Below, piece after piece: positions 1-64,000 of a stretch of 64,000 bases of DNA; the first letter of the stretch is position 1, and the number at the start of each line of letters is the position of its first letter. A program made the translations under genes and the position numbers. The DNA comes from Streptomyces bungoensis (lineage in GTDB: Bacteria > Actinomycetota > Actinomycetes > Streptomycetales > Streptomycetaceae). Location: contig NZ_KQ948859.1 in the NCBI RefSeq assembly GCF_001514215.1, positions 130,165 to 194,164 of the forward strand, in the 5' to 3' direction. Under the pieces are notes generated by a model. The model saw only the letters and a program-made list of their open reading frames with translations, was not told the DNA's origin and searched no databases.

Positions 1-25
1 CGGCACGATCCAAACGAGAGGCCCC
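1..25. repeat. Partial copy of an inverted-repeat element
   Basis: The first bases carry GATCCAAACGAGAG in nearly the same context (GGCACGATCC... here) as the right arm of the large inverted repeat at 56091-56110 (GGCATGATCC...). In both places the arm lies just downstream of the stop codon of a minus-strand gene. The other arm would be left of the window. It is most likely a 3' stem-loop (terminator or mRNA stabiliser) belonging to a dispersed repeat family; that is inference from two copies. Confidence 0.45.
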
Positions 26-51
26 GGCCCCGCGGTACGACGGGCCTCCGG

Positions 52-648
52 TCAGCCCGCCAGGTGCCCCGCGTCGTTCCAGCTCTCGATCGCCGGCTCC
101 CCGTAGGCCCAGCCCAGCACGGACAGCGAGGTCGGGTTCAGGCGTATGCGGGCCGCGAAGTCCAGGGGCAGACCGAGCCAGCGCGCCCCGATCGACCGCA
201 GGATGTGCCCGTGCGCGAACACCAGCACGTCGCGGTCCGCGGACCGGGCCCAGGAGACGACCTCGTCCGCGCGCGCGGTGACCTCCGCGAGGCTCTCGCC
301 GCCGGGGACGCCGTCCCGCCAGATCAGCCACCCCGGCCGCACGGCCTGGATCTCGGCGGGGGTCATCCCCTCGTAGGCGCCGTAGTCCCATTCCACGAGG
401 GTGTCCCAGACGGCCGCGCGCTCCGCGAACCCGGCGAGTTCGCACGTCTCCCGCGCGCGGGCCAGCGGACTGGTGCGCACCTCCGCCCCCGGCAGCCCGT
501 CCAGCGGAGCGCGGTGCAGGCGCTCGCCGAGCAGCTTGGCCCCCCGGCGCCCCTCCTCCAGGAGCGGGACGTCGGTCCTGCCGGTGTGCTTGCCGGACAG
601 CGACCACTGCGTCTGTCCGTGCCGGGCCAGCAGGATGCGCGGTGCCAT
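52..648 (-). CDS. Histidine phosphatase family protein
   Basis: A 198-residue protein of the phosphoglycerate-mutase/histidine phosphatase superfamily. The phosphohistidine motif LARHGQTQW lies at residues 6-14, a [10 protein letters not shown] motif supplies the usual acidic residue, and the second catalytic His is in [11 protein letters not shown] near residue 150. Such enzymes hydrolyse small phosphate esters in the cytoplasm; the substrate cannot be read here. The ATG at 648 is preceded by GGAAGGG on the minus strand. It diverges from the PAP2 gene. The 3' end runs into the repeat arm at 1-25. Confidence 0.9.
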
Positions 649-861
649 GGGAGACCCTTCCGGGAGCGGGGCGCCGTGCGACGCCGGGGAGAAGTACGAG
701 GTCGAGGTCCCTTCATCATCGCTCACCACCGAGAGGGGCAACCCGCCGGGCGGTAGCGGCGTCTTTGAGGGCTGAAGCGCCCGCGGGGCCGGGGAACGGA
801 CGCCGTAAAGTGGCACGGCGCCCGCCGGGGGCGCACCCAGCAGAAGGGGGAGGGCGATCGG

Positions 862-1791
862 ATGCCGCAGACCGAGACACCGGGCACCGAGGTGATCCCG
901 CGCATCCGTCTGCGGTGGTGGACCGAGCTGCCGCTCATCCTGCTGATCTACGCCTGCTACACGGCCGGCCGCCTCGTCGCGCGCGGGGACGTCTCGGGTG
1001 CCGTCGACCACGGCCTGGCCCTCCTGCGCATCGAGCAGGTGCTGCACCTCAACGCCGAGCAGCCGCTCAACCGGCTGTTCACGCGCGAGCCGTGGCTCGG
1101 CGTGCCGGCCGACTTCTGGTACGCCTCGCTGCACTACGTGGTCACGCCGGCGGTCCTCGTCTGGCTGTTCCGGACCCGCGCCGAGCTGTACCGCGCGGCG
1201 CGCACCTGGCTGATGACCTCCACGTTCATCGGCCTGATCGGTTTCATCCTGCTGCCCACCTGCCCGCCCCGGCTGCTGTCCGGGGAGCACGGCTTCGTGG
1301 ACACGATGGCCCACTACAGCTCGTACGGCTGGTGGGGCGCCGAGGCCAGCGCGCCGCGCGGCATGGGCGGCATGACCAACCAGTACGCGGCCATGCCGAG
1401 CCTGCACGTGGGCTGGGCGCTGTGGTGCGGGCTCATGCTGTGGCGGTACGGCGGCACCCGGCTGACGAAGGTGCTCGGCGTGGCCTACCCGCTGCTGACC
1501 GCGCTGGTGGTCATGGGCACCGCCAACCACTACCTGCTGGACGCGGTCGCGGGCGTCGCCACGATGGGCGTGGGCCTGCTGCTCGCGCCGTGGGTGACGC
1601 GCGGTTCGGACCTGCTCCGGGCCCGGATCGCCTCCCGGGACACGGCCGTTCCCGCGTTCCCGCCGGCCGCGGGTTCCCCGATTGTCAGTGGCGGATGCCA
1701 GACTTCCGCGGGTGAGCGAATTCCACGGCAGCGCGAGTCGCAGCTCGCGTCCGCAGCCGGACCGGACGCCTCCGCCGCGGACGCGGACTGA
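862..1791 (+). CDS. PAP2-superfamily membrane phosphatase / IPC-synthase-like protein
   Basis: A 309-residue integral membrane protein with about six hydrophobic segments (first near residues 20-38). The PAP2_3 motifs are present: [11 protein letters not shown] with the proton-donor His, and [12 protein letters not shown] with the nucleophile His and Asp. The family removes or transfers lipid-linked phosphate groups at the outer membrane face, for example inositol-phosphate or phosphatidate-type lipids; the lipid here is unknown. ATG 862 follows GGGGGAGGG. The 3' end overlaps the start of the nuclease gene by roughly 80 nt, so the two may be co-transcribed. Confidence 0.88.
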
Positions 1792-2914
1792 GGGGCTCCG
1801 GCAGCGGCTCGCTGAGCTGCGCGGCCCGGACGTACCGGCCAAGGCCCTGGACGCGCGCGCCCTCGCGGCGCTCGCCGCCAACCCCGGGTGCCGCAGACGG
1901 GCGATCCTGGACGGCGCCGGGGTGGACAAGGCGGCGCTCGCGAGCGCGCTGGGCGCGCCGTCCGGTTTCGGCCAGTCGCAGTTCGCGCTGACCCGCGGCA
2001 ACGCGTTCGAGGCGAAGGTGAAGGCGGACGGCGGCGCGGAGCTGCTGCGGCTGGTCCACGCCCGGCTCGACCCGGGTGCCGAGCCGCCCGCCGGGGCCGC
2101 GCTGCCCGACCTGTCCGCGCTCGGCCCCGAGGGGCGTACGGCGCGCACGGCGCTGGCGCTGCGCGAGGCGGTGGACGCGGGCGGCTGGACGCTGCTGGAC
2201 CACCCGATGCTGGCGCTGGACGTGGCGGGCTCCGTCGCGTTCCTGGAACCGGACGCGGTCGTGGTGCACCCGGACGGCAGCTGGACGGTCGTGGAGATCA
2301 AGTCCTTCCCGATGCTGGACGGCTCGGCCGACCCGGCGAAGGTGGGCGCGGCCGCCCGGCAGGCGGCGGTGTACGTGCTGGCCCTGGAGTCCGTGGCCGC
2401 CCGGCTCGACCCCGCCCCGCGGGTGCGGCACCGGGTGCTGCTGGTGTGCCCGAAGGACTTCTCCAACCTGCCCACCGCCTCCGCCGTGGACGTCCGCAAG
2501 CAGCGCGCGGTCACCGCCCGCCAGCTGGCCCGGCTCACCCGTGTGGAGGAGATCGCCGGCAGCCTCCCGGAGGGCACCTGCTTCGCCCCGGACCGGCCGG
2601 CCGAGGAGCTGACGGCGGCCGTGGAGGCGGTCCCGGCGACCTACGCGCCGGAGTGCCTGTCCGCCTGCGAACTGGCCTTCCACTGCCGGGAACGCTCCCG
2701 GGAGGCCGGCGCCGTCACCCGCCTCGGCCGCCCCCTGCGCGCCGAGCTCGGCGGCCTGACCACGGTCGAGGAGGTCCTCGCGGCGGCCCGCGGCGAGGCC
2801 GGCGACCCCGCCGACCCGGCCGTCGCGGCCCTGCGCCGCGCGGCCGCACTGCGCGCGGAGGCCCTGCGCGCGGCCGGGCACCCCGCCGCCGCGGAGGTGG
2901 CCGCGTGTCGCTGA
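1712..2914 (+). CDS. RecB/Cas4-like PD-(D/E)XK nuclease with four-Cys Fe-S signature
   Basis: A protein of about 400 residues. Counting from GTG 1712, the RecB-type nuclease core is visible: Asp181 in FLEPDAVVV, the ExK pair Glu195/Lys197 in VVEIKSF, and QxxxY at 217-221. Cys60 and the C-terminal cluster Cys315-x3-Cys319-x5-Cys325 match the split four-Cys iron-sulphur arrangement known from AddB and Cas4. The expected activity is DNA end or single-strand cleavage. The start is uncertain: TTG 1682 and GTG 1688 are in frame and none has a strong ribosome site. It overlaps the next gene by 10 nt and forms an operon with it and the helicase. TM0106-type proteins fuse such a nuclease to a helicase; here they are separate. 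Confidence 0.75.
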
Positions 2915-4503
2915 TCGTCACCCTGGCCCGGCTCGAGGCCGTCGCCACCGGCCGGGCCCGGCCCATCGCGACCGTCCGCCACCGGCACCTGTCGCAGCGC
3001 CCGCTGGTGTTCGTGCCGCTCACCACCGCCGGTGAGGCGGGCGCCCCGCTCGGCGCGCTGGTGGGCACCGACCGGGACGCGCCGCGCCTGCTGGTGGTGC
3101 CGCAGCCCCGCGACCGGGACCTCAGGTTCGCGTTCCTCGCCGAACTGGCCGACGTCGTCCTGCCGTACCTGGACTCCTGCGCGGAGTCGGTCGAGGCGGC
3201 CGAGCGCACCGAGACCGACCCGGAGACCGGCAAGCGCGTCAAGGTCGAGGTCGAGCTGTGCACGGACGCGCCCCAGCTGATCGTGCCCAGCCGCGCGGGC
3301 CTGGACCTCGTCCGGCTGCTCGGCCGCTCCATGCGCTTTCGCCGCACCGCCGAGCAGGACCCGGACACCCCCTACCCGGCGCCGCCGCGGGTGCCGCTGC
3401 TCGGCCGCTGGCTCACCCACTACGGCGAGCGGGCCCGCGTGCCCGGCTCGTCCCTGCTGCTGGCGCTCACCGAGGTGCTGTCCCGGCACTGGGCGACCGG
3501 CCAGTCCGGCCTGGAGGACCAGCACCTGGGCGCCCTGCTCGCCTGGATCGATCCGCCGGAGGGCAGCACCGGCGCCGAGGCCGCCGAGCGGGCCGAGCTC
3601 GCCCGTGACGCCGACGGCCAGTTGCTGTGCCCGCCGGCCGGCCCGGCCACCGACCCGGCGTTCGACAACAGGCTGCTGGCCCCCGCCATCGAGCGCTACG
3701 ACCGGGCGCGCACCGCCCTCGCCGCCGCCGAGGACGCCCTGGAGGCCGACGACCGGCTGGCCCGGCTCAGCGCCGCCGAGCGGGAGATCCGCGATCTGGT
3801 GGAGAGCCGCACCCGGCCCACCTGGGACGCGGTCTGGCGGGGCCTGGACCTGCTGCGGACGCTCCCGGAGGGCGCGCACGTCGAGGAGCGGTGGACCCGG
3901 GACCGCTGGTCGTTCACCGGGCACCGCGACCGGGTGCTGGCCGGCGAGCCGCCGCAGCCGCGCCGGGACGACGCGGTGACGGCGGCGAACAAGCTGGCCA
4001 CGCGCGAGCGCGAGCAGGCGCGCCTGGAGGCGCAGGAGGCGCTGGACGACCCGCTGGTGATGGCCGGGCGGCGGCTGGCCGGAGAGGCGTTCGCGGGCGA
4101 GGTCACCGATGCCGTCATGGCGTACGGCGAGGGCAGGCGGCCCAGCCCGCGCCCGCTGGTGACGGTCCGCACGGAGGACCGGCCGCACCTGGCGGAGCGC
4201 GCGAAGGTGTACCGCTCGCTGGGCGGCAGGCCGCAGGCGGCGGAGTTCGCCGGGTACGAGGGCGCCCCGGAGGAGGGCCTGCTCGTGCTGCGGATCCTGG
4301 ACAAGATGGGCCGGGGCAGGGAGCCGGAGCCCGGGTCGGTGCCGGAGAAGGGCGACGCGGTCTGCTTCACCCTCTTCGAGCACGAGCAGCGCGGCGGCGC
4401 GAAGCTGCCCGACCCGGAGGAGACCCCGTGGACGCACGGCGGCCCGCCGGGCGAGGCCGCGCCGGAGGCGCCCGACGCCGTGACCGAGGAGGACGTGCTG
4501 TGA
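2905..4503 (+). CDS. Unrecognised 532-aa protein between nuclease and helicase
   Basis: I do not recognise this protein. It starts at GTG 2905 with GGAGG at 2893-2897 inside the end of the nuclease gene, and its stop overlaps the helicase GTG by 3 nt, so translation of all three is probably coupled. It has no signal peptide or membrane segment. Two charged, helix-prone stretches (roughly residues 265-305 and 350-385) could form coiled coils. The C-terminal third is compact, followed by an acidic Pro-rich tail. No Walker, nuclease or zinc motif is visible. Position suggests a third subunit of a nuclease-helicase complex; this is inference. Confidence 0.8.
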   Translation: MSLIVTLARLEAVATGRARPIATVRHRHLSQRPLVFVPLTTAGEAGAPLGALVGTDRDAPRLLVVPQPRDRDLRFAFLAELADVVLPYLDSCAESVEAAERTETDPETGKRVKVEVELCTDAPQLIVPSRAGLDLVRLLGRSMRFRRTAEQDPDTPYPAPPRVPLLGRWLTHYGERARVPGSSLLLALTEVLSRHWATGQSGLEDQHLGALLAWIDPPEGSTGAEAAERAELARDADGQLLCPPAGPATDPAFDNRLLAPAIERYDRARTALAAAEDALEADDRLARLSAAEREIRDLVESRTRPTWDAVWRGLDLLRTLPEGAHVEERWTRDRWSFTGHRDRVLAGEPPQPRRDDAVTAANKLATREREQARLEAQEALDDPLVMAGRRLAGEAFAGEVTDAVMAYGEGRRPSPRPLVTVRTEDRPHLAERAKVYRSLGGRPQAAEFAGYEGAPEEGLLVLRILDKMGRGREPEPGSVPEKGDAVCFTLFEHEQRGGAKLPDPEETPWTHGGPPGEAAPEAPDAVTEEDVL

Positions 4504-5837
4504 CGACCGCCGGCTTCGACCCGGGGGCGGCGGCCGCCCGTGCGACGGACGCGATCCTGCGCGACACGCTGCACGGCACGCACCGCGGTGTCGTCGTGGA
4601 CTCCCCGCCCGGGGCGGGCAAGTCGACGCTCGTGGTCCGCGCGGCGCTGGAGCTGGCCGGTGCCGGACGGCCCCTGATGGTGGTCGCGCAGACCAACGCG
4701 CAGGTCGACGACCTGGTCCTGCGGCTCGCCGAGAAGGCCCCGGACCTGCCCGTCGGCCGGCTGCACAGCAGCGACGCCGACGCCTACGACAAGGCGCTGG
4801 ACGCGCTGGACAACGTGCGCACGTCGGCGAAGGCGGGCGACCTGAACGGGCTGCCGGTGGTGCTGTCCACCGCCGCGAAGTGGGCCCACGTCAAGGCGGA
4901 CGAGCCGTGGCGGCACGCGATCGTCGACGAGGCGTACCAGATGCGCTCGGACGCGCTCCTGGCGGTGGCCGGCCTGTTCGAGCGGGCGCTGTTCGTGGGC
5001 GACCCGGGCCAGCTGGACCCGTTCGCGATCGTGGGCAGCGAGCAGTGGGCGGGCCTGACGTACGACCCGTCGGCGTCGGCGGTGACGACGCTGCTGGCGC
5101 ACAACCCGGACCTGCCCCAGCACCGCCTCCCGGTGTCCTGGCGCCTGCCCGCCACGGCGGCTCCCCTGGTCTCGGACGCCTTCTACCCGTACACCCCGTT
5201 CCGCAGCGGCACGGACCACGACGACCGCCGCCTGACCTTCGCGGTCCCCTCCGACGGCTCCGGCCCGGACCGGGTGATCGACGAGGCGGCGGCGTCCGGC
5301 TGGGGTCTGCTGGAGCTGCCGGCCCGGCACACCCCGCGCACCGACCCGGAGGCGGTGCGGGCGGTCGCGGCCGTCGTACGCCGTCTGCTGGACCGGTCGG
5401 GCGCGGCGGTCTCCGAGCGGGCGCCGGAGCCCGCGCCGCTGACCGCGGGCCGCATCGCCGTGGGCACGGCCCACCGGGACCAGGCGGCGGCCGTCCGCGC
5501 CGCCCTGGCCGAACGCGGCGTGACGGACGTCACCGTGGACACCGCGAACCGGCTCCAGGGCCGCGAGTACGACGTCACGGTGGTCCTGCACCCACTGTCC
5601 GGGCGCCCCGACGCCACCGCCTTCCACCTGGAGACCGGCCGCCTGTGCGTCCTGGCCTCCCGCCACCGCCACGCCTGCATCGTCGTCTGCCGGGCGGGCG
5701 TCGGCGACCTCCTGGACGACTACCCGTCCACCGAACCGGTCCAGCTGGGGACCCTGGTGAAGTTCCCGGACGGGTGGGAGGCGAACCACGCGATCCTCGC
5801 CCACCTGGCCCAGCACCGGGTCGGCTGGCAGCCGTGA
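4500..5837 (+). CDS. SF1-type DNA/RNA helicase (AAA ATPase)
   Basis: A 445-residue superfamily 1 helicase. Walker A SPPGAGKST lies at 35-43, the DE pair of motif II at 143-144 (IVDEAYQ), motif III GDPGQLDP at 167-174, and the C-terminal RecA-fold motifs around VDTANRLQGREYD and VLASRHRH. It is shorter than UvrD or RecB and resembles the helicase half of Dna2/TM0106-like nuclease-helicases. Start GTG 4500 overlaps the preceding stop and follows GAGGAGGA. It probably unwinds DNA for the nuclease encoded two genes upstream. The cellular role (repair, R-loop processing or defence) is not shown by the sequence. Confidence 0.85.
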   Translation: MTTAGFDPGAAAARATDAILRDTLHGTHRGVVVDSPPGAGKSTLVVRAALELAGAGRPLMVVAQTNAQVDDLVLRLAEKAPDLPVGRLHSSDADAYDKALDALDNVRTSAKAGDLNGLPVVLSTAAKWAHVKADEPWRHAIVDEAYQMRSDALLAVAGLFERALFVGDPGQLDPFAIVGSEQWAGLTYDPSASAVTTLLAHNPDLPQHRLPVSWRLPATAAPLVSDAFYPYTPFRSGTDHDDRRLTFAVPSDGSGPDRVIDEAAASGWGLLELPARHTPRTDPEAVRAVAAVVRRLLDRSGAAVSERAPEPAPLTAGRIAVGTAHRDQAAAVRAALAERGVTDVTVDTANRLQGREYDVTVVLHPLSGRPDATAFHLETGRLCVLASRHRHACIVVCRAGVGDLLDDYPSTEPVQLGTLVKFPDGWEANHAILAHLAQHRVGWQP

Positions 5838-5956
5838 CCGCCACCCCGCGCCGCCGAACCGGCGGGGCCGAGACCCCCTTGCACGGGCGCGGGACAATGG
5901 ACGGTGGCCCGCCCCGAGGCGGCGCCGATCGGACCGTACGAGGAGGAGATGGAGAC

Positions 5957-6328
5957 ATGGCGGAGCCCACGCCGCGTCGGAACGAACCGCGGCTACGCCC
6001 CGCGCCCCTGCTCTTCGAGCCGGCGGAGGCGGCCGCCGATCCCGAGCACTTCTTCGACCTGGAGTCGATCGACGATCCCCGGGCGCTGCTGACCCGGGCG
6101 ACGGAGCTGACCCAGGCGTTCCGCGCGGCCGCCGACCGGGCCGTGGAGTTCCAGGCCATCGCGGCGGCCCAGCTCGCCGACCCGCGCAGGTTCGACCGGC
6201 TGACCGCGGCGGACATCGCCGAGCGGGCGGAATGGACGGAGGACTACGCGAAGAAGATGGTGGAGTTCGGGCGGGACCTGATGCGCGGGGCCGACACGGA
6301 GGGCCGGACGCCCGTCGACCCGGTGTAG
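5957..6328 (+). CDS. Small protein with helix-turn-helix-like C-terminal half
   Basis: A 123-residue soluble protein from ATG 5957 after a GGAGGAGATGGAGAC ribosome site. The N-terminal third is Pro/Glu/Arg-rich. The C-terminal half contains LTAADIAERAEWTEDYAKKM, which reads like a helix-turn-helix as in small DNA-binding regulators. It lies 119 nt after the helicase on the same strand, so it could be the last gene of that operon or have its own promoter. The family is not recognised and its function is unknown. Confidence 0.75.
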   Translation: MAEPTPRRNEPRLRPAPLLFEPAEAAADPEHFFDLESIDDPRALLTRATELTQAFRAAADRAVEFQAIAAAQLADPRRFDRLTAADIAERAEWTEDYAKKMVEFGRDLMRGADTEGRTPVDPV

Positions 6329-6451
6329 ACGCGGCGGCCCATCCCGTCCGGCATATGCCAGCCGGGCAAGATACTCCACCTGGCCCCATCACGTCCCGGA
6401 TTTCGGCGACCGAGGAGAACCGCGCGCTCACGGACGGTAGATGTAGTCGTC

Positions 6452-7027
6452 ATGAGCAGCGCACCGAACGTCACCTCGGTCACCACCGCCGGGGCCGCCT
6501 GGCTGGCCTCGGCAGGAACGTATCCCCGTAGCACGCTCGCCCTGTGGGGGGAGCGCCCAAAGGCCCCGGTGGTGCTGCCCTGCGGCACCGTCTTCGACGT
6601 CGTGAGCGCCCCGGTGGTCTTCGGGCGCCGGATGCTGGACCGGCTGTGGGACGAGGGGCCGGGCTCCGGGCCGGTCGCAGCGCACCGGGGCCGGGTGCTG
6701 CTGTTCGCCGCCCCGGGCACGGCCCAGCGCCTGCCGTCCCTGCTGGCCTGGGAGGAGTGGGGCTCGCACCGGACGGACGCGGTGCCGCCCCTGCTGTGCC
6801 ACGGCACCGGCGACGCGGTGACCGTCCCGGCACCGCGCGGCGGCGACTCCCCCGGCCCCGGCGGCTCCCGCTGGCTGGTCGCCCCGGACACCCGGCACCC
6901 CTGGCTGCCGGGCCCCGAGGTGGTGCTGTGGGCGGCGGTGCGGGCGGCCCGCGCGGCGGTGCGGATATCGATTTTTCCTCCCGCCGACCAGGGTGCTAAT
7001 GTCTACGACGTCAGCAGGCGCCGCTAG
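6452..7027 (+). CDS. Prim-pol-like (bifunctional primase/polymerase N-terminal family) protein
   Basis: A protein of 191 residues from ATG 6452. Phrases such as VLPCGTVFDVVSAPVVFGRRML and GRVLLFAAPGTAQRLPSLL recall the short Streptomyces proteins annotated with a bifunctional DNA primase/polymerase N-terminal domain; this is recognition from memory and is weak. I cannot place a complete catalytic Asp/Glu/His triad. The stop TAG (7025-7027) lies inside tRNA-Lys copy 1, so the last three codons are read from tRNA sequence. It may be a degraded or truncated relative of the larger primase-polymerases. Confidence 0.6.
   Translation: MSSAPNVTSVTTAGAAWLASAGTYPRSTLALWGERPKAPVVLPCGTVFDVVSAPVVFGRRMLDRLWDEGPGSGPVAAHRGRVLLFAAPGTAQRLPSLLAWEEWGSHRTDAVPPLLCHGTGDAVTVPAPRGGDSPGPGGSRWLVAPDTRHPWLPGPEVVLWAAVRAARAAVRISIFPPADQGANVYDVSRRR
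6997..7002 (+). promoter_or_regulatory. Candidate -10 element of tRNA-Lys copy 1
   Basis: TAATGT lies 15 nt before the mature 5' end of the tRNA, within the 3' end of the upstream coding frame. Equivalent TAnnnT elements stand before copies 2 (17872-17877) and 3 (21901-21906), so each tRNA is probably transcribed on its own. No good -35 box is visible. Confidence 0.4.
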
Positions 7028-7091
7028 CTCAGTTGGTTAGAGCAGCTGACTCTTAATCAGCGGGTCCGGGGTTCGAGTCCCTGGCGGCGCA
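7018..7091 (+). tRNA. tRNA-Lys (anticodon CTT), copy 1
   Basis: A complete cloverleaf: acceptor stem GCGCCGC/GCGGCGC, anticodon loop CTCTTAA with CTT at its centre, and T loop TTCGAGT. CCA is not encoded. It decodes AAG, the dominant lysine codon in this DNA. The same 74-nt gene occurs at 17930 and 21921. Confidence 0.97.
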
Positions 7092-7098
7092 CGATGAC

Positions 7099-7142
7099 GA
7101 TGGCGAGGCGTGTTCGCGTACAGCGCGAACCTCCTCGCCATC
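7099..7142 (+). terminator. Terminator hairpin after tRNA-Lys copy 1
   Basis: A perfect outer stem GATGGCGAGG/CCTCGCCATC encloses a second stem GTTCGCG/CGCGAAC with a 5-nt loop, followed by a T-rich tail CTGTTTCTG. The outer stem and tail are repeated after tRNA-Lys copy 3 at 22002-22045. Confidence 0.8.
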
Positions 7143-7278
7143 TCTGTTTCTGCGCGGCTTCGCCGCGTGTGGTGGGGGCTCCGTCACCCACACCCCCATG
7201 GGGGTCGGGTACGCCGGTGTTTCTCGCGACGCCGCCCCGCCCGCCCCCGAGACGCCCCGCCACACCGAGCACCCGACA

Positions 7279-8532
7279 TCACCCGGTCCGCCGAGGGGTG
7301 ATCACCACCGTCCACGCCCCGGACGCCGTTCGGTCCTCCACCTCGATCCTCACGCCGTCGCCCGGGACGGTGAAGCTCTCGCCGAGGGAGACCGGGGCGT
7401 CGGCCAGGGGTGGGTAGACCGAGTTCTCCCAGCAGGCCTCGCTGTCCGGATGGGCGTCGACCACCTCGACGGGGCCGCCGCCGGACTCCGCGCCGCTGTG
7501 CACCCGGTAGACGAGGATGCCCTGCCGGCACGTCCCCCGGTCGTTCCCGGCTCTGCCGCGCGCCTCGAAGGCCAGCTCGGTGTCCGGCCCGGTGCGCACG
7601 ACCGCCAGCTTCGTGCCGTGGCCGAGGCCGAAGGCCGGGGCGCCGGCCGTGCCCTGCACCGGGACCCCCGGCCCGGCGGCCAGCGGCTCCAGGGTGAGCC
7701 GGACCGGTGCGGTGCCCCGCACGCACGCCACCTGGCGCGGATCCAGCCAGCCCAGCTTCCACTTGTGCCAGGCGAACAGGTCCGGCGACAGACCGAACTG
7801 GCTGCCCATCAGGTCCCAGTCGCCGACGTAGGTGTCCCAGTCGCCCTTGCCGTCGACCGGGCGGTGGTACAGATCGGGCAGGTCGAAGACGTGGCCGGTC
7901 TCGTGGGCGAGGACCAGCCGGTCGGGCGGGTGGTGCTCGAACACCGTGACGACCCGGCGCACGTCCGTGCCGTCCACCTGGATGGGCGTCTCCAGGTTGA
8001 CGACCTTCGTCGCGTCCGAGTCGACGCCCGGCGCGTCCGGGTCGGCGACCAGGTAGACGACGTCGTAGCGGGAGAAGTCGACCTCCCCGTCCGCCACCGC
8101 GAAGGCGTCGCGCAGGTAGGCGGCGCGGTCCCCTGCGCTCCAGTCGCGCTTTATGGCGTACGCGGTGGACGGGCGCGGCATGCGCAGCCAGTGCCGCAGC
8201 GGGTGCGCGCGCAGCGTGAAGCGGCCGTAGGAGGCCTGCTGGAAGAAGCGGCTGGTGGCCGGGAAGTGGTCGGCGGCCAGTTCGGCGGGGGTGGTGTGCG
8301 GGCGGGCGTCCGGGAAGGACAGGAAGACCATGACGGCGTCGAGGGTGCCGACCGGGCGGGTGTAGGCGGGGTTCCAGGTGTCCACGCCCTCCGAGTGGTG
8401 GGCCTCGGTCCGGTGCAGGGCGCACGGGGTCGTCGAGAAGGGCTCGGCGACCGACGGTCCGCTGAGGACCGAGGTGGCGGCGAGGGCCGACATCGTCGTC
8501 ATCACGGCGGCGGCACTGCGCAGCTTGGGCAC
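7279..8532 (-). CDS. Secreted M6-type (immune-inhibitor-A-like) zinc metalloprotease
   Basis: A 417-residue exported protein. Its N-terminal signal peptide ends near ATSVLSGPSVAEP. The zinc-binding HExxH motif is in LAHETGHVFDLPDLYH near residue 255, with a downstream GDWDLMGSQ resembling the M6 Met-turn region. The C-terminal portion looks like a beta-sandwich. It probably degrades extracellular protein. Start GTG 8532 follows GGAGG at ideal spacing; longer in-frame starts up to 8664 lie in the intergenic promoter region. The gene diverges from the c-di-GMP enzyme. Confidence 0.85.
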   Translation of the reverse strand: MPKLRSAAAVMTTMSALAATSVLSGPSVAEPFSTTPCALHRTEAHHSEGVDTWNPAYTRPVGTLDAVMVFLSFPDARPHTTPAELAADHFPATSRFFQQASYGRFTLRAHPLRHWLRMPRPSTAYAIKRDWSAGDRAAYLRDAFAVADGEVDFSRYDVVYLVADPDAPGVDSDATKVVNLETPIQVDGTDVRRVVTVFEHHPPDRLVLAHETGHVFDLPDLYHRPVDGKGDWDTYVGDWDLMGSQFGLSPDLFAWHKWKLGWLDPRQVACVRGTAPVRLTLEPLAAGPGVPVQGTAGAPAFGLGHGTKLAVVRTGPDTELAFEARGRAGNDRGTCRQGILVYRVHSGAESGGGPVEVVDAHPDSEACWENSVYPPLADAPVSLGESFTVPGDGVRIEVEDRTASGAWTVVITPRRTG

Positions 8533-8674
8533 GGCGACGACCTCCGGACGCGGTTGACGGGACACCGGATCCAGAGTGTGTGAGTTTGCTACCTTTCGCC
8601 CTGTTTGCCTGAACCAGAAGGGTGAGTGCGCCCGTTTGTGCGCCGCGTGCACCGGCGCCGACACCCCGAATCAC

Positions 8675-8687
8675 TCACGGAACGTCA
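8675..8687. promoter_or_regulatory. Candidate BldD operator upstream of cdgA
   Basis: TCACGGAACGTCA fits the BldD pattern TnAC-n5-GTnA at both half-sites, though the two inner preferred bases (C and G) differ. It lies about 170 nt before the chosen cdgA start and upstream of a TATGAT box at about 8801. BldD control of cdgA is established in S. coelicolor; this exact site is my inference. A second match (TCACACACAGTCA, 8913-8925) lies inside the coding region. Confidence 0.4.
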
Positions 8688-8857
8688 CAACTGGTCGAGG
8701 GCCGATGAGCCCGTCCGGGTGCGGGCAGAAACGTTCTGTCAGAACCTGTGGTCTATCCCGGACACTGGAGAGTGGCTGGAAGGCCCCAGGGCCAGCCTCT
8801 ATGATCGGCACACTTTCCGGCACGGACTTCAGATCGAGTGCACTGCGGGAGCGAGCG

Positions 8858-10672
8858 GTGAGCGGAACGTCCGAAGGGCCGACGCCCGCGGCAGACCTCG
8901 ACCGGTCAGCCGTCACACACAGTCACCACACGACCTACCACCGTGTCTTCGCGGCCGCCCCGCTCGCCATGGCCGTCGTGGACCGCGAGGGCCTTGTCAC
9001 CAGCGCCAACGCCGCCCTCGGCGAGCTGCTGGGCACCGATTCGGAGGCGCTGCCGGGGCGGGTCGCCGCCGACCTGGTGGACCTGGCCTCCGACGCCCGC
9101 ACCTGGCACGCCTACCGCGAGGTGCTGCGCGGCCGGCAGGCGCGGCTGCGCTGCACCCGCCGGCTCAAGCACCCCGAGGGGCACGCGGTGTGGGTGCAGG
9201 TGACCGTCACGCCGCTGGCCGGCGGCGGTCCCGGCGTCCTGGTCTCGGTCGCCGACATCGGCGCGAGCCGTGAACTGCAGGCCAGACTGCGGCACTTGCA
9301 GATGCACGACCCGGTGACCCGGCTGCCCAACCGCACCCTGTTCTTCGAACGCCTGTCGGCCGCACTGGAGGCCGAGTCGTACGAGCGGAGCGGCACCGGC
9401 CGGATCGGCCTGTGCTACCTGGACCTCGACGGCTTCAAGGCGGTCAACGACACCCTCGGCCACCGGGCCGGCGACCGCCTGCTCGCGGCCGTGGCCGAGC
9501 GGCTGTCCCGGGTCGCCGACGAGGCCGGGCAGGGCCGCGCCGCGACCCCCCTGGTGGCCCGGCTGGGCGGCGACGAGTTCGCGCTGCTGGTCGAGGACTC
9601 CACCGGCACCGAGCAGCTCGCCGAGCTGGCGGAGTCGGCGCTGAGGGCGCTGGAGGCACCCTTCGAGCTGGCCGGCCGGCGCCTGTCCCTGACCGCGTCC
9701 ATCGGGGTCGTCGAACGCCACGCGGCCGGCACGACCGCCACCGGCCTGATGCAGGCGGCCGACACCACGCTGTACTGGGCGAAGGCGGACGGCAAGGCGC
9801 GCTGGACCCTGTTCGACCCCGAGCGCAACGCGCACCTGATGACCCGCCAGGCCCTGTCCTCCGCCCTCCGTCCCGCCATCGAACGCGGCGAGTTCGCGCT
9901 CGAGTACCAGCCGCTGGTCGGCATGGAGGACGGCCGGCTCAGCGGGGTGGAGGCGCTGATCCGCTGGAATCATCCCCAGTTCGGCACGTTGACGCCGAAT
10001 CGGTTCATCGGACTGGCGGAGGAGGACGGCTCGATCGTGCAGCTGGGCCGCTGGGCCCTGGCCACCGCCTGCCGGCAGGCCCGCCGCTGGCAGCTGGACC
10101 ACCCCGCCGAGCCGCCCATCTTCGTCAGCGTGAACGTGGCCGTCCGCCAGGTGTGGGACTCCGACCTGGTGGCGGACGTGGCCGCGACCCTCACCGAGAC
10201 CGGGCTCGCCCCCCAGCTGCTCCAGCTGGAGCTGACCGAGTCGGCCGTCATGGGCTCGGGCGGCCGCCCGCTGCAGGCGCTGCAGGCCCTCAGCGACATG
10301 GGCGTGCGCATCGCCATCGACGACTTCGGCACCGGCTACTCGAACCTGGCCTACCTCAGCCGGCTCCCGGTGTCGGTGCTGAAGCTGGACGGCTCCTTCG
10401 TGCGCGGCTTCCAGTACGAGGAGGCCGCCAAGGAGGCCGCCGACGTATCCCCCAACCCGGCCGACGAGGTGATCGTCGAGGCCATGATCCAGCTCGCCCA
10501 CCGCCTCGGCCTGACGGTCACCGCGGAGTGCGTGGAGACCTCGGCCCAGGCGACCCGGCTGCGGCGGATCGGCTGCGACACCGGGCAGGGGTGGCTGTAC
10601 TCCCGTCCGGTGCCGCCGGATCGTATCTCCGAGCTGCTGGGGACCCAGGACTACGCGGTGGGCAAGCCGTAG
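8858..10672 (+). CDS. cdgA: PAS-GGDEF-EAL cyclic-di-GMP enzyme (CdgA type)
   Basis: A soluble 604-residue protein with a PAS domain (about 27-135), a GGDEF diguanylate cyclase domain with intact GGDEF at 237-241, and an EAL phosphodiesterase domain beginning near EAL 365-367, with [10 protein letters not shown] and KLDGSFV motifs. No RxxD inhibitory site stands at the usual place before GGDEF. This architecture and neighbourhood match CdgA of S. coelicolor, a BldD target that affects development by setting c-di-GMP. GTG 8858 follows GGGAGCG; ATG 8705 and ATG 8801 are alternatives, but that stretch looks like promoter. The 3' end overlaps the convergent LLM gene by 22 nt. Confidence 0.88.
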
Positions 10673-11739
10673 GCGTCCGCGACGAGTTCGTAGGAGCGCA
10701 GCCGCAGCTCGCCGCGGTGGGCGTGCGTGGTGAGCAGCAGCTCGTCGGCGCCGGTGCGCTTGTGCAGGTCGTCCAGGCCGGAGCGGACCTCGTCCGGCGT
10801 GCCGTGCACGACGTTGCCGGTGATGGAGGCGGCGAGTTCCTCCTCCATCGGGCTGAAGGCGTACGCCTCGGCCTCCTCCGGCGACGGGAACAGGCCGTGG
10901 CGGCCGGTGCGCAGCCGGATCATGCTCAGCGCGACGGCCCGCACCTGGCGCCGCGCCTCCCGCTCCTCGTCGGTGGCGAGGGCGGAGACACCGATGACGG
11001 TGTACGGCTCGTCCAGCACCGCGGAGGGGCGGAAGCTCTCCCGGTACAGGTCCAGGGCGGGGATGGTGTTCTGCGCGGAGAAGTGGTGCGCGAAGGCGAA
11101 GGGCAGCCCGAGCAGGCCGGCCAGGCGGGCGCTGAAGCCGGAGGAGCCGAGCAGCCAGACCGGTGGCCGGTGCGGGGACTGGACGCCGCCGGGGGCGCTG
11201 CTCTGCACCGGGCCGGGGATGGCGTGGATGCGGCGGTAGCGGTGGCCGTCGGGGAAGTCGTCGTCCAGGAAGCGGGTGAGTTCGGCCAGCTGCTCCGGGA
11301 AGTCGTCGGCGCCCTCGGTCAGCGCGTCGGTGCGGCGCAGGGCGGCGGCCGTCGCCCCGTCCGTGCCCGGCGCCCGGCCGAGCCCGAGGTCGATCCGGCC
11401 CGGCGCCAGCGCCTCCAGCGTGCCGAACTGCTCCGCGATCACCAGCGGGGCGTGGTTGGGCAGCATGACGCCGCCCGAGCCGAGCCGGATGCGGTCGGTG
11501 TGGGCGGCGAGGTGGGCGAGGATCACGGCGGGCGAGGAGGAGGCGACGCCGGGCATGGAGTGGTGCTCGGCGACCCAGTACCGGTGGAAGCCGCGGGCCT
11601 CCGCCAGCCGGGCCAGCCGGACGCCGGTGCGCAGCGCGTCGGTGGCGGTGCTGCCCGCGCCCACGATCGCCAGGTCCAGCACGGAGAGGGGGACGGGGGC
11701 ACTGCCGTGTGCCGTACCCCGTATCTCGTCTGCCGCCAC
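10651..11739 (-). CDS. LLM-class flavin-dependent oxidoreductase
   Basis: A 362-residue bacterial-luciferase-like TIM-barrel protein. It shows the subfamily features [74 protein letters not shown] and [14 protein letters not shown], typical of the group that uses flavin to oxidise unknown small molecules. GTG 11739 is preceded by GGAGG. It lies 120 nt after the racemase-fold gene on the same strand and converges with cdgA, overlapping it by 22 nt. The substrate is unknown. Confidence 0.88.
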
Positions 11740-11859
11740 GGTGTCTGCCTCCTGCCTCTGCCACGGAACACGTGCCCCGGGCTCAACAGGAGACAGTCTC
11801 CGCTTATTCCCTGGAGCCCCGCTCGACCGTGGCTGGACTCCGCGGGCGCCGCGGCGGGG

Positions 11860-12597
11860 CTACGCCTGCATCAGCGGCTCCCGGGTGAACAGGGCGCCCA
11901 GTGTCGGGGCGTTGACGCGCCGGTCGGCCAGCCGGAGCCCTTCCCGGACCGACACCTGGCAGGCCGTGAGCACCGGCTTGGACAGCGTCTTCTCCAGCAG
12001 GGGCAGGCAGGCGGCGGTGTGCAGCGCGGTGTCCGGCAGCAGCACCGCCTGCGCCCCGGAGCCGGGGGCGTCGGCGGCGCGGGCCAGCGTCAGCACCTCC
12101 TCCTCGCCCCAGCCGGCGGCCTCCGCCGCGGTGGCGGTCCCGGACGACCGCAGCGACACCACCTCGAGTCCGCCGGCCCGCAGGAAGTCGCCGAACAGCG
12201 CGGCCACGCTCTCGGGGTAGGCCGTCCCCACGGCGACCCGGCGCACGCCCAGCTCCCGGGCGGCGTTGACGAAGCCGAAGGACGTCGACGAGGCCGGCAT
12301 CCCCGCCAGCCGGGCCAGCGCCCGCACCTGCTCCTGCGCGCCCTCCCAGCCGTGCACGAAGCCGCCGCTGGTGCTGGCCCACACCACCGTCTCGGCGCCG
12401 GTCAGCCGCAGCCCCTCCATGCCCGCGGCGAGCCGCTCGGGCGCGCCGAGCTCGCGCAGCGCGTCGACCCGGTGCGTGTCCTCACCGATGTCGGTGTGCA
12501 CCAGGTCCATCCGGATGTCGCTGCCCAGGAGCTGCTCGATGCGCCGATAGTCGTCCTCGGCGGAGTGGCCCGGATAGAGGAATCCGAGTGCAGTCAT
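11860..12597 (-). CDS. Maleate isomerase / Asp-Glu racemase-fold protein lacking both catalytic cysteines
   Basis: A 245-residue protein of the maleate cis-trans isomerase/arylmalonate decarboxylase superfamily. The N-terminal start GFLYPGHSAEDDY and the loop VVWASTSGGFVHGWEG mark the family, and the second active-site loop is LLPDTALHTAACLP. Both positions where racemases and isomerases carry the catalytic Cys are Ser or Thr-like here, so the chemistry may differ (decarboxylase or hydrolase-like). ATG 12597 follows GGGAAAGG. It may share an operon with the LLM oxidoreductase. Confidence 0.75.
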   Translation of the reverse strand: MTALGFLYPGHSAEDDYRRIEQLLGSDIRMDLVHTDIGEDTHRVDALRELGAPERLAAGMEGLRLTGAETVVWASTSGGFVHGWEGAQEQVRALARLAGMPASSTSFGFVNAARELGVRRVAVGTAYPESVAALFGDFLRAGGLEVVSLRSSGTATAAEAAGWGEEEVLTLARAADAPGSGAQAVLLPDTALHTAACLPLLEKTLSKPVLTACQVSVREGLRLADRRVNAPTLGALFTREPLMQA

Positions 12598-12760
12598 GTC
12601 GGCCTTTCCCTAGGTTCCGGTGTCCTGCGGTCCGGGTACCCAGCCGGCGCGGCACCGCTCCCCCCGTGACCCGGTCGGCCGAGAGGCCCGTGTTGACGCA
12701 CGGGGGTCGGGGTGCAAGCGTGGTCGCGCCGCGCACGCCGGACGCCCGGAGCCGCCCCGT

Positions 12761-13714
12761 ATGACGCCGACCACGCCCACCCTCCTCGTGCTGGACGCCG
12801 ATCCCCCGCCCCGGCTGGGCCGGCTCACCGGGCGGGCCCGGATCGTGCACACGGACGCGGCCGGGCTGGCCGGGCGGCTGCCCGCGGCGGACGTGCTGCT
12901 GGTGTGGGACTTCACCTCGCACGCCGTGCGCGAGGCCTGGCCGGGGGGCGGGCCCCGGCCGCGCTGGGTGCACACGGCGAGTGCGGGCGTGGACCACCTG
13001 ATGTGCCCGGAGCTCGCCGCGTCGGACACGGTGGTGACCAACGCGCGCGGGATCTTCGACCAGCCGATCGCCGAGTACGTGGCCGCCCTGGTGCTGGCGG
13101 TCGCCAAGGACCTGCCGCGCACGCTGGAGCACCAGCGGGAGCGGGTGTGGCGGCACCGGGAGACCCGGCGGGTGGCGGGCACGCGCGCGTGCGTGGTCGG
13201 CTCCGGGCCGATCGGCCGGGCGATCGCCCGCACGCTGAGGGCGCTGGACGTGACGACGGCCCTGGTCGGCCGGGTGCCGCGGACCGGCGTGCACGGCCCG
13301 GGCGACCTGGACCGGCTGATCTCCCGCGCCGACTGGGTGATCGCCGCGGCCCCGCTGACCGAGCAGACGTACGGCATGTTCGACGCCCGCCGGTTCGGCG
13401 TGATGCAGCCCTCGGCGGTCTTCGTGAACGTCGGCCGCGGGCAGCTGGTCGACGAGGAGGCCCTCGCCGGAGCGCTGGCCGGACGCTGGATCGCGGGCGC
13501 CGCCCTGGACGTGTTCGCCGCCGAGCCCCTCCCCGCGGGCAGCCCGCTGTGGGACCTGCCCGGGCTGATCGTCTCCCCGCACATGAGCGGCGACACGGTC
13601 GGCTGGCGCGACGAACTGGGCGCGCAGTTCGTCGAGTTGTACGAGCGGTGGGCGGCGGGCAGGCCGCTGGTGAACGTCGTCGACAAGCAGCGCGGATACG
13701 TGCCCGGCCACTGA
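12761..13714 (+). CDS. D-isomer-specific 2-hydroxyacid dehydrogenase
   Basis: A 317-residue NAD(P)-dependent dehydrogenase. The Rossmann motif VVGSGPIGRAIARTL lies near residues 146-160. Catalytic residues are visible in NVGRGQLVDEEAL (Arg), DVFAAEPLP (Glu) and SPHMSGDT (His), as in D-2-hydroxyacid dehydrogenases that interconvert 2-oxo and D-2-hydroxy acids. ATG 12761 is chosen because upstream codons have no ribosome site; the longer frame from 12620 is unlikely. The gene diverges from the racemase-fold gene. Confidence 0.88.
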   Translation: MTPTTPTLLVLDADPPPRLGRLTGRARIVHTDAAGLAGRLPAADVLLVWDFTSHAVREAWPGGGPRPRWVHTASAGVDHLMCPELAASDTVVTNARGIFDQPIAEYVAALVLAVAKDLPRTLEHQRERVWRHRETRRVAGTRACVVGSGPIGRAIARTLRALDVTTALVGRVPRTGVHGPGDLDRLISRADWVIAAAPLTEQTYGMFDARRFGVMQPSAVFVNVGRGQLVDEEALAGALAGRWIAGAALDVFAAEPLPAGSPLWDLPGLIVSPHMSGDTVGWRDELGAQFVELYERWAAGRPLVNVVDKQRGYVPGH

Positions 13715-13780
13715 GCGGCCGGCCGGCCGCCGCGGAGAACGGGGCGCATAGCCTGCCTACGCTTGGGTAGCTGCGCCGCC

Positions 13781-14707
13781 ATGGCTGCACCACTTGGGAA
13801 CGACGGACAGACTTTCCGGCCGGAACGCAGGCACAGCAGACGCGCGGTCCTCTCGGGCGCCGCCGTGCTGGGCGCGGTGGGCGCGCTGGGTGCGGCGGGC
13901 TGCACGCGCGTGGCCTCGGCGTCGGACGAGCCCGGCGGCGACCTGCTCGACCGGCTGCGCGCCCAGGGGGTCGTACGGCTCGGGATCGCCGGCGAGATCC
14001 CCTTCGGCTACATCGACCGGGACGGGCATCTCACCGGTGAGGCCCCCGAGCTGGCGAAGGTGATCTTCAAGCGGCTCGGCGTGGACCGGGTGCAGCCGGT
14101 GCCGACCGAGTTCGGCTCGCTCATTCCCGGGCTGAACTCCCAGCAGTTCGACGTCGTGGCCGCCGGGATGTACGTGAACCCCGAGCGCTGCGCGCAGGTG
14201 ATCTTCGCCGATCCCGACTACCAGATGCTGGATTCGTTCATCGTCCGCAAGGGGAACCCGAAGGGGTTGCACTCCTACCGCGACGTGGTGGAGAAGAAGG
14301 CGAAGTTCGCCACCGGCACCGGGTACGCGGAGATCCAGTACGCCGTGGAGGCCGGGTACGCGGAGGGCGACATCCTGATCGTCCCGGACCAGGTGGCCGG
14401 GCTGAACGCCGTGGAGGCCGGGCGGGTCGACGTCTTCGCCGGTACGGCGCTCACCACCCGCGCGGTGGTGCGGAAGTCGGCCAAGGCGGAGGCCACCAGG
14501 CCGTTCGCGCCGCTGGTGAAGGGCAAACCGCACGTGGACGGCGGCGCGTTCGCGTTCCGGCCGTCCGAGACGAAGCTGCGGGACGCCTTCAACACCGAGC
14601 TGCGCAAGCTGAAGAAGAGCGGGGAGCTGTTCCGGATCCTCAGGCCCTTCGGCTTCACCAAGGCCGAGATGACGGACCTCACCGCGAAGGAGCTGTGCGG
14701 CGGATGA
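13781..14707 (+). CDS. ehuB: Ectoine/hydroxyectoine-type ABC substrate-binding lipoprotein EhuB
   Basis: A 308-residue solute-binding protein. The N-terminus SRRAVLSGAAVLG followed by lipobox LGAAGC predicts Tat-dependent export and lipid anchoring. The mature part is a family 3 amino-acid-type binding protein; LTGEAPELAKVIFKRLG and QFDVVAAGMYVNPERCAQV match the EhuB subfamily that binds the osmolytes ectoine and hydroxyectoine. Its stop overlaps the permease start (ATGA), opening a four-gene importer operon. TTG 13763 is an alternative start. Confidence 0.82.
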   Translation: MAAPLGNDGQTFRPERRHSRRAVLSGAAVLGAVGALGAAGCTRVASASDEPGGDLLDRLRAQGVVRLGIAGEIPFGYIDRDGHLTGEAPELAKVIFKRLGVDRVQPVPTEFGSLIPGLNSQQFDVVAAGMYVNPERCAQVIFADPDYQMLDSFIVRKGNPKGLHSYRDVVEKKAKFATGTGYAEIQYAVEAGYAEGDILIVPDQVAGLNAVEAGRVDVFAGTALTTRAVVRKSAKAEATRPFAPLVKGKPHVDGGAFAFRPSETKLRDAFNTELRKLKKSGELFRILRPFGFTKAEMTDLTAKELCGG

Positions 14708-15423
14708 CCTCGGGGCTCTGGGAACTGGTACTGAAAGGCGTCTGGACGACCGTCCAGCTGCTCGTGTTCAGCGCGCTGCTGGCCACGGCGGTGTCCTTCG
14801 CCGTCGGCATCGCGCGCACCCACCGGCTGTGGATCGTGCGCTTCCTGGCCGGCTTCTACACCGAGGTGTTCCGGGGCACCTCGGCGCTGGTGATGATCTT
14901 CTGGGTGTTCTTCGTGCTGCCGGTCGCGTTCGGCTGGCAGCTGGTGCCGATGTGGGCGGGCACGCTCGCGCTCGGGCTGACGTACGGCGCGTACGGCTCG
15001 GAGATCGTGCGCGGCGCGCTGAACGCGGTGGACCCGGCGCAGAAGGAGGGCGGGATCGCGCTCAGCCTCACGCCGGGCCAGCGGATGCGGCTGATCGTGC
15101 TGCCCCAGGCGGTGCCGGAGATGATCCCGTCCTTCTGCAACCTGCTGATCGAGCTGCTCAAGGGCACCGCGCTGGTGTCCGTCATGGGCATGGGCGACCT
15201 GACGTTCAGCGCCAACCTGGTGCGCCTCGCCCTGCAGCAGAGCGCGGAGATCTACACGTACGTGCTGCTGATCTACTTCGCGATCGCCTTCGTGCTGACC
15301 CGGCTGATGCGCGGCCTGGAGAAGCGGCTGAAGGCCGGGGTCGGCAAGGACGCCGGGACGCAGCCGGCGGCGCGTGAGCTGAAGCGGGCGCAGACGACCG
15401 GTGTGGGCGGAGGTGCGGCATGA
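14704..15423 (+). CDS. ehuC: ABC transporter permease EhuC
   Basis: A 239-residue inner-membrane permease of the HisM/amino-acid type, with about five membrane segments and the EAA loop NAVDPAQKEGGIALSLTPGQRMRLIVLPQAVPE. It forms half of the membrane channel with EhuD. ATG 14704 overlaps the ehuB stop; its own stop overlaps the ehuD start. The Arg-rich cytoplasmic tail (HGDAGTQPAARELKRAQ-like) is typical of actinobacterial members. Confidence 0.87.
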   Translation: MTSGLWELVLKGVWTTVQLLVFSALLATAVSFAVGIARTHRLWIVRFLAGFYTEVFRGTSALVMIFWVFFVLPVAFGWQLVPMWAGTLALGLTYGAYGSEIVRGALNAVDPAQKEGGIALSLTPGQRMRLIVLPQAVPEMIPSFCNLLIELLKGTALVSVMGMGDLTFSANLVRLALQQSAEIYTYVLLIYFAIAFVLTRLMRGLEKRLKAGVGKDAGTQPAARELKRAQTTGVGGGAA

Positions 15424-16070
15424 CCTGGGACTGGAACGCCGTCGGTGACTTCATGCCGTACTTCCGGCAGGGGTTGCTGGTCACGCTGCAGGTGCTGGCC
15501 CTCGGCTCGCTGCTGTCCTTCACCCTCGGCCTGGTGTGGACGCTGCTGATGCCCGTGCCGAGCCGGTGGGTGCGCTGGCCGGTCGGGGTGGTCACGGAGT
15601 TCGTGCGCGACACCCCGCTGCTGGTGCAGCTGTTCTTCCTGTTCTACGTGCTGCCGGAGTGGGGCCTGACCTTCTCGGCGCCGGCCACCGGCGTGTTCGC
15701 GATCGGCCTGCACTACTCGACGTACACCATGCAGGTCTACCGGGCCGGCATCGAGGCGGTGCCGGCCGGCCAGTGGGAGGCGGCGACCGCGCTGAACCTG
15801 CCGCGGCGGCGGACCTGGACCGCGGTGATCCTGCCGCAGGCGATCCGCCGGGTGGTCCCCGCCCTCGGCAACTACGTGATCTCCATGCTGAAGGACACGC
15901 CGCTGCTGATGGTGATCACCGTGCTGGAGATGCTCGGGCGGGCCCGGCTCTTCTCCCAGCAGCACTTCCAGTTCACCGAGCCGCTCACCGTGATCGGTGT
16001 GGCCTTCATCCTCATCTCCTACCTGGCCTCCCTTCTCCTGCGAGCCCTGGAGCGACGTCTTGTCCGCTGA
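15420..16070 (+). CDS. ehuD: ABC transporter permease EhuD
   Basis: A 216-residue second permease subunit. EAA-loop sequence GIEAVPAGQWEAATALNLPRRRTW is followed by ILPQAIRRVVPALGN, the site where the ATPase docks. ATG 15420 overlaps the ehuC stop by 4 nt, and the ehuA TTG lies inside its 3' end. It partners EhuC and EhuA in osmolyte uptake. Confidence 0.87.
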   Translation: MTWDWNAVGDFMPYFRQGLLVTLQVLALGSLLSFTLGLVWTLLMPVPSRWVRWPVGVVTEFVRDTPLLVQLFFLFYVLPEWGLTFSAPATGVFAIGLHYSTYTMQVYRAGIEAVPAGQWEAATALNLPRRRTWTAVILPQAIRRVVPALGNYVISMLKDTPLLMVITVLEMLGRARLFSQQHFQFTEPLTVIGVAFILISYLASLLLRALERRLVR

Positions 16071-16857
16071 CACCCCCCTGATGAAAGAACCCGACGCGAC
16101 CGCCGGCCCCGTCACGGCCCGGGGTGAGCTGATCCGTCTGGAGGACGTCACCAAGCGCTTCGGGACGAACACCGTGCTCGACCGGCTGAACTTCTCCGTC
16201 GACGCGGGCAGGCACGTGACCCTGATCGGGCCGTCCGGGTCCGGCAAGACCACGATCCTGCGGCTGCTGATGACCCTCGCCGAGCCGGACGAGGGCACGA
16301 TCACCGTGGACGGGGAGCGGCTGTTCCCGGCCCCGCAGAAGCAGGTCCGGGAGGTCCGCAAGAAGATCGGGATGGTGTTCCAGCAGTTCAACCTGTTCCC
16401 GAACATGACCGTCCTGCGCAACCTCACCGAGGCGCCGGTGCAGGTGCTCGGCATGTCCAAGGACGAGGCCGAGGCGCGCGCCCGGGAACTGCTGGACCTG
16501 GTGGGGCTCGCCGACAAGTGCGACGCGCGGCCGACCATGCTCTCCGGCGGCCAGCAGCAGCGGGTGGCGATCGCCCGGGCGCTGGCGATGCGGCCGCGGG
16601 TGCTGCTGCTGGACGAGGTGACCTCCGCGCTCGACCCGGAGCTGGTCGCGGGCGTCCTCGACCTGCTCCGGGACATCGCGCGCAGCACGGACATCACCAT
16701 GCTCTGCGTGACCCACGAGATGGGGTTCGCCCGGGACATCTCCGACCAGGTGCTGATGTTCGACTCCGGACGGGTGATCGAGGCGGGGCCGCCGGAGCAG
16801 ATCTTCGGCGACCCGGAGCAGGACCGCACCCGGGAGTTCCTCAGCGCGGTCCTCTGA
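16060..16857 (+). CDS. ehuA: ABC transporter ATP-binding protein EhuA
   Basis: A protein of about 265 residues with a complete ABC ATPase set: Walker A GPSGSGKTT, Q-loop VFQQFNLFP, signature LSGGQQQR, Walker B VLLLDEVTSALD and switch His in CVTHEMGFARD. It powers import through EhuCD. TTG 16060 is chosen because GGAG precedes it at good spacing within the end of ehuD; ATG 16081 is the alternative and has no ribosome site. It is the last gene of the ehuBCDA operon. Confidence 0.87.
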   Translation: MSADTPLMKEPDATAGPVTARGELIRLEDVTKRFGTNTVLDRLNFSVDAGRHVTLIGPSGSGKTTILRLLMTLAEPDEGTITVDGERLFPAPQKQVREVRKKIGMVFQQFNLFPNMTVLRNLTEAPVQVLGMSKDEAEARARELLDLVGLADKCDARPTMLSGGQQQRVAIARALAMRPRVLLLDEVTSALDPELVAGVLDLLRDIARSTDITMLCVTHEMGFARDISDQVLMFDSGRVIEAGPPEQIFGDPEQDRTREFLSAVL

Positions 16858-17016
16858 CTGCCCGGCGTGCCGGACCCCGGGGCGGCAAGTCCCGAGGTCC
16901 CCACGCTGGGTGGTGACTCTGGCATATGCCAGAGGATCAGCGCCCCAGTTGGGAGGGGGCGGCGGGACACCGAATCTCGCCAACCCCCTCTCCCTGGAGG
17001 ACGTTTGACCGTTATC

Positions 17017-17031
17017 GTGGAAGCGCTCCAC
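17017..17031. promoter_or_regulatory. Inverted repeat upstream of the IclR-type regulator
   Basis: GTGGA-AGCGC-TCCAC is a perfect interrupted palindrome 43 nt before the regulator start, just after a TTGACC (17005-17010) that could be a -35 box. It may be the regulator's own operator. It also resembles LacI-family operators with an AGCGCT centre, so a carbohydrate repressor could bind here instead. Confidence 0.4.
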
Positions 17032-17074
17032 CGACCGGACCTACGGCCCAGTAAGCGAGCGCAGGGGGAACACC

Positions 17075-17833
17075 GTGGCGCTGATGCACGAGCCGACCGC
17101 TCCGTACCACTCCGCCCAGGACGCGCTGCGCGTGCTGGAGACCGTCGCCCGGCACTCCGCGGGCGTCACCGACACCGAGCTGGGCCGCGGCACGGGCCTC
17201 GGCCCCGAGCGGCTGACCGCCCTGCTGCGGATGCTGCGCCGGGAGGGCTATGTCCAGCAGATCACCGACGGGGCCTACGTCACCGGGGACACCCTGCGCC
17301 GCCTGACCTCGGCGCACGACCGCGAGCGGGCCCTGCGCGACAGGCTCCAGCGCACCCTGGACCGGCTGCGGGACTCCGTCGGCGCGGCGGTGTACATGAG
17401 CCGGTACGTGGACGGCGAGGTCAGGGTCACCCAGTTCGCCGCGGGGCCGACCACCCCGGCGGTCAACGAGTGGTTCGACTTCCGCTACTCCGCCCACGCC
17501 ACCGCCGTCGGCAAGAGCCTGCTGACCCAGCTGGACCCGGGCGCCCGCCGCGACCACCTCGCCCGGCACAAGATGGCCCGCCTGACCTCCCGCACCATCA
17601 CCAGCGACAAGCTGCTGCTCTCCCGCCTGGAGGCGCAGCCGCCGACGATGCCGGTGCTGGACCTGCAGGAGTACGCGATCGGCACGGTCTGCGCGGCCGT
17701 CCCGATCACCGCGGGCTCGTCCGTCGGCTGTCTGGCGCTCTCCCTGCCCGTGCAGCACGCGCACCGGCTGAGAAGGGCCGCGGAGACACTGAGCCGGAAC
17801 GCGGCGCCGGTGCTCCTCTCGCTGACGATCTAG
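17075..17833 (+). CDS. IclR-family transcriptional regulator
   Basis: A 252-residue protein. The N-terminal winged helix-turn-helix (about residues 10-70: ALRVLETVARHSAGVTDTELGRGTGL and GYVQQI) is followed by an IclR effector domain with FRYSAHATAVGKSLLTQL near residues 140-155. It probably binds a small acid or sugar-derived ligand. GTG 17075 follows AGGGGGAA. It sits between the ehu operon and tRNA-Lys copy 2, so control of ehu is possible but not shown. The palindrome at 17017-17031 may be its operator. Confidence 0.87.
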   Translation: MALMHEPTAPYHSAQDALRVLETVARHSAGVTDTELGRGTGLGPERLTALLRMLRREGYVQQITDGAYVTGDTLRRLTSAHDRERALRDRLQRTLDRLRDSVGAAVYMSRYVDGEVRVTQFAAGPTTPAVNEWFDFRYSAHATAVGKSLLTQLDPGARRDHLARHKMARLTSRTITSDKLLLSRLEAQPPTMPVLDLQEYAIGTVCAAVPITAGSSVGCLALSLPVQHAHRLRRAAETLSRNAAPVLLSLTI

Positions 17834-17929
17834 CCGGCCCGGGGCGGTCACGAGCACCCCCGCGGACCGGGTAGTATTTTCTTCGTCGCCAGCCGCGGAG
17901 AGGAAAAGTCCGAGGTCGGCGGGAGTCAT

Positions 17930-18003
17930 GCGCCGCTAGCTCAGTTGGTTAGAGCAGCTGACTCTTAATCAGCGGGTCCGGGGTTCGAGTCCCTGGCGGC
18001 GCA
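17930..18003 (+). tRNA. tRNA-Lys (anticodon CTT), copy 2
   Basis: The sequence is identical over 74 nt to copies at 7018 and 21921, with the same cloverleaf and CTT anticodon. A TAGTAT box at 17872-17877 may be its promoter. Unlike the other copies it is followed by a different hairpin. Confidence 0.97.
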
Positions 18004-18008
18004 CCGAT

Positions 18009-18040
18009 GAAGGGCCCTTCGCGAGAGCGGGGGGCCCTTC
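18009..18040 (+). terminator. Terminator hairpin after tRNA-Lys copy 2
   Basis: GAAGGGCCC pairs perfectly with GGGCCCTTC across a 14-nt loop, followed by GGCGTCTTTC. It separates the tRNA from the convergent DUF3592 gene. Confidence 0.75.
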
Positions 18041-18060
18041 GGCGTCTTTCGCCGGGGCGG

Positions 18061-18528
18061 CTAGGGCATCAGGCCGCCCGCCTCCGTGAAGATCATGTGC
18101 GCCACGGCGATGAAGCCGACGCAGAAGGCGATGCCCACCCCGAAGAAGACCAGCCCGCAGCCGGTTCCCGCAGCGAGCCGGCCGTGCGCGGGCCGGCGGG
18201 CGGTGGCCTGCTCGGGCCGCTCCGGCTGGTACCGGACGGTGACGATGTCACCCTCCAGAACCGTCGCCGGACCGCCCGCCTCCTCGAACCGGACCGCGCG
18301 GCCCTCGCGGGTGGTGAACTCGTACACGTGGTGCACCCTCGTGCTCACCGCGGTGTCCCCGCCGCCCCCGCTGGTTGTCGTGAACATCCGCAGGCAGCGT
18401 CCCTCGGCGGTGAGCCCGTGCGACCAGGTCCTGCCGATCCGCCGGGCGCGGCGGACCAGCGCGAAGGCCCCGTAACCGAAGCCGGCGATCATGAGGGTGG
18501 GTACGGCGTAGAAGAGCAGCTCGAACAT
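18061..18528 (-). CDS. DUF3592 membrane protein
   Basis: A 155-residue protein with an N-terminal membrane segment (about residues 4-22), a central soluble beta-rich domain with VYEFTTREGRAVRFEE and GDIVTVRYQPERPEQA typical of DUF3592, and a second membrane segment (about 122-145). Its function is unknown. ATG 18528 has AGGGGGACC-type purine bases upstream on the minus strand. It is convergent with tRNA-Lys copy 2. Confidence 0.8.
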   Translation of the reverse strand: MFELLFYAVPTLMIAGFGYGAFALVRRARRIGRTWSHGLTAEGRCLRMFTTTSGGGGDTAVSTRVHHVYEFTTREGRAVRFEEAGGPATVLEGDIVTVRYQPERPEQATARRPAHGRLAAGTGCGLVFFGVGIAFCVGFIAVAHMIFTEAGGLMP

Positions 18529-18682
18529 GAGGTCCCCCGAGGTCAGGTACGCCGCCCCCGCTCGGCCGGCGTGCGAGGAACGTACCCGCCGGTAGGGGCG
18601 AGCCGGCTCAAGGGAAGCTCAGTATCAGAACCGGGACAGTTCGATCCACTCGCGCAGGGTGCGGACCCCACCCGACGGGCAC

Positions 18683-19288
18683 TCAGAAGGTGACGTCCGA
18701 GCAGGCGTAGAACGCGTTGCCCGTGTCGGCGATCGTCCACACCGCGAGGATGACGTGGTGGCCGCTCAGCCCGGTCGGCAGGGTGCCGCTGTGGCTGAGG
18801 GTGGCCGGCGGGCGCCGGCCGTTGTACGGCACCGTCAGGAACGGGGTGAGGTCGAGGTCCGAGCGGGACAGGGGGTGGTTCTGGTTCCAGCCCTGCCTGG
18901 TGACGTAGTACTCGAAGTCCGTCGTGGCGTGCATGGCGGTGAACTGCCAGCGGAACGTGTACGACTGGCCGCCCGTCACCCGCGTGGTGGGCCAGGGCGC
19001 GCCGGACGGGGTGACCGGCGAGCTGAGCTGGGCGAAGCGGCTCACGCCGCCGTTGCACAGCCGGCCGTCGGCGGGTCCGGCGGCCGGGAAGCCCTTCGGG
19101 CCCTCGACGCTCTGCGGCTCCCACTGGATGTCGCCGCAACCCGTCACGGTGCCGTTCTGGCAGAGCTTCTGCCTGCTGATGGGGAGGTCGGTGTAGCCGT
19201 GCCCGCTGGCGCCGCCGGTGGAGAGCGCGAAGGCTCCGGCGGTCACCACGCCCAGCACGACGGCGGACGCCTTGGTCTTGGTGCGCAT
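18683..19288 (-). CDS. lpmP: AA10 lytic polysaccharide monooxygenase (single domain)
   Basis: A 201-residue secreted copper enzyme. Signal peptide cleavage before His30 exposes the N-terminal His of the copper brace (HGYTDLP); the second brace His is His120 (QFTAMHATTDFEYYV), and the axial Phe is in ADTGNAFYACSD. LPMOs oxidatively cut crystalline chitin or cellulose. There is no carbohydrate-binding module. The gene lies in the cslA-glxA neighbourhood, as does the S. coelicolor LPMO known, to my recollection, as LpmP, proposed to help pass a glycan through the wall. A DasR-like operator lies 70-85 nt upstream. Confidence 0.85.
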   Translation of the reverse strand: MRTKTKASAVVLGVVTAGAFALSTGGASGHGYTDLPISRQKLCQNGTVTGCGDIQWEPQSVEGPKGFPAAGPADGRLCNGGVSRFAQLSSPVTPSGAPWPTTRVTGGQSYTFRWQFTAMHATTDFEYYVTRQGWNQNHPLSRSDLDLTPFLTVPYNGRRPPATLSHSGTLPTGLSGHHVILAVWTIADTGNAFYACSDVTF

Positions 19289-19326
19289 GCTGCCGCTCCT
19301 GGAGAACGTGGGGGATGTTCAGTGAG

Positions 19327-19354
19327 CTGACCGAGCTGTGCTGACCGAGCTGTG
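19327..19354. repeat. 14-bp perfect tandem repeat in the LPMO leader
   Basis: CTGACCGAGCTGTG occurs twice back to back between the LPMO start codon and the DasR-like site. Its position suggests the leader or promoter of the LPMO gene; direct repeats are known in streptomycete chitinase promoters, but this sequence differs from those. Confidence 0.6.
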
Positions 19355-19356
19355 CA

Positions 19357-19372
19357 GTAGGTCTAGACCAAG
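19357..19372. promoter_or_regulatory. DasR-responsive element (dre) upstream of the LPMO gene
   Basis: The site contains the palindrome GGTCTAGACC extended on one side to TGGTCTAGACC (minus strand), the conserved core of the DasR consensus ACTGGTCTAGACCACT. The outer bases deviate. It lies about 70 nt before the LPMO start, so GlcNAc-responsive control by DasR is likely. Confidence 0.65.
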
Positions 19373-19435
19373 TGTCAGATTATGGCGCGTGGTTGAACAT
19401 GTCCATACCAATCGCGCTCCCGGACCGGCGCGGCC

Positions 19436-20587
19436 TCACACCGGTTCGCCGCGCCCCGAGCAGAACGCCACCGTCAGGTCCCGGACCAGCACCTTGCGCT
19501 CGTAGTCGTCCAGTTCGACCAGGCCCCGCATGGTCAGCCGGGTCACCGTGTCCTCCACGGAGTCCACGACCGAGTTGAGCATCCCGGCCCGCTGCCGGGC
19601 GTCCAGCGCGGCGATCGTGCGCCGGTGCATCGCGGCGGCGACCTCGGGGGCGTACTCCACCCGGACCGGCTGCACCGAGAACACCTCCAGGCCGACCGGC
19701 CCCGCGTCCGCCGCCACCAGCCGGGTCAGCGCCTCCCCCGCGGCCCCGCCCCGCGCCCCACCGGGCAGTTCCACCGGCACCCGGGCCAGCGCCGCCTCCA
19801 CGCACTCGCGCAGGTACGTCTCGTGGTCGTCGATGCCGAGCACGGCCCGCGCGGTGTCCCGCACCCGCCACACCACCAGCACCACCGCGCGCATCGCGAC
19901 CCCGGCCGCGTCCGCCGCCGGCATCGCCTCGCTCCGCCAGTGCCGCAGCCGCACGTCGACCCGGCGCCGCCGCAGCAGCGGGTTCACCCAGAGCAGGCCG
20001 GTGCGCCGGACCGTGCCCCGGTAGCGACCGAACAGCCCGAGCAGCCGGGCCTGCCCGGTGCGGCCCCGGGCCAGCCCGCCGAAGCCGAGCAGCGCGAGCG
20101 CACCCGCGCCGGCGTACGCCGCGCACTGCGCCGGGCCGAGCCCCGTGCCCGGGGGCACCGGCAGGCGCAGCGTCTCCACCGCGAGCCGCGGCAGTGCCCC
20201 CGCCCACCACGAAGTCGCCAGGCACCCGGCGATGCCGCCCGCCCCGGCCAGCACCCCGGCCGCTCCGGGCAGCACCCGCGCCGGGCGCTCCCGCAGGTCC
20301 GGGTCGAGTTGCGGCACCGACCGGCTGCCGGCCGGCGCCGGCCGCCGCAGGCGCGGCTGCTCCCCGGTGTCCTGCCGGCGGCCCACCACGGCGGGCTTGA
20401 GCGGCACCGGCACCGGATCGGTGTCGTCGCGGAAGAGCAGGTGGACGGGGATCTCGGTGGTCGCCTCGTTCTGGATCAGCCGCGCCGGCCGGGTGACCGT
20501 GCCCCCGGTACCCGCCGGGCCGCCGAGGAGCGGCGCCCCCTCCGGAGGGTCGTCGGACTCGGACGTGTGTGACGTGGTCGTACTCAT
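19436..20587 (-). CDS. SPFH/band-7 (stomatin-like) membrane protein
   Basis: A protein of 383 residues. The N-terminal 100 residues are disordered and Pro/Arg-rich. Two membrane segments follow (about 105-135 and 150-170). The band-7 core is next (GRYRGTVRRTGLLWVNPLLRRRRVDVRLRHW, then DARQRAGMLNSVVDSVEDTVTRL), ending in ELDDYERKVLVRDLTVAFCSGRGEPV. SPFH proteins organise membrane microdomains. ATG 20587 follows GGAGG at good spacing. It is co-directional with the wall hydrolase 77 nt upstream and the LPMO downstream, which links it by context to the glycan machinery. Confidence 0.85.
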   Translation of the reverse strand: MSTTTSHTSESDDPPEGAPLLGGPAGTGGTVTRPARLIQNEATTEIPVHLLFRDDTDPVPVPLKPAVVGRRQDTGEQPRLRRPAPAGSRSVPQLDPDLRERPARVLPGAAGVLAGAGGIAGCLATSWWAGALPRLAVETLRLPVPPGTGLGPAQCAAYAGAGALALLGFGGLARGRTGQARLLGLFGRYRGTVRRTGLLWVNPLLRRRRVDVRLRHWRSEAMPAADAAGVAMRAVVLVVWRVRDTARAVLGIDDHETYLRECVEAALARVPVELPGGARGGAAGEALTRLVAADAGPVGLEVFSVQPVRVEYAPEVAAAMHRRTIAALDARQRAGMLNSVVDSVEDTVTRLTMRGLVELDDYERKVLVRDLTVAFCSGRGEPV

Positions 20588-20664
20588 GCGTGCCTCCAGC
20601 CTCCGCGCCAGATGCGTCATGACAGTGGGTGGACGTGGGGAGGGCGCCCCTGCGCGACGGCGTC

Positions 20665-21735
20665 CTAGGCGAACAGCCGCCGCCACGTCTCCGGGCCCGG
20701 GTAGCCGTCCGCCGCGCCGCCCCGCCAGCCCTGGCTGCGCTGGAAGGCCTCCACCGCCCGGCGGTCCGCCTCGCTCCAGCGCGGGCCGGGGTCCGTCCCG
20801 TAGAGGCCGCCGAATCCCTTCCTCGTCAGCTGCCGCCGGAGCTGCCCGACGTAGGCGTTCTCCTCGCCCGGGCGGAAGGAGGCCCGGCCGGGGTAGCCGG
20901 GCACCCCGTGCGAGGACGGCGGCCGGACCGGACCGGACGCCCCGGGCACGGCGCCCCCGGCGGGCTTCGGCGCCGCGATCGCGCCGTCCTGCCGTGCGGC
21001 CGTGCCGGTCAGGCCCTTGTAGCGGTAGGGGACGTACTTGCTGCCGTTGGTCCAGTACGGGTAGGGGGTGGCCTGGCTGCGGGCGTGCGGGGGCGTCTGC
21101 TCGTAGACCGTGTAATAGGTGTGCGTGGAGTCGGTCCAGCCGCCGAAGAGCACCACGTGGGAGCCGCTCTCGGGGTTGTCGGGGTTGTGGAAGAGGAGCA
21201 TGTCGCCGGGCTGCAGCTCATTTTTGGTGATCTTCGTCCCGAACTGGTCGAGGCTGCCCGTCCACTCGTTGGACAGCAGCCCCCAGGCCATGGACACGAA
21301 GCCCGAGCAGTCCTGCCGGTAACCGTCGGACCAGTAGTCGTTCATGCTGTACGGCACCTTCGCCGCGACCCAGACCTTGGCCCGGTTGATGATCTGGGTC
21401 CGGGTGGTGGCGGGGGTCTGGGAGGCCGTGGGCCCGACCGGGGCGCCGGCCGGGCCGTGCAGCGGCGCCTTGGGGCCCTGCGGGGTGAGGGGGTCGCCGT
21501 CCGACGCCGGGGCGCCCGGGCGGGGCGAGGGGTGGGGGGCGGTGACGGCGGCGGCCGGGGTGGTCGCGCCGAGGGCGGCGGACGCGGCGGCGGCCACGAC
21601 CACCACCCCCCGGGCGGCGTGGGGGCCGGCGAAGCGGCCGGGCAGCGGGCGGGGCCCGGTCCGGCGCTCGTGGACGCAGCCGGGGCAGTCGCAGTCGCGC
21701 ACGCGATCGACTTCCTCGAACACCGGACCAGTCAT
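20665..21735 (-). CDS. NlpC/P60-like Cys amidase with C-terminal peptidoglycan-binding domain
   Basis: A 356-residue protein. The N-terminus carries a Cys cluster (RDCDCPGCVHERR), then an exported or anchored hydrophobic segment (ARGVVVVAAAASAALG), a Pro-rich linker, and a catalytic domain with Cys in YRQDCSGFVSMAW and His in SGSHVVLFGGW. The last 70 residues form a PG_binding_1 domain (QLRRQLTRKGFGGLYGTDPG, ending PGPETWRRLF). It probably cleaves peptidoglycan stem peptides near sites of glycan export. ATG 21735 follows GAGGCAGATCGC. Confidence 0.82.
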   Translation of the reverse strand: MTGPVFEEVDRVRDCDCPGCVHERRTGPRPLPGRFAGPHAARGVVVVAAAASAALGATTPAAAVTAPHPSPRPGAPASDGDPLTPQGPKAPLHGPAGAPVGPTASQTPATTRTQIINRAKVWVAAKVPYSMNDYWSDGYRQDCSGFVSMAWGLLSNEWTGSLDQFGTKITKNELQPGDMLLFHNPDNPESGSHVVLFGGWTDSTHTYYTVYEQTPPHARSQATPYPYWTNGSKYVPYRYKGLTGTAARQDGAIAAPKPAGGAVPGASGPVRPPSSHGVPGYPGRASFRPGEENAYVGQLRRQLTRKGFGGLYGTDPGPRWSEADRRAVEAFQRSQGWRGGAADGYPGPETWRRLFA

Positions 21736-21920
21736 GCGATCTGCCTCACATTCGGGGTGGATATGTCCGCTCTTGTGCACGTTGATCAGTGTCACAACTG
21801 GTGTCCGGGTGCGCATGTTGACGGTCCGAATGATGTACGGCCCCACCGCCCGGCCGGGGGACCCCGCCGGGGCTGGTCGGAGGCACCCTCCGAGGTCATG
21901 TAGAGTTCTCTCGTCAGCAG

Positions 21921-21994
21921 GCGCCGCTAGCTCAGTTGGTTAGAGCAGCTGACTCTTAATCAGCGGGTCCGGGGTTCGAGTCCCTGGCGGCGCA
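21921..21994 (+). tRNA. tRNA-Lys (anticodon CTT), copy 3
   Basis: The third identical 74-nt copy. TAGAGT at 21901-21906 may be its -10 box. The 9 nt before it (GTCAGCAGG-type context) and the hairpin after it match copy 1, so copies 1 and 3 derive from a duplicated unit larger than the tRNA. Confidence 0.97.
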
Positions 21995-22001
21995 CGATGA
22001 C

Positions 22002-22045
22002 GATGGCGAGGAGTGTTCGCGCACAGCGCGGATGTCCTCGCCATC
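22002..22045 (+). terminator. Terminator hairpin after tRNA-Lys copy 3
   Basis: The outer stem GATGGCGAGG/CCTCGCCATC and the tail CTCTGTTTCC are the same as after copy 1; the inner loop has diverged. The remaining 430 nt up to cslA hold no gene. Confidence 0.8.
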
Positions 22046-22440
22046 TCTGTTTCCGTAAGGCTCCCCCGATCGGCCGCACACCGTCCCGCACGGGCGCACC
22101 CCCGGTTGAACCGGATGCCCGCGCCCGCCGTATGGAACGGCAGGCCGTCCTCGACCCCACCCCTGCCCCCCGAGCCCCACCCGCGCCACAATGAACGGGT
22201 TTGCCCGGTAAAGAGCGTGTTTCGTGTCTTGCGATCATGCTCGACGCCATAGAACCCTGGTGGTCGACATTGCCGTGGAAACACGGCCGTTGAGGGGGAA
22301 GCAGCCGGTTGCGGCTTCGGCGGGGAAGGGGCCCCGTCCGTCCGAGGATGCCGAGGGGGGCATCATGCAACCGGAAGGTCGCGGTCCTGTGTCTCCACAG
22401 TGAGCAAGGTGTGGTGACGGCGGCCACCACGGAACGACGA
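22046..22440. other. Intergenic region upstream of cslA
   Basis: About 400 nt without a supportable gene. It probably contains the cslA promoter; a TTGCGA (about 22230) followed by CATAGAAC is one weak possibility. No operator I recognise is visible. Confidence 0.4.
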
Positions 22441-22460
22441 ACACGCGGTGACCCGCGTGT
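22441..22460 (+). promoter_or_regulatory. Hairpin immediately before the cslA ribosome site
   Basis: ACACGCGG and CCGCGTGT form a perfect 8-bp stem with the loop TGAC, and the GGGGGG ribosome site begins at the next base. The hairpin could affect ribosome loading on cslA mRNA, or bind a protein as DNA. Confidence 0.45.
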
Positions 22461-22474
22461 GGGGGGAATGACTC

Positions 22475-24496
22475 ATGACGTCGACGCCGCACGGCGCCCG
22501 GCAGAGCCACGATCAGCACGACGAACAGCGGAGCGAACGGCCCGACGACCCGTCACAGACCACACAGCTGCGGGCGCTCACCCACCGGACCGGCCAGTTC
22601 CGGCGCATACGGAAGAGCCTGCCGAGATACGACTACGAGCACTACAGCCGGCTCGCGGGCCCCCTCACCCAGCCCGACCCGGGCGAGCCGTACCGGGTGC
22701 GGTACCGGTCACTGCTCTCCCAGGAGCCGCACCGCCTCAGAGCCGCGCTCATGCTGGGCGCGGCCCCGCTGCTCTCCCTGGTGCTGCTCGGCTGGCTGCT
22801 GCAGCCGGAGCACTGGACCGAACGGGACTACCCCGCCTACGACTTCCTGCCGGCGCTCGACGTCGTGATGCTCGTGGCGATCGGCCTGATCGAGTTCTTC
22901 CGCTGCCTGAACGTGCTGTCGAACGCGCACGCCACCCTGGTCGCCCGGGACCCGGTGCCGGTGGTGCCGGAGACCGGCACCCGGGTCGCCTTCCTCACCT
23001 CCTTCGTGCCCGGCAAGGAGCCGCTGGAGATGGTGACGAAGACCCTGGAGGCGGCCGTGAAGCTGCGCCACCGGGGCGTGCTGCACGTCTGGCTGCTCGA
23101 CGAGGGCGACGACCCGGCCGTCAAGGAGGTCTGCGCCCGGCTCGGCGTCCACCACTTCTCCCGCAAGGGAGTCGCCCGGTGGAACCAGCCCAAGGGCCCG
23201 CACCGCGCCAGGACCAAGCACGGCAACTACAACGCCTGGCTCGAGGCGCACGGCGGCGCCTACGACTTCTTCGCATCCGTCGACACCGACCACGTCCCGC
23301 TGCCCAACTACCTGGAGCGGATGCTCGGTTACTTCCGCGACCCGGACGTCGGCTTCGTCATCGGCCCGCAGGTCTACGGCAACTACGACACCTTCGTGAC
23401 CAAGGCCGCCGAGTCGCAGCAGTTCCTCTTCCACGCCCTGGTCCAGCGCGCCGGCAACCGCTATGGCGCCCCCATGTTCGTCGGCACCTCCAACGCCGTA
23501 CGGATCAGCGCCATCAAGCAGATCGGCGGGCTGTACGACTCGATCACCGAGGACATGGCCACCGGGTTCGAGATGCACCGGGCCACGAACCCGGCCACCG
23601 GCCGCAGATGGAAGTCGGTGTACACCCCCGACGTGCTCGCGGTCGGCGAGGGCCCCGCCGCCTGGACCGACTTCTTCACCCAGCAGATGCGCTGGTCGCG
23701 GGGCACCTACGAGACGATCCTCAAGCAGTACTGGAAGGGCTTCTTCACGCTGCCGCCCGGCAGGCTCTTCAACTACACGATGATGATCATCTTCTATCCG
23801 ATGTCCGCCCTCAACTGGATCCTGGCGGCCCTGAGCTGCGCCCTGTTCCTGGGCCTGGGCGCCTCGGGCGTGAACATCGACCCGACCGTGTGGCTGATGC
23901 TGTACGGCAACGCCTCCGCGCTGCAGATCGGCCTCTACGTCTGGAACCGGCGGCACAACGTCTCCCCGCACGAGCCGGAGGGCTCCGGCGGTGTCGCGGG
24001 CATGGTGATGTCGGCGCTGTCCGCACCGCTGTACGCCAAGGCGCTGATCGACTCCCTGCTGCGCCGCAAGAGCAAGTTCGTGGTCACCCCCAAGGGGGAC
24101 TCGGCCAGCCCGGACACCTGGTTCGCCACCTTCCGGTACCACTGGTACTTCATCGCGATCTTCGGCGGGTCCGTCGTCGCCGGGTTCGCCCTCGGGCACT
24201 CCCACCCGGCGATGGTGACCTGGGCCTCCTTCGCCATGCTCATCACGGCCTTCCCGATCCTCGTCTGGCGCCACGAGCTGCGGCAGGCGAAGAAGGGGCC
24301 CCGGCACGCCGCGGCCACTCCCGCGCCCGCGGCGGTGGCCGCGGAGCCGCGGGACGCGGTGCCCGCACCGCACACGTCGTACGCCCCGCACCCCGCGCAG
24401 CAGCGGCCCACCTGGGCCGCCGGACCCGTGGCGGCGGAGCACGACGAACAGACCATGCAGATCGCCCTTGGTGGACTTGGGGGACGTAAGGAATGA
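22475..24496 (+). CDS. cslA: Cellulose-synthase-like glycosyltransferase CslA (GT2)
   Basis: A 673-residue processive GT2 enzyme. Two N-terminal membrane helices (about 88-108 and 124-142) precede the catalytic domain with Asp209 (LLDEG), DTD at 270-272, TED at 358-360 and Q403-x-x-R406-W407. Four or more C-terminal helices form the channel. The C-terminal 70 residues are Ala/Pro-rich. In Streptomyces CslA makes a beta-glucan at growing hyphal tips and is needed for aerial growth and attachment. Start ATG 22475 follows a GGGGGG ribosome site. The stop overlaps the glxA start (ATGA), so both are translationally coupled. Confidence 0.95.
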   Translation: MTSTPHGARQSHDQHDEQRSERPDDPSQTTQLRALTHRTGQFRRIRKSLPRYDYEHYSRLAGPLTQPDPGEPYRVRYRSLLSQEPHRLRAALMLGAAPLLSLVLLGWLLQPEHWTERDYPAYDFLPALDVVMLVAIGLIEFFRCLNVLSNAHATLVARDPVPVVPETGTRVAFLTSFVPGKEPLEMVTKTLEAAVKLRHRGVLHVWLLDEGDDPAVKEVCARLGVHHFSRKGVARWNQPKGPHRARTKHGNYNAWLEAHGGAYDFFASVDTDHVPLPNYLERMLGYFRDPDVGFVIGPQVYGNYDTFVTKAAESQQFLFHALVQRAGNRYGAPMFVGTSNAVRISAIKQIGGLYDSITEDMATGFEMHRATNPATGRRWKSVYTPDVLAVGEGPAAWTDFFTQQMRWSRGTYETILKQYWKGFFTLPPGRLFNYTMMIIFYPMSALNWILAALSCALFLGLGASGVNIDPTVWLMLYGNASALQIGLYVWNRRHNVSPHEPEGSGGVAGMVMSALSAPLYAKALIDSLLRRKSKFVVTPKGDSASPDTWFATFRYHWYFIAIFGGSVVAGFALGHSHPAMVTWASFAMLITAFPILVWRHELRQAKKGPRHAAATPAPAAVAAEPRDAVPAPHTSYAPHPAQQRPTWAAGPVAAEHDEQTMQIALGGLGGRKE

Positions 24497-26430
24497 AGGA
24501 CCAGTTCGGCCGCCGCCGTGCCCGCAGGCTCGCGATAGGCACGGCGGTGGTACTCGCGCTGGCCGGGATGAACGGGCCGTGGGTGTACCGCTTCGGCACC
24601 GCGCAGTACCACCAGTACGAGATCAACAAGCCGGAGTACAAGGCCACCAACGGCCACTGGGACATCGTCGAGTTCCCGCCGCAGTACCGCCAGGACACCA
24701 TCCACGCGGCGCTCCTGCACACCGGCAAGGTGCTGCTGGTCGCGGGCTCGGGCAACAACCAGGACAACTTCGACAAGAAGAAGTTCGACACCCGGATCTG
24801 GGACCCGGTCAAGGGCACGATCAAGAAGATCCACACGCCCAAGGACCTGTTCTGCACCGGCCACACCCAGCTGGCCAACGGCAACCTGCTGATCGCGGGC
24901 GGCACCAAGCGGTACGAGAAGCTCAAGGGCGACGTCACCAAGGCCGGCGGCCTGATGATCGTCCACAACGAGAACCCGGACAAGCCGATCACGCTGCCCG
25001 CGGGCACCCGGTTCACCGGCAGGGGCAACCACAAGACCTTCGTGTCCAAGGACCCGGTGCTCGTGCCCCGCGCCAAGAAGGTGTTCGACCCGAAGACGGG
25101 CGCGTTCCTGCGCAACGACCCCGGTCTCGGCCGTATCTACGTCGAGGCGCAGAAGAGCGGCACTCGGTACGAGACCGGCACCCAGGACAACTACCGGATC
25201 CAGGGCCTGGCCGGCGCGGACGCCCGCAACACGTACGGCATCGCGCAGAAGCTCGCCCTCGACAAGAAGGACTTCCAGGGCATCCGCGACGCCTTCGAGT
25301 TCGACCCGGTCGCCGAGCGGTACATCAAGGTCGACCCGATGAACGAGGCCCGCTGGTACCCGACGCTCACCACCCTGTCCGACGGCAAGGTCCTCAGCGT
25401 CTCCGGGCTCGACGACATCGGGCAGCTGGTGCCCGGCAAGAACGAGGTCTTCGACCCGAAGACGAAGAAGTGGACGTACACCCGGAAGATCCGGCAGTTC
25501 CCGACCTACCCGGCGCTGTTCCTGATGCAGAACGGGAAGATCTTCTACTCGGGTTCGAACGCGGGCTACGGCCCCGACGACGTGGGCCGCGACCCCGGCG
25601 TCTGGGACGTCGCCACCAACCGGTTCACCAAGCTGCCCGGGCTGAGCGACGCCGACCGGATGGAGACCTCCGGGACCGTGCTGCTGCCCCCGGCGCAGGA
25701 CGAGAGGTTCATGGTGATCGGCGGCGGCGGGGTCGGCGAGTCGAAGCTGTCCAGCAGGAAGACCCGGCTCGTCGACCTGAAGGCGAAGAACCCCAGGTTC
25801 GTGGACGGGCCCCAGCTGGAGAACGGCACCCGGTACCCGCAGTCCTCGATCCTGCCCGACGACACCGTCCTGGTCTCGGGCGGCTCCGAGGACTACCGCG
25901 GACGCGGCGACTCCAACATCCTGCAGGCCCGGCTCTACCACCCGGACAGCAACAGCTTCACCCGGGTCGCCGACCCGCTCGTGGGCCGGAACTACCACTC
26001 CGGCTCGATCCTGCTGCCGGACGGCCGGGTGATGTTCTTCGGCTCCGACTCGCTCTACGGCGACAAGGCCAACACCAAGCCCGGCACCTTCGAGCAGCGC
26101 ATCGAGATCTACACCCCGCCCTACCTGTACCGCGACTCGCGGCCGAGCCTGGGCGGCGGGCCGCAGACGATCGCCCGCGGCGCCTCCGGAACGTTCACCT
26201 CGGACCACGCCTCGAGCATCCGTAAGGTGCGGCTGATCCGGCCGAGCGCCTCCACGCACGTCACGGACGTGGACCAGCGGTCCGTCGCGCTGGGCTTCAA
26301 GGTGTCCGGCGACCGGATCACGGTCACCGTGCCGAAGAACCGCAACCTGGTGCAGTCCGGGTGGTACATGCTGTTCGTGGACGACGACCAGGGGACGCCG
26401 AGCAAGGCCCAGTGGGTCAGGGTGCCGTAG
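24493..26430 (+). CDS. glxA: Mononuclear copper-radical oxidase GlxA
   Basis: A 645-residue galactose-oxidase-like protein, anchored by an N-terminal hydrophobic segment (residues 13-35). Kelch-type repeats form the propeller, ending in an immunoglobulin-like domain. Active-site residues are visible: Cys121 (DLFCTGH), Trp288-Tyr289 (NEARWYPT), Tyr501-His502 (RNYHSG) and His589 (STHVTDVDQ), matching the Cys-Tyr radical cofactor and copper ligands known for GlxA. It oxidises the CslA glycan or a related alcohol. Its 3' end overlaps the convergent GH6 gene by 14 nt. Confidence 0.95.
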   Translation: MKDQFGRRRARRLAIGTAVVLALAGMNGPWVYRFGTAQYHQYEINKPEYKATNGHWDIVEFPPQYRQDTIHAALLHTGKVLLVAGSGNNQDNFDKKKFDTRIWDPVKGTIKKIHTPKDLFCTGHTQLANGNLLIAGGTKRYEKLKGDVTKAGGLMIVHNENPDKPITLPAGTRFTGRGNHKTFVSKDPVLVPRAKKVFDPKTGAFLRNDPGLGRIYVEAQKSGTRYETGTQDNYRIQGLAGADARNTYGIAQKLALDKKDFQGIRDAFEFDPVAERYIKVDPMNEARWYPTLTTLSDGKVLSVSGLDDIGQLVPGKNEVFDPKTKKWTYTRKIRQFPTYPALFLMQNGKIFYSGSNAGYGPDDVGRDPGVWDVATNRFTKLPGLSDADRMETSGTVLLPPAQDERFMVIGGGGVGESKLSSRKTRLVDLKAKNPRFVDGPQLENGTRYPQSSILPDDTVLVSGGSEDYRGRGDSNILQARLYHPDSNSFTRVADPLVGRNYHSGSILLPDGRVMFFGSDSLYGDKANTKPGTFEQRIEIYTPPYLYRDSRPSLGGGPQTIARGASGTFTSDHASSIRKVRLIRPSASTHVTDVDQRSVALGFKVSGDRITVTVPKNRNLVQSGWYMLFVDDDQGTPSKAQWVRVP

Positions 26431-27460
26431 TGCCGTTCCCGCTGTGCTCGGCCAGGGCGAGCGCGTAACTCGCCCACCAGTCGCCCGCCTTCGGGCCGCC
26501 CCTGCAGGTGCCGTCGGACTCCCCCGGACGCTTGACCCACAGGTAGGCGTCCGCGAGGGGGTCCGCGGTCCTCGTCGTCGGGGTCTCGCCCAGGGCCCGG
26601 CCCGGCGGGTTGCACCACTTCTGGGCCGGGTCGCCGCCGGTGTACGGCCCGTTGCCGTTCCTGCTGGTGTCGACGACGAAGTGCTTGCCGCCCACCTTCG
26701 CCGAGAGCTGCCTGCCGTAGGCGAGGGAGTCGCGGGTGGAGTAGAAGTTGGAGACGTTGACGGCGAAGCCGTCGGCCTGGTCGACGCCGGCCTGCCGCAG
26801 GGGCTGGAAGATCTGGTCGGGATGGCCCCAGCCGGCGTTGCCCGCGTCCAGGTAGACCTTCGTGTTCTTCAGCGACTTCAGTTCGGCGACGGCTCCCTTG
26901 AGGAGGTCGTAGCGCTCCTCGTGGAACTCGGCGGGCGTGCAGCCGTCGACGAGGTGCAGCACGGCGTCCGGTTCGAGGATCACGGTGGCGGGGCGGTCGC
27001 CGATGCCCCGGGCGACGCCGTCGATCCAGGCGCGGTAGGCGTCGCCGTCGGCGGCGCCGCCCTGCGAGTACTGGCCGCAGTCGCGGTGCGGGATGTTGTA
27101 GAGCACGAGCAGGGCCGTGCGGTCCGACTTCTCGGCGGCCTCGGTGAAGCCGCGGGCCTCCCGCTCGGGGTTCTCCGGGCCGATCCACTCCCCCGTGGGC
27201 TGCTCGGCGATCTTGCGGATCTGCTCGGCCCGGGCCTTCTTGCCGGCCTTCACGTAGGCGGCGAGCTGGCGGGCCGCGTTGCCGTCCGGGTTCACCCAGA
27301 ACGGGTCCGCGGACTTCGGCTGCTGGGTGATCCGGGCACCGGGGCCCGCGCCGTCGTCCCCGCCTCCCGAGGAGCACCCCGCGAGCAGCAGTGCCGCCCC
27401 CAGCACCGCCGCGGACGCCCGTGCCGCCGCCGAGGCGCGGTCCCCCCTGCTGTCGTACAT
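26417..27460 (-). CDS. cslZ: GH6 endoglucanase lipoprotein (CslZ type)
   Basis: A 347-residue protein with a lipobox (LLLAGCSS, Cys about 29), so probably anchored outside the membrane. It has glycoside hydrolase family 6 features: LLVLYNIPHRDCGQYSQGGA with the conserved Cys and Asp, DRPATVILEPDAV with the catalytic Asp, LDAGNAGWGHP, and VDTSRNGNGP with CNPPGRALGETP. These cleave beta-1,4-glucan by inversion. The position next to cslA-glxA matches cslZ of S. coelicolor, and it probably trims the glycan. ATG 27460 follows GGGGGG. Confidence 0.88.
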   Translation of the reverse strand: MYDSRGDRASAAARASAAVLGAALLLAGCSSGGGDDGAGPGARITQQPKSADPFWVNPDGNAARQLAAYVKAGKKARAEQIRKIAEQPTGEWIGPENPEREARGFTEAAEKSDRTALLVLYNIPHRDCGQYSQGGAADGDAYRAWIDGVARGIGDRPATVILEPDAVLHLVDGCTPAEFHEERYDLLKGAVAELKSLKNTKVYLDAGNAGWGHPDQIFQPLRQAGVDQADGFAVNVSNFYSTRDSLAYGRQLSAKVGGKHFVVDTSRNGNGPYTGGDPAQKWCNPPGRALGETPTTRTADPLADAYLWVKRPGESDGTCRGGPKAGDWWASYALALAEHSGNGTTAP

Positions 27461-27561
27461 GCGATTCCCCCCTGGACGCATCCGTGCGGCTCCCCATCGT
27501 GGCATACCGGTCACGGGCGTCAGGAGGTCGCGCGGGGGCGCACGGCGCGGGGCGCCGGGGC

Positions 27562-28230
27562 CTACGGACCGGTGCCGGTGAGGTACGCGGAGACCACCAC
27601 GTTGGCGGTGTAGCTGCGGGTGGCGCGGTCGTAGGTGCCTCCGCAGGTGATCAGCCGGAGCTCGGCGCGGCCCGGGCGGCGGGGCCCGTAGGCGGCCTGT
27701 GCGTCGAAGTCGTCGCGGGGCAGGACGCGGATGTCGTCGATGGTGAACCGGGCGACCTTCCCGTCCGCGCGGACCACCCGGACGGTCTCGCCGGGCTGGA
27801 GGGTGCTGAGCTTGTAGAAGACCGCGGGACGGGTTCGCGTGTCGACGTGCCCCACCATCAGCGCGGTCCCCGCCGCCCCGGGCGTGGCCCCGGCCCGGTA
27901 CCAGCCCACCACCCCCGGCTGGCTCATCGGCGGCGGGTCGACGGCGCCCCGGCCGTCCAGGCCCCGCGCCGTCACCGGCGCCTGCACGCCGAGTTCGGGG
28001 ATGTCGATGCGCTGCGGCAGCGCGGCCCCGAGCGGCTTGGCCGCCGGTGGCAGCCGTACCTCCGCGGACCGCCCGAGCCCGGCCACGTCGCCCGTCGCCG
28101 GTCCGGCCGGGTCCGGCCGTTCGCCGGTCACGCCCCGGCCCCACAGCAACAGCCCGAGCAGCAGCACCGCCCAGGCCAGGACGGTGAGCAGGCGTTCGGT
28201 GCCGGAGGTGCGGCCGTGGTCGTCGGACAT
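27562..28230 (-). CDS. Class F sortase
   Basis: A 222-residue membrane-anchored transpeptidase. It has an N-terminal hydrophobic helix (about 14-31), then the sortase barrel with His in LMVGHVDTRT, catalytic Cys in LRLITCGGTYD and Arg in RATRSYTANVVV. Class F sortases of actinobacteria act on wall proteins, but their targets are poorly known. ATG 28230 lies 14 nt after the stop of the secreted protein gene upstream, so the pair is an operon. Confidence 0.88.
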   Translation of the reverse strand: MSDDHGRTSGTERLLTVLAWAVLLLGLLLWGRGVTGERPDPAGPATGDVAGLGRSAEVRLPPAAKPLGAALPQRIDIPELGVQAPVTARGLDGRGAVDPPPMSQPGVVGWYRAGATPGAAGTALMVGHVDTRTRPAVFYKLSTLQPGETVRVVRADGKVARFTIDDIRVLPRDDFDAQAAYGPRRPGRAELRLITCGGTYDRATRSYTANVVVSAYLTGTGP

Positions 28231-28244
28231 CGCGGGGCGCGCCC

Positions 28245-28799
28245 TCAGTCCCTGCCCCGGCTCCGGCGGGCCTTGAGCAGCCCGACGGCGGCCGCGGCGA
28301 CCCCGGCGAGGGCCAGGCCGGTCACGCCCTGGGCGGTGTCGGGGCCGGAGCCGCTGGTGGCCACCGTCGCGAAGTGCGCGGTGCCGCCCCCGCCGGCCTG
28401 GACCGGGGCGAACGGCGAGGCGGAGCCGGCACCGGGCCCCGGCTCCTGGGATCCCCCGCTTGCGGAACTCCCCGCGACGACGATCCGCCGGTCGATCACG
28501 GAGCCCGCGCAGGTGACCTTCACGGGATAGGCGCCGGGCGGGAGCGAGGTGCGCACCCGGGTGTCGCCGGTCAGGGTGCCCTGCCCGCCGGTGAGCCGGG
28601 CGTCGGAGACGAAGGCGGGGGAGGCGGCGGTGCCCTGCGCTCCGGTGCAGCCGCGCACCCGCAGCGACACGTCCGCGCCCGGTGCCGGGGAGGCCGGGGT
28701 CACGGAGACCTCCTGCCCGCCGTCGGCCGCGTACGCCGGGGGCGCCAGCGCCGTGACGGCCAGGAGCCCTGTGCACAGAGTGAGGCGTAGTGAGCCCAT
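28245..28799 (-). CDS. Secreted protein with C-terminal membrane anchor, partner of class F sortase
   Basis: A 184-residue protein with a signal peptide (ending APPAYA), a beta-rich domain containing two Cys (RVRGCTG, KVTCAGS), a Gly/Ser/Pro linker, and a C-terminal hydrophobic helix followed by KARRSRGRD. This is the layout of a wall-sorted protein, yet no LPxTG or LAxTG stands before the helix (SGSGPDTAQGVTG is there), so it may be membrane-anchored. ATG 28799 follows GGAGG. It probably works with the sortase downstream. Confidence 0.75.
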   Translation of the reverse strand: MGSLRLTLCTGLLAVTALAPPAYAADGGQEVSVTPASPAPGADVSLRVRGCTGAQGTAASPAFVSDARLTGGQGTLTGDTRVRTSLPPGAYPVKVTCAGSVIDRRIVVAGSSASGGSQEPGPGAGSASPFAPVQAGGGGTAHFATVATSGSGPDTAQGVTGLALAGVAAAAVGLLKARRSRGRD

Positions 28800-28896
28800 C
28801 GTGAACCTCCAGACACTGGGAGGCTCCCCCGTACCGCGCGCCTCCGCATCCCCGGGAGGCACGCGATTGCTCCGAACGGGTGGCGACGGGTTCGGT

Positions 28897-28917
28897 GCGG
28901 GCCGGCAGCCGGCCCGC
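28897..28917. terminator. Terminator of the HAD phosphatase gene
   Basis: GCGGGCCGGC and GCCGGCCCGC form a perfect inverted repeat separated by a single A, 22 nt after the HAD stop codon. There is no T tract, as is usual in this GC-rich DNA. Confidence 0.55.
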
Positions 28918-28938
28918 CGCGCGCCGGAACGCCCCTGC

Positions 28939-29718
28939 TCAGACCAGGTCGACCACGTCGGCGATGGAGTCGACCACCTGGGAGGGGCGGAACGGGTAGC
29001 GGTCGACGTCCTGGGGCTGGGTGACGCCGGTCAGCACCAGGAAGGTGCGCATGCCGGCCTCCAGGCCCGCCAGCACGTCGGTGTCCATGCGGTCGCCGAT
29101 CATCGCGGAGGTCTCGGAGTGGGCGCCGATCGCGTTGAGCCCGGCGCGCATCATCAGCGGGTTGGGCTTGCCCACGAAGTACGGCTTCTTGCCGGTCGCG
29201 GCGGTTATCAGGGCGGCGACCGAGCCGGTGGCGGGCAGGTCGCCCTGGGTGGACGGGCCGACGTTGTCGGGGTTGGTGGCGATGAACCGGGCGCCGTCGT
29301 TGATGAGCCGCACCGCCTTGGTCAGGGCCTCGAAGGAGTAGGTGCGGGTCTCGCCGAGGATCACGAAGTCGGGCTCGTGGTCGGTGAGGATGTAGCCGAT
29401 GTCGTGCAGGGCGGTGGTCAGGCCCGCCTCGCCGATGACGTAGGCGCTGCCGCCGGGCCGCTGGTCGTCCAGGAACTGGGCGGTGGCCAGGGCCGAGGTC
29501 CAGATGTTGTCCACCGGCACGTCCAGCCCCATCCGGCGCAGCCGGGCGTGCAGGTCGCGTGCGGTGTAGATGGAGTTGTTCGTGAGCACGAGGAAGGGCC
29601 GCCCGGACTCGCGCAGCTTCTTCAGGAAGGCGTCGGCACCGGGGATCGGAACCCCTTCGTGGATCAGGACACCGTCCATGTCGGTGAGCCACGACTCTAT
29701 GGGCTTGCGGTCTGCCAT
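28939..29718 (-). CDS. HAD-IIA family (NagD-like) phosphatase
   Basis: A 259-residue soluble HAD hydrolase. Motif I is WLTDMDGVLIHEG, motif II is in VLTNNS, the IIA cap follows (DNIWTSALATAQFL), then GKPNPLMM and motif III/IV MIGDRMDTDVLAGLEAGM. The group dephosphorylates nucleotides, glycerol phosphate or sugar phosphates. ATG 29718 follows AGGAGA. The longer reading from 29772 has no ribosome site. Confidence 0.9.
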   Translation of the reverse strand: MADRKPIESWLTDMDGVLIHEGVPIPGADAFLKKLRESGRPFLVLTNNSIYTARDLHARLRRMGLDVPVDNIWTSALATAQFLDDQRPGGSAYVIGEAGLTTALHDIGYILTDHEPDFVILGETRTYSFEALTKAVRLINDGARFIATNPDNVGPSTQGDLPATGSVAALITAATGKKPYFVGKPNPLMMRAGLNAIGAHSETSAMIGDRMDTDVLAGLEAGMRTFLVLTGVTQPQDVDRYPFRPSQVVDSIADVVDLV

Positions 29719-29860
29719 GTGTGTGCGTCTCCTGGCGTGCGTACGGTCGGGAAGCGGGGGCGCCGGAACCACGGCGTACCGACGCCACCAGCCTAGTCAG
29801 CGTGGCCTGATCTTGACCCGGGCCGGTGTCCGCTTCTCCGCGACTCCGTGCGAGCCGTGG

Positions 29861-30811
29861 TCAGCGCCGCCGCCGGGCCAGGAGGAAGGCGCCGCCGCCC
29901 ACGGCGAGCAGAGCGGCGACGGCGGCGAGCGCCGCGCGCGCCGGCCGCGGCCCGGTCCGGGCGAGCTCCCGCTCCCGCTCACCGGCGGCCTCCGCCTCCT
30001 GGACGTCGGGCAGGGAGGCGCTCGGGGTGGCACCGGGGGAGGCGTCCGGCGCGGTGCCGGGAGTGCTGCCGGGAGTGGCGGAGGTCGGCCGGGGAGCGCC
30101 GGAGGAGGGCGCGCGGTCCGTCTCCGTCCCCCCGCCCTCGCTCTCCTTCGCGCCCGGCTCCTTGCCCCCCGACGACTCCTTGCCCCCCGACTCCTTGGCC
30201 CCGGGTTCCTTCGTCTCCGGCTCCTTGGTCCCCGGTTCCTCCGTCCCGCCGTCGCCGATGGCGAACCGGTAGGCGTTGGACTCCCCGACCCAGTCCCCGT
30301 CGGAGCCCCGCTTCTGGACGACGGCCGCGTTGGCGGTGACCTGGTCGGCGACGGCGTCGGGCGCGACCGCGAGCCTGAGCCGGACGGTGACCGTCTTGCC
30401 GGGGGCGACGGTGAACCCGCCGAACCCCTCCCCCTCCAGCACACCGACCAGCTCCTGCTCGTCGGTCGTCTGGAGGGTGACGGTGCGGGCGCGGGTGCCG
30501 TCGTAGAAGTCCAGCTCGGCCTGGGACGGCTTCAGGGCGCGCTTGTCGTCCACCAGGACGACGACCGGGTGGATGTCGGCGCAGGTGCGCCGGGTGGTGT
30601 TGGTGAGGTCGAGGTACCAGGTGCCGAAGCCGCCACCCGCTTCGAAGGAGCGGGGCCCGCCGTGGATCTTGGTGGTGAGCGGAAAGACGCTGTCACCGGG
30701 CGTCGCGCAGGAAGGACTCGCCTCCGTGCGGGCGACGGCCGGCGAGGCGGGCAGGAGAGCGGCGGCTGCGGCGAGGCAGGGGGACAGGGACGTGCACAGT
30801 CGCATGAACAC
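29861..30811 (-). CDS. LAxTG cell-wall-anchored surface protein
   Basis: A 316-residue exported protein. It has a signal peptide (ending ASPAVARTE), a beta-sandwich domain with two Cys, then a Lys/Glu/Pro/Gly-rich wall-spanning segment of about 100 residues with repeated KEPG/KESG. At the end ELARTG precedes a hydrophobic helix and ARRRR. LARTG fits the LAxTG signal used by actinobacterial class E sortases. No such sortase lies in this window; the nearby class F enzyme has other preferences. GTG 30811 and ATG 30805 are both possible and neither has a good ribosome site. Confidence 0.8.
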   Translation of the reverse strand: MFMRLCTSLSPCLAAAAALLPASPAVARTEASPSCATPGDSVFPLTTKIHGGPRSFEAGGGFGTWYLDLTNTTRRTCADIHPVVVLVDDKRALKPSQAELDFYDGTRARTVTLQTTDEQELVGVLEGEGFGGFTVAPGKTVTVRLRLAVAPDAVADQVTANAAVVQKRGSDGDWVGESNAYRFAIGDGGTEEPGTKEPETKEPGAKESGGKESSGGKEPGAKESEGGGTETDRAPSSGAPRPTSATPGSTPGTAPDASPGATPSASLPDVQEAEAAGERERELARTGPRPARAALAAVAALLAVGGGAFLLARRRR

Positions 30812-30940
30812 ATGACCATGCCGGACGGCGGCAGGGCACCCCGGCAGCCGCGCCGGGGCGCCCTGCCCGGTCCGCTCGATCGGCGGAGCGCCGAGTCCCG
30901 GCCCGGGCGTCCGGCGCCGGTCCGGACGGTCCGTACGCCC

Positions 30941-32062
30941 TCACCCGTCCTCCCTCCCGAACAGCGGCGCGAGCACCAGCTGGGCGGCCCCCTCGGCCAC
31001 CCCCCGCCCGCCGCCGGGGGCGATCCGCACGGCCGCGCCCTCGCCCTGCGCCCCCTCGCGCCGGGCCCGGGCCCGCAGGACCTCGGCGACGCCCGCCGTG
31101 AACACGCCGGGTGCCGCGGTGACGGTCCGGCCGCCGAGCAGGACCAGGTCGATGTCCAGGAGCCCCACGAGGTTCCCGGCCCCCACGCCCAGCACCCGCG
31201 CGGCCTCCCGCGTGTCGCCGCGCCGTACGGCGCCGAGGCACAGCGCCTCCAGGCAGCCCCGGTCCCCGCACTCGCACGGCGGGCCGTCCAGCTGGACGAC
31301 CTGGTGGCCGAACTCGCCGGCCCCGGTCCGGGCCCCCCGGTGCACCCGCCCGCCGATCACCAGGCCGGCGCCCAGGCCCGTACCGAGGTGCAGGTACGCG
31401 AAGGAGCCGCCGGCCCCGCCCTCACCGGGCAGCGACAGGCCGAGCGCCGCGGCGTTGGTGTCCTTGTCCACGACGACCGGCACGCCGAGCCGCCCGGCCA
31501 GCGCGTCCCGGAGCGGGAAGCCCTCCCACTCGGGGAACCCGGTCACCCGGTGCAGGATGCCCCGCGCGTGGTCGAGCGGCCCGGGCAGGGCCACCCCGGC
31601 ACCCAGCAGGGCGCCGGCACCGTCCAGCCCGCGGCGGAGCTCCTCCACCGCCCCGGCCACCAGGCCCGGCACCGCCTCCGCGCCGGCGCCGAGGCCGGCC
31701 GGCACGCGCCGCTCGCCGACCACGGTGCCGTCGAGGTCCACGAGCACCGCCCGCAGCTCGTCCCGGTCCAGGTGCACCCCGACCGCGTGCCCGGCCTCCG
31801 GCACGAGCCGCAGCACGGTGCGCGGCTTGCCCCCGGTGGACGCCCGGTGGCCGGCCTCCGCCGCGAGGCCCTCCTCCCGCAGCCGGGCGGTGATCTTGCT
31901 GACCGCCTGCGGGGTCAGTCCCGTCCGCTCGGCGAGTTCGAGCCGGCTGATGCCCTCGGTGCCGGCCGTGCGCAGCAGGTCCAGCACCAGCGCCGTGTTG
32001 TGGCTGCGCACCGCGAACAGATTCGCCCCCGCCGGCCGTCCGCCGCTCCTCGTCCCGTTCAC
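30941..32062 (-). CDS. ROK-family transcriptional repressor
   Basis: A 373-residue protein with an N-terminal winged helix-turn-helix (about 18-75: ISRLELAERTGLTPQAVSKI) and a ROK domain with the sugar-binding region (VDKDTNAAALG, HLGTGLGAGLVIGG, GEFGH) and zinc motif CECGDRGCLEAL. ROK repressors respond to sugars. GTG 32062 follows GGGAG. It diverges from the Gfo/Idh/MocA gene with a strong palindrome between them, so it probably represses that dehydrogenase and itself. Confidence 0.9.
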   Translation of the reverse strand: MNGTRSGGRPAGANLFAVRSHNTALVLDLLRTAGTEGISRLELAERTGLTPQAVSKITARLREEGLAAEAGHRASTGGKPRTVLRLVPEAGHAVGVHLDRDELRAVLVDLDGTVVGERRVPAGLGAGAEAVPGLVAGAVEELRRGLDGAGALLGAGVALPGPLDHARGILHRVTGFPEWEGFPLRDALAGRLGVPVVVDKDTNAAALGLSLPGEGGAGGSFAYLHLGTGLGAGLVIGGRVHRGARTGAGEFGHQVVQLDGPPCECGDRGCLEALCLGAVRRGDTREAARVLGVGAGNLVGLLDIDLVLLGGRTVTAAPGVFTAGVAEVLRARARREGAQGEGAAVRIAPGGGRGVAEGAAQLVLAPLFGREDG

Positions 32063-32082
32063 GCCCCCATTCTCCCTGCCGC

Positions 32083-32111
32083 TTGCACTTTGGCAACAGC
32101 GTTGCGAAAGT
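32083..32111 (+). promoter_or_regulatory. Candidate promoter of the Gfo/Idh/MocA gene
   Basis: TTGCAC (32083-32088) and GAAAGT (32106-32111) are separated by 17 nt. Transcription would begin within a few bases of ATG 32119, giving a leaderless or near-leaderless mRNA. The ROK operator fills the spacer. Confidence 0.4.
32088..32110. promoter_or_regulatory. Operator between ROK repressor and Gfo/Idh/MocA dehydrogenase
   Basis: CTTTGGCAAC and GTTGCGAAAG are inverted repeats matching at 9 of 10 positions around the spacer AGC. The site covers the space between the two divergent start codons, as expected for an autoregulated ROK repressor. Confidence 0.65.
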
Positions 32112-32118
32112 AGGACGC

Positions 32119-33189
32119 ATGACTGGTACCCCGCTCCGCGTCGGCCTGATCGGCTACGGCCTCGCCGGCTCCGTCTTCCACGCCCCGCTGATCGCCGCCA
32201 CCGAGGGCCTGGCCCTCGACACGGTGGTCACCGCGAACCCCGAGCGGCAGGAGCAGGCCCGGTCGCAGTACCCGGACGTCCGCCCGGTCGCCGGCCCGGA
32301 CGAGCTGTTCGACCGCGCCGGCGAGCTGGACCTGGTCGTCATCGCCTCCCCGAACCGCACACACGTCCCGCTGGCCACCGCCGCGCTGAAGGCCGGCCTG
32401 CCGGTGGTCGTGGACAAGCCGGTCGCGGGCACGGCGGCCGAGGCGCGCGAGCTCGCCGCCCTCGCCGAGGAGCGCGGCCTGCTGCTGTCCGTCTTCCAGA
32501 ACCGCCGTTGGGACAACGACTTCCTCACCCTCCGCAAGCTCCTCGCGGACGGCGAACTCGGCGACGTGTGGCGCTTCGAGTCCCGCTTCGAGCGCTGGCG
32601 CCCGCGGCCGAAGGGCGGCTGGCGCGAGTCCGGCGACCCGGCGGAGATCGGCGGCCTCCTCTACGACCTCGGCAGCCACGTCGTCGACCAGGCCCTGGTC
32701 CTCTTCGGCCCGGCCACCGAGGTGTACGCGGAGACGGACGTCCGCCGCCCCGGCGCCGAGGCGGACGACGACACCTTCATCGCCCTCACCCACGCGAGCG
32801 GCGTCCGCTCCCACCTGTACGTCTCGGCGACGACGGCCCAGCTCGGCCCCCGCTTCCGGGTGCTGGGCTCGCGGGCGGGCTACGTGAAGTACGGCCTCGA
32901 CCCGCAGGAGGCGGCCCTGCGCGAGGGGCTGCGGCCCGGGCCCGCCGGCTGGGGCGTGGAGCCGGAGTCGCTGTGGGGGCGGCTGGGCTCCGGGGAGTCC
33001 CCGGTGACCGGCGGCGGCCGGCCCGTGCCGACCCTCCCCGGCGACTACCCCGCCTACTACGCGGCCGTGGCGGCCGCGCTGACCAGCGCCGGCCCCGACC
33101 CGGTGCCCGCCCTGGAGGCGGCCGCGGCCCTCGACGTACTGGAGGCGGCCCGCCGGTCCGCCCGCGACAAGGTGACGGTGACCCTCTGA
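32119..33189 (+). CDS. Gfo/Idh/MocA family oxidoreductase
   Basis: A 356-residue NAD(P)-dependent sugar-type dehydrogenase. The N-terminal Rossmann motif VGLIGYGLAGSVFHAP (residues 7-22) is followed by DLVVIASPNRTH and the catalytic-loop variant VVVDKPVAG (usual EKP is DKP). The C-terminal alpha/beta domain has GGLLYDLGSHVVDQALVLFG. The substrate is probably a sugar or inositol derivative, in line with the divergent ROK repressor. Its stop overlaps the next start (TGATG). Confidence 0.9.
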   Translation: MTGTPLRVGLIGYGLAGSVFHAPLIAATEGLALDTVVTANPERQEQARSQYPDVRPVAGPDELFDRAGELDLVVIASPNRTHVPLATAALKAGLPVVVDKPVAGTAAEARELAALAEERGLLLSVFQNRRWDNDFLTLRKLLADGELGDVWRFESRFERWRPRPKGGWRESGDPAEIGGLLYDLGSHVVDQALVLFGPATEVYAETDVRRPGAEADDDTFIALTHASGVRSHLYVSATTAQLGPRFRVLGSRAGYVKYGLDPQEAALREGLRPGPAGWGVEPESLWGRLGSGESPVTGGGRPVPTLPGDYPAYYAAVAAALTSAGPDPVPALEAAAALDVLEAARRSARDKVTVTL

Positions 33190-33689
33190 TGCACCACCCG
33201 CAGATCACCCCGAAGTTCACCCCGGAGATCACCCCGAGCGTGGAGGAGCTCCAGGCGCAGGAACGGCGCCTGGTCTTCCCCCGGTTCACCCACGACGACG
33301 CCTGGGCCCTCGGCCTGCTCCTGGTCGAGCTGGCCCGGGAGCGGCAGGCGCCGCTCGCCATCGACATCCACCGCGCCGGGCAGCAGCTCTTCCACGCGGC
33401 GCTGCCCGGCTCCACCCCGGACAACGACGCCTGGGTGAGCCGCAAGCGCCGCGTCGTGGAGCGCTACGGCGCCTCCTCCTACCTGGTCGGCGCGCGTTTC
33501 CGCGCCAAGGGCACCACGTTCGAGGAGTCCTCCCGTCTGGATCCCGATCGTTACGCGGCCCACGGCGGCTCCTTCCCGATCAACGTCGAGAACGTCGGGA
33601 TCATCGGCGCGGTGACCGTCTCCGGCCTGCCCCAACTGCAGGACCACCGGTTCGTGGTCGAGGCCCTGGAACAGTTCCTGCAGGGGTAG
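33189..33689 (+). CDS. UPF0303 / heme-degrading-domain (HbpS-like) protein
   Basis: A 166-residue protein. After a Thr/Pro-rich start (PKFTPEITPSVEE), the core RLVFPRFTHDDAWALGLLLVELA and NVENVGIIGAVTVSGLPQLQDHRFVVEALEQFL match the UPF0303/DUF336 fold shared with GlcG/HbpS heme-binding proteins. ATG 33189 overlaps the dehydrogenase stop by one base, so it is the second gene of that operon and probably under the same ROK control. Its biochemical role is unclear. Confidence 0.82.
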   Translation: MHHPQITPKFTPEITPSVEELQAQERRLVFPRFTHDDAWALGLLLVELARERQAPLAIDIHRAGQQLFHAALPGSTPDNDAWVSRKRRVVERYGASSYLVGARFRAKGTTFEESSRLDPDRYAAHGGSFPINVENVGIIGAVTVSGLPQLQDHRFVVEALEQFLQG

Positions 33690-33887
33690 CCGAAGCGGCA
33701 AGAGCGGGGCGTGGGCGTCCGGTTCCGGATCGTCCACAGAGACAAGGTCGCGGTCTCACGGGTAAAGTCCGTCCGTCCGACTTAATGGTGGAACACCCGT
33801 TCACATCGGCAACCGGCTGACGGCGCTCCCCTCCTGCCGCACAGCCCGTCCGTGCACGAGGGTGTTGAGTTGCCTGGAGCCCGCGCA

Positions 33888-35966
33888 GTGTCAGCTTCGT
33901 CATCCCCCCCTTCCCGGTTGCGCACCGCGGCGAGGCGTCTCCTCCTGCCGACAGGCCTCGGCCTGGCCTTCGTCGCCCAGGCAGTGGGTGCCCTCCTGCC
34001 CAGCGTCCCACTGCTGATCGCGGCCACCGCCGCCGGTCTGGCGGCGGACCTCGCCCTGCACCGGTGGCAGGGCGGCATGGCCGCCGCCCTCGGCAAGCTG
34101 CAGGCGACCGTGAGCGTGCGCCAGGTCGTCCGCGACCTGCTGCTCGTGACCGCCCTGCTCCGCATAGAGGAGCAGGACTACGAGGAGCGGTACCTCGCCC
34201 TCGTCTGCGGTCTGCTCGTCTTCTACGCCCTGCACTTCGCCTGCCAGGCCGTCGCGACCGCGGTACGCCGCAGCCGCACCCTGCCCCTGGTGACCCGGAA
34301 CATCGACGCCTCGGCCCTGCGGCTGAGCGCCGCTCCACCGGCGCTGGTGATGCGCCGCGCCGGGCTGCGCCTGCTCACCTTCGGCCTGCCCTCGTCGGTC
34401 GGCCTGCTGGCCACCGCGGTGACCGGCTCGGGCCGCTGGGCCGCCGCGGGCATCGCCGTGTCCGCCGCCTTCGCGGCCGTCGCGAACGGCGTGCTGCTGG
34501 TGCGCCTGCTGCCGGGCCGCCGGCCCGTGGCGCCCGAGGAGGCGCTGGAGTGGTTCGAGGCCTGGCTCGCCGAGTACCAGCCGACCGTGGGCATGTACTT
34601 CTCCGGCGGCACCAGCTCCGCCTACCAGGCCAATATGTGGCTGGAGCCGCTGGCCCGGCTGGAGGGCCGCCCGATCATCGTGCTGCGGGAACGCTTCATG
34701 GTGAAGAAGATCGCCTCCACCGACATCCCGATCGTCTGCCTGCCGAAGGTCGCCGACCTGATGCGGCTGGAGCACTCCACGCTGAAGATGCTCATCCACC
34801 CGTCGAACTCGGGCAAGACCTCGCAGGTGCTGCGCATCCCCACCATCAAGCACGCCTTCGTCAACCACGGCGAGAGCGACAAGCTGTCCAGCTGCAACCC
34901 GTACGCGAAGGCCTACGACGAGGTGTGGGTGGCCGGGCCCGCCGCCCGCGAGCGCTACGCCCTGGCCGACGTCGGCGTCGACGACAAGGACGTCCGGGAG
35001 ATCGGGCGCCCCCAGCTGGACGTCATCCAGCCGTACGCCGGCGCGCCCACCGGCCCGTACACCACCGTGCTCTACGCCCCCACCTGGGAGGGCTGGGACG
35101 GCAACCCGGGCAACACCTCCGTCGTCGAGGCCGGCGAGAACATCGTCCGCGCCCTGCTCGCCGACCCGGGCGTGCGGCTGCTGTACAAGCCGCACCCGCT
35201 GACCGGTTCCGTCGACCCCCGGGCGGGCGCCGCGAACGTCCGCATCCAGCAGATGATCCGGGCCGCGAGCGCCAAGCGCGCCGCCGAGCACGCCGGTGAC
35301 CGTCCCGGGCCGGCCGCCGCGCAGGAACTGGCCCGCCGGACCGCCGAACTGGACCGCCTGACCACGTCCTCGTTCCGCGACAGCGCCGACGACGCGGAGC
35401 GGATGATGCTCCAGTCGGTGCCCGAGCCCGGCCGGGCCGCCGCCGTGACCGCCGCGACCACCGCCTGGGAGGCCGCGTACTGGGCCTCGTTCCCGGCGTG
35501 GGAGCACCTGATCGTCACCGACGCCCGGCCCAACGTCTACGCCTGCTTCAACGTGGCCGACCTCCTCATCAGCGACGTCTCCAGCGTGATCTCGGACTAC
35601 CTGGCGAGCGAGAAGCCGTACGCGGTCGCCAACACCAGCGGCCTGCCGGAGCAGGAGTTCCGCGACGCCTTCCCCACCGTCCGGGCGGGCGCCGTCCTCT
35701 CCCCGGACGCGGCCGGCATACCCGCCCTGCTGGAGTCGGTGCGCCGGCCCGAGAAGGACACCTACGCCGAGGCGCGCGCCGAGCTCAAGCTGCACCTGCT
35801 GGGTCCCTCCGACCCGCCGTCCGTCGTCCGCTTCAACGACGCGGCCCGCGCGCTGGGCGCGGCGGCCGAGGCACACCGGGAGGGCATGGCGGTGCGGGCC
35901 CTCGCCGTGATCCCGAAGCAGCGGGAGACCGGCACCGAGCTGGAGAGCGAGCGCGTCACGGGCTGA
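33888..35966 (+). CDS. Membrane protein with CDP-glycerol glycerophosphotransferase-like domain
   Basis: A protein of about 690 residues. The first 200 hold about five hydrophobic segments. The remaining 480 resemble CDP-glycerol:polyol glycerophosphotransferases (TagF/TagB type): TTVLYAPTWEGWDG, LLYKPHPLTGS with conserved His, and FNVADLLISDVSSVISDYLASEKP with the SD/SS active-site motif. Such enzymes build teichoic-acid-like polymers on the inner membrane face. GTG 33888 has GGAG upstream; TTG 33870 and GTG 33852 are alternatives. The fused membrane region is unusual. Confidence 0.8.
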   Translation: MSASSSPPSRLRTAARRLLLPTGLGLAFVAQAVGALLPSVPLLIAATAAGLAADLALHRWQGGMAAALGKLQATVSVRQVVRDLLLVTALLRIEEQDYEERYLALVCGLLVFYALHFACQAVATAVRRSRTLPLVTRNIDASALRLSAAPPALVMRRAGLRLLTFGLPSSVGLLATAVTGSGRWAAAGIAVSAAFAAVANGVLLVRLLPGRRPVAPEEALEWFEAWLAEYQPTVGMYFSGGTSSAYQANMWLEPLARLEGRPIIVLRERFMVKKIASTDIPIVCLPKVADLMRLEHSTLKMLIHPSNSGKTSQVLRIPTIKHAFVNHGESDKLSSCNPYAKAYDEVWVAGPAARERYALADVGVDDKDVREIGRPQLDVIQPYAGAPTGPYTTVLYAPTWEGWDGNPGNTSVVEAGENIVRALLADPGVRLLYKPHPLTGSVDPRAGAANVRIQQMIRAASAKRAAEHAGDRPGPAAAQELARRTAELDRLTTSSFRDSADDAERMMLQSVPEPGRAAAVTAATTAWEAAYWASFPAWEHLIVTDARPNVYACFNVADLLISDVSSVISDYLASEKPYAVANTSGLPEQEFRDAFPTVRAGAVLSPDAAGIPALLESVRRPEKDTYAEARAELKLHLLGPSDPPSVVRFNDAARALGAAAEAHREGMAVRALAVIPKQRETGTELESERVTG

Positions 35967-35998
35967 GTCCCGAGCCGCCTTCCGGGCCGAGTCCCGAC

Positions 35999-36060
35999 GA
36001 GGCTCCCGGCGCCTGCGGGCAGAGACGTTCGACGTCTCGGCCCAACGGCCCGGGAGCCTC
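35999..36060. terminator. Compound hairpin between convergent genes
   Basis: An outer stem GAGGCTCCCGG/CCGGGAGCCTC encloses a second perfect stem GAGACGT/ACGTCTC with loop TCG. It lies between the transferase (+) and the hydrolase (-) stop codons and can serve both strands. Confidence 0.65.
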
Positions 36061-36112
36061 TCGGCGTTCCGCGGAGGTTCCCCGCGCCCCGGACGGCCCG
36101 GTGGTGCTGGTG

Positions 36113-37006
36113 TCACCCGCCGGGGGCGTGCCCTCCGACGCTCCGCCAGAACCCGTGCAGGGCCGCGGCGAGTGCCTCGGGCGCCTCCTCGGCCATGTGG
36201 TGCCCGGAGTCGACGGGGCCGCCGTCGAGCCGGTCGCCCGCCCAGTCCCGCCAGACGCCGAGTACGTCGCCGTAGAGGTCGGCCATGTCGTCACGGGTGG
36301 CCCACAGCACCTGCAGCGGGCATCCGATGCGGCGGCCGGCGTCCCGGTCGGCGTCGTCGTGCTCCCGGTCGACGCCGAGGCCGGCCCGGTAGTCCTCGCA
36401 CATGGCGTGGACGGTGGCCGGGTCGTGGATCGCCCGCCGGTAGTCCTCGTAGGCCTCGGCGCCCATCTGCCCGGGGGTGGCCCGGTACCAGGCGTCGGGG
36501 TCGGCGTTGATGACGCGCTCGGCGGGCTTGTCCGTCTGACCGAGGAAGAACCAGTGCCACCAGCTCGCGGCGAACGTCGCGTCGCAGCGGCGCAGCGCCT
36601 CCCCGAGGGGCACGGCGTCCAGCACGCAGAGCGCGGACACGGCCTCCGGGTGGTCCAGGGCGAGGCGCGTCGCCACGTACGCGCCCCGGTCGTGCCCGAC
36701 GACCGCGAACCGCTCGTGTCCGAGGCGGCGCATGACCGCCAGGCAGTCACCGGCCATGGCGCGCTTGGAGTACGGCAGGTGCCGCGGATCGGTGGGCGGC
36801 TTGTCGGACTCGCCGTAGCCGCGCAGGTCGGGGCAGACCACCGTGTGACCGGCCGCGGCCAGCAGCGGGGCCACGCGGTGCCAGGTCGCGTGCGTGCGCG
36901 GATGGCCGTGCAGGAGCAGCACGGCGGGACCGCTGCCGCCGTACCGCACCCGCAGCCGTACCCCGTCGCCGCCCTCACAGCGCGTCAGCTCGAAGCCGTC
37001 GAACAC
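36113..37006 (-). CDS. Alpha/beta hydrolase, haloacetate dehalogenase-like
   Basis: A 297-residue alpha/beta hydrolase. LLLHGHPRTHATW forms the oxyanion region, the nucleophile is Asp in VVGHDRGAYVATRLALDHP, a WWHWFFLGQ segment follows in the cap, and CEDYRAGLGVDREHD and SGHHMAEEAPE (catalytic His) match fluoroacetate/haloacetate dehalogenases. In those enzymes a second Arg four residues after the nucleophile helps bind the carboxylate; here it is Tyr, so the substrate may be another haloacid, epoxide or ester. ATG 37006 starts the protein. Confidence 0.82.
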   Translation of the reverse strand: MFDGFELTRCEGGDGVRLRVRYGGSGPAVLLLHGHPRTHATWHRVAPLLAAAGHTVVCPDLRGYGESDKPPTDPRHLPYSKRAMAGDCLAVMRRLGHERFAVVGHDRGAYVATRLALDHPEAVSALCVLDAVPLGEALRRCDATFAASWWHWFFLGQTDKPAERVINADPDAWYRATPGQMGAEAYEDYRRAIHDPATVHAMCEDYRAGLGVDREHDDADRDAGRRIGCPLQVLWATRDDMADLYGDVLGVWRDWAGDRLDGGPVDSGHHMAEEAPEALAAALHGFWRSVGGHAPGG

Positions 37007-37096
37007 GTAGCCTCCCGTGGCTCGGACGTCCGGCTCCAGTGCCCGGAAGCGGTCCGTCCATGCGGAGGGGTGCGCGGAACCCGGTGCGAGAGGTCC

Positions 37097-37954
37097 CTAC
37101 GCGTCCTCCAGCTCCTGCCGCTGGCGTCCGAGTCCCTCGATCTCCAGCTCGACCACGTCCCCGGCCCGCAGGTACGGCTTGGGCTCGGGCTGTCCCAGCG
37201 CGACTCCCGCCGGAGTCCCGGTGTTGATGACGTCCCCGGGGTGGAGCGTCATGAACCGGCTGACGTACCGCACCACTTCCCCCACGGGGAAGATCTGCTC
37301 GGCCGTCGTCCCGTCCTGCTTCAGCTCGCCGTTGACCCACAGCCTGAGCGGCAGCCGCTGCGGGTCCGGGACCTCGTCCGCCGTCACCAGCCAGGGCCCC
37401 AGCGGGTTGAACGTCTCGCAGTTCTTGCCCTTGTCCCAGGTGCCGCCCCGCTCGATCTGGAACTCCCGCTCGGAGACGTCGTGCGCGACCGCGTACCCGG
37501 CGACATGGGCGAGCCCCTCCTCGGCCGACTCCAGGTAGCGGGCCGTACGTCCGATGACGACGGCCAGCTCCACCTCCCAGTCGGTCTTGGTGGACCCGCG
37601 GGGAACGAGCACGGGGTCGTTCGGCCCGACGACCGTGTCCGCGGCCTTGAAGAAGATCACGGGTTCGGCGGGCGGCTCGGCCCCGGTCTCGCGGGCGTGG
37701 TCGTGGTAGTTCAGCCCGATGCACACGATCTTGCCGATCCGGCCCAGCGGCGGCCCGATCCGCAGCCCCGCCGCGTCCAGTTCGGGCAGGTCACCGGCCT
37801 CGGCGGCCGCCCGCACCCGGCCCATGGCGTCGTCGTCGGCGAGCAGCGCGCCGTCGATGTCGCCGACGATCCCCGACAGGTCCCGCAGGGTTCCCCCGGC
37901 GTCGAGCAGCGCGGGCCGCTCCGCCCCGACCGTACCGACGCGCAGCAGCTTCAT
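37097..37954 (-). CDS. Fumarylacetoacetate hydrolase family protein
   Basis: A 285-residue FAH-superfamily enzyme. KIVCIGLNYHDHA begins the catalytic domain; metal-binding residues appear as TDWEVELAVVIG (Glu-x-Glu) and YAVAHDVSEREFQ (Asp); TGTPAGVALGQ and GDVVELEIEGLG close it. Relatives act as 2-keto-4-pentenoate hydratases, acylpyruvases or oxaloacetate decarboxylases. ATG 37954 is preceded by GGGAG. It is 90 nt upstream of the hydrolase gene on the same strand, so the two may be co-transcribed in a catabolic pathway. Confidence 0.9.
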   Translation of the reverse strand: MKLLRVGTVGAERPALLDAGGTLRDLSGIVGDIDGALLADDDAMGRVRAAAEAGDLPELDAAGLRIGPPLGRIGKIVCIGLNYHDHARETGAEPPAEPVIFFKAADTVVGPNDPVLVPRGSTKTDWEVELAVVIGRTARYLESAEEGLAHVAGYAVAHDVSEREFQIERGGTWDKGKNCETFNPLGPWLVTADEVPDPQRLPLRLWVNGELKQDGTTAEQIFPVGEVVRYVSRFMTLHPGDVINTGTPAGVALGQPEPKPYLRAGDVVELEIEGLGRQRQELEDA

Positions 37955-38103
37955 GGTCACCATCTCCCTCGATCGCGGGCGCCCGGCCGATGGGTGCAGC
38001 CATCGGAGGACTGGGTGATCCTCCAACCCGAAGGTCCAGTCCGCAAGACCCAGTTCACGTACTGGACCGTAACCGGCCTTGGGTCCCCGGTCCTGTCCAG
38101 CCC

Positions 38104-38829
38104 CTACGACGGGTAGAGGGCGGCCCGTTCCAGCGCGCTCCACGTCGTGCTGGTGACGACGTACAGCGCCGCCGCCAGCGGCACCACCGCCACGGTGACG
38201 AGCGTGAGGAAGGACAGGAGCGGCATGACCTTGCCGACCGCGCCGAGTCCGGGCACCTGCTCCCCGCCACCGGCGGTGGAGCCGGCCGCGACCGGGGTGC
38301 GGCCCGCCGTCCGCCTGGCACGCCGGTAGGTGAAGGAGGCGACGGCGGCGACGAGGGCGAACAGCACGAGGTAGACGAGTCCGGCCGGCCCGAACACGCC
38401 GCCGTCGGCGAGCGTTTCGGCCCAGCGCCCGCCGAGCGGCGCGCCGAACAGCTCGTGCCCCAGCAGCCCGTTGCGCTCACCGCCGACCGAGGAGCTGGAG
38501 AACAGGTGGTAGAGGAGGAAGAAGGCGGGCAACTGGAGCAGGCCGGGCAGCAAGCCGGACAGCGGCGACACCTTCTCCTCCGCATGCAGTTCCAGCACCG
38601 CCTTCCGCAGCCGCTCGGGGTTCTCGGCGTGCTTACGGCGCAACTCGGCGATTCTCGGCTGGAGTGCGGCGCGGGCGCGCTGGCCTCGCGCGGCGGCCCG
38701 GGACAGGGGATGGACGAGGAGTCGTACGAGTGCGGTGAACAGGACGATCGCAGCGGCGGCCGCGGAGGCGTGGAACAGCGGCTGGAGCAGCTCGGCGAGC
38801 CGCTCGACCAGGTGAGCGAAGACGGACAT
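38104..38829 (-). CDS. YidC/Oxa1-type membrane insertase (second paralogue)
   Basis: A 241-residue insertase with about five membrane segments. After the first helix, FTALVRLLVHPLSRAAARGQRARAALQPRIAELRRKHAENPERL is the positively charged cytoplasmic hairpin, and PLSGLLPGLLQLPAFFLLYHLF is the conserved second core helix. It is shorter than the main YidC encoded near oriC and lacks its long tail. ATG 38829. Together with the small membrane protein upstream it forms a pair seen in streptomycetes; its clients are unknown. Confidence 0.85.
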   Translation of the reverse strand: MSVFAHLVERLAELLQPLFHASAAAAAIVLFTALVRLLVHPLSRAAARGQRARAALQPRIAELRRKHAENPERLRKAVLELHAEEKVSPLSGLLPGLLQLPAFFLLYHLFSSSSVGGERNGLLGHELFGAPLGGRWAETLADGGVFGPAGLVYLVLFALVAAVASFTYRRARRTAGRTPVAAGSTAGGGEQVPGLGAVGKVMPLLSFLTLVTVAVVPLAAALYVVTSTTWSALERAALYPS

Positions 38830-38954
38830 GGGTGGACCCTCCGTGTCGGGGTGCGTCGTGCCGGGTGGACGGCCGTGTCCGAAGCGGACAGGGCAGGACG
38901 GCATGACGACCCGCGCGGGGTCACGTATCGATGGTGTCGCTGGTTACGGGAGCC

Positions 38955-39281
38955 CTACGCGCAGGTCGTCGCGAGGGCGTGTCCGGGTGCCCGGGGCCGG
39001 CGGCGACCCGGTGCGTCGGGGTCGCGCTGGGGCAGGAAGGCCGTACGCCGGTCCCGGTCGCGTATCGCCGTACGGACGCGGGTGGTGGGGACGGCGGGTG
39101 CGCAGCGGGCGGCGACGAGCGAGCAGAGGGCGAGCGCGGAACCGGCGGCGGCCGTGGCGGCGAGCGCGACGGTGGTGAAGAGGCTGCCGGTGTCGAGGAG
39201 CGCGGCCTGGAGCAGCAGCAGGCTCACCGGCACGAGCAGGAAGGCGGCGGGACGCACGGCGCGGACACGACTGCGGACCAT
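38955..39281 (-). CDS. Small membrane protein (DUF6412-like)
   Basis: A 108-residue protein with two membrane segments (about 10-30 and 35-58), a cysteine in each of LALCSLVAARC, and a basic Pro/Arg-rich tail. The position before the second yidC resembles the DUF6412 proteins of streptomycetes, recognised from context rather than sequence detail. It may assist the insertase. ATG 39281. Confidence 0.65.
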   Translation of the reverse strand: MVRSRVRAVRPAAFLLVPVSLLLLQAALLDTGSLFTTVALAATAAAGSALALCSLVAARCAPAVPTTRVRTAIRDRDRRTAFLPQRDPDAPGRRRPRAPGHALATTCA

Positions 39282-39610
39282 GGCCTTGCCCCTCCCCCGA
39301 GGTTCCGTGAACGACTGCCGGACGTTCGCACTCTCCGGGTGCGCTCCACAGGAAGAACGTCCGCACGGCCCCGGCGGTTCCCCACGCTCGGAAACTCCCG
39401 GTTACCCGGCAACTCAGCGGGGCTGGAGCCTCCTTGCCCCTTCACCCCGCTTCCTCAACGGGTTTGAGAAAGGGCTGTCGCAACCCTCGACAACCTCACG
39501 CACCACACCCGATGCTTCCTGTTGGCATGCCGGGGGGCGCGGGGGAACCAGCCGACGCCGGCCACGGAGGGCCGGCGTGCGAGCCGCACGGAGAGGCAGA
39601 GAACACGCCC
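39282..39610. other. Intergenic region before the GH30 gene
   Basis: About 330 nt without a supportable gene. It must carry divergent promoters. An inverted repeat TGTCG-n7-CGACA at 39476-39492 after TTTGAGAAAGG is a possible operator for the galactanase gene. Nothing else stands out. Confidence 0.4.
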
Positions 39611-41083
39611 ATGATCCGACGCAGAACGCTCCTGGCCGCCGCGGGAGGCGGCCTCCTCGGCAGCGCCCTGGCCACGGGGACCGCCCACGCCGACGCCACC
39701 GTCGCCGTCAACCCCGGTGCCGCCTACGGCACCTGGGAGGGCTGGGGCACCTCCCTGGCCTGGTGGGCCAACGTCTTCGGCGCCCGCGACGACTTCGCCG
39801 ACCTCTTCTTCACCACCAGGTCGACGACGTACAACGGCACCTCACTGCCGGGCCTCGGCCTGAACATCGCCCGCTACAACCTGGGCGGGTGCAGCTGGAA
39901 CAGCGTGAACGGCGAGACGATGGCCGTCTCACCCGACATCCCGGCCTTCAAGCAGATCGAGGGCTACTGGCAGGACTGGAACAACGAGGACCCCGCCTCC
40001 TCGGCCTGGAAATGGTCGGCGGACGCGACGCAGCGCGCGATGCTGGTGAAGGCGACGGCGCGGGGCGCCACCACCGAGCTCTTCGCGAACTCCCCGATGT
40101 GGTGGATGTGCTACGACCACAACCCGTCCGGAGCGGCCGACGGCGGCAACAACCTCCAGTCCTGGAACTACCGCCGGCACGCCTCCCACCTGGCCGCGGT
40201 CGCCCTGTACGCCGGGCAGCACTGGGGCGTGGACTTCTCCACCGTGGAGGCCTTCAACGAGCCGTCCTCGTCCTGGTGGACGGCGACCGGCACCCAGGAG
40301 GGCTGCCACATCGACGCCGGCGTCCAGGCGGCCGTCCTCCCCCACCTCCGCAGCGAGCTGGACAAGCGAGGCCTGACGGGCACGAGGATCTCGGCGTCGG
40401 ACGAGACGAGCTACGACCTGGCCCGCACCACCTGGAACTCCTTCTCCGCCACCACCAAGGGCTACGTCGACCGGGTCAACGTGCACGGCTACCAGGGCTC
40501 GGGCGGCCGCCGGGACCTCCTCTACACGGACGTCGTCACCACGGGCGGCAAGGCCCTGTGGAACTCGGAGACGGGCGACGGGGACGGCACCGGCCTGACC
40601 CTCGCGAGCAACCTGCTCTACGACTTCCGCTGGCTGCACCCCACCGCCTGGGTCTACTGGCAGGTGATGGACCCCAGTTCCGGCTGGGCGATGATCGCCT
40701 ACGACGAGAACACCCTCCAGCCCGGCGCCGTCCAGACGAAGTACTACGTCATGGCGCAGTTCAGCCGCCACATCCGCCCGGGCATGACGATCCTCGACAC
40801 CGGCGCGAGCTACGCCGTGGCCGCCCTGGACAGGCCGGCGAAGCGCCTGGTGATCGTCGCGGCGAACACCTCCTCCTCCGCCCAGACCCTGACCTTCGAC
40901 CTGTCCCGCTTCACCACGGTGACGGGCGGCACGGGCGGCCTGGTCCCGCGCTGGAACACGGTCACGACGGGCGGGGACCGGTACAGGGCCTACGCGGACA
41001 CGCACCTGAGCGGGAAGACCGTGGCGGTGCCGTTCGCGGCGCGGTCGGTGCAGACGCTGCAGATCGACAGTGTGACGGCCTGA
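39611..41083 (+). CDS. Secreted GH30 endo-beta-1,6-galactanase-like glycoside hydrolase
   Basis: A 490-residue exported enzyme. MIRRRTLLAAAGGGLLG is a Tat signal ending near GTAHA. The GH30 (clan A) barrel shows GTWEGWGTSLAWWANVFG at its start, acid/base Glu in EAFNEPSSSWW and nucleophile Glu in LWNSETGDGDG; a C-terminal beta-sandwich completes it. The overall pattern resembles the Streptomyces endo-beta-1,6-galactanases that degrade arabinogalactan side chains of plants. ATG 39611. Longer frames upstream lack a signal. Confidence 0.87.
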   Translation: MIRRRTLLAAAGGGLLGSALATGTAHADATVAVNPGAAYGTWEGWGTSLAWWANVFGARDDFADLFFTTRSTTYNGTSLPGLGLNIARYNLGGCSWNSVNGETMAVSPDIPAFKQIEGYWQDWNNEDPASSAWKWSADATQRAMLVKATARGATTELFANSPMWWMCYDHNPSGAADGGNNLQSWNYRRHASHLAAVALYAGQHWGVDFSTVEAFNEPSSSWWTATGTQEGCHIDAGVQAAVLPHLRSELDKRGLTGTRISASDETSYDLARTTWNSFSATTKGYVDRVNVHGYQGSGGRRDLLYTDVVTTGGKALWNSETGDGDGTGLTLASNLLYDFRWLHPTAWVYWQVMDPSSGWAMIAYDENTLQPGAVQTKYYVMAQFSRHIRPGMTILDTGASYAVAALDRPAKRLVIVAANTSSSAQTLTFDLSRFTTVTGGTGGLVPRWNTVTTGGDRYRAYADTHLSGKTVAVPFAARSVQTLQIDSVTA

Positions 41084-41097
41084 CAGCCCCTCGGACA

Positions 41098-41127
41098 CGG
41101 GCCGCACGACGGCGCACGTGCGGCCCG
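41098..41127. terminator. Bidirectional terminator between GH30 and DUF1905 genes
   Basis: CGGGCCGCAC pairs perfectly with GTGCGGCCCG across a 10-nt loop, between the two convergent stop codons. Confidence 0.7.
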
Positions 41128-41150
41128 CACCCCTCCGCATCCTGTCGGGG

Positions 41151-41441
41151 TCACCGCAGCCGGACGGTCATCTCCACGCTCACGCCGTCCCCCGCGGAGA
41201 GCCCCTCCGCCTTGCGGACCACACTCTTGAGGGGCAGCAGATAGCCGCCGTCCTTGGGAAAGAGCGAGGTCTCGAAGGTGACGGCACCGACCCGCGCCTC
41301 GACCGGGATCACACCCCAGCCGTACGAGGCCATCGCGGCCACCTCACGGATGTCGGCGCACTCGTCGTCCGGGACGGGCACGAAGTAGTACGGCGCCGGC
41401 CCGCGCCACTCGACGACCCGCCCGGCGAACACGAGCTGCAT
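41151..41441 (-). CDS. DUF1905 domain protein
   Basis: A 96-residue beta-rich protein. MQLVFAGRVVEWRGPAPYYFVPVPDDECADI, GWGVIPVEARVGAVTFETSLFPKDGGYLLPLKSVVRKAEGL and GDGVSVEMTVRL match DUF1905, a small stand-alone barrel of unknown function. ATG 41441 follows GAGGCG. The upstream in-frame extension to 41495 has no ribosome site. Confidence 0.88.
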   Translation of the reverse strand: MQLVFAGRVVEWRGPAPYYFVPVPDDECADIREVAAMASYGWGVIPVEARVGAVTFETSLFPKDGGYLLPLKSVVRKAEGLSAGDGVSVEMTVRLR

Positions 41442-41540
41442 GACACGCCTCTCCTCCCCCAGGACCCATCCCGGCCACGCGCCCTCATCCTGCACCAGCC
41501 CGGGTCACCTTTGTCAGCGGTCGGCAGTACGGTGTCCCCC

Positions 41541-42572
41541 ATGCGCCCCGACACGCCTGCCGAGAACGTCGACCACACCGCCGAAGCGGCACGCCTGGAG
41601 CGAACCGCCGGCCTGTACCCCGAGGACGCCGAGGCCCTGCTGCTGCGCGCCGCGGCCCACCTGGAACTGTCCGGCGACCGCCCGGCCGCGACGACGCTCT
41701 ACGACCGCCTGCTGTCCTCCTCGCAGGGCCTGGAGAACCCCCACCTGGTGCGGGCCCTGAAGGCCTCCAACCTGTGGGAGTACGACCACGAGGCCGAGGC
41801 CAGGGCGATCATCGACGGCATCCGCACCGCGGCCCCGCGCGACCCGGCCCCCTGGGTCATCGTCGCGGAGTCCCTCGAGTCCCACGACGAGCTGGAGGCG
41901 GCGGAGGCGACGTTCACGGAGGCGGTGACCCTCCTCCTGCCCGACGGCACGGAGCCCCCGCAGTCCCTCCACCCGCTCCTCTTCGGCCGCCACCGCGTCC
42001 GCCGCATGCGGGGCCTCCCCCACGACGACCGGGACACCCTGGCGGACGCCCTCCACACCTCCCCGGTCCCCCTGGACGAACTCCACGACCCCAAGCGGGT
42101 CTGGTCCCTGGGCTCGGAGAACCCGGCGGAACTGAAGGCGGAGATCCAGCGCCTGCGAGCCGAACTCGGCGCCTACCGCGAGGCCCTGTCCCGCCCGTTC
42201 CCGGTGGCGATGCTGCACTGGCCGGCGGCCGAGCTGACGGAGCTGCTCTCCGCGTACCCGACGCTCTCCGTGGAGTACCCCTCCCACGAGCAGCACCTGG
42301 CGACCATAGAGTCCTCCCTCCGCGAACTGGCCTCCTCGGGCACCCCCAACCTCGGCATCGTCACGGGGACGGTCCCGTCGTACGAGGCGTTCGCTGCATC
42401 GGAGGGGGCGTCACCGTCGGACGTGATCCTGCTCCCCCAGTACGCGACGACACTGGCGGCACGGGGCCGGGCGGTTGCTTGGCCGCCGCAGGCGGGGGCG
42501 GGGTGCTGGTGCGGGTCGGGGCGGGCGTACGGGGAGTGCCACGGGCTGCTGGAGGGCGCCGGGTCCCTCTGA
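41541..42572 (+). CDS. TPR-like protein with C-terminal SEC-C zinc motif
   Basis: A 343-residue soluble protein. The N-terminal half has helical tetratricopeptide-type repeats (LYPEDAEALLLRAAAHLELSGD, APWVIVAESLESHDELEAAEATFTEAV). The C-terminus GCWCGSGRAYGECHG is a SEC-C zinc-binding motif like that at the end of SecA. Stand-alone SEC-C proteins may bind ribosomes or translocase, but the role here is unknown. ATG 41541. It diverges from the DUF1905 gene. Confidence 0.82.
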   Translation: MRPDTPAENVDHTAEAARLERTAGLYPEDAEALLLRAAAHLELSGDRPAATTLYDRLLSSSQGLENPHLVRALKASNLWEYDHEAEARAIIDGIRTAAPRDPAPWVIVAESLESHDELEAAEATFTEAVTLLLPDGTEPPQSLHPLLFGRHRVRRMRGLPHDDRDTLADALHTSPVPLDELHDPKRVWSLGSENPAELKAEIQRLRAELGAYREALSRPFPVAMLHWPAAELTELLSAYPTLSVEYPSHEQHLATIESSLRELASSGTPNLGIVTGTVPSYEAFAASEGASPSDVILLPQYATTLAARGRAVAWPPQAGAGCWCGSGRAYGECHGLLEGAGSL

Positions 42573-42647
42573 GGCCCATGCCCAGCCGTGCAACCGGGTG
42601 CCGGGGCAGGCCCTGTCGCCGTCCCGGCGCCCACTAGGGTCGCCACC

Positions 42648-43088
42648 ATGCGATGGGGGGATCGTCCGGCATGGGCCCGACGCACGGCGCTGGTGTACGT
42701 GGTCGGATTCCTGGAGGGGACGGGGGCGCACGGATACTTCCTGGTGACGGGCGGGCTGAGGGCCTACGGCTACGCACCCGTGCTCGTCCAGCTGCTCTTC
42801 CACGCGCTCTTGCTCCTCGACCCGCTGGTGGCCCTGCTGATCATCCGCGCCCGCCCCGGCGGGCCGTTGCTCGCCGCTGTGGTCATGCTCGCGGACGTCC
42901 TGGGCAACTGGATCGTCACATGGGGCGCGGTCACGACGCGTCCCGCCGCGTTCCTCCGGCCGGTAGGGCTCCTGCCGATCACCCTCTTCGGCGTTTTCGT
43001 GCTCCTCACGGCGCTCCCGCTCCGCCGGGCGCTCACACCCGGCGGTGACATGAAGGACTGTGCGTCCTCTCGGTCCGCGACAGGGTGA
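42648..43088 (+). CDS. Integral membrane protein of unknown function
   Basis: A 146-residue protein with four hydrophobic segments (about residues 12-35, 42-65, 72-95 and 100-123) and short charged ends. The family is not recognised. ATG 42648 has only AGGG upstream. It ends just before the helicase gene on the same strand, whose earliest GTG would overlap it. Confidence 0.7.
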   Translation: MRWGDRPAWARRTALVYVVGFLEGTGAHGYFLVTGGLRAYGYAPVLVQLLFHALLLLDPLVALLIIRARPGGPLLAAVVMLADVLGNWIVTWGAVTTRPAAFLRPVGLLPITLFGVFVLLTALPLRRALTPGGDMKDCASSRSATG

Positions 43089-43162
43089 CGGCGGCTGTGT
43101 CAGTGCCCCCTGGTAGAACATCTGGATCGCCCATCGACATGCTCAGCGGGGGGTATGCGCCG

Positions 43163-46100
43163 ATGTCCGGAGACCTTCAGGATGCTTCCGGCCTGTCCGA
43201 TGGACTGTACGAACAGCTCATCACCCTGCGCCTCGAGCAGCAGTTGGAGGAGCTCACCGGCTCGGGCTGGCATCCCGTGAGCGACGCGGTGGGGCCGGAG
43301 TCGGTGCCGCATGTTCTGGCCCGGCATGTCGCGGGCACCGTCCAGCGGGTCCTGCACGGTGTTCCGGCCGGCGAACGGGTCCATGCGGCCAACCACATCC
43401 TCGAGTCCATCAGCACGCTGAAGGGTGCGCGGGAGTGGGTGGACCTCGTAGCCGACGGCCCCCGCCAGCTCCTCGCCGTGACGCGGCAGGAGGCACCGGG
43501 CGTCTACGCGGTACGGCCGGGCATCCCGCTTTCCGACACGGCCCTCATCACCAACGCGCCAGAAGACCCCAGCCTCGGCTTCGAGTTGCGCGCCGAACTC
43601 GCCACGGCTGACCGCGTCGACCTGATCTGCGCCTTCGTGAAGTGGCACGGCCTGCGGGTCATCGAGCAGTCGCTGCGGGCGGCCCATGAGCGGGATGTGC
43701 CGATACGGGTCATCACGACGACGTACATCGGAGCCACCGAGCGGCGCGCCCTCGACCGGTTGGCGGAGGAGTTCGGCGCCAGCGTCAAGGTGAACTACGA
43801 GACCCGGTCGACGCGGCTGCACGCCAAGGCCTGGCTCTTCCGCCGCGACAGCGGCTACGACACCGCCTATGTGGGCAGCTCCAACCTGTCCAAGACGGCG
43901 CTGCTGGACGGCCTGGAGTGGAACGTACGGCTGTCCTCCGTTGCGACGCCCGACGTGCTGCGCAAGTTCGAGGGCACCTTCGAGGCCTACTGGAGTGATC
44001 CGTCCTTCGAGGAGTACGACCCCGCCACCGATGGCGAGCGCCTGCAGGAGGCGCTCGCGATCGCCGGCGGTACGTCGCCGGGTGCCGCCGCTGGACGCAG
44101 GATCACGCTGTCCGGTCTGGAGGTACGGCCGTATCCGCACCAGCGCGACATGCTGGAGCGGCTGCAGGTCGAGCGGCAGGTCCACGACAGGCACCGGAAC
44201 CTGCTCGTCGCCGCGACCGGCACCGGCAAGACGGTCATGGCTGCGCTCGACTACAAGCAGCTTCGGAAGCGGTACGGCCGTGATCTGCGGCTGCTGTTCG
44301 TAGCCCACCGCAAGGAGATCCTGCAGCAGTCCCTGCGCACCTACCAGGACGTTCTGGTGGACGCGAACTTCGGTGAGTCCCTCCACAGCGGTGAGATCCC
44401 GGAGCGCTGGACGCACGTCTTCGCCAGCGTCCAGTCGCTGAACGGGCGGGCCCTGGAACGGCTCTCGCCCGGCCACTTCGATGTGATCGTGATCGACGAG
44501 TTCCACCACGGGACGTCTCCGACGTACCGGAAGATCCTGGATCACTTCGAGCCGTCGGAACTGCTGGGGCTCACGGCGACGCCTGAGCGCATGGACGGCA
44601 GGAACGTCCAGGACGAGTTCTTCGACGGCCGGATCGCTGCCGAGATCCGGCTGTGGGAGGCGCTGGAGAACGACCTCCTCAGCCCGTTCCACTACTTCGG
44701 CATCAGCGACGACACGGATCTCAGCACCGTGGAATGGAGACGTGGGGCGTACGACCCCAGCGCGTTGAGCAACCAGCTGTCGAGTGACGTGAGACGCGCG
44801 AGGCTGGTCGTGAAGGCCGTCCGGGAGAAGATCGCCGAGCCGGGCGCCATGCGCGCGCTGGGATTCTGCGTGTCGGTGCGGCACGCGAACTTCATGGCGG
44901 AGGTGTTCCGCACGGCCGGGCTCAACGCCGTCGCGCTGTGCGGCGAGACGCCCGCGGAGCAGCGTAAGCAGGCCCTGGCCGACCTGAGGTCAGGGGCTGT
45001 CCAGGTGATCTTCTCGGTCGACCTCTTCAACGAAGGGCTCGACATCCCCGACGTGGACACGCTGCTCCTGCTCCGGCCCACCTCCAGCGCCACCGTGTTC
45101 CTGCAGCAGCTCGGCCGGGGGCTTCGCCGTTCGGATGACAAGGCCGTCCTCACCGTGCTGGATCTCATCGGGCAGCACCGCAAGGAGTTCCGCTTCGAGA
45201 ACCAGTTCCGGGCCCTGACCAACCTGACCCGCAAGCGCCTGCTGGACAACATCGAACACGACTTCCCCCAGCTGCCGTCCGGCTGCCAGATCATCCTTGA
45301 GGAGAAGGCGAAGAGAACGGTCATCGCCAACATCAAGGAGCAGATCGGCGTCAACGTCACGGCGCTGGCCCGTGAGGTCGCCGACTACGCCCAGCCGAGG
45401 CTCGGCCGCTACCTGGAGGAGAGCGGCCGCGAGCTGAAGGAGCTCTACCGCGGGAACGGCAACTCCTGGACCCGGCTTCTCCGGCGCTCCGGGCTGCTCG
45501 GGGGTGACGCACCCGAAGGCGAGGAAGCACTGCTCAGACGCGTGTCTTCCTTCCTCCACGTGGACGACCCGCTGCGCGTGGCCGCCTACACCCGGATGCT
45601 GGCCGACGACGCCCCCGCCTACGGCGAACTCGACGAGCAGGGGCAGGCCTACGCCCGCATGCTCTTCTTCCAGCTCTGGCCGCTCGGCGGCGTCACACGA
45701 AAGGGATTCGCGCACTACGACGCCGGGTTCGCGCTGCTGCGCAGACATCACGCGGTCCGCAGTGAGCTGCGGCAGGTGCTCGAGTACAACCTCGGCCGCA
45801 CCGAGCACGTGCCGATTCCGCTTCTGGGCATCGGCGGCCACGCCGGCATTCCCCTGACCGTGCACGCTTCCTACACGCGCGAGGAAATCCTGCCCGCCCT
45901 CGGCCAGTCCGCGATCGGCGGCTTCATGCCCGGGGACTTCCGCGAGGGGGTGAAGTGGTGCGAGTCGGTCAGAACCGATGCTCTGCTCATCACCCTGGAG
46001 AAGGACGAGAAGGACTTCTCCCCGCAGACCCGCTACCACGACTACGCCCTGAGCGAGCTTCTCTTCCACTGGGAGTCCCAGAACCAGACGTCGGAAACCT

Positions 46101-46327
46101 CACCGACCGGCCTGCGCTACCAGCGTCACGCCGCGGAGGGCAGCCACGTCCTGCTGTTCGTCCGCCGCTACAAGAACACGGACATAGGCGGTGCTCAGCC
46201 GTGGATGCTGCTGGGTCCGGCTGACTACGTGGAGCACACCGGGAGCAGACCGATGGCGATCACGTGGAAGCTGAAGCACGCGATTCCCGCGGACGTCTGG
46301 TCGTACTCGGCGATCGCGGCCGGGTGA
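43163..46327 (+). CDS. PLD-nuclease / SF2 helicase / DUF3427 protein
   Basis: A 1054-residue protein in three parts. A phospholipase-D-like nuclease domain (about 130-290) has one HxK motif, RLHAKAWLF, and GSSNLSKTALL. An SF2 helicase core (about 320-720) has Walker A AATGTGKTVMA, DEFHHG (motif II), LTATPERMDG (motif III) and QLGRGLRRSDDK (motif VI). A C-terminal DUF3427 region ends with YVEHTGSRPMAITWKLKH. Proteins of this layout are often found among defence genes and are proposed to cut foreign DNA. ATG 43163 is chosen for the GGGGGG upstream; GTG 43085 and ATG 43139 are alternatives. Base composition looks less GC-rich than its neighbours. Confidence 0.88.
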   Translation: MSGDLQDASGLSDGLYEQLITLRLEQQLEELTGSGWHPVSDAVGPESVPHVLARHVAGTVQRVLHGVPAGERVHAANHILESISTLKGAREWVDLVADGPRQLLAVTRQEAPGVYAVRPGIPLSDTALITNAPEDPSLGFELRAELATADRVDLICAFVKWHGLRVIEQSLRAAHERDVPIRVITTTYIGATERRALDRLAEEFGASVKVNYETRSTRLHAKAWLFRRDSGYDTAYVGSSNLSKTALLDGLEWNVRLSSVATPDVLRKFEGTFEAYWSDPSFEEYDPATDGERLQEALAIAGGTSPGAAAGRRITLSGLEVRPYPHQRDMLERLQVERQVHDRHRNLLVAATGTGKTVMAALDYKQLRKRYGRDLRLLFVAHRKEILQQSLRTYQDVLVDANFGESLHSGEIPERWTHVFASVQSLNGRALERLSPGHFDVIVIDEFHHGTSPTYRKILDHFEPSELLGLTATPERMDGRNVQDEFFDGRIAAEIRLWEALENDLLSPFHYFGISDDTDLSTVEWRRGAYDPSALSNQLSSDVRRARLVVKAVREKIAEPGAMRALGFCVSVRHANFMAEVFRTAGLNAVALCGETPAEQRKQALADLRSGAVQVIFSVDLFNEGLDIPDVDTLLLLRPTSSATVFLQQLGRGLRRSDDKAVLTVLDLIGQHRKEFRFENQFRALTNLTRKRLLDNIEHDFPQLPSGCQIILEEKAKRTVIANIKEQIGVNVTALAREVADYAQPRLGRYLEESGRELKELYRGNGNSWTRLLRRSGLLGGDAPEGEEALLRRVSSFLHVDDPLRVAAYTRMLADDAPAYGELDEQGQAYARMLFFQLWPLGGVTRKGFAHYDAGFALLRRHHAVRSELRQVLEYNLGRTEHVPIPLLGIGGHAGIPLTVHASYTREEILPALGQSAIGGFMPGDFREGVKWCESVRTDALLITLEKDEKDFSPQTRYHDYALSELLFHWESQNQTSETSPTGLRYQRHAAEGSHVLLFVRRYKNTDIGGAQPWMLLGPADYVEHTGSRPMAITWKLKHAIPADVWSYSAIAAG

Positions 46328-46331
46328 CGCA

Positions 46332-46988
46332 TCAGGCCGATACGCCGTCAGATTCCGCCTCGAAGCACGTCTGAGCGCGGTCCAGAGCCTCATCCGCGTC
46401 GCAGCCATGCGCACGGAGCCAGTGGAGAAGATCACCGATGACGTCGATGGCCACTTCTTCCGCCAAGGCCACGCTCAGCACGCCTGGGAAGGTCGCCCGC
46501 GGCAGTGGGGTCGTGCCGTAAAGCCCGAGCAGAGATTCGGCTCGGGTGACGCGAGCACCGCCGCAGTGCCCGGTCGCGGAGGGCAGCCCGGTGGCCAACT
46601 CGCACCAGGTGACTTTCCGATCCGCGCGAAGCCGGACACCCCAGCGATCGGCCAGCCCGTCCACGAGGGCCATGCCTCGTCCGCCCTCGGAGTCGGCTCC
46701 GGCGTCGACGAGGGCGGGGAGGGCGCGCGTGTCGGGATCGTGGATCTCCAGGCGCAGGAAGACGCGGTTCATCGAGACCGAGAGGGTGGCCGGGGTGCCC
46801 TGCCCGACGTGCTTGATGACATTGGAGACGAGCTCGCTCACACAGAGCTGTGCCGTCTCGGCCAGATGGTGCAGACCCCACGACCCCAGGTGGCGTCGCA
46901 GGAGACGCCGGAGGCTCGCCACCTCTTCGGGTTCGGCCAGAAACGGCAGATGCCATGAATCCCTGGGGACGCTCGTTAGGCAGTCCAT
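46332..46988 (-). CDS. ATP-binding (HATPase_c_3) anti-sigma-like regulator
   Basis: A 218-residue protein with a GHKL ATPase fold: N-box AQLCVSELVSNVIKHV (about 48-63), DPDTRALP, and G2 box SEGGRGMALVDGLADRWGV. Its C-terminal 90 residues are helical and unassigned. In actinobacteria such proteins lie beside XRE and DUF397 genes and probably act as serine kinases or anti-sigma factors. ATG 46988 follows GGAGGGG; GTG 47003 is an alternative. It diverges from the XRE gene and its stop is 5 nt from that of the helicase. Confidence 0.85.
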   Translation of the reverse strand: MDCLTSVPRDSWHLPFLAEPEEVASLRRLLRRHLGSWGLHHLAETAQLCVSELVSNVIKHVGQGTPATLSVSMNRVFLRLEIHDPDTRALPALVDAGADSEGGRGMALVDGLADRWGVRLRADRKVTWCELATGLPSATGHCGGARVTRAESLLGLYGTTPLPRATFPGVLSVALAEEVAIDVIGDLLHWLRAHGCDADEALDRAQTCFEAESDGVSA

Positions 46989-47052
46989 GCTCAACCCCTC
47001 CACCAGTCCGCTGAGTTGCCTTCTGTTACGTCTTGCACACTCAGGGTTGCAT

Positions 47053-47077
47053 TGGAACTCTCAAAATGGAACTCTCA
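47053..47077. repeat. Direct repeats in the XRE promoter region
   Basis: TGGAACTCTCA occurs twice with a 14-bp period (47053-47063 and 47067-47077) in an AT-richer patch between the divergent ATPase and XRE genes. It may be the operator of the XRE regulator. Confidence 0.5.
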
Positions 47078-47189
47078 TCGACTGGGAGTAGGAGCGAGCT
47101 GCCACACCGCGCGCCCCCGGCGCGCGCGATCTTGCCGTGGGTGCGCAGCAACGAGGACGATCTCTCGATCGATACGGAGGGCTGAAACC

Positions 47190-48035
47190 ATGTCACTCGG
47201 ACCCACCACCCGAAGGCGCCAACTCGGCGCCGACCTGCGGCGCCTCCGCGAGTCCAAGGGCTTGACCCTGGAGGAGGCCGGTGCGCGCGTAGGCATCTCC
47301 AAGGCAACGCTCAGTCGCTACGAGACGAAGGAGGGCACGGTCAAGTGGCCGGCTGTGGACGCCCTCTGCCGCGAGTACGGCGCCACCGACGAGGAACGCC
47401 TCGCCTTGGTCGAGCTCGCCAAGGGCGCCAGGATCCAGGGGTGGTGGCGCTCACTGGCCGATCCCATCCCCGAGTCCATGAACCTGATGCTCACGCTCGA
47501 GGACGAGGTCGTACGCGAGGACCACTTCGCGTGCATGTACGTCCCCGGGCTTCTCCAGACGCGCGCCTACGCCGAAGCCGTGCACCGGGCCTCCGAGGTG
47601 CAGTGCCCCGAGCGCGAGGTCCAGCACATGGTCGACATCCGCATGAAACGGCAGGAGTTGCTGGAGAGAGCCGATCCACCGCACCTCTGGTGCGTCATCG
47701 ACGAGGCTGCGCTACGGCGCCAGGTCGGCGGCCGCGATGTCATGCGTGAGCAGCTTCAGCACCTGCTCATGATGTCGCAACGTCCTCTTGTCACGATCCA
47801 GGTACTGCCTTTCACCTCAGGAGCGCACGCAGCGGCAGTCGGCAGCTTCGCCGTCCTGCGCGGGCCGAAGCCAGACCTGGACGTCGTCTACGTGGATCTG
47901 ATCGGGGGCGGTCTCTTCATGGAGAAGCACCAGGAACTGGAGCGCTATAGGTTGGCGTTCGAGTACCTCAGCGCCCAGGCGCTCGACTTCGAGTCCTCGG
48001 CCGCGATCGTCGACCGTATAAGCAAGGAGCTCTGA
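47190..48035 (+). CDS. XRE-family regulator with DUF5753 sensor domain
   Basis: A 281-residue protein. The N-terminal helix-turn-helix (about 10-65: LGADLRRLRESKGLTLEEAGARVGISKATLSRYE) is followed by the DUF5753 region (MYVPGLLQTRAYAEAV, LWCVIDEAALRRQVGG, ITIQVLPF-like VTIQVLPFTSGAHAA). This is the common Streptomyces WhiJ-type regulator. ATG 47190 follows GGAGGG. Its stop overlaps the DUF397 start (TGATG), so the two are translated together. Confidence 0.92.
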   Translation: MSLGPTTRRRQLGADLRRLRESKGLTLEEAGARVGISKATLSRYETKEGTVKWPAVDALCREYGATDEERLALVELAKGARIQGWWRSLADPIPESMNLMLTLEDEVVREDHFACMYVPGLLQTRAYAEAVHRASEVQCPEREVQHMVDIRMKRQELLERADPPHLWCVIDEAALRRQVGGRDVMREQLQHLLMMSQRPLVTIQVLPFTSGAHAAAVGSFAVLRGPKPDLDVVYVDLIGGGLFMEKHQELERYRLAFEYLSAQALDFESSAAIVDRISKEL

Positions 48036-48238
48036 TGACGGCACTCTCGACGTACCAGTGGTTCAAGTCGTCCTACAGCGGCGGCAGCGGAACTGAGTGC
48101 GTCGAGTGTGCGCACGCCGGAGACCGCACACTCGTGCGCGACTCGAAGCGCGATGGCGGGCCGCTGATAGGCGTCGAGGTCAGCGCCTGGCGGGACTTCA
48201 CTCATGCGTTGAAGCGGGGAGAGCTGGACGCGCGCTGA
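48035..48238 (+). CDS. DUF397 small protein
   Basis: A 67-residue protein. YQWFKSSYSGGSGTECVECAHAG, VRDSKRDGGPLIGVEVSAWRDF match DUF397, the small acidic partner of XRE/DUF5753 regulators, probably modulating its activity in development or antibiotic production. ATG 48035 overlaps the regulator stop. Confidence 0.92.
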   Translation: MTALSTYQWFKSSYSGGSGTECVECAHAGDRTLVRDSKRDGGPLIGVEVSAWRDFTHALKRGELDAR

Positions 48239-48514
48239 GGCCGGAGAATGGGTGCGGTGGCAGTCCTTCGGCCACGAAAACCGCCTCGTCAGCCGCCACG
48301 CTGCCAGGGCTGAACGCCGGGCTGTGCTACGAGGGGCGCGAGCCGTGCGGGTGCGGCAAGGACCGCAAGTTCCGGCCTCGTACTCACGCTCAGTTGCGCG
48401 CGCGCCGGATCGGAGCTGCCCGCACCTGTGTCCCTCTCGCCGACCTGCTCGGACACGCGAACCCAGGCACTTCCGGATAAGCGGGTCTTGATCACCCACG
48501 GATAGGCTCAGGGC
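48239..48514. other. Intergenic stretch after DUF397
   Basis: About 276 nt. Several open frames cross it, but none has a ribosome site or a recognisable protein; one frame has CGCGKDRKF-like Cys residues and could be a remnant of a decayed gene. It probably holds the promoter of the HIT-like gene. Confidence 0.4.
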
Positions 48515-49000
48515 ATGACCGGTGACTGGCGGACGGACCGCGTCGGGTCTGCCCTGCGGGGTGAGAATCCGACCGTGCTGCGGCGGCTCGATTCCGGGTT
48601 CGCGGTGATCGGGGACGTGCAGTTCCTGCCCGGGTACTCGGTTCTCCTCGTGGACGATCCGGGTGCCGGGCGGCTGTCCGACCTGCCGAGGGACAAGCGG
48701 CTGGCGTTCCTCTGCGACATGGAACGGCTCGGAGAAGCGGTGGAGCGGGCCTGCCGGCGGCTGGACCCCGCTTTCCGCCGGGTCAACCTGGAGATCCTCG
48801 GCAACACGGACCCGTTCCTGCACGCTCACGTCTGGCCGCGGTTCGAGTGGGAGCCGGCCGAACTGGTGGGCAAGCCGGTGTGGCTCTATCCGCGGGGCTC
48901 GTGGAGTGACGAGCGGTTCAGGCTCGGTCCGCAGCACGATGCGCTGCGGGACGCGATCGGCAGTGAACTGGACCAGCTGCGTCAGACCTGGCCGGCGTAG
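48515..49000 (+). CDS. HIT-like protein with degenerate histidine triad
   Basis: A protein of 161 residues. FAVIGDVQFLPGYSVLLVDDPG, LGEAVERACRRLDPAFRRVNLEILGNTDPFLHAHVWPRFEWEP resembles HIT/diadenosine tetraphosphate hydrolase proteins, but the third His of HxHxHxx is Pro (HAHVWPR), so activity may be altered. ATG 48515. Its 3' end overlaps the convergent WYL regulator gene by 19 nt. Confidence 0.75.
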   Translation: MTGDWRTDRVGSALRGENPTVLRRLDSGFAVIGDVQFLPGYSVLLVDDPGAGRLSDLPRDKRLAFLCDMERLGEAVERACRRLDPAFRRVNLEILGNTDPFLHAHVWPRFEWEPAELVGKPVWLYPRGSWSDERFRLGPQHDALRDAIGSELDQLRQTWPA

Positions 49001-49971
49001 GTCGCGAGGCGGTCGGCCAGTTCGGTGACCAGGTCTCGGAGTTCAGCCGGGCGCTCGATGACGAACGGCCGGTCGAGGGAGGCCAGTAGCGGGGGCAGCC
49101 AGTCGAGTCGTTCCGCCCGGAGTTCGACGTGCCACCAGCGCTCCTCCGTCCGGTTCTCGGCTTCCGCGGGCTCGTGTTCGCGCAGGGTCGCGATGCCGGC
49201 GGGGAGACGGGCTCTGATCTGCTCGGCCGTCCCGTGGATCCGCAGCGTCACCTCGTGGCGGTACTCGGCCGTGGCGAACGCCGACAGCACGCGTTGTGCC
49301 GGGTCGAGGCCCGCGGGTGCCTCGAACGAGCCGGGCTGGGTTCTCGCGTCCGCGATGCGGTCGAGCCGGAGGGTGCGGTCCTCGCCGATCCGGGGGTCGA
49401 GGCCGGTGACGTACCAGCGGCCCCCGTGGGCGACGATCCCGTACGCGTGCAGCGTGCGGTCGGTGCGTCGGCCGTCGCGGTCGGTGTAGCGGATCGCGAC
49501 CGGTCGGCGGTGGCGCACCGCGTCGGCGAGGGTGAGCAGGACGCCGGCGTCCGGGGTGTCGAAGTCGCCGGGCCGGTCCGTGAAGGCGAGAGCCTCCAGG
49601 AGGGTGTCGAGGCGGCGGGCGACGTGCCGGGGCAGTACGCGCCGGATCTTCGCCGAGGCCGTCTCGCTCGCCGTGTGCGCCGTCGTCGTCAGGCCTGTCC
49701 GGCGGCCCGCGACCAGACCGAGCAGGACGGCCAGCGCCTCGTCGTCGTCGAGCATGAGCGGGGGCAGGCGGTATCCGGGGGCGAGCCGGTATCCGCCGTA
49801 GCGCCCCCGCACCGATTCCACGGGCACGTCGAGGTCGATCAGCTGGTCCACGTAGCGCCGTACGGTGCGCCCTTCGACGCCGAGCCGGTCGGCGAGTTCG
49901 GCCACGGTCCGGGTGCCGCCCGACTGCAGCAGTTCGAGGAGTGTCAGCACGCGGCCTGTGGGTCGGGACAT
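48982..49971 (-). CDS. WYL-domain (YafY-type) transcriptional regulator
   Basis: A 329-residue protein with an N-terminal helix-turn-helix (about 5-55: RTVAELADRLGVEGRTVRRYVDQL) and GRYGGYRLAPGYRLPPLMLDDDEALAV, followed by a WYL sensor domain (RRPVAIRYTDRDG, YGIVAHGGRWYVTGLDP) and a WCX C-terminal part. Such proteins bind nucleotides or nucleic acid and often regulate the divergent gene. ATG 49971. It diverges from the VOC gene. Confidence 0.9.
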   Translation of the reverse strand: MSRPTGRVLTLLELLQSGGTRTVAELADRLGVEGRTVRRYVDQLIDLDVPVESVRGRYGGYRLAPGYRLPPLMLDDDEALAVLLGLVAGRRTGLTTTAHTASETASAKIRRVLPRHVARRLDTLLEALAFTDRPGDFDTPDAGVLLTLADAVRHRRPVAIRYTDRDGRRTDRTLHAYGIVAHGGRWYVTGLDPRIGEDRTLRLDRIADARTQPGSFEAPAGLDPAQRVLSAFATAEYRHEVTLRIHGTAEQIRARLPAGIATLREHEPAEAENRTEERWWHVELRAERLDWLPPLLASLDRPFVIERPAELRDLVTELADRLATYAGQV

Positions 49972-49993
49972 GGGAACAGGCTACGCGGATACA

Positions 49994-50014
49994 GGACCGA
50001 TTCTGTCCCCTATT
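49994..50014. promoter_or_regulatory. Possible WYL-regulator operator
   Basis: Between the divergent WYL and VOC genes, ACAG and CTGT halves (ACAGGACCGATTCTGT) form a short inverted repeat followed by CCCCTATTT. It is a candidate regulator site only. Confidence 0.3.
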
Positions 50015-50063
50015 TCTCCTAGTCTGCGCAGTGCACCAGCCAGGACGCAGGCAGGAGATTCCC

Positions 50064-50474
50064 ATGAACTTCGTATCGATCCGCATCATCACCGGCGACG
50101 TCGCTCGCCTCGTCGAGTTCTACGAGCGGGCCACGGGGGTGCGGGCGGTGTGGGCCACCGAGGACTTCGCCGAACTGAGGACCCCGGTGGCCACCCTCGC
50201 GATCGCCGGTACCCGCACCGTCCCGCTGTTCGCGCCCGGCTCCGCCCGCCCGGCGGACAACCACAGCGTGATCACCGAGTTCCTCGTCGACGACGTGGAC
50301 CTCGTTCACCAGAACCTGAGCGGCTTCGTCACCGACTTCGTCAGCGGGCCCACCACCATGCCCTGGGGCAACCGGTCGCTGCTGTTCCGCGACCCGGACG
50401 GCAACCTCGTCAACTTCTTCACGCCCGTCACACCCGAGGCCATCGAGAAGTTCGCGGGCGGCGCCGTCAGGTGA
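50064..50474 (+). CDS. VOC (glyoxalase/bleomycin resistance) family protein
   Basis: A 136-residue protein with one pair of beta-alpha-beta-beta-beta modules: FVSIRIITGDVARLVEFYERATGV at the start and GNRSLLFRDPDGNLVNFFTP at the end, where the metal-ligand Glu of typical enzymes is replaced by Asn. It may be a binding protein rather than an enzyme. ATG 50064 follows AGGAGA. It is probably the target of the divergent WYL regulator. The end overlaps the convergent hydrolase by 8 nt. Confidence 0.88.
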   Translation: MNFVSIRIITGDVARLVEFYERATGVRAVWATEDFAELRTPVATLAIAGTRTVPLFAPGSARPADNHSVITEFLVDDVDLVHQNLSGFVTDFVSGPTTMPWGNRSLLFRDPDGNLVNFFTPVTPEAIEKFAGGAVR

Positions 50475-51213
50475 GCCGCAGGTGCCGGGAGAAGAACCTC
50501 ACGGTGCTGTCCAGCTCGAACTCGGGCAGGTCCCCGTGCTTGCCGGGGTTGGCGTGCAGGGTCTTCTCGAATGAGGCCAGGGCGTCGAACAGCGCCAGGC
50601 CCTGTTCGCGCGGCACGCGCTCGTCGTCCCACTGGACCAGGAACTCGACCGGGACGGTGATCAGCGCCGCGTTCTCCGCCGAGCTCGAGGCGGAGGCGCC
50701 GCCCAGGCCCAGCACGGCGGCGCGGACGCGGGGCTCGGCCGCGACGAACGGGACGCCGAGGCCGCATCCCAGTGACACGCCCCAGTAGCCGACCGGGCCG
50801 GCGCCCACGTGGCCGAGGCGCTGGACCGCGTCCAGGACCGCCTGCCATTCCGGCACCGTCCGGCGGGCCACGAGTGCCTGGAACTCGGCGATCAGGGGCG
50901 CCAGTTCCGCACCGGCCGCCACCCGCGCCTGGTTCTCGGACGCGACCCGGTCGTACTCCTCGTGCGGGGGCCGGTCGCCGTGACCGGGCACGTCTGCCGC
51001 CACCACGGCGAAACCGCACTCGGTGACGAAGCGGTGCGCGCGGCGCGTGATGTCGGGGGCCTTCTTGTGCTGTCCGCCGCCGTGCCCCATCAGGATCAGA
51101 GGGCGGGGACCGGCGGCGTCCGCTGCCGGCGTCCACAGCGCGCCGGGGACGTCGTCAAGGACGAAGAGCTGTTCGCGGACGCCGTCGGAGGACGTCTCGG
51201 AGGTGAAGCGCAT
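50467..51213 (-). CDS. Dienelactone-hydrolase-like alpha/beta hydrolase
   Basis: A 248-residue soluble hydrolase. LILMGHGGGQHKK begins the oxyanion region, nucleophile Ser is in GYWGVSLGCGLGVP, acid Asp in LVQWDDERVP, and His in NPGKHGDLPEFE. It probably acts on small esters or lactones. ATG 51213. It is convergent with the VOC gene. Confidence 0.85.
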   Translation of the reverse strand: MRFTSETSSDGVREQLFVLDDVPGALWTPAADAAGPRPLILMGHGGGQHKKAPDITRRAHRFVTECGFAVVAADVPGHGDRPPHEEYDRVASENQARVAAGAELAPLIAEFQALVARRTVPEWQAVLDAVQRLGHVGAGPVGYWGVSLGCGLGVPFVAAEPRVRAAVLGLGGASASSSAENAALITVPVEFLVQWDDERVPREQGLALFDALASFEKTLHANPGKHGDLPEFELDSTVRFFSRHLRLT

Positions 51214-51472
51214 GGTGTGTCGAGCCTTTCGGAATGCCGTCTTCGGGCACTCCGCAGGCCATGCGGGAGAGGGAGGCCCGATCTGTCACAGCGTTGATGG
51301 GTCTCACCTCCTCGGTTCGCAGCGGCGCACGGCGGCCTGAACGTATCACGGCGGTTCCGGGCTGTGTTCAGGGGCGATACCGCTGCAACCGCCGCTGAGC
51401 TGCGACGCGTTGGAGTCGGCGGCGGGTTACGCTCGCGGCCGGATCGAACGCGAAGAGAAGCGGGGTTGCCGT

Positions 51473-52015
51473 ATGGGTGGGGCCGTCACTGCCGTCAGCA
51501 GCAACGGGGTGTACTCCTTCACCAAGCCGAACCGGGAGAGCATCACGCTGCTCGCCGGGCTCGGGGTGGAGGGGGACGTGCATGCCGGTGTGACCGTGAA
51601 GCACCGGTTCCGGGTCGCTCAGGATCCGACGCAGCCGAACCTCCGGCAGGTGCACCTCATCCACGAGGAGCTGTTCGAGGAGGTCGGGGAGCGCGGGTTC
51701 CAGGTGGCGGCCGGGCAGTTGGGGGAGAACATCACCACCCGGGGGCTCGACCTGCTCGGGCTGCCCACCGGGGCGTTGCTGCGGATCGGTGAGCAGGCCG
51801 TCGTCGAGGTGACCGGACTGCGCAATCCCTGCCTTCAGATCGACAACTTCCGGACCGGGCTGCTGAAGGAGGTCGTCGGGCGGGACGAGGACGGGCGCGT
51901 CGTCCACAAGGCCGGGATCATGGGCGTCGTGAAGGTGGGGGGCGTCGTACGCCCCGGCGACGGGATCGTCGTGGAGCTGCCGGACGGGCCGCATCGGGCG
52001 CTCGAGCGCGTCTGA
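51473..52015 (+). CDS. MOSC-domain protein
   Basis: A 180-residue protein. GVEGDVHAG and GQLGENITTRGLDLLGLPTGALLRIG with the conserved Cys in VTGLRNPCLQID match MOSC domains, which bind molybdenum cofactor or carry sulphur. There is no fused beta-barrel or ferredoxin part. It may act in detoxifying N-hydroxylated compounds, as mARC/YiiM relatives do. ATG 51473 has GGGG upstream. Confidence 0.88.
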   Translation: MGGAVTAVSSNGVYSFTKPNRESITLLAGLGVEGDVHAGVTVKHRFRVAQDPTQPNLRQVHLIHEELFEEVGERGFQVAAGQLGENITTRGLDLLGLPTGALLRIGEQAVVEVTGLRNPCLQIDNFRTGLLKEVVGRDEDGRVVHKAGIMGVVKVGGVVRPGDGIVVELPDGPHRALERV

Positions 52016-52108
52016 AGCCCTCCTGTGCCTGGCGGTGCCCATCGGTGCCTGGCGCTTGGCGGTGGGTGCCTGCCGGCGCCTGTCCGTGCCGGCCGTGAGG
52101 GACGCGGC

Positions 52109-52140
52109 GGGCGCCGCCGGAGGTTGCCGTGGCGGCGCCC
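52109..52140. terminator. Terminator between MOSC and DUF2267 genes
   Basis: GGGCGCCGCC pairs with GGCGGCGCCC across a 12-nt loop, between convergent stops. Confidence 0.6.
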
Positions 52141-52192
52141 GGTGGTCGGCCAGGGAGCGACGGTCGATCGACCGGAGAGCGATCCGGCAGCG

Positions 52193-52690
52193 CTACGCCG
52201 TCGTCGCGGCCAGTTCCGCCCGGCCGAAGAGGAGGGCGTAGCCGGGCGGGAGCTGGGCCAGGACGCGGGTCGTCAGCTGCTCGCCGACCTTGGCCGCCAG
52301 GACGCCGAGGACCGAGCTGACGTCCCAGCGGGCCGTCGCGGGCGTCGCGCCCTCGACGCGGGCGGCCACCGACTCGACGAACTCGCGGGCGGTGAGGGGG
52401 TGCGTCGCGGGGATCTGCGCGGCGATCATCTTGCCGGCCTCGTGCGGGAGGCCCTGGGCCAGGGCCACTCGTTCCTCGCCCGTGACGTGGGCGCCGAGGG
52501 CCGCCAGGACGATGCGGGTGACCCGCTCCGCCTCCGCTCCCGTCGGGTACTGGCCCGCCTCGCGTACCGCCTCCACCAGTTCCAGCCAGTCCGCGTCGCC
52601 GGGGGTGTCCTCGTGCACGCGGGGGCGCAAGGGCTGGGCCGGGGCGGGAATGGTGGCTCTCGGCTGCGGGGTCGGGGTCGTCACGGTCAT
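52193..52690 (-). CDS. DUF2267 domain protein
   Basis: A 165-residue helical protein. After a Pro-rich start, WLELVEAVREAGQYPTGAEAERVTRIVLAALGAHVTGEERVALAQGLP and GVLAAKVGEQLTTRVLAQLPPGYALLFGRAEL match DUF2267, common in actinobacteria and often near stress genes. The function is unknown. ATG 52690 has AGGAGG upstream. It is followed (further right) by a gene-free repeat patch and Hsp20. Confidence 0.87.
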   Translation of the reverse strand: MTVTTPTPQPRATIPAPAQPLRPRVHEDTPGDADWLELVEAVREAGQYPTGAEAERVTRIVLAALGAHVTGEERVALAQGLPHEAGKMIAAQIPATHPLTAREFVESVAARVEGATPATARWDVSSVLGVLAAKVGEQLTTRVLAQLPPGYALLFGRAELAATTA

Positions 52691-53288
52691 CGTGGTGGCT
52701 CCTCCTGCGGGGCACGGACTCTACGGGCTGCCGGAGGCCCGGCTACCCCCTAAAGCGACGGGTATGAGAGGGAGTTCGGCCAATGTGAGGCTTGGGGTCC
52801 TTGGGATTGGCCGAAAATGCAGGGGTGCGCGGGCTTCCTGCGGCGGGGCTCTGGAACGGGCTCCGCCGGTGATCGGGTTCTGGCCGGTTCGAGGCCGATC
52901 TGACGGCTACGGGGCCGCTCGCCGGCACGGGCTGTTCGGGCCGGTACGGTGCCGCTCCAGCCGGTTCGAGGCCGCTCCGGCCGGCATGGGGGACCACCCC
53001 GCGGCCGGTTGAAGGCCGCCGCTACGGCCCGTACGGGGCTGCTCCGGACGGCGCGAGGCCCTCTTGGACGGTGTACGGGAGTGCTCGACCCGGTGCGAGG
53101 CCGCTCCGGCCGGCATGGAACCACCGTTCCGGCCGGTTGAAGGCCGCCGCTCCGGCCGGTTGAAGGCCGCCGCTCCGGCCGGTACGGGGCTGTTCCGGTC
53201 GGTTCGCGGCCGCATGCCGCCGCGTCCCGGGGCCGCGCGGGGGCCCGGGACGCGCCGTCGGGTCGGCACGCGGCCGGTGTCGGATGCT
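52691..53288. repeat. Gene-free GC-rich patch with imperfect repeats
   Basis: No frame here looks like a real gene. From about 52870 to 53220 short units recur: CCGGCCGGTT, GAAGGCCGCCGCT, CGAGGCCGCTCCGGCCGGCATG and GTACGGGGCTG. Two perfect 23-bp tandem units begin at 53129 and 53152, and each contains GGCCGG...GGCC, so many can fold back. It may be a decayed tandem array or a cluster of short palindromic elements. Confidence 0.7.
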
Positions 53289-53714
53289 TCAGCCGCTGAT
53301 CTGCTTGCGGCCGCTGTCGCCGCCGGTGATCTGGATGCGGCGGGGCTTGGCCTGTTCGGCCACCGGGATGCGCAGGGTCAGTACGCCGGCCTCGTAGGAG
53401 GCGTCGATGCGTTCGGTGTCCAGCGTCTCGCCGAGGAAGAGCTGGCGGGTGAAGGTGCCCGTCGGCCGTTCGGCGACCAGCATCTCGGCGCCCTCGGGGG
53501 CCGGGGTGCGGCGCTCGGCGCGGACGTTGAGGACGTTGCGCTCGACGTCCAGCTCGATCGTCTCCGGGTCGATGCCCGGCAGGTCGAAGTGGACGAGGAA
53601 GTCGTCCCCGGAACGGTACGCGTCCATCGGCATCGCGGACGGGCGCGCGGTGGTGCCGAGGACCTGCTGCGCGAGTCGGTCGAATTCGCGGAACGGGTCC
53701 GTACGCATGAGCAT
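53289..53714 (-). CDS. Hsp20-family small heat-shock protein
   Basis: A 141-residue chaperone. The alpha-crystallin domain spans about 30-125 ([31 protein letters not shown], then [23 protein letters not shown]). It holds unfolded proteins under heat stress. Starts GTG 53717, ATG 53714 and ATG 53708 are close together, with GGAG upstream of all. Its promoter carries a HAIR-like site. Confidence 0.93.
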
Positions 53715-53765
53715 CACGGGTCACTCCTCTCTTCGGGGGCCGAGGTGCGATGCCCTACGCCTTCT

Positions 53766-53794
53766 TATATAGCTCGGTGCTGGAAACTTGACAA
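53766..53794 (-). promoter_or_regulatory. Vegetative-type promoter of hsp20
   Basis: On the minus strand TTGTCA (53789-53794) and TATATA (53766-53771) are separated by 17 nt, a clear sigma-70-type promoter and unusually AT-rich for this DNA. Confidence 0.65.
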
Positions 53795-53807
53795 CCCTGG
53801 ACTCAGG
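53787..53807. promoter_or_regulatory. HAIR-like (HspR) operator over the hsp20 -35 box
   Basis: CTTGACA-n7-ACTCAGG matches the HspR consensus CTTGAGT-n7-ACTCAAG at 5 of 7 and 6 of 7 bases with the correct spacing, and it overlaps the -35 element. Repression by HspR, relieved on heat shock, is likely. Confidence 0.6.
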
Positions 53808-53865
53808 TTCTGCGGGTGAGCCGGCTCGCGCGTAGCCTCGAAGCCCGAGAAACGAGGAGGCAGTC

Positions 53866-54168
53866 ATGGCCAGGTTTCCCACTGCGGTGATCGCCGCCAC
53901 CGGGCTCGTCGGCGGGTACGGCGTCGCCCGCTGGACCGAGAAGCGGCAGCTGGGCGGGGCCGTGCTCGCCGTCGCCGGGGCCGCCGCGGCCGAGCAGTGG
54001 CGCAGGCAGGTGGGCGGGAAGGCCGCCGGTGCGCTGACCGCCGCGTACGTCGCCGCGTTCGCCGGGTCGCACCCGCTCGCCAAGAAGGTCGGCGCCTGGC
54101 CGTCGGTGTTCGGTGTCGCGGGCGCCGTGGCCCTGGCCTCCTGGGCCGTCGCCGACCGCCGGGGCTGA
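53866..54168 (+). CDS. Small membrane protein of unknown function
   Basis: A 100-residue protein with three short hydrophobic segments rich in Ala/Gly (about 5-20, 29-42 and 78-95) and a charged loop. The family is not recognised. ATG 53866 follows GAGGAGG. It is divergent from hsp20. Its last codons form the left arm of a terminator. Confidence 0.75.
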   Translation: MARFPTAVIAATGLVGGYGVARWTEKRQLGGAVLAVAGAAAAEQWRRQVGGKAAGALTAAYVAAFAGSHPLAKKVGAWPSVFGVAGAVALASWAVADRRG

Positions 54169-54187
54169 CTCGGCCCCGGCGGTCGGC
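54151..54187. terminator. 15-bp perfect terminator stem overlapping a stop codon
   Basis: GCCGACCGCCGGGGC and GCCCCGGCGGTCGGC pair without mismatch; the 7-nt loop contains the TGA stop of the small membrane protein. Confidence 0.7.
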
Positions 54188-54370
54188 ACTGGGTGGCCCC
54201 TGTGACGGTCCTGACGATCGTGCGGCCCGGGTCGGCTACCGGTGCCCGAGACTCCACCGTCGCAGCAGAACGGCGGCGGCAGAACTGCGGCAGCGGAACG
54301 GCGGCCGGCCCACCGCATGGAGCGGGAGACCGGCCGCCGAGTGAACGGGGAACCGCTGGAAGCGGGGGCC
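54188..54370. other. Spacer between convergent genes
   Basis: About 180 nt with no gene. Short GGCGG/GCAGCGG repeats occur, but nothing I can name. Confidence 0.4.
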
Positions 54371-55933
54371 TTACGGCCTGCTCGCCGCCGGCGGTGCCGC
54401 GGGACCGCCGGGCGTGCCCGACGTCCGCTGCGACGGGCGGGCGCTCTTCGTCGCCGCCTTGGCCCGGCCCGCGGCCGTCAGCGGGCGGGCGATGTCCTCC
54501 AGCGAGCGGCGCTCGGCCCGCACCGCCAGGAACGCCGCGACCAGACCCGCCGCGCACATCAGCGACGCGCCGATCGAGAACGCCAGGACGGTGTCGCCGA
54601 CCTTGCCGGTGCTGGTGAGGTCGGCGAACAGCAGCGGGCCGCTGATGCCGCCGGCCGCGGTGCCCAGGGCGTAGAAGAACGCGATGGACATGGCCCGGGT
54701 CTCCATCGGGAAGATCTCGGAGACCGTGAGGTAGGCGCTGGAAGCGCCCGCGGAGGCGAAGAACAGCACCGCGCACCAGCAGGCCGTCAGCGTGCCCGCG
54801 CCCAGCGAACCCTGCGAGAACAGCCAGGCCGTGCCGAACAGCAGCAGGCCGGACAGCAGGTACGTCCCGGAGATCATCACCCGGCGGCCGACCGTGTCGA
54901 AGAACTTGCCGAGGAGCAGCGGGCCGCAGAAGTTGCCGATGGCGATGACGGCGAAGTAGTAGCCGGTGTGGTCGGCCGGGACGTCGAAGAACTTGGTGAG
55001 GATCGCGCCGAAGCCGAAGGTGATGGCGTTGTAGAGGAACGCCTGGCCGATGAAGAGGGAGAAGCCGAGCACGGCACGCTTGCGGTACCGGCCAAACACC
55101 GTGCGGGCGATCTCCATGAACGTCACGCTCTTGCGCTGGTGGATCTCCAGCTCGCCCTGCGGCTCGGGCAGCCGCTCCCCCTTCTGCTGCTCCACCTGCC
55201 GTTCGATGCCGCTGACGATCTCCTCGGCCTCCCGGTCCCTGCCGTGGATCAGCAGCCAGCGCGGGCTCTCGGGGACGTGCCGTCGTACGAGGAGGATGAC
55301 GAGGGCGAGGACGGCGCCGAGCGCGAAGGTCAGGCGCCAGCCGACGTTCGCGGCCAGCAGGTCGGTGTTCAGGGCGACGATCGACAGCAGGGAACCGCCG
55401 ACGGCGCCGAGCCAGAAGCTGCCGTTGATCATGAGGTCGACGCGGCCGCGGTAGTTCGCCGGGATGAGCTCGTCGATGGCGGAGTTGATCGCCGCGTACT
55501 CACCGCCGATGCCGAAACCGGTCAGGAACCGGAACAGGAAGAACCACCAGGCCTCCCAGGACACGGCCGTCAGCGCGGTCGCCGCCAGGTACACCGCCAG
55601 CGTGATCATGAACAGCTTCTTGCGGCCGAAGCGGTCGGTCAGCCGGCCCCAGAACAGCGCGCCGACACAGGCACCCGCGACGTACAGCGCGGCGGCGACG
55701 CCGGTGATCTGGCCCGACGTGATCGCCAGGCCGCTGCCGGGCTCGGCGAGCCGGCTGGCGATGTTGCCGACGACCGTGACCTCGAGGCCGTCCAGGATCC
55801 AGACGGTGCCCAGCCCGATCACGATCGTCCAGTGCCACCGGGACCAGGGCAGGCGGTCGAGACGGGCGGGAATGTTCGTGGTGATGGTCCGGCCGGCATC
55901 TGGCGACGGCGATGGTGTGTCGACGGTGCTCAT
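54371..55933 (-). CDS. MFS transporter of the sugar-porter type
   Basis: A 520-residue permease with 12 predicted membrane helices. GRLTDRFGRKK after the second helix, GFGIGGEYAAINSAIDELIPANYRGR, PESPRWLL before a long central loop, and KFFDTVGRRV in the second half match sugar-porter/metabolite-H+ symporters. The C-terminal tail is basic and Ala/Pro-rich. The substrate is unknown. ATG 55933. It lies downstream of the DUF445 gene on the same strand, separated by a large inverted repeat. Confidence 0.9.
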   Translation of the reverse strand: MSTVDTPSPSPDAGRTITTNIPARLDRLPWSRWHWTIVIGLGTVWILDGLEVTVVGNIASRLAEPGSGLAITSGQITGVAAALYVAGACVGALFWGRLTDRFGRKKLFMITLAVYLAATALTAVSWEAWWFFLFRFLTGFGIGGEYAAINSAIDELIPANYRGRVDLMINGSFWLGAVGGSLLSIVALNTDLLAANVGWRLTFALGAVLALVILLVRRHVPESPRWLLIHGRDREAEEIVSGIERQVEQQKGERLPEPQGELEIHQRKSVTFMEIARTVFGRYRKRAVLGFSLFIGQAFLYNAITFGFGAILTKFFDVPADHTGYYFAVIAIGNFCGPLLLGKFFDTVGRRVMISGTYLLSGLLLFGTAWLFSQGSLGAGTLTACWCAVLFFASAGASSAYLTVSEIFPMETRAMSIAFFYALGTAAGGISGPLLFADLTSTGKVGDTVLAFSIGASLMCAAGLVAAFLAVRAERRSLEDIARPLTAAGRAKAATKSARPSQRTSGTPGGPAAPPAASRP

Positions 55934-56030
55934 GGGCTCCCCTCCTCGTCGAGGACGAGAACACGTGTGCCCGGCTCCCGCGCGAATAGACCCCGGCCGG
56001 CGCCCGCCGCGCCCCCGGCCGCCGCCAGGT

Positions 56031-56110
56031 TCTTTCGTTTGGATCAGGCCGGATCAGGGAGCGGGGTCCGGTGCCGTGGATCGCGAGTCCGGCATGATCC
56101 AAACGAGAGA
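56031..56110. repeat. Large inverted repeat (80 nt) between DUF445 and MFS genes
   Basis: The left arm (56031-56050, TCTTTCGTTTGGATCAGGCC) and the right arm (56091-56110) match at 18 of 20 positions when folded, and the stem continues with CGGA/TCCG inside. The enclosed 40 nt also contain GGATC twice. The right arm recurs at the window start after another gene. It is a strong 3' stem-loop, probably a repeated element. Confidence 0.65.
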
Positions 56111-56118
56111 CCCTAGAA

Positions 56119-57492
56119 CTAGGCCCCCAGCCCCCGCGACACGGCGTAGATCAGCAGGCCGGCCAGCGAACCGACGACCGTGCCGTTGATCCGGATGAAC
56201 TGCAGGTCCCGGCCGATGTGCGCCTCGATCTTGCGCGTGGTGTGCTCGGCGTCCCAGCCGGCCACGGTGTCCGTGATCAGGGAGGTGATCTCCGTGCGGT
56301 ACGTGGTCACGACGTGCACGGCCGCGCCCTCCACCCACCCGTCGACCTTCTGCTGCACCTTCGTCTCGCCCGCCATCCGCGCGCCGAGCGAGAGCAGGGC
56401 CGCCCGCACCCGCAGCCGCAGCTCGCTGCGCTCGTCCTCCGCGGCCGCGACGATCATGGACCGGACGGCGGTCCACGTCGACGCGATCAGGTCCTGCACC
56501 TCGCCCCGCCCGAGCACCTCGCCCTTCAGGCGCTCCACCCGCGCCCGGGTGTCGGTGTCGGACTGCAGGTCGGAGGCGAAGTCGGTGAGGAACCGGTCCA
56601 GGGCGCCCCGCGCGGGATGGGACGGCATGTCCCGCATCTCGGTGACGAAGCGCAGCAGCTCCTTGTAGACGCGCTCGCCGACCTTCCTGTCCACGAACCG
56701 CGGCGTCCAGCCCGGCGCACCGCCCTCGACGGCGCCCATCACGTCCGTGCGGTGCAGCACCAGCCAGTCGTGCGCCCGGGCCACCACCAGGTCGACCACC
56801 CGCCGGTGCCCGCCGTCCGCCACGACCCGTTCCAGCATCTTGCCGATACCGGGCGCGATCTCCTGGGCGTCGGCCCGCCGGGTGATCGCCTCCCCCACCA
56901 CCGCCTGCACGGCGGAGTCGCGCAGCACCGTCAGGGCGCCGCGCAGCGCGGTCGCCAGTTCCGCCGTCACCCGGTCCGCGTGCTCCGGCTCGGCCAGCCA
57001 GGCGCCCAGCCGGCTGCCGATGCCGACGGCGCGCAACCGCTGCCGGACGACGTCGTGGGAGAGGAAGTTCTCCCCGACGAACTCACCGAGGGAGACGCCG
57101 AGCTGGTCCTTCTTGGTGGGGATGATCGCGGTGTGCGGGATGGGCAGGCCGAGCGGGTGCCGGAACAGCGCGGTCACGGCGAACCAGTCCGCGAGCGCGC
57201 CGACCATGCCGGCCTCCGCGGCCGCCGCCACATAGTCCGTCCAGGCGCCCGCGCCCGCCGACGAGGCCCACTTGGCGAGGACGTACACCACGGCCACGAA
57301 GAGCAGCAGCCCGGTCGCGGTGAGCTTCATGCGCCGCACCCCGCGCCGGCGCTCCTCGTCGGCGGGCGTGAAGGCGGTCATGGCCCGGTACGTCGCCGCA
57401 CCGCGCGACGGAGCCGCCGCGGCGGTGTCCGGAGTCGTCCCCGTGTCCGGAGTCGTCTCCGTGCGTCCTGGTGATGTCTCGGTACGTTCCAT
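56119..57492 (-). CDS. DUF445 membrane protein
   Basis: A 457-residue protein. After a Thr/Pro-rich start there is a membrane helix (about 52-70), the signature GMVGALADWFAVTALFRHPLGLPIPHTAIIPTKKDQLG, a long helical soluble region, and a C-terminal helix GTVVGSLAGLLIYAVSRGLG. DUF445 proteins are widespread membrane proteins of unknown role. ATG 57492 follows GGGAG. It diverges from the SGNH hydrolase gene. Confidence 0.88.
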   Translation of the reverse strand: MERTETSPGRTETTPDTGTTPDTAAAAPSRGAATYRAMTAFTPADEERRRGVRRMKLTATGLLLFVAVVYVLAKWASSAGAGAWTDYVAAAAEAGMVGALADWFAVTALFRHPLGLPIPHTAIIPTKKDQLGVSLGEFVGENFLSHDVVRQRLRAVGIGSRLGAWLAEPEHADRVTAELATALRGALTVLRDSAVQAVVGEAITRRADAQEIAPGIGKMLERVVADGGHRRVVDLVVARAHDWLVLHRTDVMGAVEGGAPGWTPRFVDRKVGERVYKELLRFVTEMRDMPSHPARGALDRFLTDFASDLQSDTDTRARVERLKGEVLGRGEVQDLIASTWTAVRSMIVAAAEDERSELRLRVRAALLSLGARMAGETKVQQKVDGWVEGAAVHVVTTYRTEITSLITDTVAGWDAEHTTRKIEAHIGRDLQFIRINGTVVGSLAGLLIYAVSRGLGA

Positions 57493-57688
57493 CGGCTCCC
57501 GCCCGTTCGGTGATCCCGCCCACAATTGTCCCTTCCTGACCGACTCCTGGAACGGATCAGGAGTTCCCGGCGTCTGTATCACCGGGGGTTTGCGGCAGGT
57601 CCCTGTCAGCCCGCCCGGCCCATGACGCATCATGGGTGTATCGGATCGGAGCCTCGGGCTCCCGTCTCCCGAGGAGAACAACACAAGC

Positions 57689-59023
57689 ATGACCAAGCGT
57701 CACGGTTATGCCGTGCTGGGTGCGCTGGTCGCACTGGTCGTGGCTCTGTCCGCGGTCATCTACGTCACCGTGGCGGCCCACGACACCACCTCCGGCAGCA
57801 CCTTCGCCGGCACCCGCCCGCATCACGACACCTCCGTCGCTCCCGCCTCGACCGGCGCCTGGGTCGGCGCCTGGGCGGCGGCGCCCGTGGGCGGCGAACC
57901 CGGCACCGAGGCCGGCGGTCTGGCCGGCCGCTCGGTGCGCAACGTCGTGCACGCGAGCACCGGAGGGACGAGTGCCCGCATCACCCTGTCCAACCTTTAC
58001 GGGCAGTCCCCGCTGACCATCGCGCACGCGACCCTCGCCCTGTCCGCCGGGGACGGCGGCGCGGCGGCCGACTCCGAGTCGATGCGCCGCCTGACCTTCA
58101 ACGGCAGCACCGGCGTCGTCATACCGGCCGGCGGCCAGGCGCTCAGCGACGCGGTACGCCTGACCATCCCGCACGGCTCGGACGTCCTCGTCACCACCTA
58201 CTCCCCCACCCCGTCCGGCCCGGTCACCTACCACCCGCGCGCGCGGCAGGTGTCGTACGTCGCCCAGGGCGACCGCACCGAGGACCCGACCGGCATCCCG
58301 TACACCGGGCAGACGCCCTACTGGCGGTACCTGACCGCCCTCGACGTGCTCAGTCACGAGGCCGACGGCACCGTCGTGGTCTTCGGCGACTCCATCACCG
58401 ACGGCATCACGTCCACCGTCGGCGCCAACCACCGCTGGACCGACGTCCTCGCGGGCCGCCTGCGCTCCGCGCTGCGCGGCGGTGCCGCACTGCCCCGCTA
58501 CGGCGTCGTCAACGAGGGCATCAGCGGCAACCAGGTCCTCGCCGACGGCCTCGGCCGGCCGGCCGAGAACCAGAGCGGCCTCGGCCGCTTCGGCCGCGAC
58601 GTGCTCTCCCGGCCCAACGTCAAGGTCGTCGTCATCGACCTCGGCATCAACGACATCCTGCGCAACCCGCGCCTCGCCGACCCGGACCGCATCACCCAGG
58701 GGCTGCGCACCCTCGTCCGGCAGGCCCACGCCCGCGGCCTCAGGGTCGTCGGCGCCACCCTCATGCCCTTCGAGGGCCACCGCGGCTGGACCCCGGCCCG
58801 GGAACAGGTGCGCGAGCGGGTCAACGCGGAGATCCGGGCCGGCCGGGTCTACGACACGGTCGTCGACTTCGACCGGGCGCTGCGCGACCCCTACGCCCCG
58901 CTCAAGCTGCGGCCCGCGTACGACTCCGGCGACCACCTGCACCCCAGCGACCTCGGCTTCCGCGAGATGGGCGACGTCTTCGACCTGACCGCGCTGAAGG
59001 GGGCGGGGCAGGCCGAGCTGTAG
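57689..59023 (+). CDS. Secreted SGNH/GDSL hydrolase
   Basis: A 444-residue exported esterase. A signal or anchor helix (about 8-28) and a 200-residue beta-rich N-terminal region precede the SGNH domain: block I VVFGDSITDG (Ser), block II GISGNQ (Gly), block III DLGINDIL (Asn), block V DSGDHLHPSDLG (Asp, His). It probably deacylates a sugar ester or lipid outside the cell. ATG 57689 follows GAGGAGAA. Confidence 0.9.
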   Translation: MTKRHGYAVLGALVALVVALSAVIYVTVAAHDTTSGSTFAGTRPHHDTSVAPASTGAWVGAWAAAPVGGEPGTEAGGLAGRSVRNVVHASTGGTSARITLSNLYGQSPLTIAHATLALSAGDGGAAADSESMRRLTFNGSTGVVIPAGGQALSDAVRLTIPHGSDVLVTTYSPTPSGPVTYHPRARQVSYVAQGDRTEDPTGIPYTGQTPYWRYLTALDVLSHEADGTVVVFGDSITDGITSTVGANHRWTDVLAGRLRSALRGGAALPRYGVVNEGISGNQVLADGLGRPAENQSGLGRFGRDVLSRPNVKVVVIDLGINDILRNPRLADPDRITQGLRTLVRQAHARGLRVVGATLMPFEGHRGWTPAREQVRERVNAEIRAGRVYDTVVDFDRALRDPYAPLKLRPAYDSGDHLHPSDLGFREMGDVFDLTALKGAGQAEL

Positions 59024-59054
59024 GGGGTCCAGGGGGGCCAGGAATACTGGCCCC

Positions 59055-59657
59055 ATGACCCGCTTGATCCTCGCCACCCGCAACGCCGGAAAGATCACCG
59101 AGCTGAGGGCCATCCTCGCCGAGGCAGGCCTGCCCCACGAGCTGATCGGCGCCGACGCGTACCCCGACATCCCGGACGTGGCCGAAACCGGCGTCACCTT
59201 CGCGGAGAACGCCCTCCTCAAGGCCCACGCCCTCGCCCGGGCCACCGGCCTGCCCGCCGTCGCCGACGACTCCGGCCTGTGCGTCGACGTCCTGGGCGGC
59301 GCCCCCGGCATCTTCTCCGCCCGCTGGGCGGGCCGCCACGGCGACGACAAGGCCAACCTGGACCTGCTCCTCGCCCAGCTCTCGGACATCGCGGAGGAGC
59401 ACCGGGGCGCCCACTTCGCCTGCGCGGCGGCCCTGGCCCTGCCGGACGGCACGGAGAAGGTGGTCGAGGGCCAGCTGCGCGGCATCCTGCGGCACGCCCC
59501 CGCGGGTACGAACGGCTTCGGCTACGACCCGGTCCTCCAGCCGGACGGCGAGACGCGGACGTGCGCGGAGCTGTCCGCCGAGGAGAAGAACGCGATCAGC
59601 CACCGGGGGAGGGCGTTCCGGGCACTGGTGCCGGTGGTACGGGAGTTGCTGGGCTGA
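59055..59657 (+). CDS. rdgB: Non-canonical purine NTP pyrophosphatase RdgB/HAM1
   Basis: A 200-residue enzyme that hydrolyses XTP, ITP and dITP to monophosphates, keeping them out of DNA and RNA. LILATRNAGKITEL at the N-terminus, ETGVTFAENALLKA, VADDSGLCVDVLGGAPGIFSARWAG, GTNGFGYDPVL and LSAEEKNAISHRGRA are all intact. Length is normal. ATG 59055 has no clear ribosome site. A perfect terminator follows. Confidence 0.95.
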   Translation: MTRLILATRNAGKITELRAILAEAGLPHELIGADAYPDIPDVAETGVTFAENALLKAHALARATGLPAVADDSGLCVDVLGGAPGIFSARWAGRHGDDKANLDLLLAQLSDIAEEHRGAHFACAAALALPDGTEKVVEGQLRGILRHAPAGTNGFGYDPVLQPDGETRTCAELSAEEKNAISHRGRAFRALVPVVRELLG

Positions 59658-59665
59658 CGCACTGA

Positions 59666-59703
59666 AACGGCCTGCGAGTCACGCCTTCGATTCGCAGGCC
59701 GTT
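59666..59703. terminator. Bidirectional terminator between rdgB and tRNA-Leu
   Basis: AACGGCCTGCGA and TCGCAGGCCGTT form a 12-bp perfect stem with a 14-nt loop, ending 4 nt from the tRNA 3' end. Confidence 0.8.
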
Positions 59704-59707
59704 CACG

Positions 59708-59791
59708 TGCGGCGGAAGGGATTCGAACCCTCAAGCCCGGTCAGGGGCCACAGGACCTAAACCTGCTGCGTCGCCGTTGCGCCACCGCCGC
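59708..59791 (-). tRNA. tRNA-Leu (anticodon TAG)
   Basis: A class II tRNA read on the minus strand: acceptor stem GCGGCGG/CCGCCGC, anticodon loop TTTAGGT with TAG (reads CTA and other CTN codons), a long variable arm GGCCCCTGACCGGGC and T loop TTCGAAT. CCA is not encoded. Two HNH endonuclease genes lie immediately upstream. Confidence 0.93.
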
Positions 59792-59801
59792 TGGTCGCCT
59801 G

Positions 59802-60464
59802 TCATGGTACCGGGCGTGCTCCGCCGCTTCTGCCGCCCCGGCACCATGTGCTGGTGATCGCATGGCAATTGGGACACAGCAGCCGCAGGTTCTCCCGCCG
59901 GTTGTCGCGCCAGTCTCCATTGATGTGGTCGATCTCCAACGTCATGGGCCTGCCGAACCACTCCGGGCCAATCCCACACCTGGCGCACTGCTCCGGTACG
60001 CCCACTTCGCGGAGCGCGCGCCTGAGGCGTTTGGTCGCGGTCCGGTGTCCGGTGTCGTGCCTTACCAAAACCTCTTCCGGTCGCTTGGCGTTCGCACTCG
60101 GCTTCCCTCGTTGATGGGCTTGCTTACCGAAGTGGGTGGTGTCGAGGCAGGCGTCGGCGATTTGCTTGCGCAGCATGGCGCGCTGGCCTCCATTGTCCGC
60201 TCGGCCGAGACGGCGAAGCACCTCGGCGATGGATACGGACTCGGCGACGACAGCCCGCAGCTCGTCCGTGGTGGGGCAGGCTCGCTCATCGACAGGCGAG
60301 AAGTGGGAGATGTCGATGCCGAAGTGAGCGAAGCGCCTCTCGAGGTATCCCCGCAAGTAGCCGTACGGCCGGGTACCGAAGAAGGAGATCACCTCGTCGA
60401 GAGTGGAGCACTGCCCGGCAGCCTGGGCCAACCGCTCGCGGGTGTACCGCACTCCGCCGCTCAT
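59802..60464 (-). CDS. HNH endonuclease with N-terminal repeat modules (downstream paralogue)
   Basis: A 220-residue protein. The C-terminal 70 residues are an HNH nuclease domain: CARCGIGPEWFG, LEIDHINGDWRDNRRENLRLLCPNCHAIT with paired zinc Cys. The N-terminal 115 residues contain two helical modules of about 45-50 residues, each ending like GIDISHF or CLDTTHF. ATG 60464 overlaps the stop of its paralogue (ATGA), so both are translated together. The C-terminus is Gly/Arg-rich. Its stop is 10 nt from tRNA-Leu. Confidence 0.88.
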   Translation of the reverse strand: MSGGVRYTRERLAQAAGQCSTLDEVISFFGTRPYGYLRGYLERRFAHFGIDISHFSPVDERACPTTDELRAVVAESVSIAEVLRRLGRADNGGQRAMLRKQIADACLDTTHFGKQAHQRGKPSANAKRPEEVLVRHDTGHRTATKRLRRALREVGVPEQCARCGIGPEWFGRPMTLEIDHINGDWRDNRRENLRLLCPNCHAITSTWCRGGRSGGARPVP

Positions 60465-61123
60465 AGGGGTTCCCCCCGGTAGCGGCCCTTGCCACGGCCT
60501 CGGTAGGTGTCCGTGGTCGAGTGGCAGTTGGGGCACAGGAGCCGGAGGTTCTGCAGGCGGTTGTCGCGCCAGTCGCCATCGATGTGGTCGACTTCCAGAG
60601 GAAGTGGTTCTCCCAGCCAGACCGGTTCCCCGCCACAGAGCGCGCAGCGCTCCTGCACACCCACTTCGCGCAGCGCCCTCTTGAGCCGGGCGCTCGGGAT
60701 GCGTGAGGCGTGCGGAGACGGGTCCACTACGAGCAGTTCCGCTGCCGTGCGGCGGCGCTGATTGTGCCTCATGCGCTCCGTGCGGACCACCGCCACGAAG
60801 TGCGAGGTGTCGATGCCGTACGCCTTGATCTTGCGGCTGATGTGCGTGTGATGCCCGCCGACGACGTCCAAGCCGAGCCGGCGCAGCACCTCGTTGATGC
60901 TGGTCGAGGCAGCTACCGCTCGTCCCAGAACCTCCCTCGTCCACTTCACCCCCTCCCGCTCGAAATGGGAGACGTCGATGCCCAGCTTCCTCATCCGCCC
61001 GAGTACGTACGGCCGCGTCGAACTCCTCGGATCCACCCCCAGCCGGACCAGCGCCTCCGCCAGCGTCCGAGCCCCCCGAGCCGCCTCCTCCAGCCGCTCC
61101 TTCGTGTACGCACTGGCCCCCAT
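60461..61123 (-). CDS. HNH endonuclease with N-terminal repeat modules (upstream paralogue)
   Basis: Also 220 residues, and clearly a paralogue of the next gene. It has two N-terminal modules (TKERLEEAARGARTLAEALVRLG...GIDVSHF and TREVLGRAVAASTSINEVLRRLG...GIDTSHF) that look like helix-turn-helix DNA-binding units, then HNH: CALCGGEPVWLG, LEVDHIDGDWRDNRLQNLRLLCPNCHSTT. Genes of this kind occur in phages and integrated elements. ATG 61123. The coding pair looks less GC-rich than nearby core genes. Confidence 0.88.
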   Translation of the reverse strand: MGASAYTKERLEEAARGARTLAEALVRLGVDPRSSTRPYVLGRMRKLGIDVSHFEREGVKWTREVLGRAVAASTSINEVLRRLGLDVVGGHHTHISRKIKAYGIDTSHFVAVVRTERMRHNQRRRTAAELLVVDPSPHASRIPSARLKRALREVGVQERCALCGGEPVWLGEPLPLEVDHIDGDWRDNRLQNLRLLCPNCHSTTDTYRGRGKGRYRGEPL

Positions 61124-61207
61124 CGAGTCCCCTCCGTTCCGGCTGCGCGTTCGCAGCCCGTACGGAGTAACGAACCGGTTATCGGACAGTCACGGTCGGA
61201 GAAGAGG

Positions 61208-61243
61208 AACGGCCCGCGCCGGGCTGTGCCGGTGCGGGCCGTT
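61208..61243. terminator. Terminator of the bcp gene
   Basis: AACGGCCCGC pairs perfectly with GCGGGCCGTT across a 16-nt loop, 21 nt after the bcp stop on the minus strand. Confidence 0.7.
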
Positions 61244-61263
61244 GACGAGGGGGCGAGGTGTCC

Positions 61264-61731
61264 TCAGATGCCCAGGTCCTTGATGATCTTGGCTACGTGG
61301 CCGGTGGCGCGGACGTTGTAGAGGGCCCTCTCGACCTTGCCCTCCTCGTCGACCACGATCGTGGAGCGGATCACGCCCATGTACGTCTTGCCGTAGTTCT
61401 TCTTCTCGCCGTAGGCGCCGTAGGCCTCGGTGACCTTCTTGTCGGGGTCGGCCAGGAGGGTGACCTTCAGGGACTCCTTCTCGCGGAACTTCGCCAGCTT
61501 TTCGGGCGCGTCCGGGGAGATGCCGACGACGTCGTAGCCGGCGCCGGCCAGGACGTCGAGGTTGTCGGTGAAGTCGCAGGCCTGCTTGGTGCAGCCTGGG
61601 GTGAGGGCAGCGGGGTAGAAGTAGACGATGACCTTGCGGCCCTTGTGGTCCGCCAGGGAGACCTCGTTGCCGTCGGCGTCGGGGAGGGTGAAGGCGGGGG
61701 CCACGTCCCCCGGCTGGAGTCGCTCGCTCAT
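61264..61731 (-). CDS. bcp: Thioredoxin-dependent peroxiredoxin Bcp
   Basis: A 155-residue peroxidase of the PrxQ/Bcp group. VYFYPAALTPGCTKQACDFTDN carries the peroxidatic Cys and, five residues on, the resolving Cys typical of this group. It reduces H2O2 and organic peroxides using thioredoxin. ATG 61731. It diverges from the DUF3618 gene. Confidence 0.95.
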   Translation of the reverse strand: MSERLQPGDVAPAFTLPDADGNEVSLADHKGRKVIVYFYPAALTPGCTKQACDFTDNLDVLAGAGYDVVGISPDAPEKLAKFREKESLKVTLLADPDKKVTEAYGAYGEKKNYGKTYMGVIRSTIVVDEEGKVERALYNVRATGHVAKIIKDLGI

Positions 61732-61824
61732 CGGGCCAGCGTAACCGGGGGGTGTTGCGGTGCGGCGCGGCCGCGGGCTGACAAACTGTTCGGAACAGCA
61801 TCAGGAGACTTCGGAGGCCGTACG

Positions 61825-62154
61825 GTGGCGGACACCTCGGACACGAGAACCCCGGCGCAGATCGAGGCGGACATCAGGCGCCGCCGTGAAGTGCTGGCCG
61901 AGACGCTCGACGAGATCGGGGTGCGGGTGCATCCGAAGACGATCGTCGGGGATGCCAGGGCGAAGGTCCTGGCGAATGTCGATCACACGGTGGGACGTGC
62001 GTATGTGCAGGTCAACCGGGTGGTGAGCGAGGTACGCGCGCAGTTCGTGGACGAGACGGGCGCGCCGCGGATCGAGCGGGTGGTGCCGGTCGCGCTCGTG
62101 GTCGTCGGGGTCGTGGGGCTGCTCGCCCTGGGGACCCGGCGGCGCAGGGACTGA
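61825..62154 (+). CDS. DUF3618 membrane protein
   Basis: A 109-residue protein. TPAQIEADIRRRREVLAETLDEIGVRVHPKTIVGDAR is the DUF3618 signature, followed by a helical region and one C-terminal membrane segment (about 88-104) with a GTRRRRD tail. The function is unknown. GTG 61825 follows GGAGG. Confidence 0.9.
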   Translation: MADTSDTRTPAQIEADIRRRREVLAETLDEIGVRVHPKTIVGDARAKVLANVDHTVGRAYVQVNRVVSEVRAQFVDETGAPRIERVVPVALVVVGVVGLLALGTRRRRD

Positions 62155-62209
62155 GCGGGGAGCGACCCGGCGGCGTACGGGCGGGCGGGAGACAGGTAGG
62201 TTCACTGGC

Positions 62210-62569
62210 GTGAGCGCCAAGAGAAACACGCAGAGCGGCCCCCAGCACGACAAGCTGCCCATTCGGATGCTGCATGACCGGGTTCTGGTCAAGCAGGAGA
62301 CCGGTGAGGGCGAGCGGCGGTCGGGGGGCGGGATCCTGATTCCGGCGACCGCCGCGGTGGGGCGTCGGCTGGCCTGGGCCGAGGTGGTCGCGGTCGGGCA
62401 GAACGTGCGGACGGTGGAGCCGGGCGACCGGGTCCTGTTCGACCCGGAGGACCGGGCCGAGGTCGAGGTGCGGGGCGTGGCGTACGTGCTCATGCGGGAG
62501 CGTGATCTGCACGCGGTGGCCGCGGACCGGTTCGAGGGCGCCGAGGACTCCACCGGCCTGTATCTCTGA
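62210..62569 (+). CDS. GroES-like co-chaperonin family protein
   Basis: A 119-residue protein. IRMLHDRVLVKQETGEGERRSGGGILIPATAAVGRRLAWAEVVAVGQNVRTVEPGDRVLFDPEDRAEVEVRGVAYVLMRERDLHAV matches the GroES fold, but with an N-terminal extension of about 18 residues and no groEL beside it. It may be a divergent paralogue with another role. GTG 62210 has TAGGTT at 62197-62202 seven bases upstream and no ribosome site, so a leaderless mRNA is possible. Confidence 0.85.
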   Translation: MSAKRNTQSGPQHDKLPIRMLHDRVLVKQETGEGERRSGGGILIPATAAVGRRLAWAEVVAVGQNVRTVEPGDRVLFDPEDRAEVEVRGVAYVLMRERDLHAVAADRFEGAEDSTGLYL

Positions 62570-62603
62570 CGTCCCGGCGGCTGTTTCCCGCTGCCGCCGC
62601 CGC

Positions 62604-62650
62604 ACACGCCGAAGGGGCTGGTGACCTGGTCACCAGCCCCTTCGGCGTGT
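62604..62650. terminator. Long bidirectional terminator
   Basis: A perfect 23-bp inverted repeat (ACACGCCGAAGGGGC...GCCCCTTCGGCGTGT) with a single central T lies between the GroES-like gene and the penicillin-binding protein gene. In RNA a few central pairs open to form the loop. Confidence 0.8.
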
Positions 62651-62657
62651 TGTTCCG

Positions 62658-64000
62658 CTACGGCAGGCCCCCCGTGCCGCCCGCGCCCGTGTCGGTGCCG
62701 GTGGTGTTGCCGCCGTCGGTTCCGCCGCCGGTGGTGGTGGGTCCGCCGGGGCTGCCTCCGGTGGTGCCGCCGGTGGTGGTGCCTCCCCCGTCGGTGGTGC
62801 CTCCGGTGGTGCCGCCGCCGGTGGTCGTGCCGCCGCCGTTGGTGGTCGTGCCCCCGCCGGTGGTGCCCGTGGTGGGGGTGGTGCCCGTGGTGGGCGTGGT
62901 GCCGGTGGTGGGGGTGCCGCCGGTGGTCTGGCCGGCGTCGGTGGTGCCGCCGTTGGCCTGGCCGGTGGTGCCGGGCTGGTCGGAGGGGCTGGTGGAGGGG
63001 GGCTCCTGGACCTGGTCGGCGCCCTGCTGGAGTTCGAGGTCGAAGTCGGCGGCCGGCTTGCCCTGGAGGGCGTCGCGCGTGTACTGGGCCCAGATCTGGG
63101 TGGGCGGGCCACCGCCGTTCATGCGGGGCTGGCCGAGGGCGTTGTACAGCGGCATGTGCTTGGCCGTGACCGGGTCCTGGCCCATGACGGAGACGACGGT
63201 GGCGAGGTCGGGGGTGTAGCCGGCGAACCAGGCGGCGGTGTCCTCCTCGGCGGTGCCGGTCTTGCCGGCGGCGGGGCGGCCGGCGGCCTGGGCCGCGGTG
63301 GCGGTGCCGCTGTCGACCACGCTCCGCAGCACGGAGGTGGTGGTGTCGGCGGCCTCGCGGGTGACGGCCTGGTGGACGTGCTGGTCGGGGAGCCTGACCT
63401 GTTCGGTGCCGTCCTTGGTGATCTTCTCGATCATCGTGTAGGTGCCGTGCCTGCCGTGGTTGGCGAGCGTGGCGTAGCCCTCCGCCATGTCCAGGACGCT
63501 GGCGGTGGCGGTGCCGAGGGCGATGGACGGGTACGGCTTGAGGTCCGGGGTGTTCTCGGGGATGCCGAGGGCGACGGCGGTCTGCTTGACCTTGGCGGGG
63601 CCGACGTCGACGGCCATCTGTGCGTAGACGGCGTTGACCGACAGGTCGGTGGCCTTGCGGACGGTGATGTCGCCGTACGACTTCTCGTCCTCGTTGGAGG
63701 GCGCGTAGGCGCCGCCGGGCCAGCCCTGGACGGGGCGCCTGCTGGTGCCGTCGTAGATCGTGTTCGGGGTGATGCGGCGGCCGTCCTGGGTGGTGGAGCC
63801 GTTCTGGACGGCGGAGGTGAAGACGAACGGCTTGAACGTGGAGCCGTCCTGGAAGTCCCCGCGGGTGGCGCCGTTGGTGTACTGCTTCACGTAGTCGATG
63901 CCGCCGTACATGGCGACGACCTTGCCGGTCTTCGGGTCGACGGAGGCGCCGCCGGCGCGCACGTAGCGGTCGGCCGGGCGGTTCTTCTTGTCGAGCTTGG
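62658..64000 (-). CDS. Penicillin-binding protein, transpeptidase part (5' end beyond window)
   Basis: The C-terminal 447 residues of a class A-type penicillin-binding protein; the gene continues past the right edge. Transpeptidase motifs are complete: SxxK in DGSTFKPFV, SxN in LSVNAVY and KTG in AAGKTGTAEED. The last 130 residues are low-complexity Thr/Gly/Pro, including TPTTGT three times. It cross-links peptidoglycan outside the membrane; a glycosyltransferase domain would lie outside the window. A strong terminator follows its stop. Confidence 0.92.
   Translation of the reverse strand, partial: KLDKKNRPADRYVRAGGASVDPKTGKVVAMYGGIDYVKQYTNGATRGDFQDGSTFKPFVFTSAVQNGSTTQDGRRITPNTIYDGTSRRPVQGWPGGAYAPSNEDEKSYGDITVRKATDLSVNAVYAQMAVDVGPAKVKQTAVALGIPENTPDLKPYPSIALGTATASVLDMAEGYATLANHGRHGTYTMIEKITKDGTEQVRLPDQHVHQAVTREAADTTTSVLRSVVDSGTATAAQAAGRPAAGKTGTAEEDTAAWFAGYTPDLATVVSVMGQDPVTAKHMPLYNALGQPRMNGGGPPTQIWAQYTRDALQGKPAADFDLELQQGADQVQEPPSTSPSDQPGTTGQANGGTTDAGQTTGGTPTTGTTPTTGTTPTTGTTGGGTTTNGGGTTTGGGTTGGTTDGGGTTTGGTTGGSPGGPTTTGGGTDGGNTTGTDTGAGGTGGLP
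62863..62916. repeat. 18-bp coding repeat, three units, in the PBP tail
   Basis: Three near-identical 18-bp units (GTGCCCGTGGTGGGGGTG and variants) encode TPTTGT repeats. Repeat number may vary between strains by slippage. Confidence 0.75.

Follow-up and report, generated by a model that had tools for sequence, protein, structure and literature searches.

We propose that three overlapping genes on the + strand, at positions 1712-5837 of the window (the whole 64,000-nucleotide stretch of Streptomyces bungoensis DNA analysed here), probably encode a single bacterial DNA2-like helicase-nuclease, driven by ATP and split over three polypeptides: a nuclease (NUC), a middle protein (MID) and a helicase (HEL). 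We infer the complex, its chemistry and its role from gene order, sequence comparison and a structural model. The features are as follows.

1712..2914, + strand: NUC, RecB-type (PD-(D/E)XK) nuclease with a four-cysteine (Fe-S) signature; counted from GTG 1712 it has 400 aa
1889..1891, + strand: NUC C60, which opens the split four-cysteine cluster; C in 48/49 rows of alignment A5, the remaining row being a gap
2252..2302, + strand: NUC active-site motifs D181 ... E195-I-K197; D in 48/49, E in 46/49 and K in 47/49 rows of A5
2654..2686, + strand: NUC C315-x3-C319-x5-C325, the other three cysteines; invariant in 49/49 rows of A5
2905..4503, + strand: MID, a protein of 532 aa that belongs to no known family
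2995..3609, + strand: MID residues 31-235 (our delimitation), putative RNase H/DnaQ-like domain, from structural comparison of the model
3967..4389, + strand: MID residues 355-495, predicted helices and beta barrel like the stalk/1B of Upf1-like SF1B helicases, from structural comparison
4500..5837, + strand: HEL, SF1B (Dna2/IGHMBP2-like) helicase core without stalk/1B; 445 aa
4602..4625, + strand: HEL Walker A (SPPGAGKS), conserved in relatives
4926..4937, + strand: HEL motif II (DEAY), conserved in relatives

The three-gene unit and its distribution

The sequence-only reading had described a nuclease, a 532-aa protein and an SF1 helicase with overlapping ends, and the open reading frames, the motifs and the Pfam matches of HEL (AAA_11 and AAA_12, which make it an SF1 helicase) confirm this description. 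NUC and MID overlap by 10 nt, and MID and HEL by 4 nt (GTGA). NUC has an alternative start, a TTG at 1682, and its 5' end is overlapped by an upstream PAP2 gene whose stop lies at 1791. In all three genes, third-position GC is 0.96-0.98, the level of real genes, and dN/dS is 0.10-0.25 in three pairwise comparisons, which indicates purifying selection.

Adjacency of the three genes, which the earlier reading had proposed to count, turned out to be strict. Of the 38 core Streptomyces loci, from 35 genomes, 37 have a tight cassette (the remaining locus has a 548-bp gap), as do 10/10 second copies, 3/3 plasmid-collection records, 8/8 loci from other families of the class and 76 of the 80 loci, the best of 339, scanned for the fourth gene described below; the other four run off the contig end. 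In a remote order, the genes are adjacent in 5/5 NUC-bearing loci, with 4-nt overlaps at the readable junctions; loci L228 and L247-L250, from remote genomes, were read from all ORFs. The three genes also occur together. MID is present in 99/101 genus genomes and HEL in 197/200 genomes of the family Streptomycetaceae, covering 17/17 genera; the two genus genomes without MID yielded no HEL either, one of them being 82 percent complete. Across the phylum, MID and NUC are each found in 15/396 genomes, 14 of them common to both, and the additional NUC genome (G346) carries a HEL and a diverged MID. A candidate MID carrier (G304, E 9e-4) was rejected, as local profiles picked out none of the three proteins when run on its ORFs of at least 120 aa. 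Since order and adjacency are kept across the phylum and co-occurrence is close, the sequence comparisons support the view that NUC, MID and HEL form one functional unit.

A unit of this kind could still be three proteins that share a transcript and a pathway but act separately, with no stable complex, a reading that we consider improbable. It would fit the fact that the genes are distinct in all gene-called loci, where no natural fusion was seen; an apparent MID-HEL fusion (G010, locus L048) was rejected because a frameshift explains it, with unsequenced bases close by. It would also fit those genomes of family f6 in which HEL lies outside the operon, 9-49 kb from NUC-MID or on another contig, yet is retained in 10/10 of them. 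The 4-nt overlaps argue against it, being maintained even where MID identity is 17-20 percent, and so do the missing stalk/1B of HEL and the similar fold predicted at the end of MID, set out in the next section.

A motor, a putative Fe-S nuclease and the protein between them

TM0106- and Dna2-like proteins carry nuclease and helicase parts on one chain, and AddAB and Cas4 use similar Fe-S nucleases. The kinship to Dna2 and TM0106 suggested earlier is borne out for the helicase: the HEL profile matched PDB entries of DNA2 (2.3e-15) and IGHMBP2 (3.3e-17), with Dna2 among the best matches and entry 9KWF a partial one, and hhalign gave a probability of 99.1 against the TM0106 helicase. HEL does not have the stalk/1B that its relatives carry ahead of the motor. 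Its UvrD-helicase match (E 0.19) is below the cut-off and the operon has no UvrD-type motor, in contrast to AddAB with its UvrD/AddA-type motor subunit. In PADLOC-DB 2.0.0, HEL has partial helicase-core matches only (best MkoA, 1.2e-8). Assignment to the PLuB system helicase (NF040671) was rejected: the score is 62.9 of 999 bits, a generic helicase-core similarity, and partial matches to this model occur in 33/149 genomes, none over the cut-off.

NUC shares with AddAB and Cas4, by motif, the four-cysteine iron-staple type of nuclease. C315, C319, C325 and Y221 are present in all rows of both our alignments (49 and 25 rows), in which the Q217-xxx-Y221 motif is likewise conserved; C60 is found in 24/25 rows of the second alignment, and in both alignments the gapped row starts later. 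Pfam PDDEXK_1 matches NUC relatives weakly (best E 0.0014) and in only 6/23 and 4/25 of them. NUC itself has no family match of its own, none in PADLOC or NCBIfam at E <= 1, and this includes Cas4 in PADLOC. The PDB matches of its profile were rejected as designed repeat proteins and chance matches.

In the TM0106 family (TIGR03491), which has RecB, RNase H-like and helicase parts on one chain, the helicase is clearly related to HEL. The order of the parts is alike, and the four cysteines and the D...DxK...QxxxY motifs are common to both, with a cysteine spacing of CX3CX5C in NUC versus CX2CX5C in 8 TM0106 proteins; TM0106 is a single chain, whereas here there are three genes. The DxE pair that follows the nuclease in 8/8 TM0106 rows is not seen in MID, whose fold assignment has modest scores. 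Profile comparison with TM0106 gave nothing significant for NUC and no homology for MID, so that homology between MID and TM0106 was rejected. Neither NUC nor MID has an NCBIfam match at E <= 1, TIGR03491 included; the only TIGR03491 match of the genome itself scores 19.8 bits and lies elsewhere, and genome G149 carries both a TM0106 protein and the operon.

The middle protein had been read as one with no recognisable domain, and the family searches agree. The MID of the window matches nothing in Pfam, PADLOC or NCBIfam at E <= 1, its 62 relatives give scattered weak Pfam matches (best E 0.0046), and its profile finds nothing in the PDB at E <= 10; taken together, these sequence searches support MID as an undescribed family. 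Against the known anti-phage systems of PADLOC-DB 2.0.0, NUC and MID are both without a match at E <= 1.

Alignment rows were thinned by length and redundancy, and locus L049 was excluded from those used for folding; the AlphaFold2 model of MID has pLDDT 90.6 and pTM 0.88. Foldseek with this model, and a comparison with a viral fold library, returned nothing at E <= 0.001. Residues 31-382 align with the exonuclease region of family B polymerases (best Z 9.3, 172 aligned, 3.4 A), and these modest structural scores suggest that the N-terminal part of MID is an RNase H-like domain. Residues 355-495 align with IGHMBP2 10-142 (Z 8.8, 111 aligned, 4.6 A), Senataxin (Z 8.8, 113 aligned, 6.7 A) and Sen1 (Z 8.2, 88 aligned, 2.9 A), which suggests a stalk and barrel like the pre-motor part of IGHMBP2 and Senataxin, the very part that HEL does not have; Z of 8-9 for MID is slightly above the level reached by unrelated models, and flavin-reductase (ferredoxin-reductase) barrels score like 1B barrels against this C-terminus. 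The earlier statement that the 532-aa protein has no recognisable domain thus holds for family matches, but the model points to these two parts.

MID could also have catalytic activity of its own, such as that of an RNase H-like nuclease whose acids are unusual, or a new activity centred on other conserved acids, though we regard this as quite unlikely. Positions 231, 254, 355 and 382 are acidic in 28/28 rows, remote relatives included, and position 44 in 96 percent. E44, E231 and D254 lie near the RNase H-like domain, and because they are conserved, loss of catalysis is not certain. D355 and D382, however, are within or adjoin helices modelled as stalk. In the alignment, strand 34-40 holds no conserved acid, and no acid pair stands where the strand-1 DxE motif would be expected. 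The GQS-x-x-ED block of the main MID group is gone in L228, L248 and L249 and partly kept in L247. On balance, the model and alignment suggest that the RNase H-like domain of MID lacks the catalytic acids and is probably inactive.

Since the model suggests an RNase H-like domain followed by the stalk/1B that HEL lacks, MID looks like the middle part of a Dna2-like protein in a gene of its own. The earlier view of MID as a new subunit is right in that the gene is separate; MID seems less an added subunit than such a middle part. With the parts of MID as modelled, the genes NUC-MID-HEL follow each other as the domains do along bacterial DNA2-like chains. One such chain, Bad from Geobacillus, joins a four-cysteine Fe-S RecB nuclease to an SF1B motor, with a central domain between them whose function is unknown (PMC7430649). 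The same paper says that nothing at all is known about the central domain of such proteins and describes Dna2 as being without this middle part (PMC7430649). Bad and the operon have in common the four-cysteine RecB nuclease motifs spanning the domain and a motor of the Dna2/Upf1 SF1B group; Bad is one polypeptide, whereas here there are three genes, and MID is likened to its central domain by position.

We therefore return to one split machine as the probable reading. HEL would be its two-RecA-domain SF1B motor, and the C-terminus of MID, next to HEL, may supply the stalk and the 1B barrel required by motors of this type. The N-terminal domain of MID, its catalytic acids probably lost, could act as a scaffold or DNA-binding surface, and NUC, as the Fe-S RecB nuclease, would cut the single-stranded DNA that reaches it. 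Such a complex would likely process DNA at 5' ends, flaps or double-strand ends.

A mobile sister clade and the possible role

That nothing mobile lies adjacent is correct for the copy in the window, and neighbours are ordinary and the same in most gene-called core loci, but it does not extend to a sister clade of the operon. Its copies have a fourth gene, F4, are located on plasmids and near chromosome ends, and often adjoin the DNA-break enzyme SbcCD or anti-plasmid defence systems, Wadjet (I and II) or pPIWI-RE; a type III restriction enzyme is also a neighbour. A locus of the L050 type combines F4, NUC, MID and HEL with SbcCD and Wadjet. Separate tree branches show SbcCD next to the cassette in two layouts, either upstream and divergent or downstream and in the same direction; 30/80 F4 loci (best 80 of 339) gave no SbcD. 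In the tree, the core clade is placed as arising from within F4-bearing lineages. Relatives of F4 (n=32) give scattered weak Pfam matches (best 0.0011), and PADLOC-DB holds nothing for it at E <= 0.001. The matches of its model (pLDDT 77) in Foldseek and VIA-align are helical hairpins of a generic kind, the UvrB C-terminus among them, and nearly all fall in residues 1-60; the search effectively probes those residues, and no VIA-align Z reached 8. A phage origin of the cassette was rejected, as phage records gave no match, and 21 pattern matches in viral contigs yielded 0 confirmed.

From these neighbours one might suppose that the core copy serves in defence against phages or plasmids rather than in housekeeping repair, which seems unlikely to us. 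The descent of the core clade from F4-bearing lineages points the same way, as does the position of the Bad gene beside a type III-like DNA methyltransferase gene (PMC7430649). Defence systems are patchy, though, whereas the operon is present in 99/101 genus and 197/200 family genomes among ordinary neighbours; its dN/dS is low, and none of the 38 core loci, 28 of them covering only ~1.5 kb each side, has an SbcD or Wadjet gene.

We prefer to see the window copy as the housekeeping copy that it would be in Streptomycetaceae, and the F4-bearing sister clade as probably degrading or resecting DNA ends made by SbcCD, Wadjet or pPIWI-RE. HEL matches eukaryotic Dna2, and sister copies often stand beside SbcCD, the bacterial Mre11-Rad50; unlike Dna2, the proposed machine is spread over three proteins, and its middle part has no counterpart in Dna2. 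By this analogy, a role in resection may be envisaged. As a tentative extension, the operon could be a bacterial counterpart of Mre11-Rad50 plus Dna2 end-resection: a three-subunit Dna2-like machine whose four-gene mobile form would be coupled to its own SbcCD, destroying DNA cut by Wadjet or pPIWI-RE, and whose Streptomycetaceae form, tamed by loss of F4, would serve near-universal housekeeping end-processing, perhaps at the protein-capped ends of linear chromosomes.

This would be a near-universal Streptomyces DNA-processing machine for which we found neither name nor function in the literature searched, most subscription papers being outside its scope. Since a protein of its own, confidently modelled, stands where bacterial DNA2-like proteins have their central domain, that part becomes testable by omission of a subunit. 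The recurring association with SbcCD and Wadjet hints at a way in which defence-cut DNA may be destroyed.

The NUC-MID-HEL operon and its conservation

The window lies on contig 9 of genome G000 (8.4 Mb) and carries the following genes around the operon.

862-1791: PAP2 gene, preceding the operon; its 3' end overlaps the NUC start
1712-2914, + strand: NUC, nuclease with RecB motifs and four cysteines
2905-4503, + strand: MID, middle protein without a family match
4500-5837, + strand: HEL, SF1 helicase
5957-6328: gene for a 123-aa protein, after HEL

Alignment confirmed the RecB motifs and the four cysteines described for NUC in the sequence-only reading, and Pfam bore out an SF1 helicase as the third gene. 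Since NUC begins within the 3' end of PAP2 (window 1682-1791), an overlap that several further core loci show in their gene calls, PAP2 and the operon may share a transcript. Three window-versus-relative comparisons gave dN/dS values of 0.21-0.23 for NUC, 0.19-0.25 for MID and 0.10-0.14 for HEL; the upstream PAP2 gene gave 0.35-0.47 in the same three. The 123-aa protein encoded directly 3' of HEL has relatives in 9 of 24 clustered loci, the window counted, and no Pfam match at E <= 1.

MID is present in 99 of 101 genus genomes; in the two that gave no MID match (G037 and G050, the latter only 82 percent complete) a search for HEL gave none either. HEL was found at E <= 1e-60 in 197 of 200 family genomes and in 17 of 17 sampled genera. 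Beyond the family the distribution is patchy: NUC and MID each occur in 15 of 396 phylum genomes, the MID count including a weak match that we do not trust (G304), and 14 genomes are common to both. The sole extra NUC genome, G346, pointed to a remote order, where NUC occurs in 5 of 198 genomes, all five with NUC-MID-HEL and with 4-nt gene overlaps at readable junctions. MID of this order is 17-26 percent identical (four rows aligned), and the protein from one locus, L228, scores 207, where the highest of 100 shuffles reached 75; at L250 MID is split into two pieces, and G783 also has F4, the fourth gene of the sister lineage.

The adjacency of the three genes recurs in core, second-copy, plasmid-collection, other-family and remote-order loci. 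NUC-MID-HEL is tight in 37 of 38 core loci (35 genomes, three contributing two loci each), the exception, L039, having 548 bp between NUC and MID. The arrangement is equally tight in all 10 second copies, in 3/3 plasmid-collection records and in 8/8 loci from other families of the class. One family, f6, retains NUC-MID in all 11 loci; HEL does not follow in 10 of these, and L081 stops at that point. HEL is nevertheless kept in the 10 f6 genomes searched, lying 9-49 kb off or on another contig.

MID and a proposed split Dna2-like enzyme

MID had been read as a protein with no recognisable domain. As to family this stands, because profile searches with the window protein gave no match and its relatives gave only scattered weak ones; however, its AlphaFold2 model (mean pLDDT 90.6, pTM 0.88) suggests an RNase H-like domain followed by a stalk and barrel. 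Foldseek with this model returned nothing at E <= 0.001 (best 0.0083), and VIA-align, applied to the Foldseek candidates, gave two recurrent answers, both with modest Z values. The first pairs MID 31 to ~380 with the exonuclease part of family B polymerases from archaea (best Z 9.3, 172 aligned, 3.4 A); in our own reading of the model, the strand/helix order of this domain fits the RNase H/DnaQ fold. The second pairs MID 355-495 with the stalk and barrel found at the N-terminus of three proteins: IGHMBP2 (Z 8.8, 111 aligned, 4.6 A), Senataxin (Z 8.8, 113 aligned, 6.7 A) and Sen1 (Z 8.2, 88 aligned, 2.9 A); for this part flavin-reductase barrels reach similar scores. In the alignment, strand 34-40 of the first domain carries no conserved acid, although E44 (just past that strand), E231 and D254 are conserved; the domain is probably catalytically dead.

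Over its best stretch, the HEL profile aligns with DNA2 from residue 639 onward and with IGHMBP2 from residue 203 onward, which we take to be beyond the stalk and 1B domain, and HEL starts ~32 residues ahead of its Walker A motif. Judging from the model, the part absent from HEL appears to be what MID ends with, one gene upstream. With NUC first, the genes follow one another just as the domains do in bacterial DNA2-like proteins. Because HEL lacks the stalk and 1B domain, the MID C-terminus appears to resemble them and gene order follows domain order, the three proteins would together make a split Dna2-like enzyme. Bad, the Geobacillus representative, is reported to consist of an Fe-S nuclease, a central domain for which no relative is known, and an SF1B motor, with a possible connection to DNA modification (PMC7430649). 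Bacterial DNA2-like proteins carry nuclease and motor on a single chain, whereas here they are encoded by separate genes. Sequence comparison makes this kinship firm only in the case of HEL; what ties NUC and MID to these proteins is motif, order and fold rather than a profile match. The operon seems to work like a bacterial DNA2-like enzyme.

The F4-bearing sister lineage

A second copy occurs in 9 of 101 genus genomes, and F4 lies directly upstream in exactly those nine. F4 is ~280 aa and mostly helical, and family searches gave no convincing match for it. Scanning the species-genome collection gave 339 F4 relatives, of which the best 80 were kept, a choice biased toward the query's close relatives; three of these loci (L099-L101) are from one assembly. 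NUC-MID-HEL is tight in 76 of the 80, the remaining four stopping within the operon. By tblastn, SbcD was found in 50 of these best 80 of 339 and not in the other 30, and Wadjet-type genes in 23, with a JetC2-type protein at two further loci (L091 and L096). In the proteins tested, PADLOC profiles confirmed Wadjet type I (JetA1, JetB1, JetC1, JetD1) and type II (JetA2, JetB2, JetC2). SbcCD, the bacterial Mre11-Rad50, occurs in two arrangements on different parts of the tree, upstream and divergent in one, downstream and co-directional in the other. At L106 (11291-15790), a 1499-aa protein with no Pfam match at E <= 0.01 lies 3' of an F4-NUC-MID-HEL cassette with SbcCD.

A complete pPIWI-RE set (PDDEXK, RE, DinG, PIWI; PADLOC) adjoins the cassette at L185 238-9432, beside L068, and the neighbours of L031 and L032 match those of L068/L185 by BLAST and position. 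Restriction of invading DNA has been proposed for pPIWI-RE (PMC3702460). In the aligned copies linked to it (L031, L032, L068), NUC E195/K197 are replaced by L/R.

L031 4875-5990: NUC, E195/K197 to L/R
L068 8020-9135: NUC, E195/K197 to L/R
L160 10741-11811: NUC, E195 to A

The replacements at these three loci resemble inactivated nucleases retained in an operon. The second copy of G036 is in another defence setting, with an SNF2-type helicase (PADLOC C3a139, DrmD) and a type III restriction enzyme (REase_III) on its HEL side (L186 2235-11317). On a contig labelled Candidatus Melainabacteria, L116 carries F4, NUC and the MID start at 57-75 percent identity to the actinobacterial queries, and reflects either a binning error or transfer.

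Some copies lie near replicon ends: < 7 kb from one chromosome end in G093, ~13 kb from the end of a linear plasmid, and ~21 kb from both chromosome ends in G049; others, as in G009, are internal. The two G049 MID copies (L029 and G049:C1:10654195-10655655) score equally on a one-contig 10.7-Mb chromosome, the pattern expected of terminal inverted repeats. That Wadjet is enriched at the ends of Streptomyces chromosomes has been published before (PMC10482375).

History and roles of the two lineages

A quick-method MID tree of 67 rows, in which several long branches were flagged, groups the core copies in a single clade (SH-aLRT 100) that lies within rows from Streptosporangiaceae and Thermomonosporaceae that have F4 but no SbcCD. 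At least three changes of the F4 state are required on this tree, and we infer that the ancestor of the core copy lost F4.

Our literature search, with most subscription papers outside its reach, found no paper on this operon. NUC-MID-HEL would act as a helicase-nuclease on ends, flaps or gaps. The sister copies are mobile and often sit in defence islands, which argues for a degradative part there; in the aligned pPIWI-RE-linked copies NUC is probably inactive, since its active site has L and R, not E and K, and this counts against a degradative role for those copies. The near-universal presence of the core copy argues for a housekeeping role in Streptomycetaceae.
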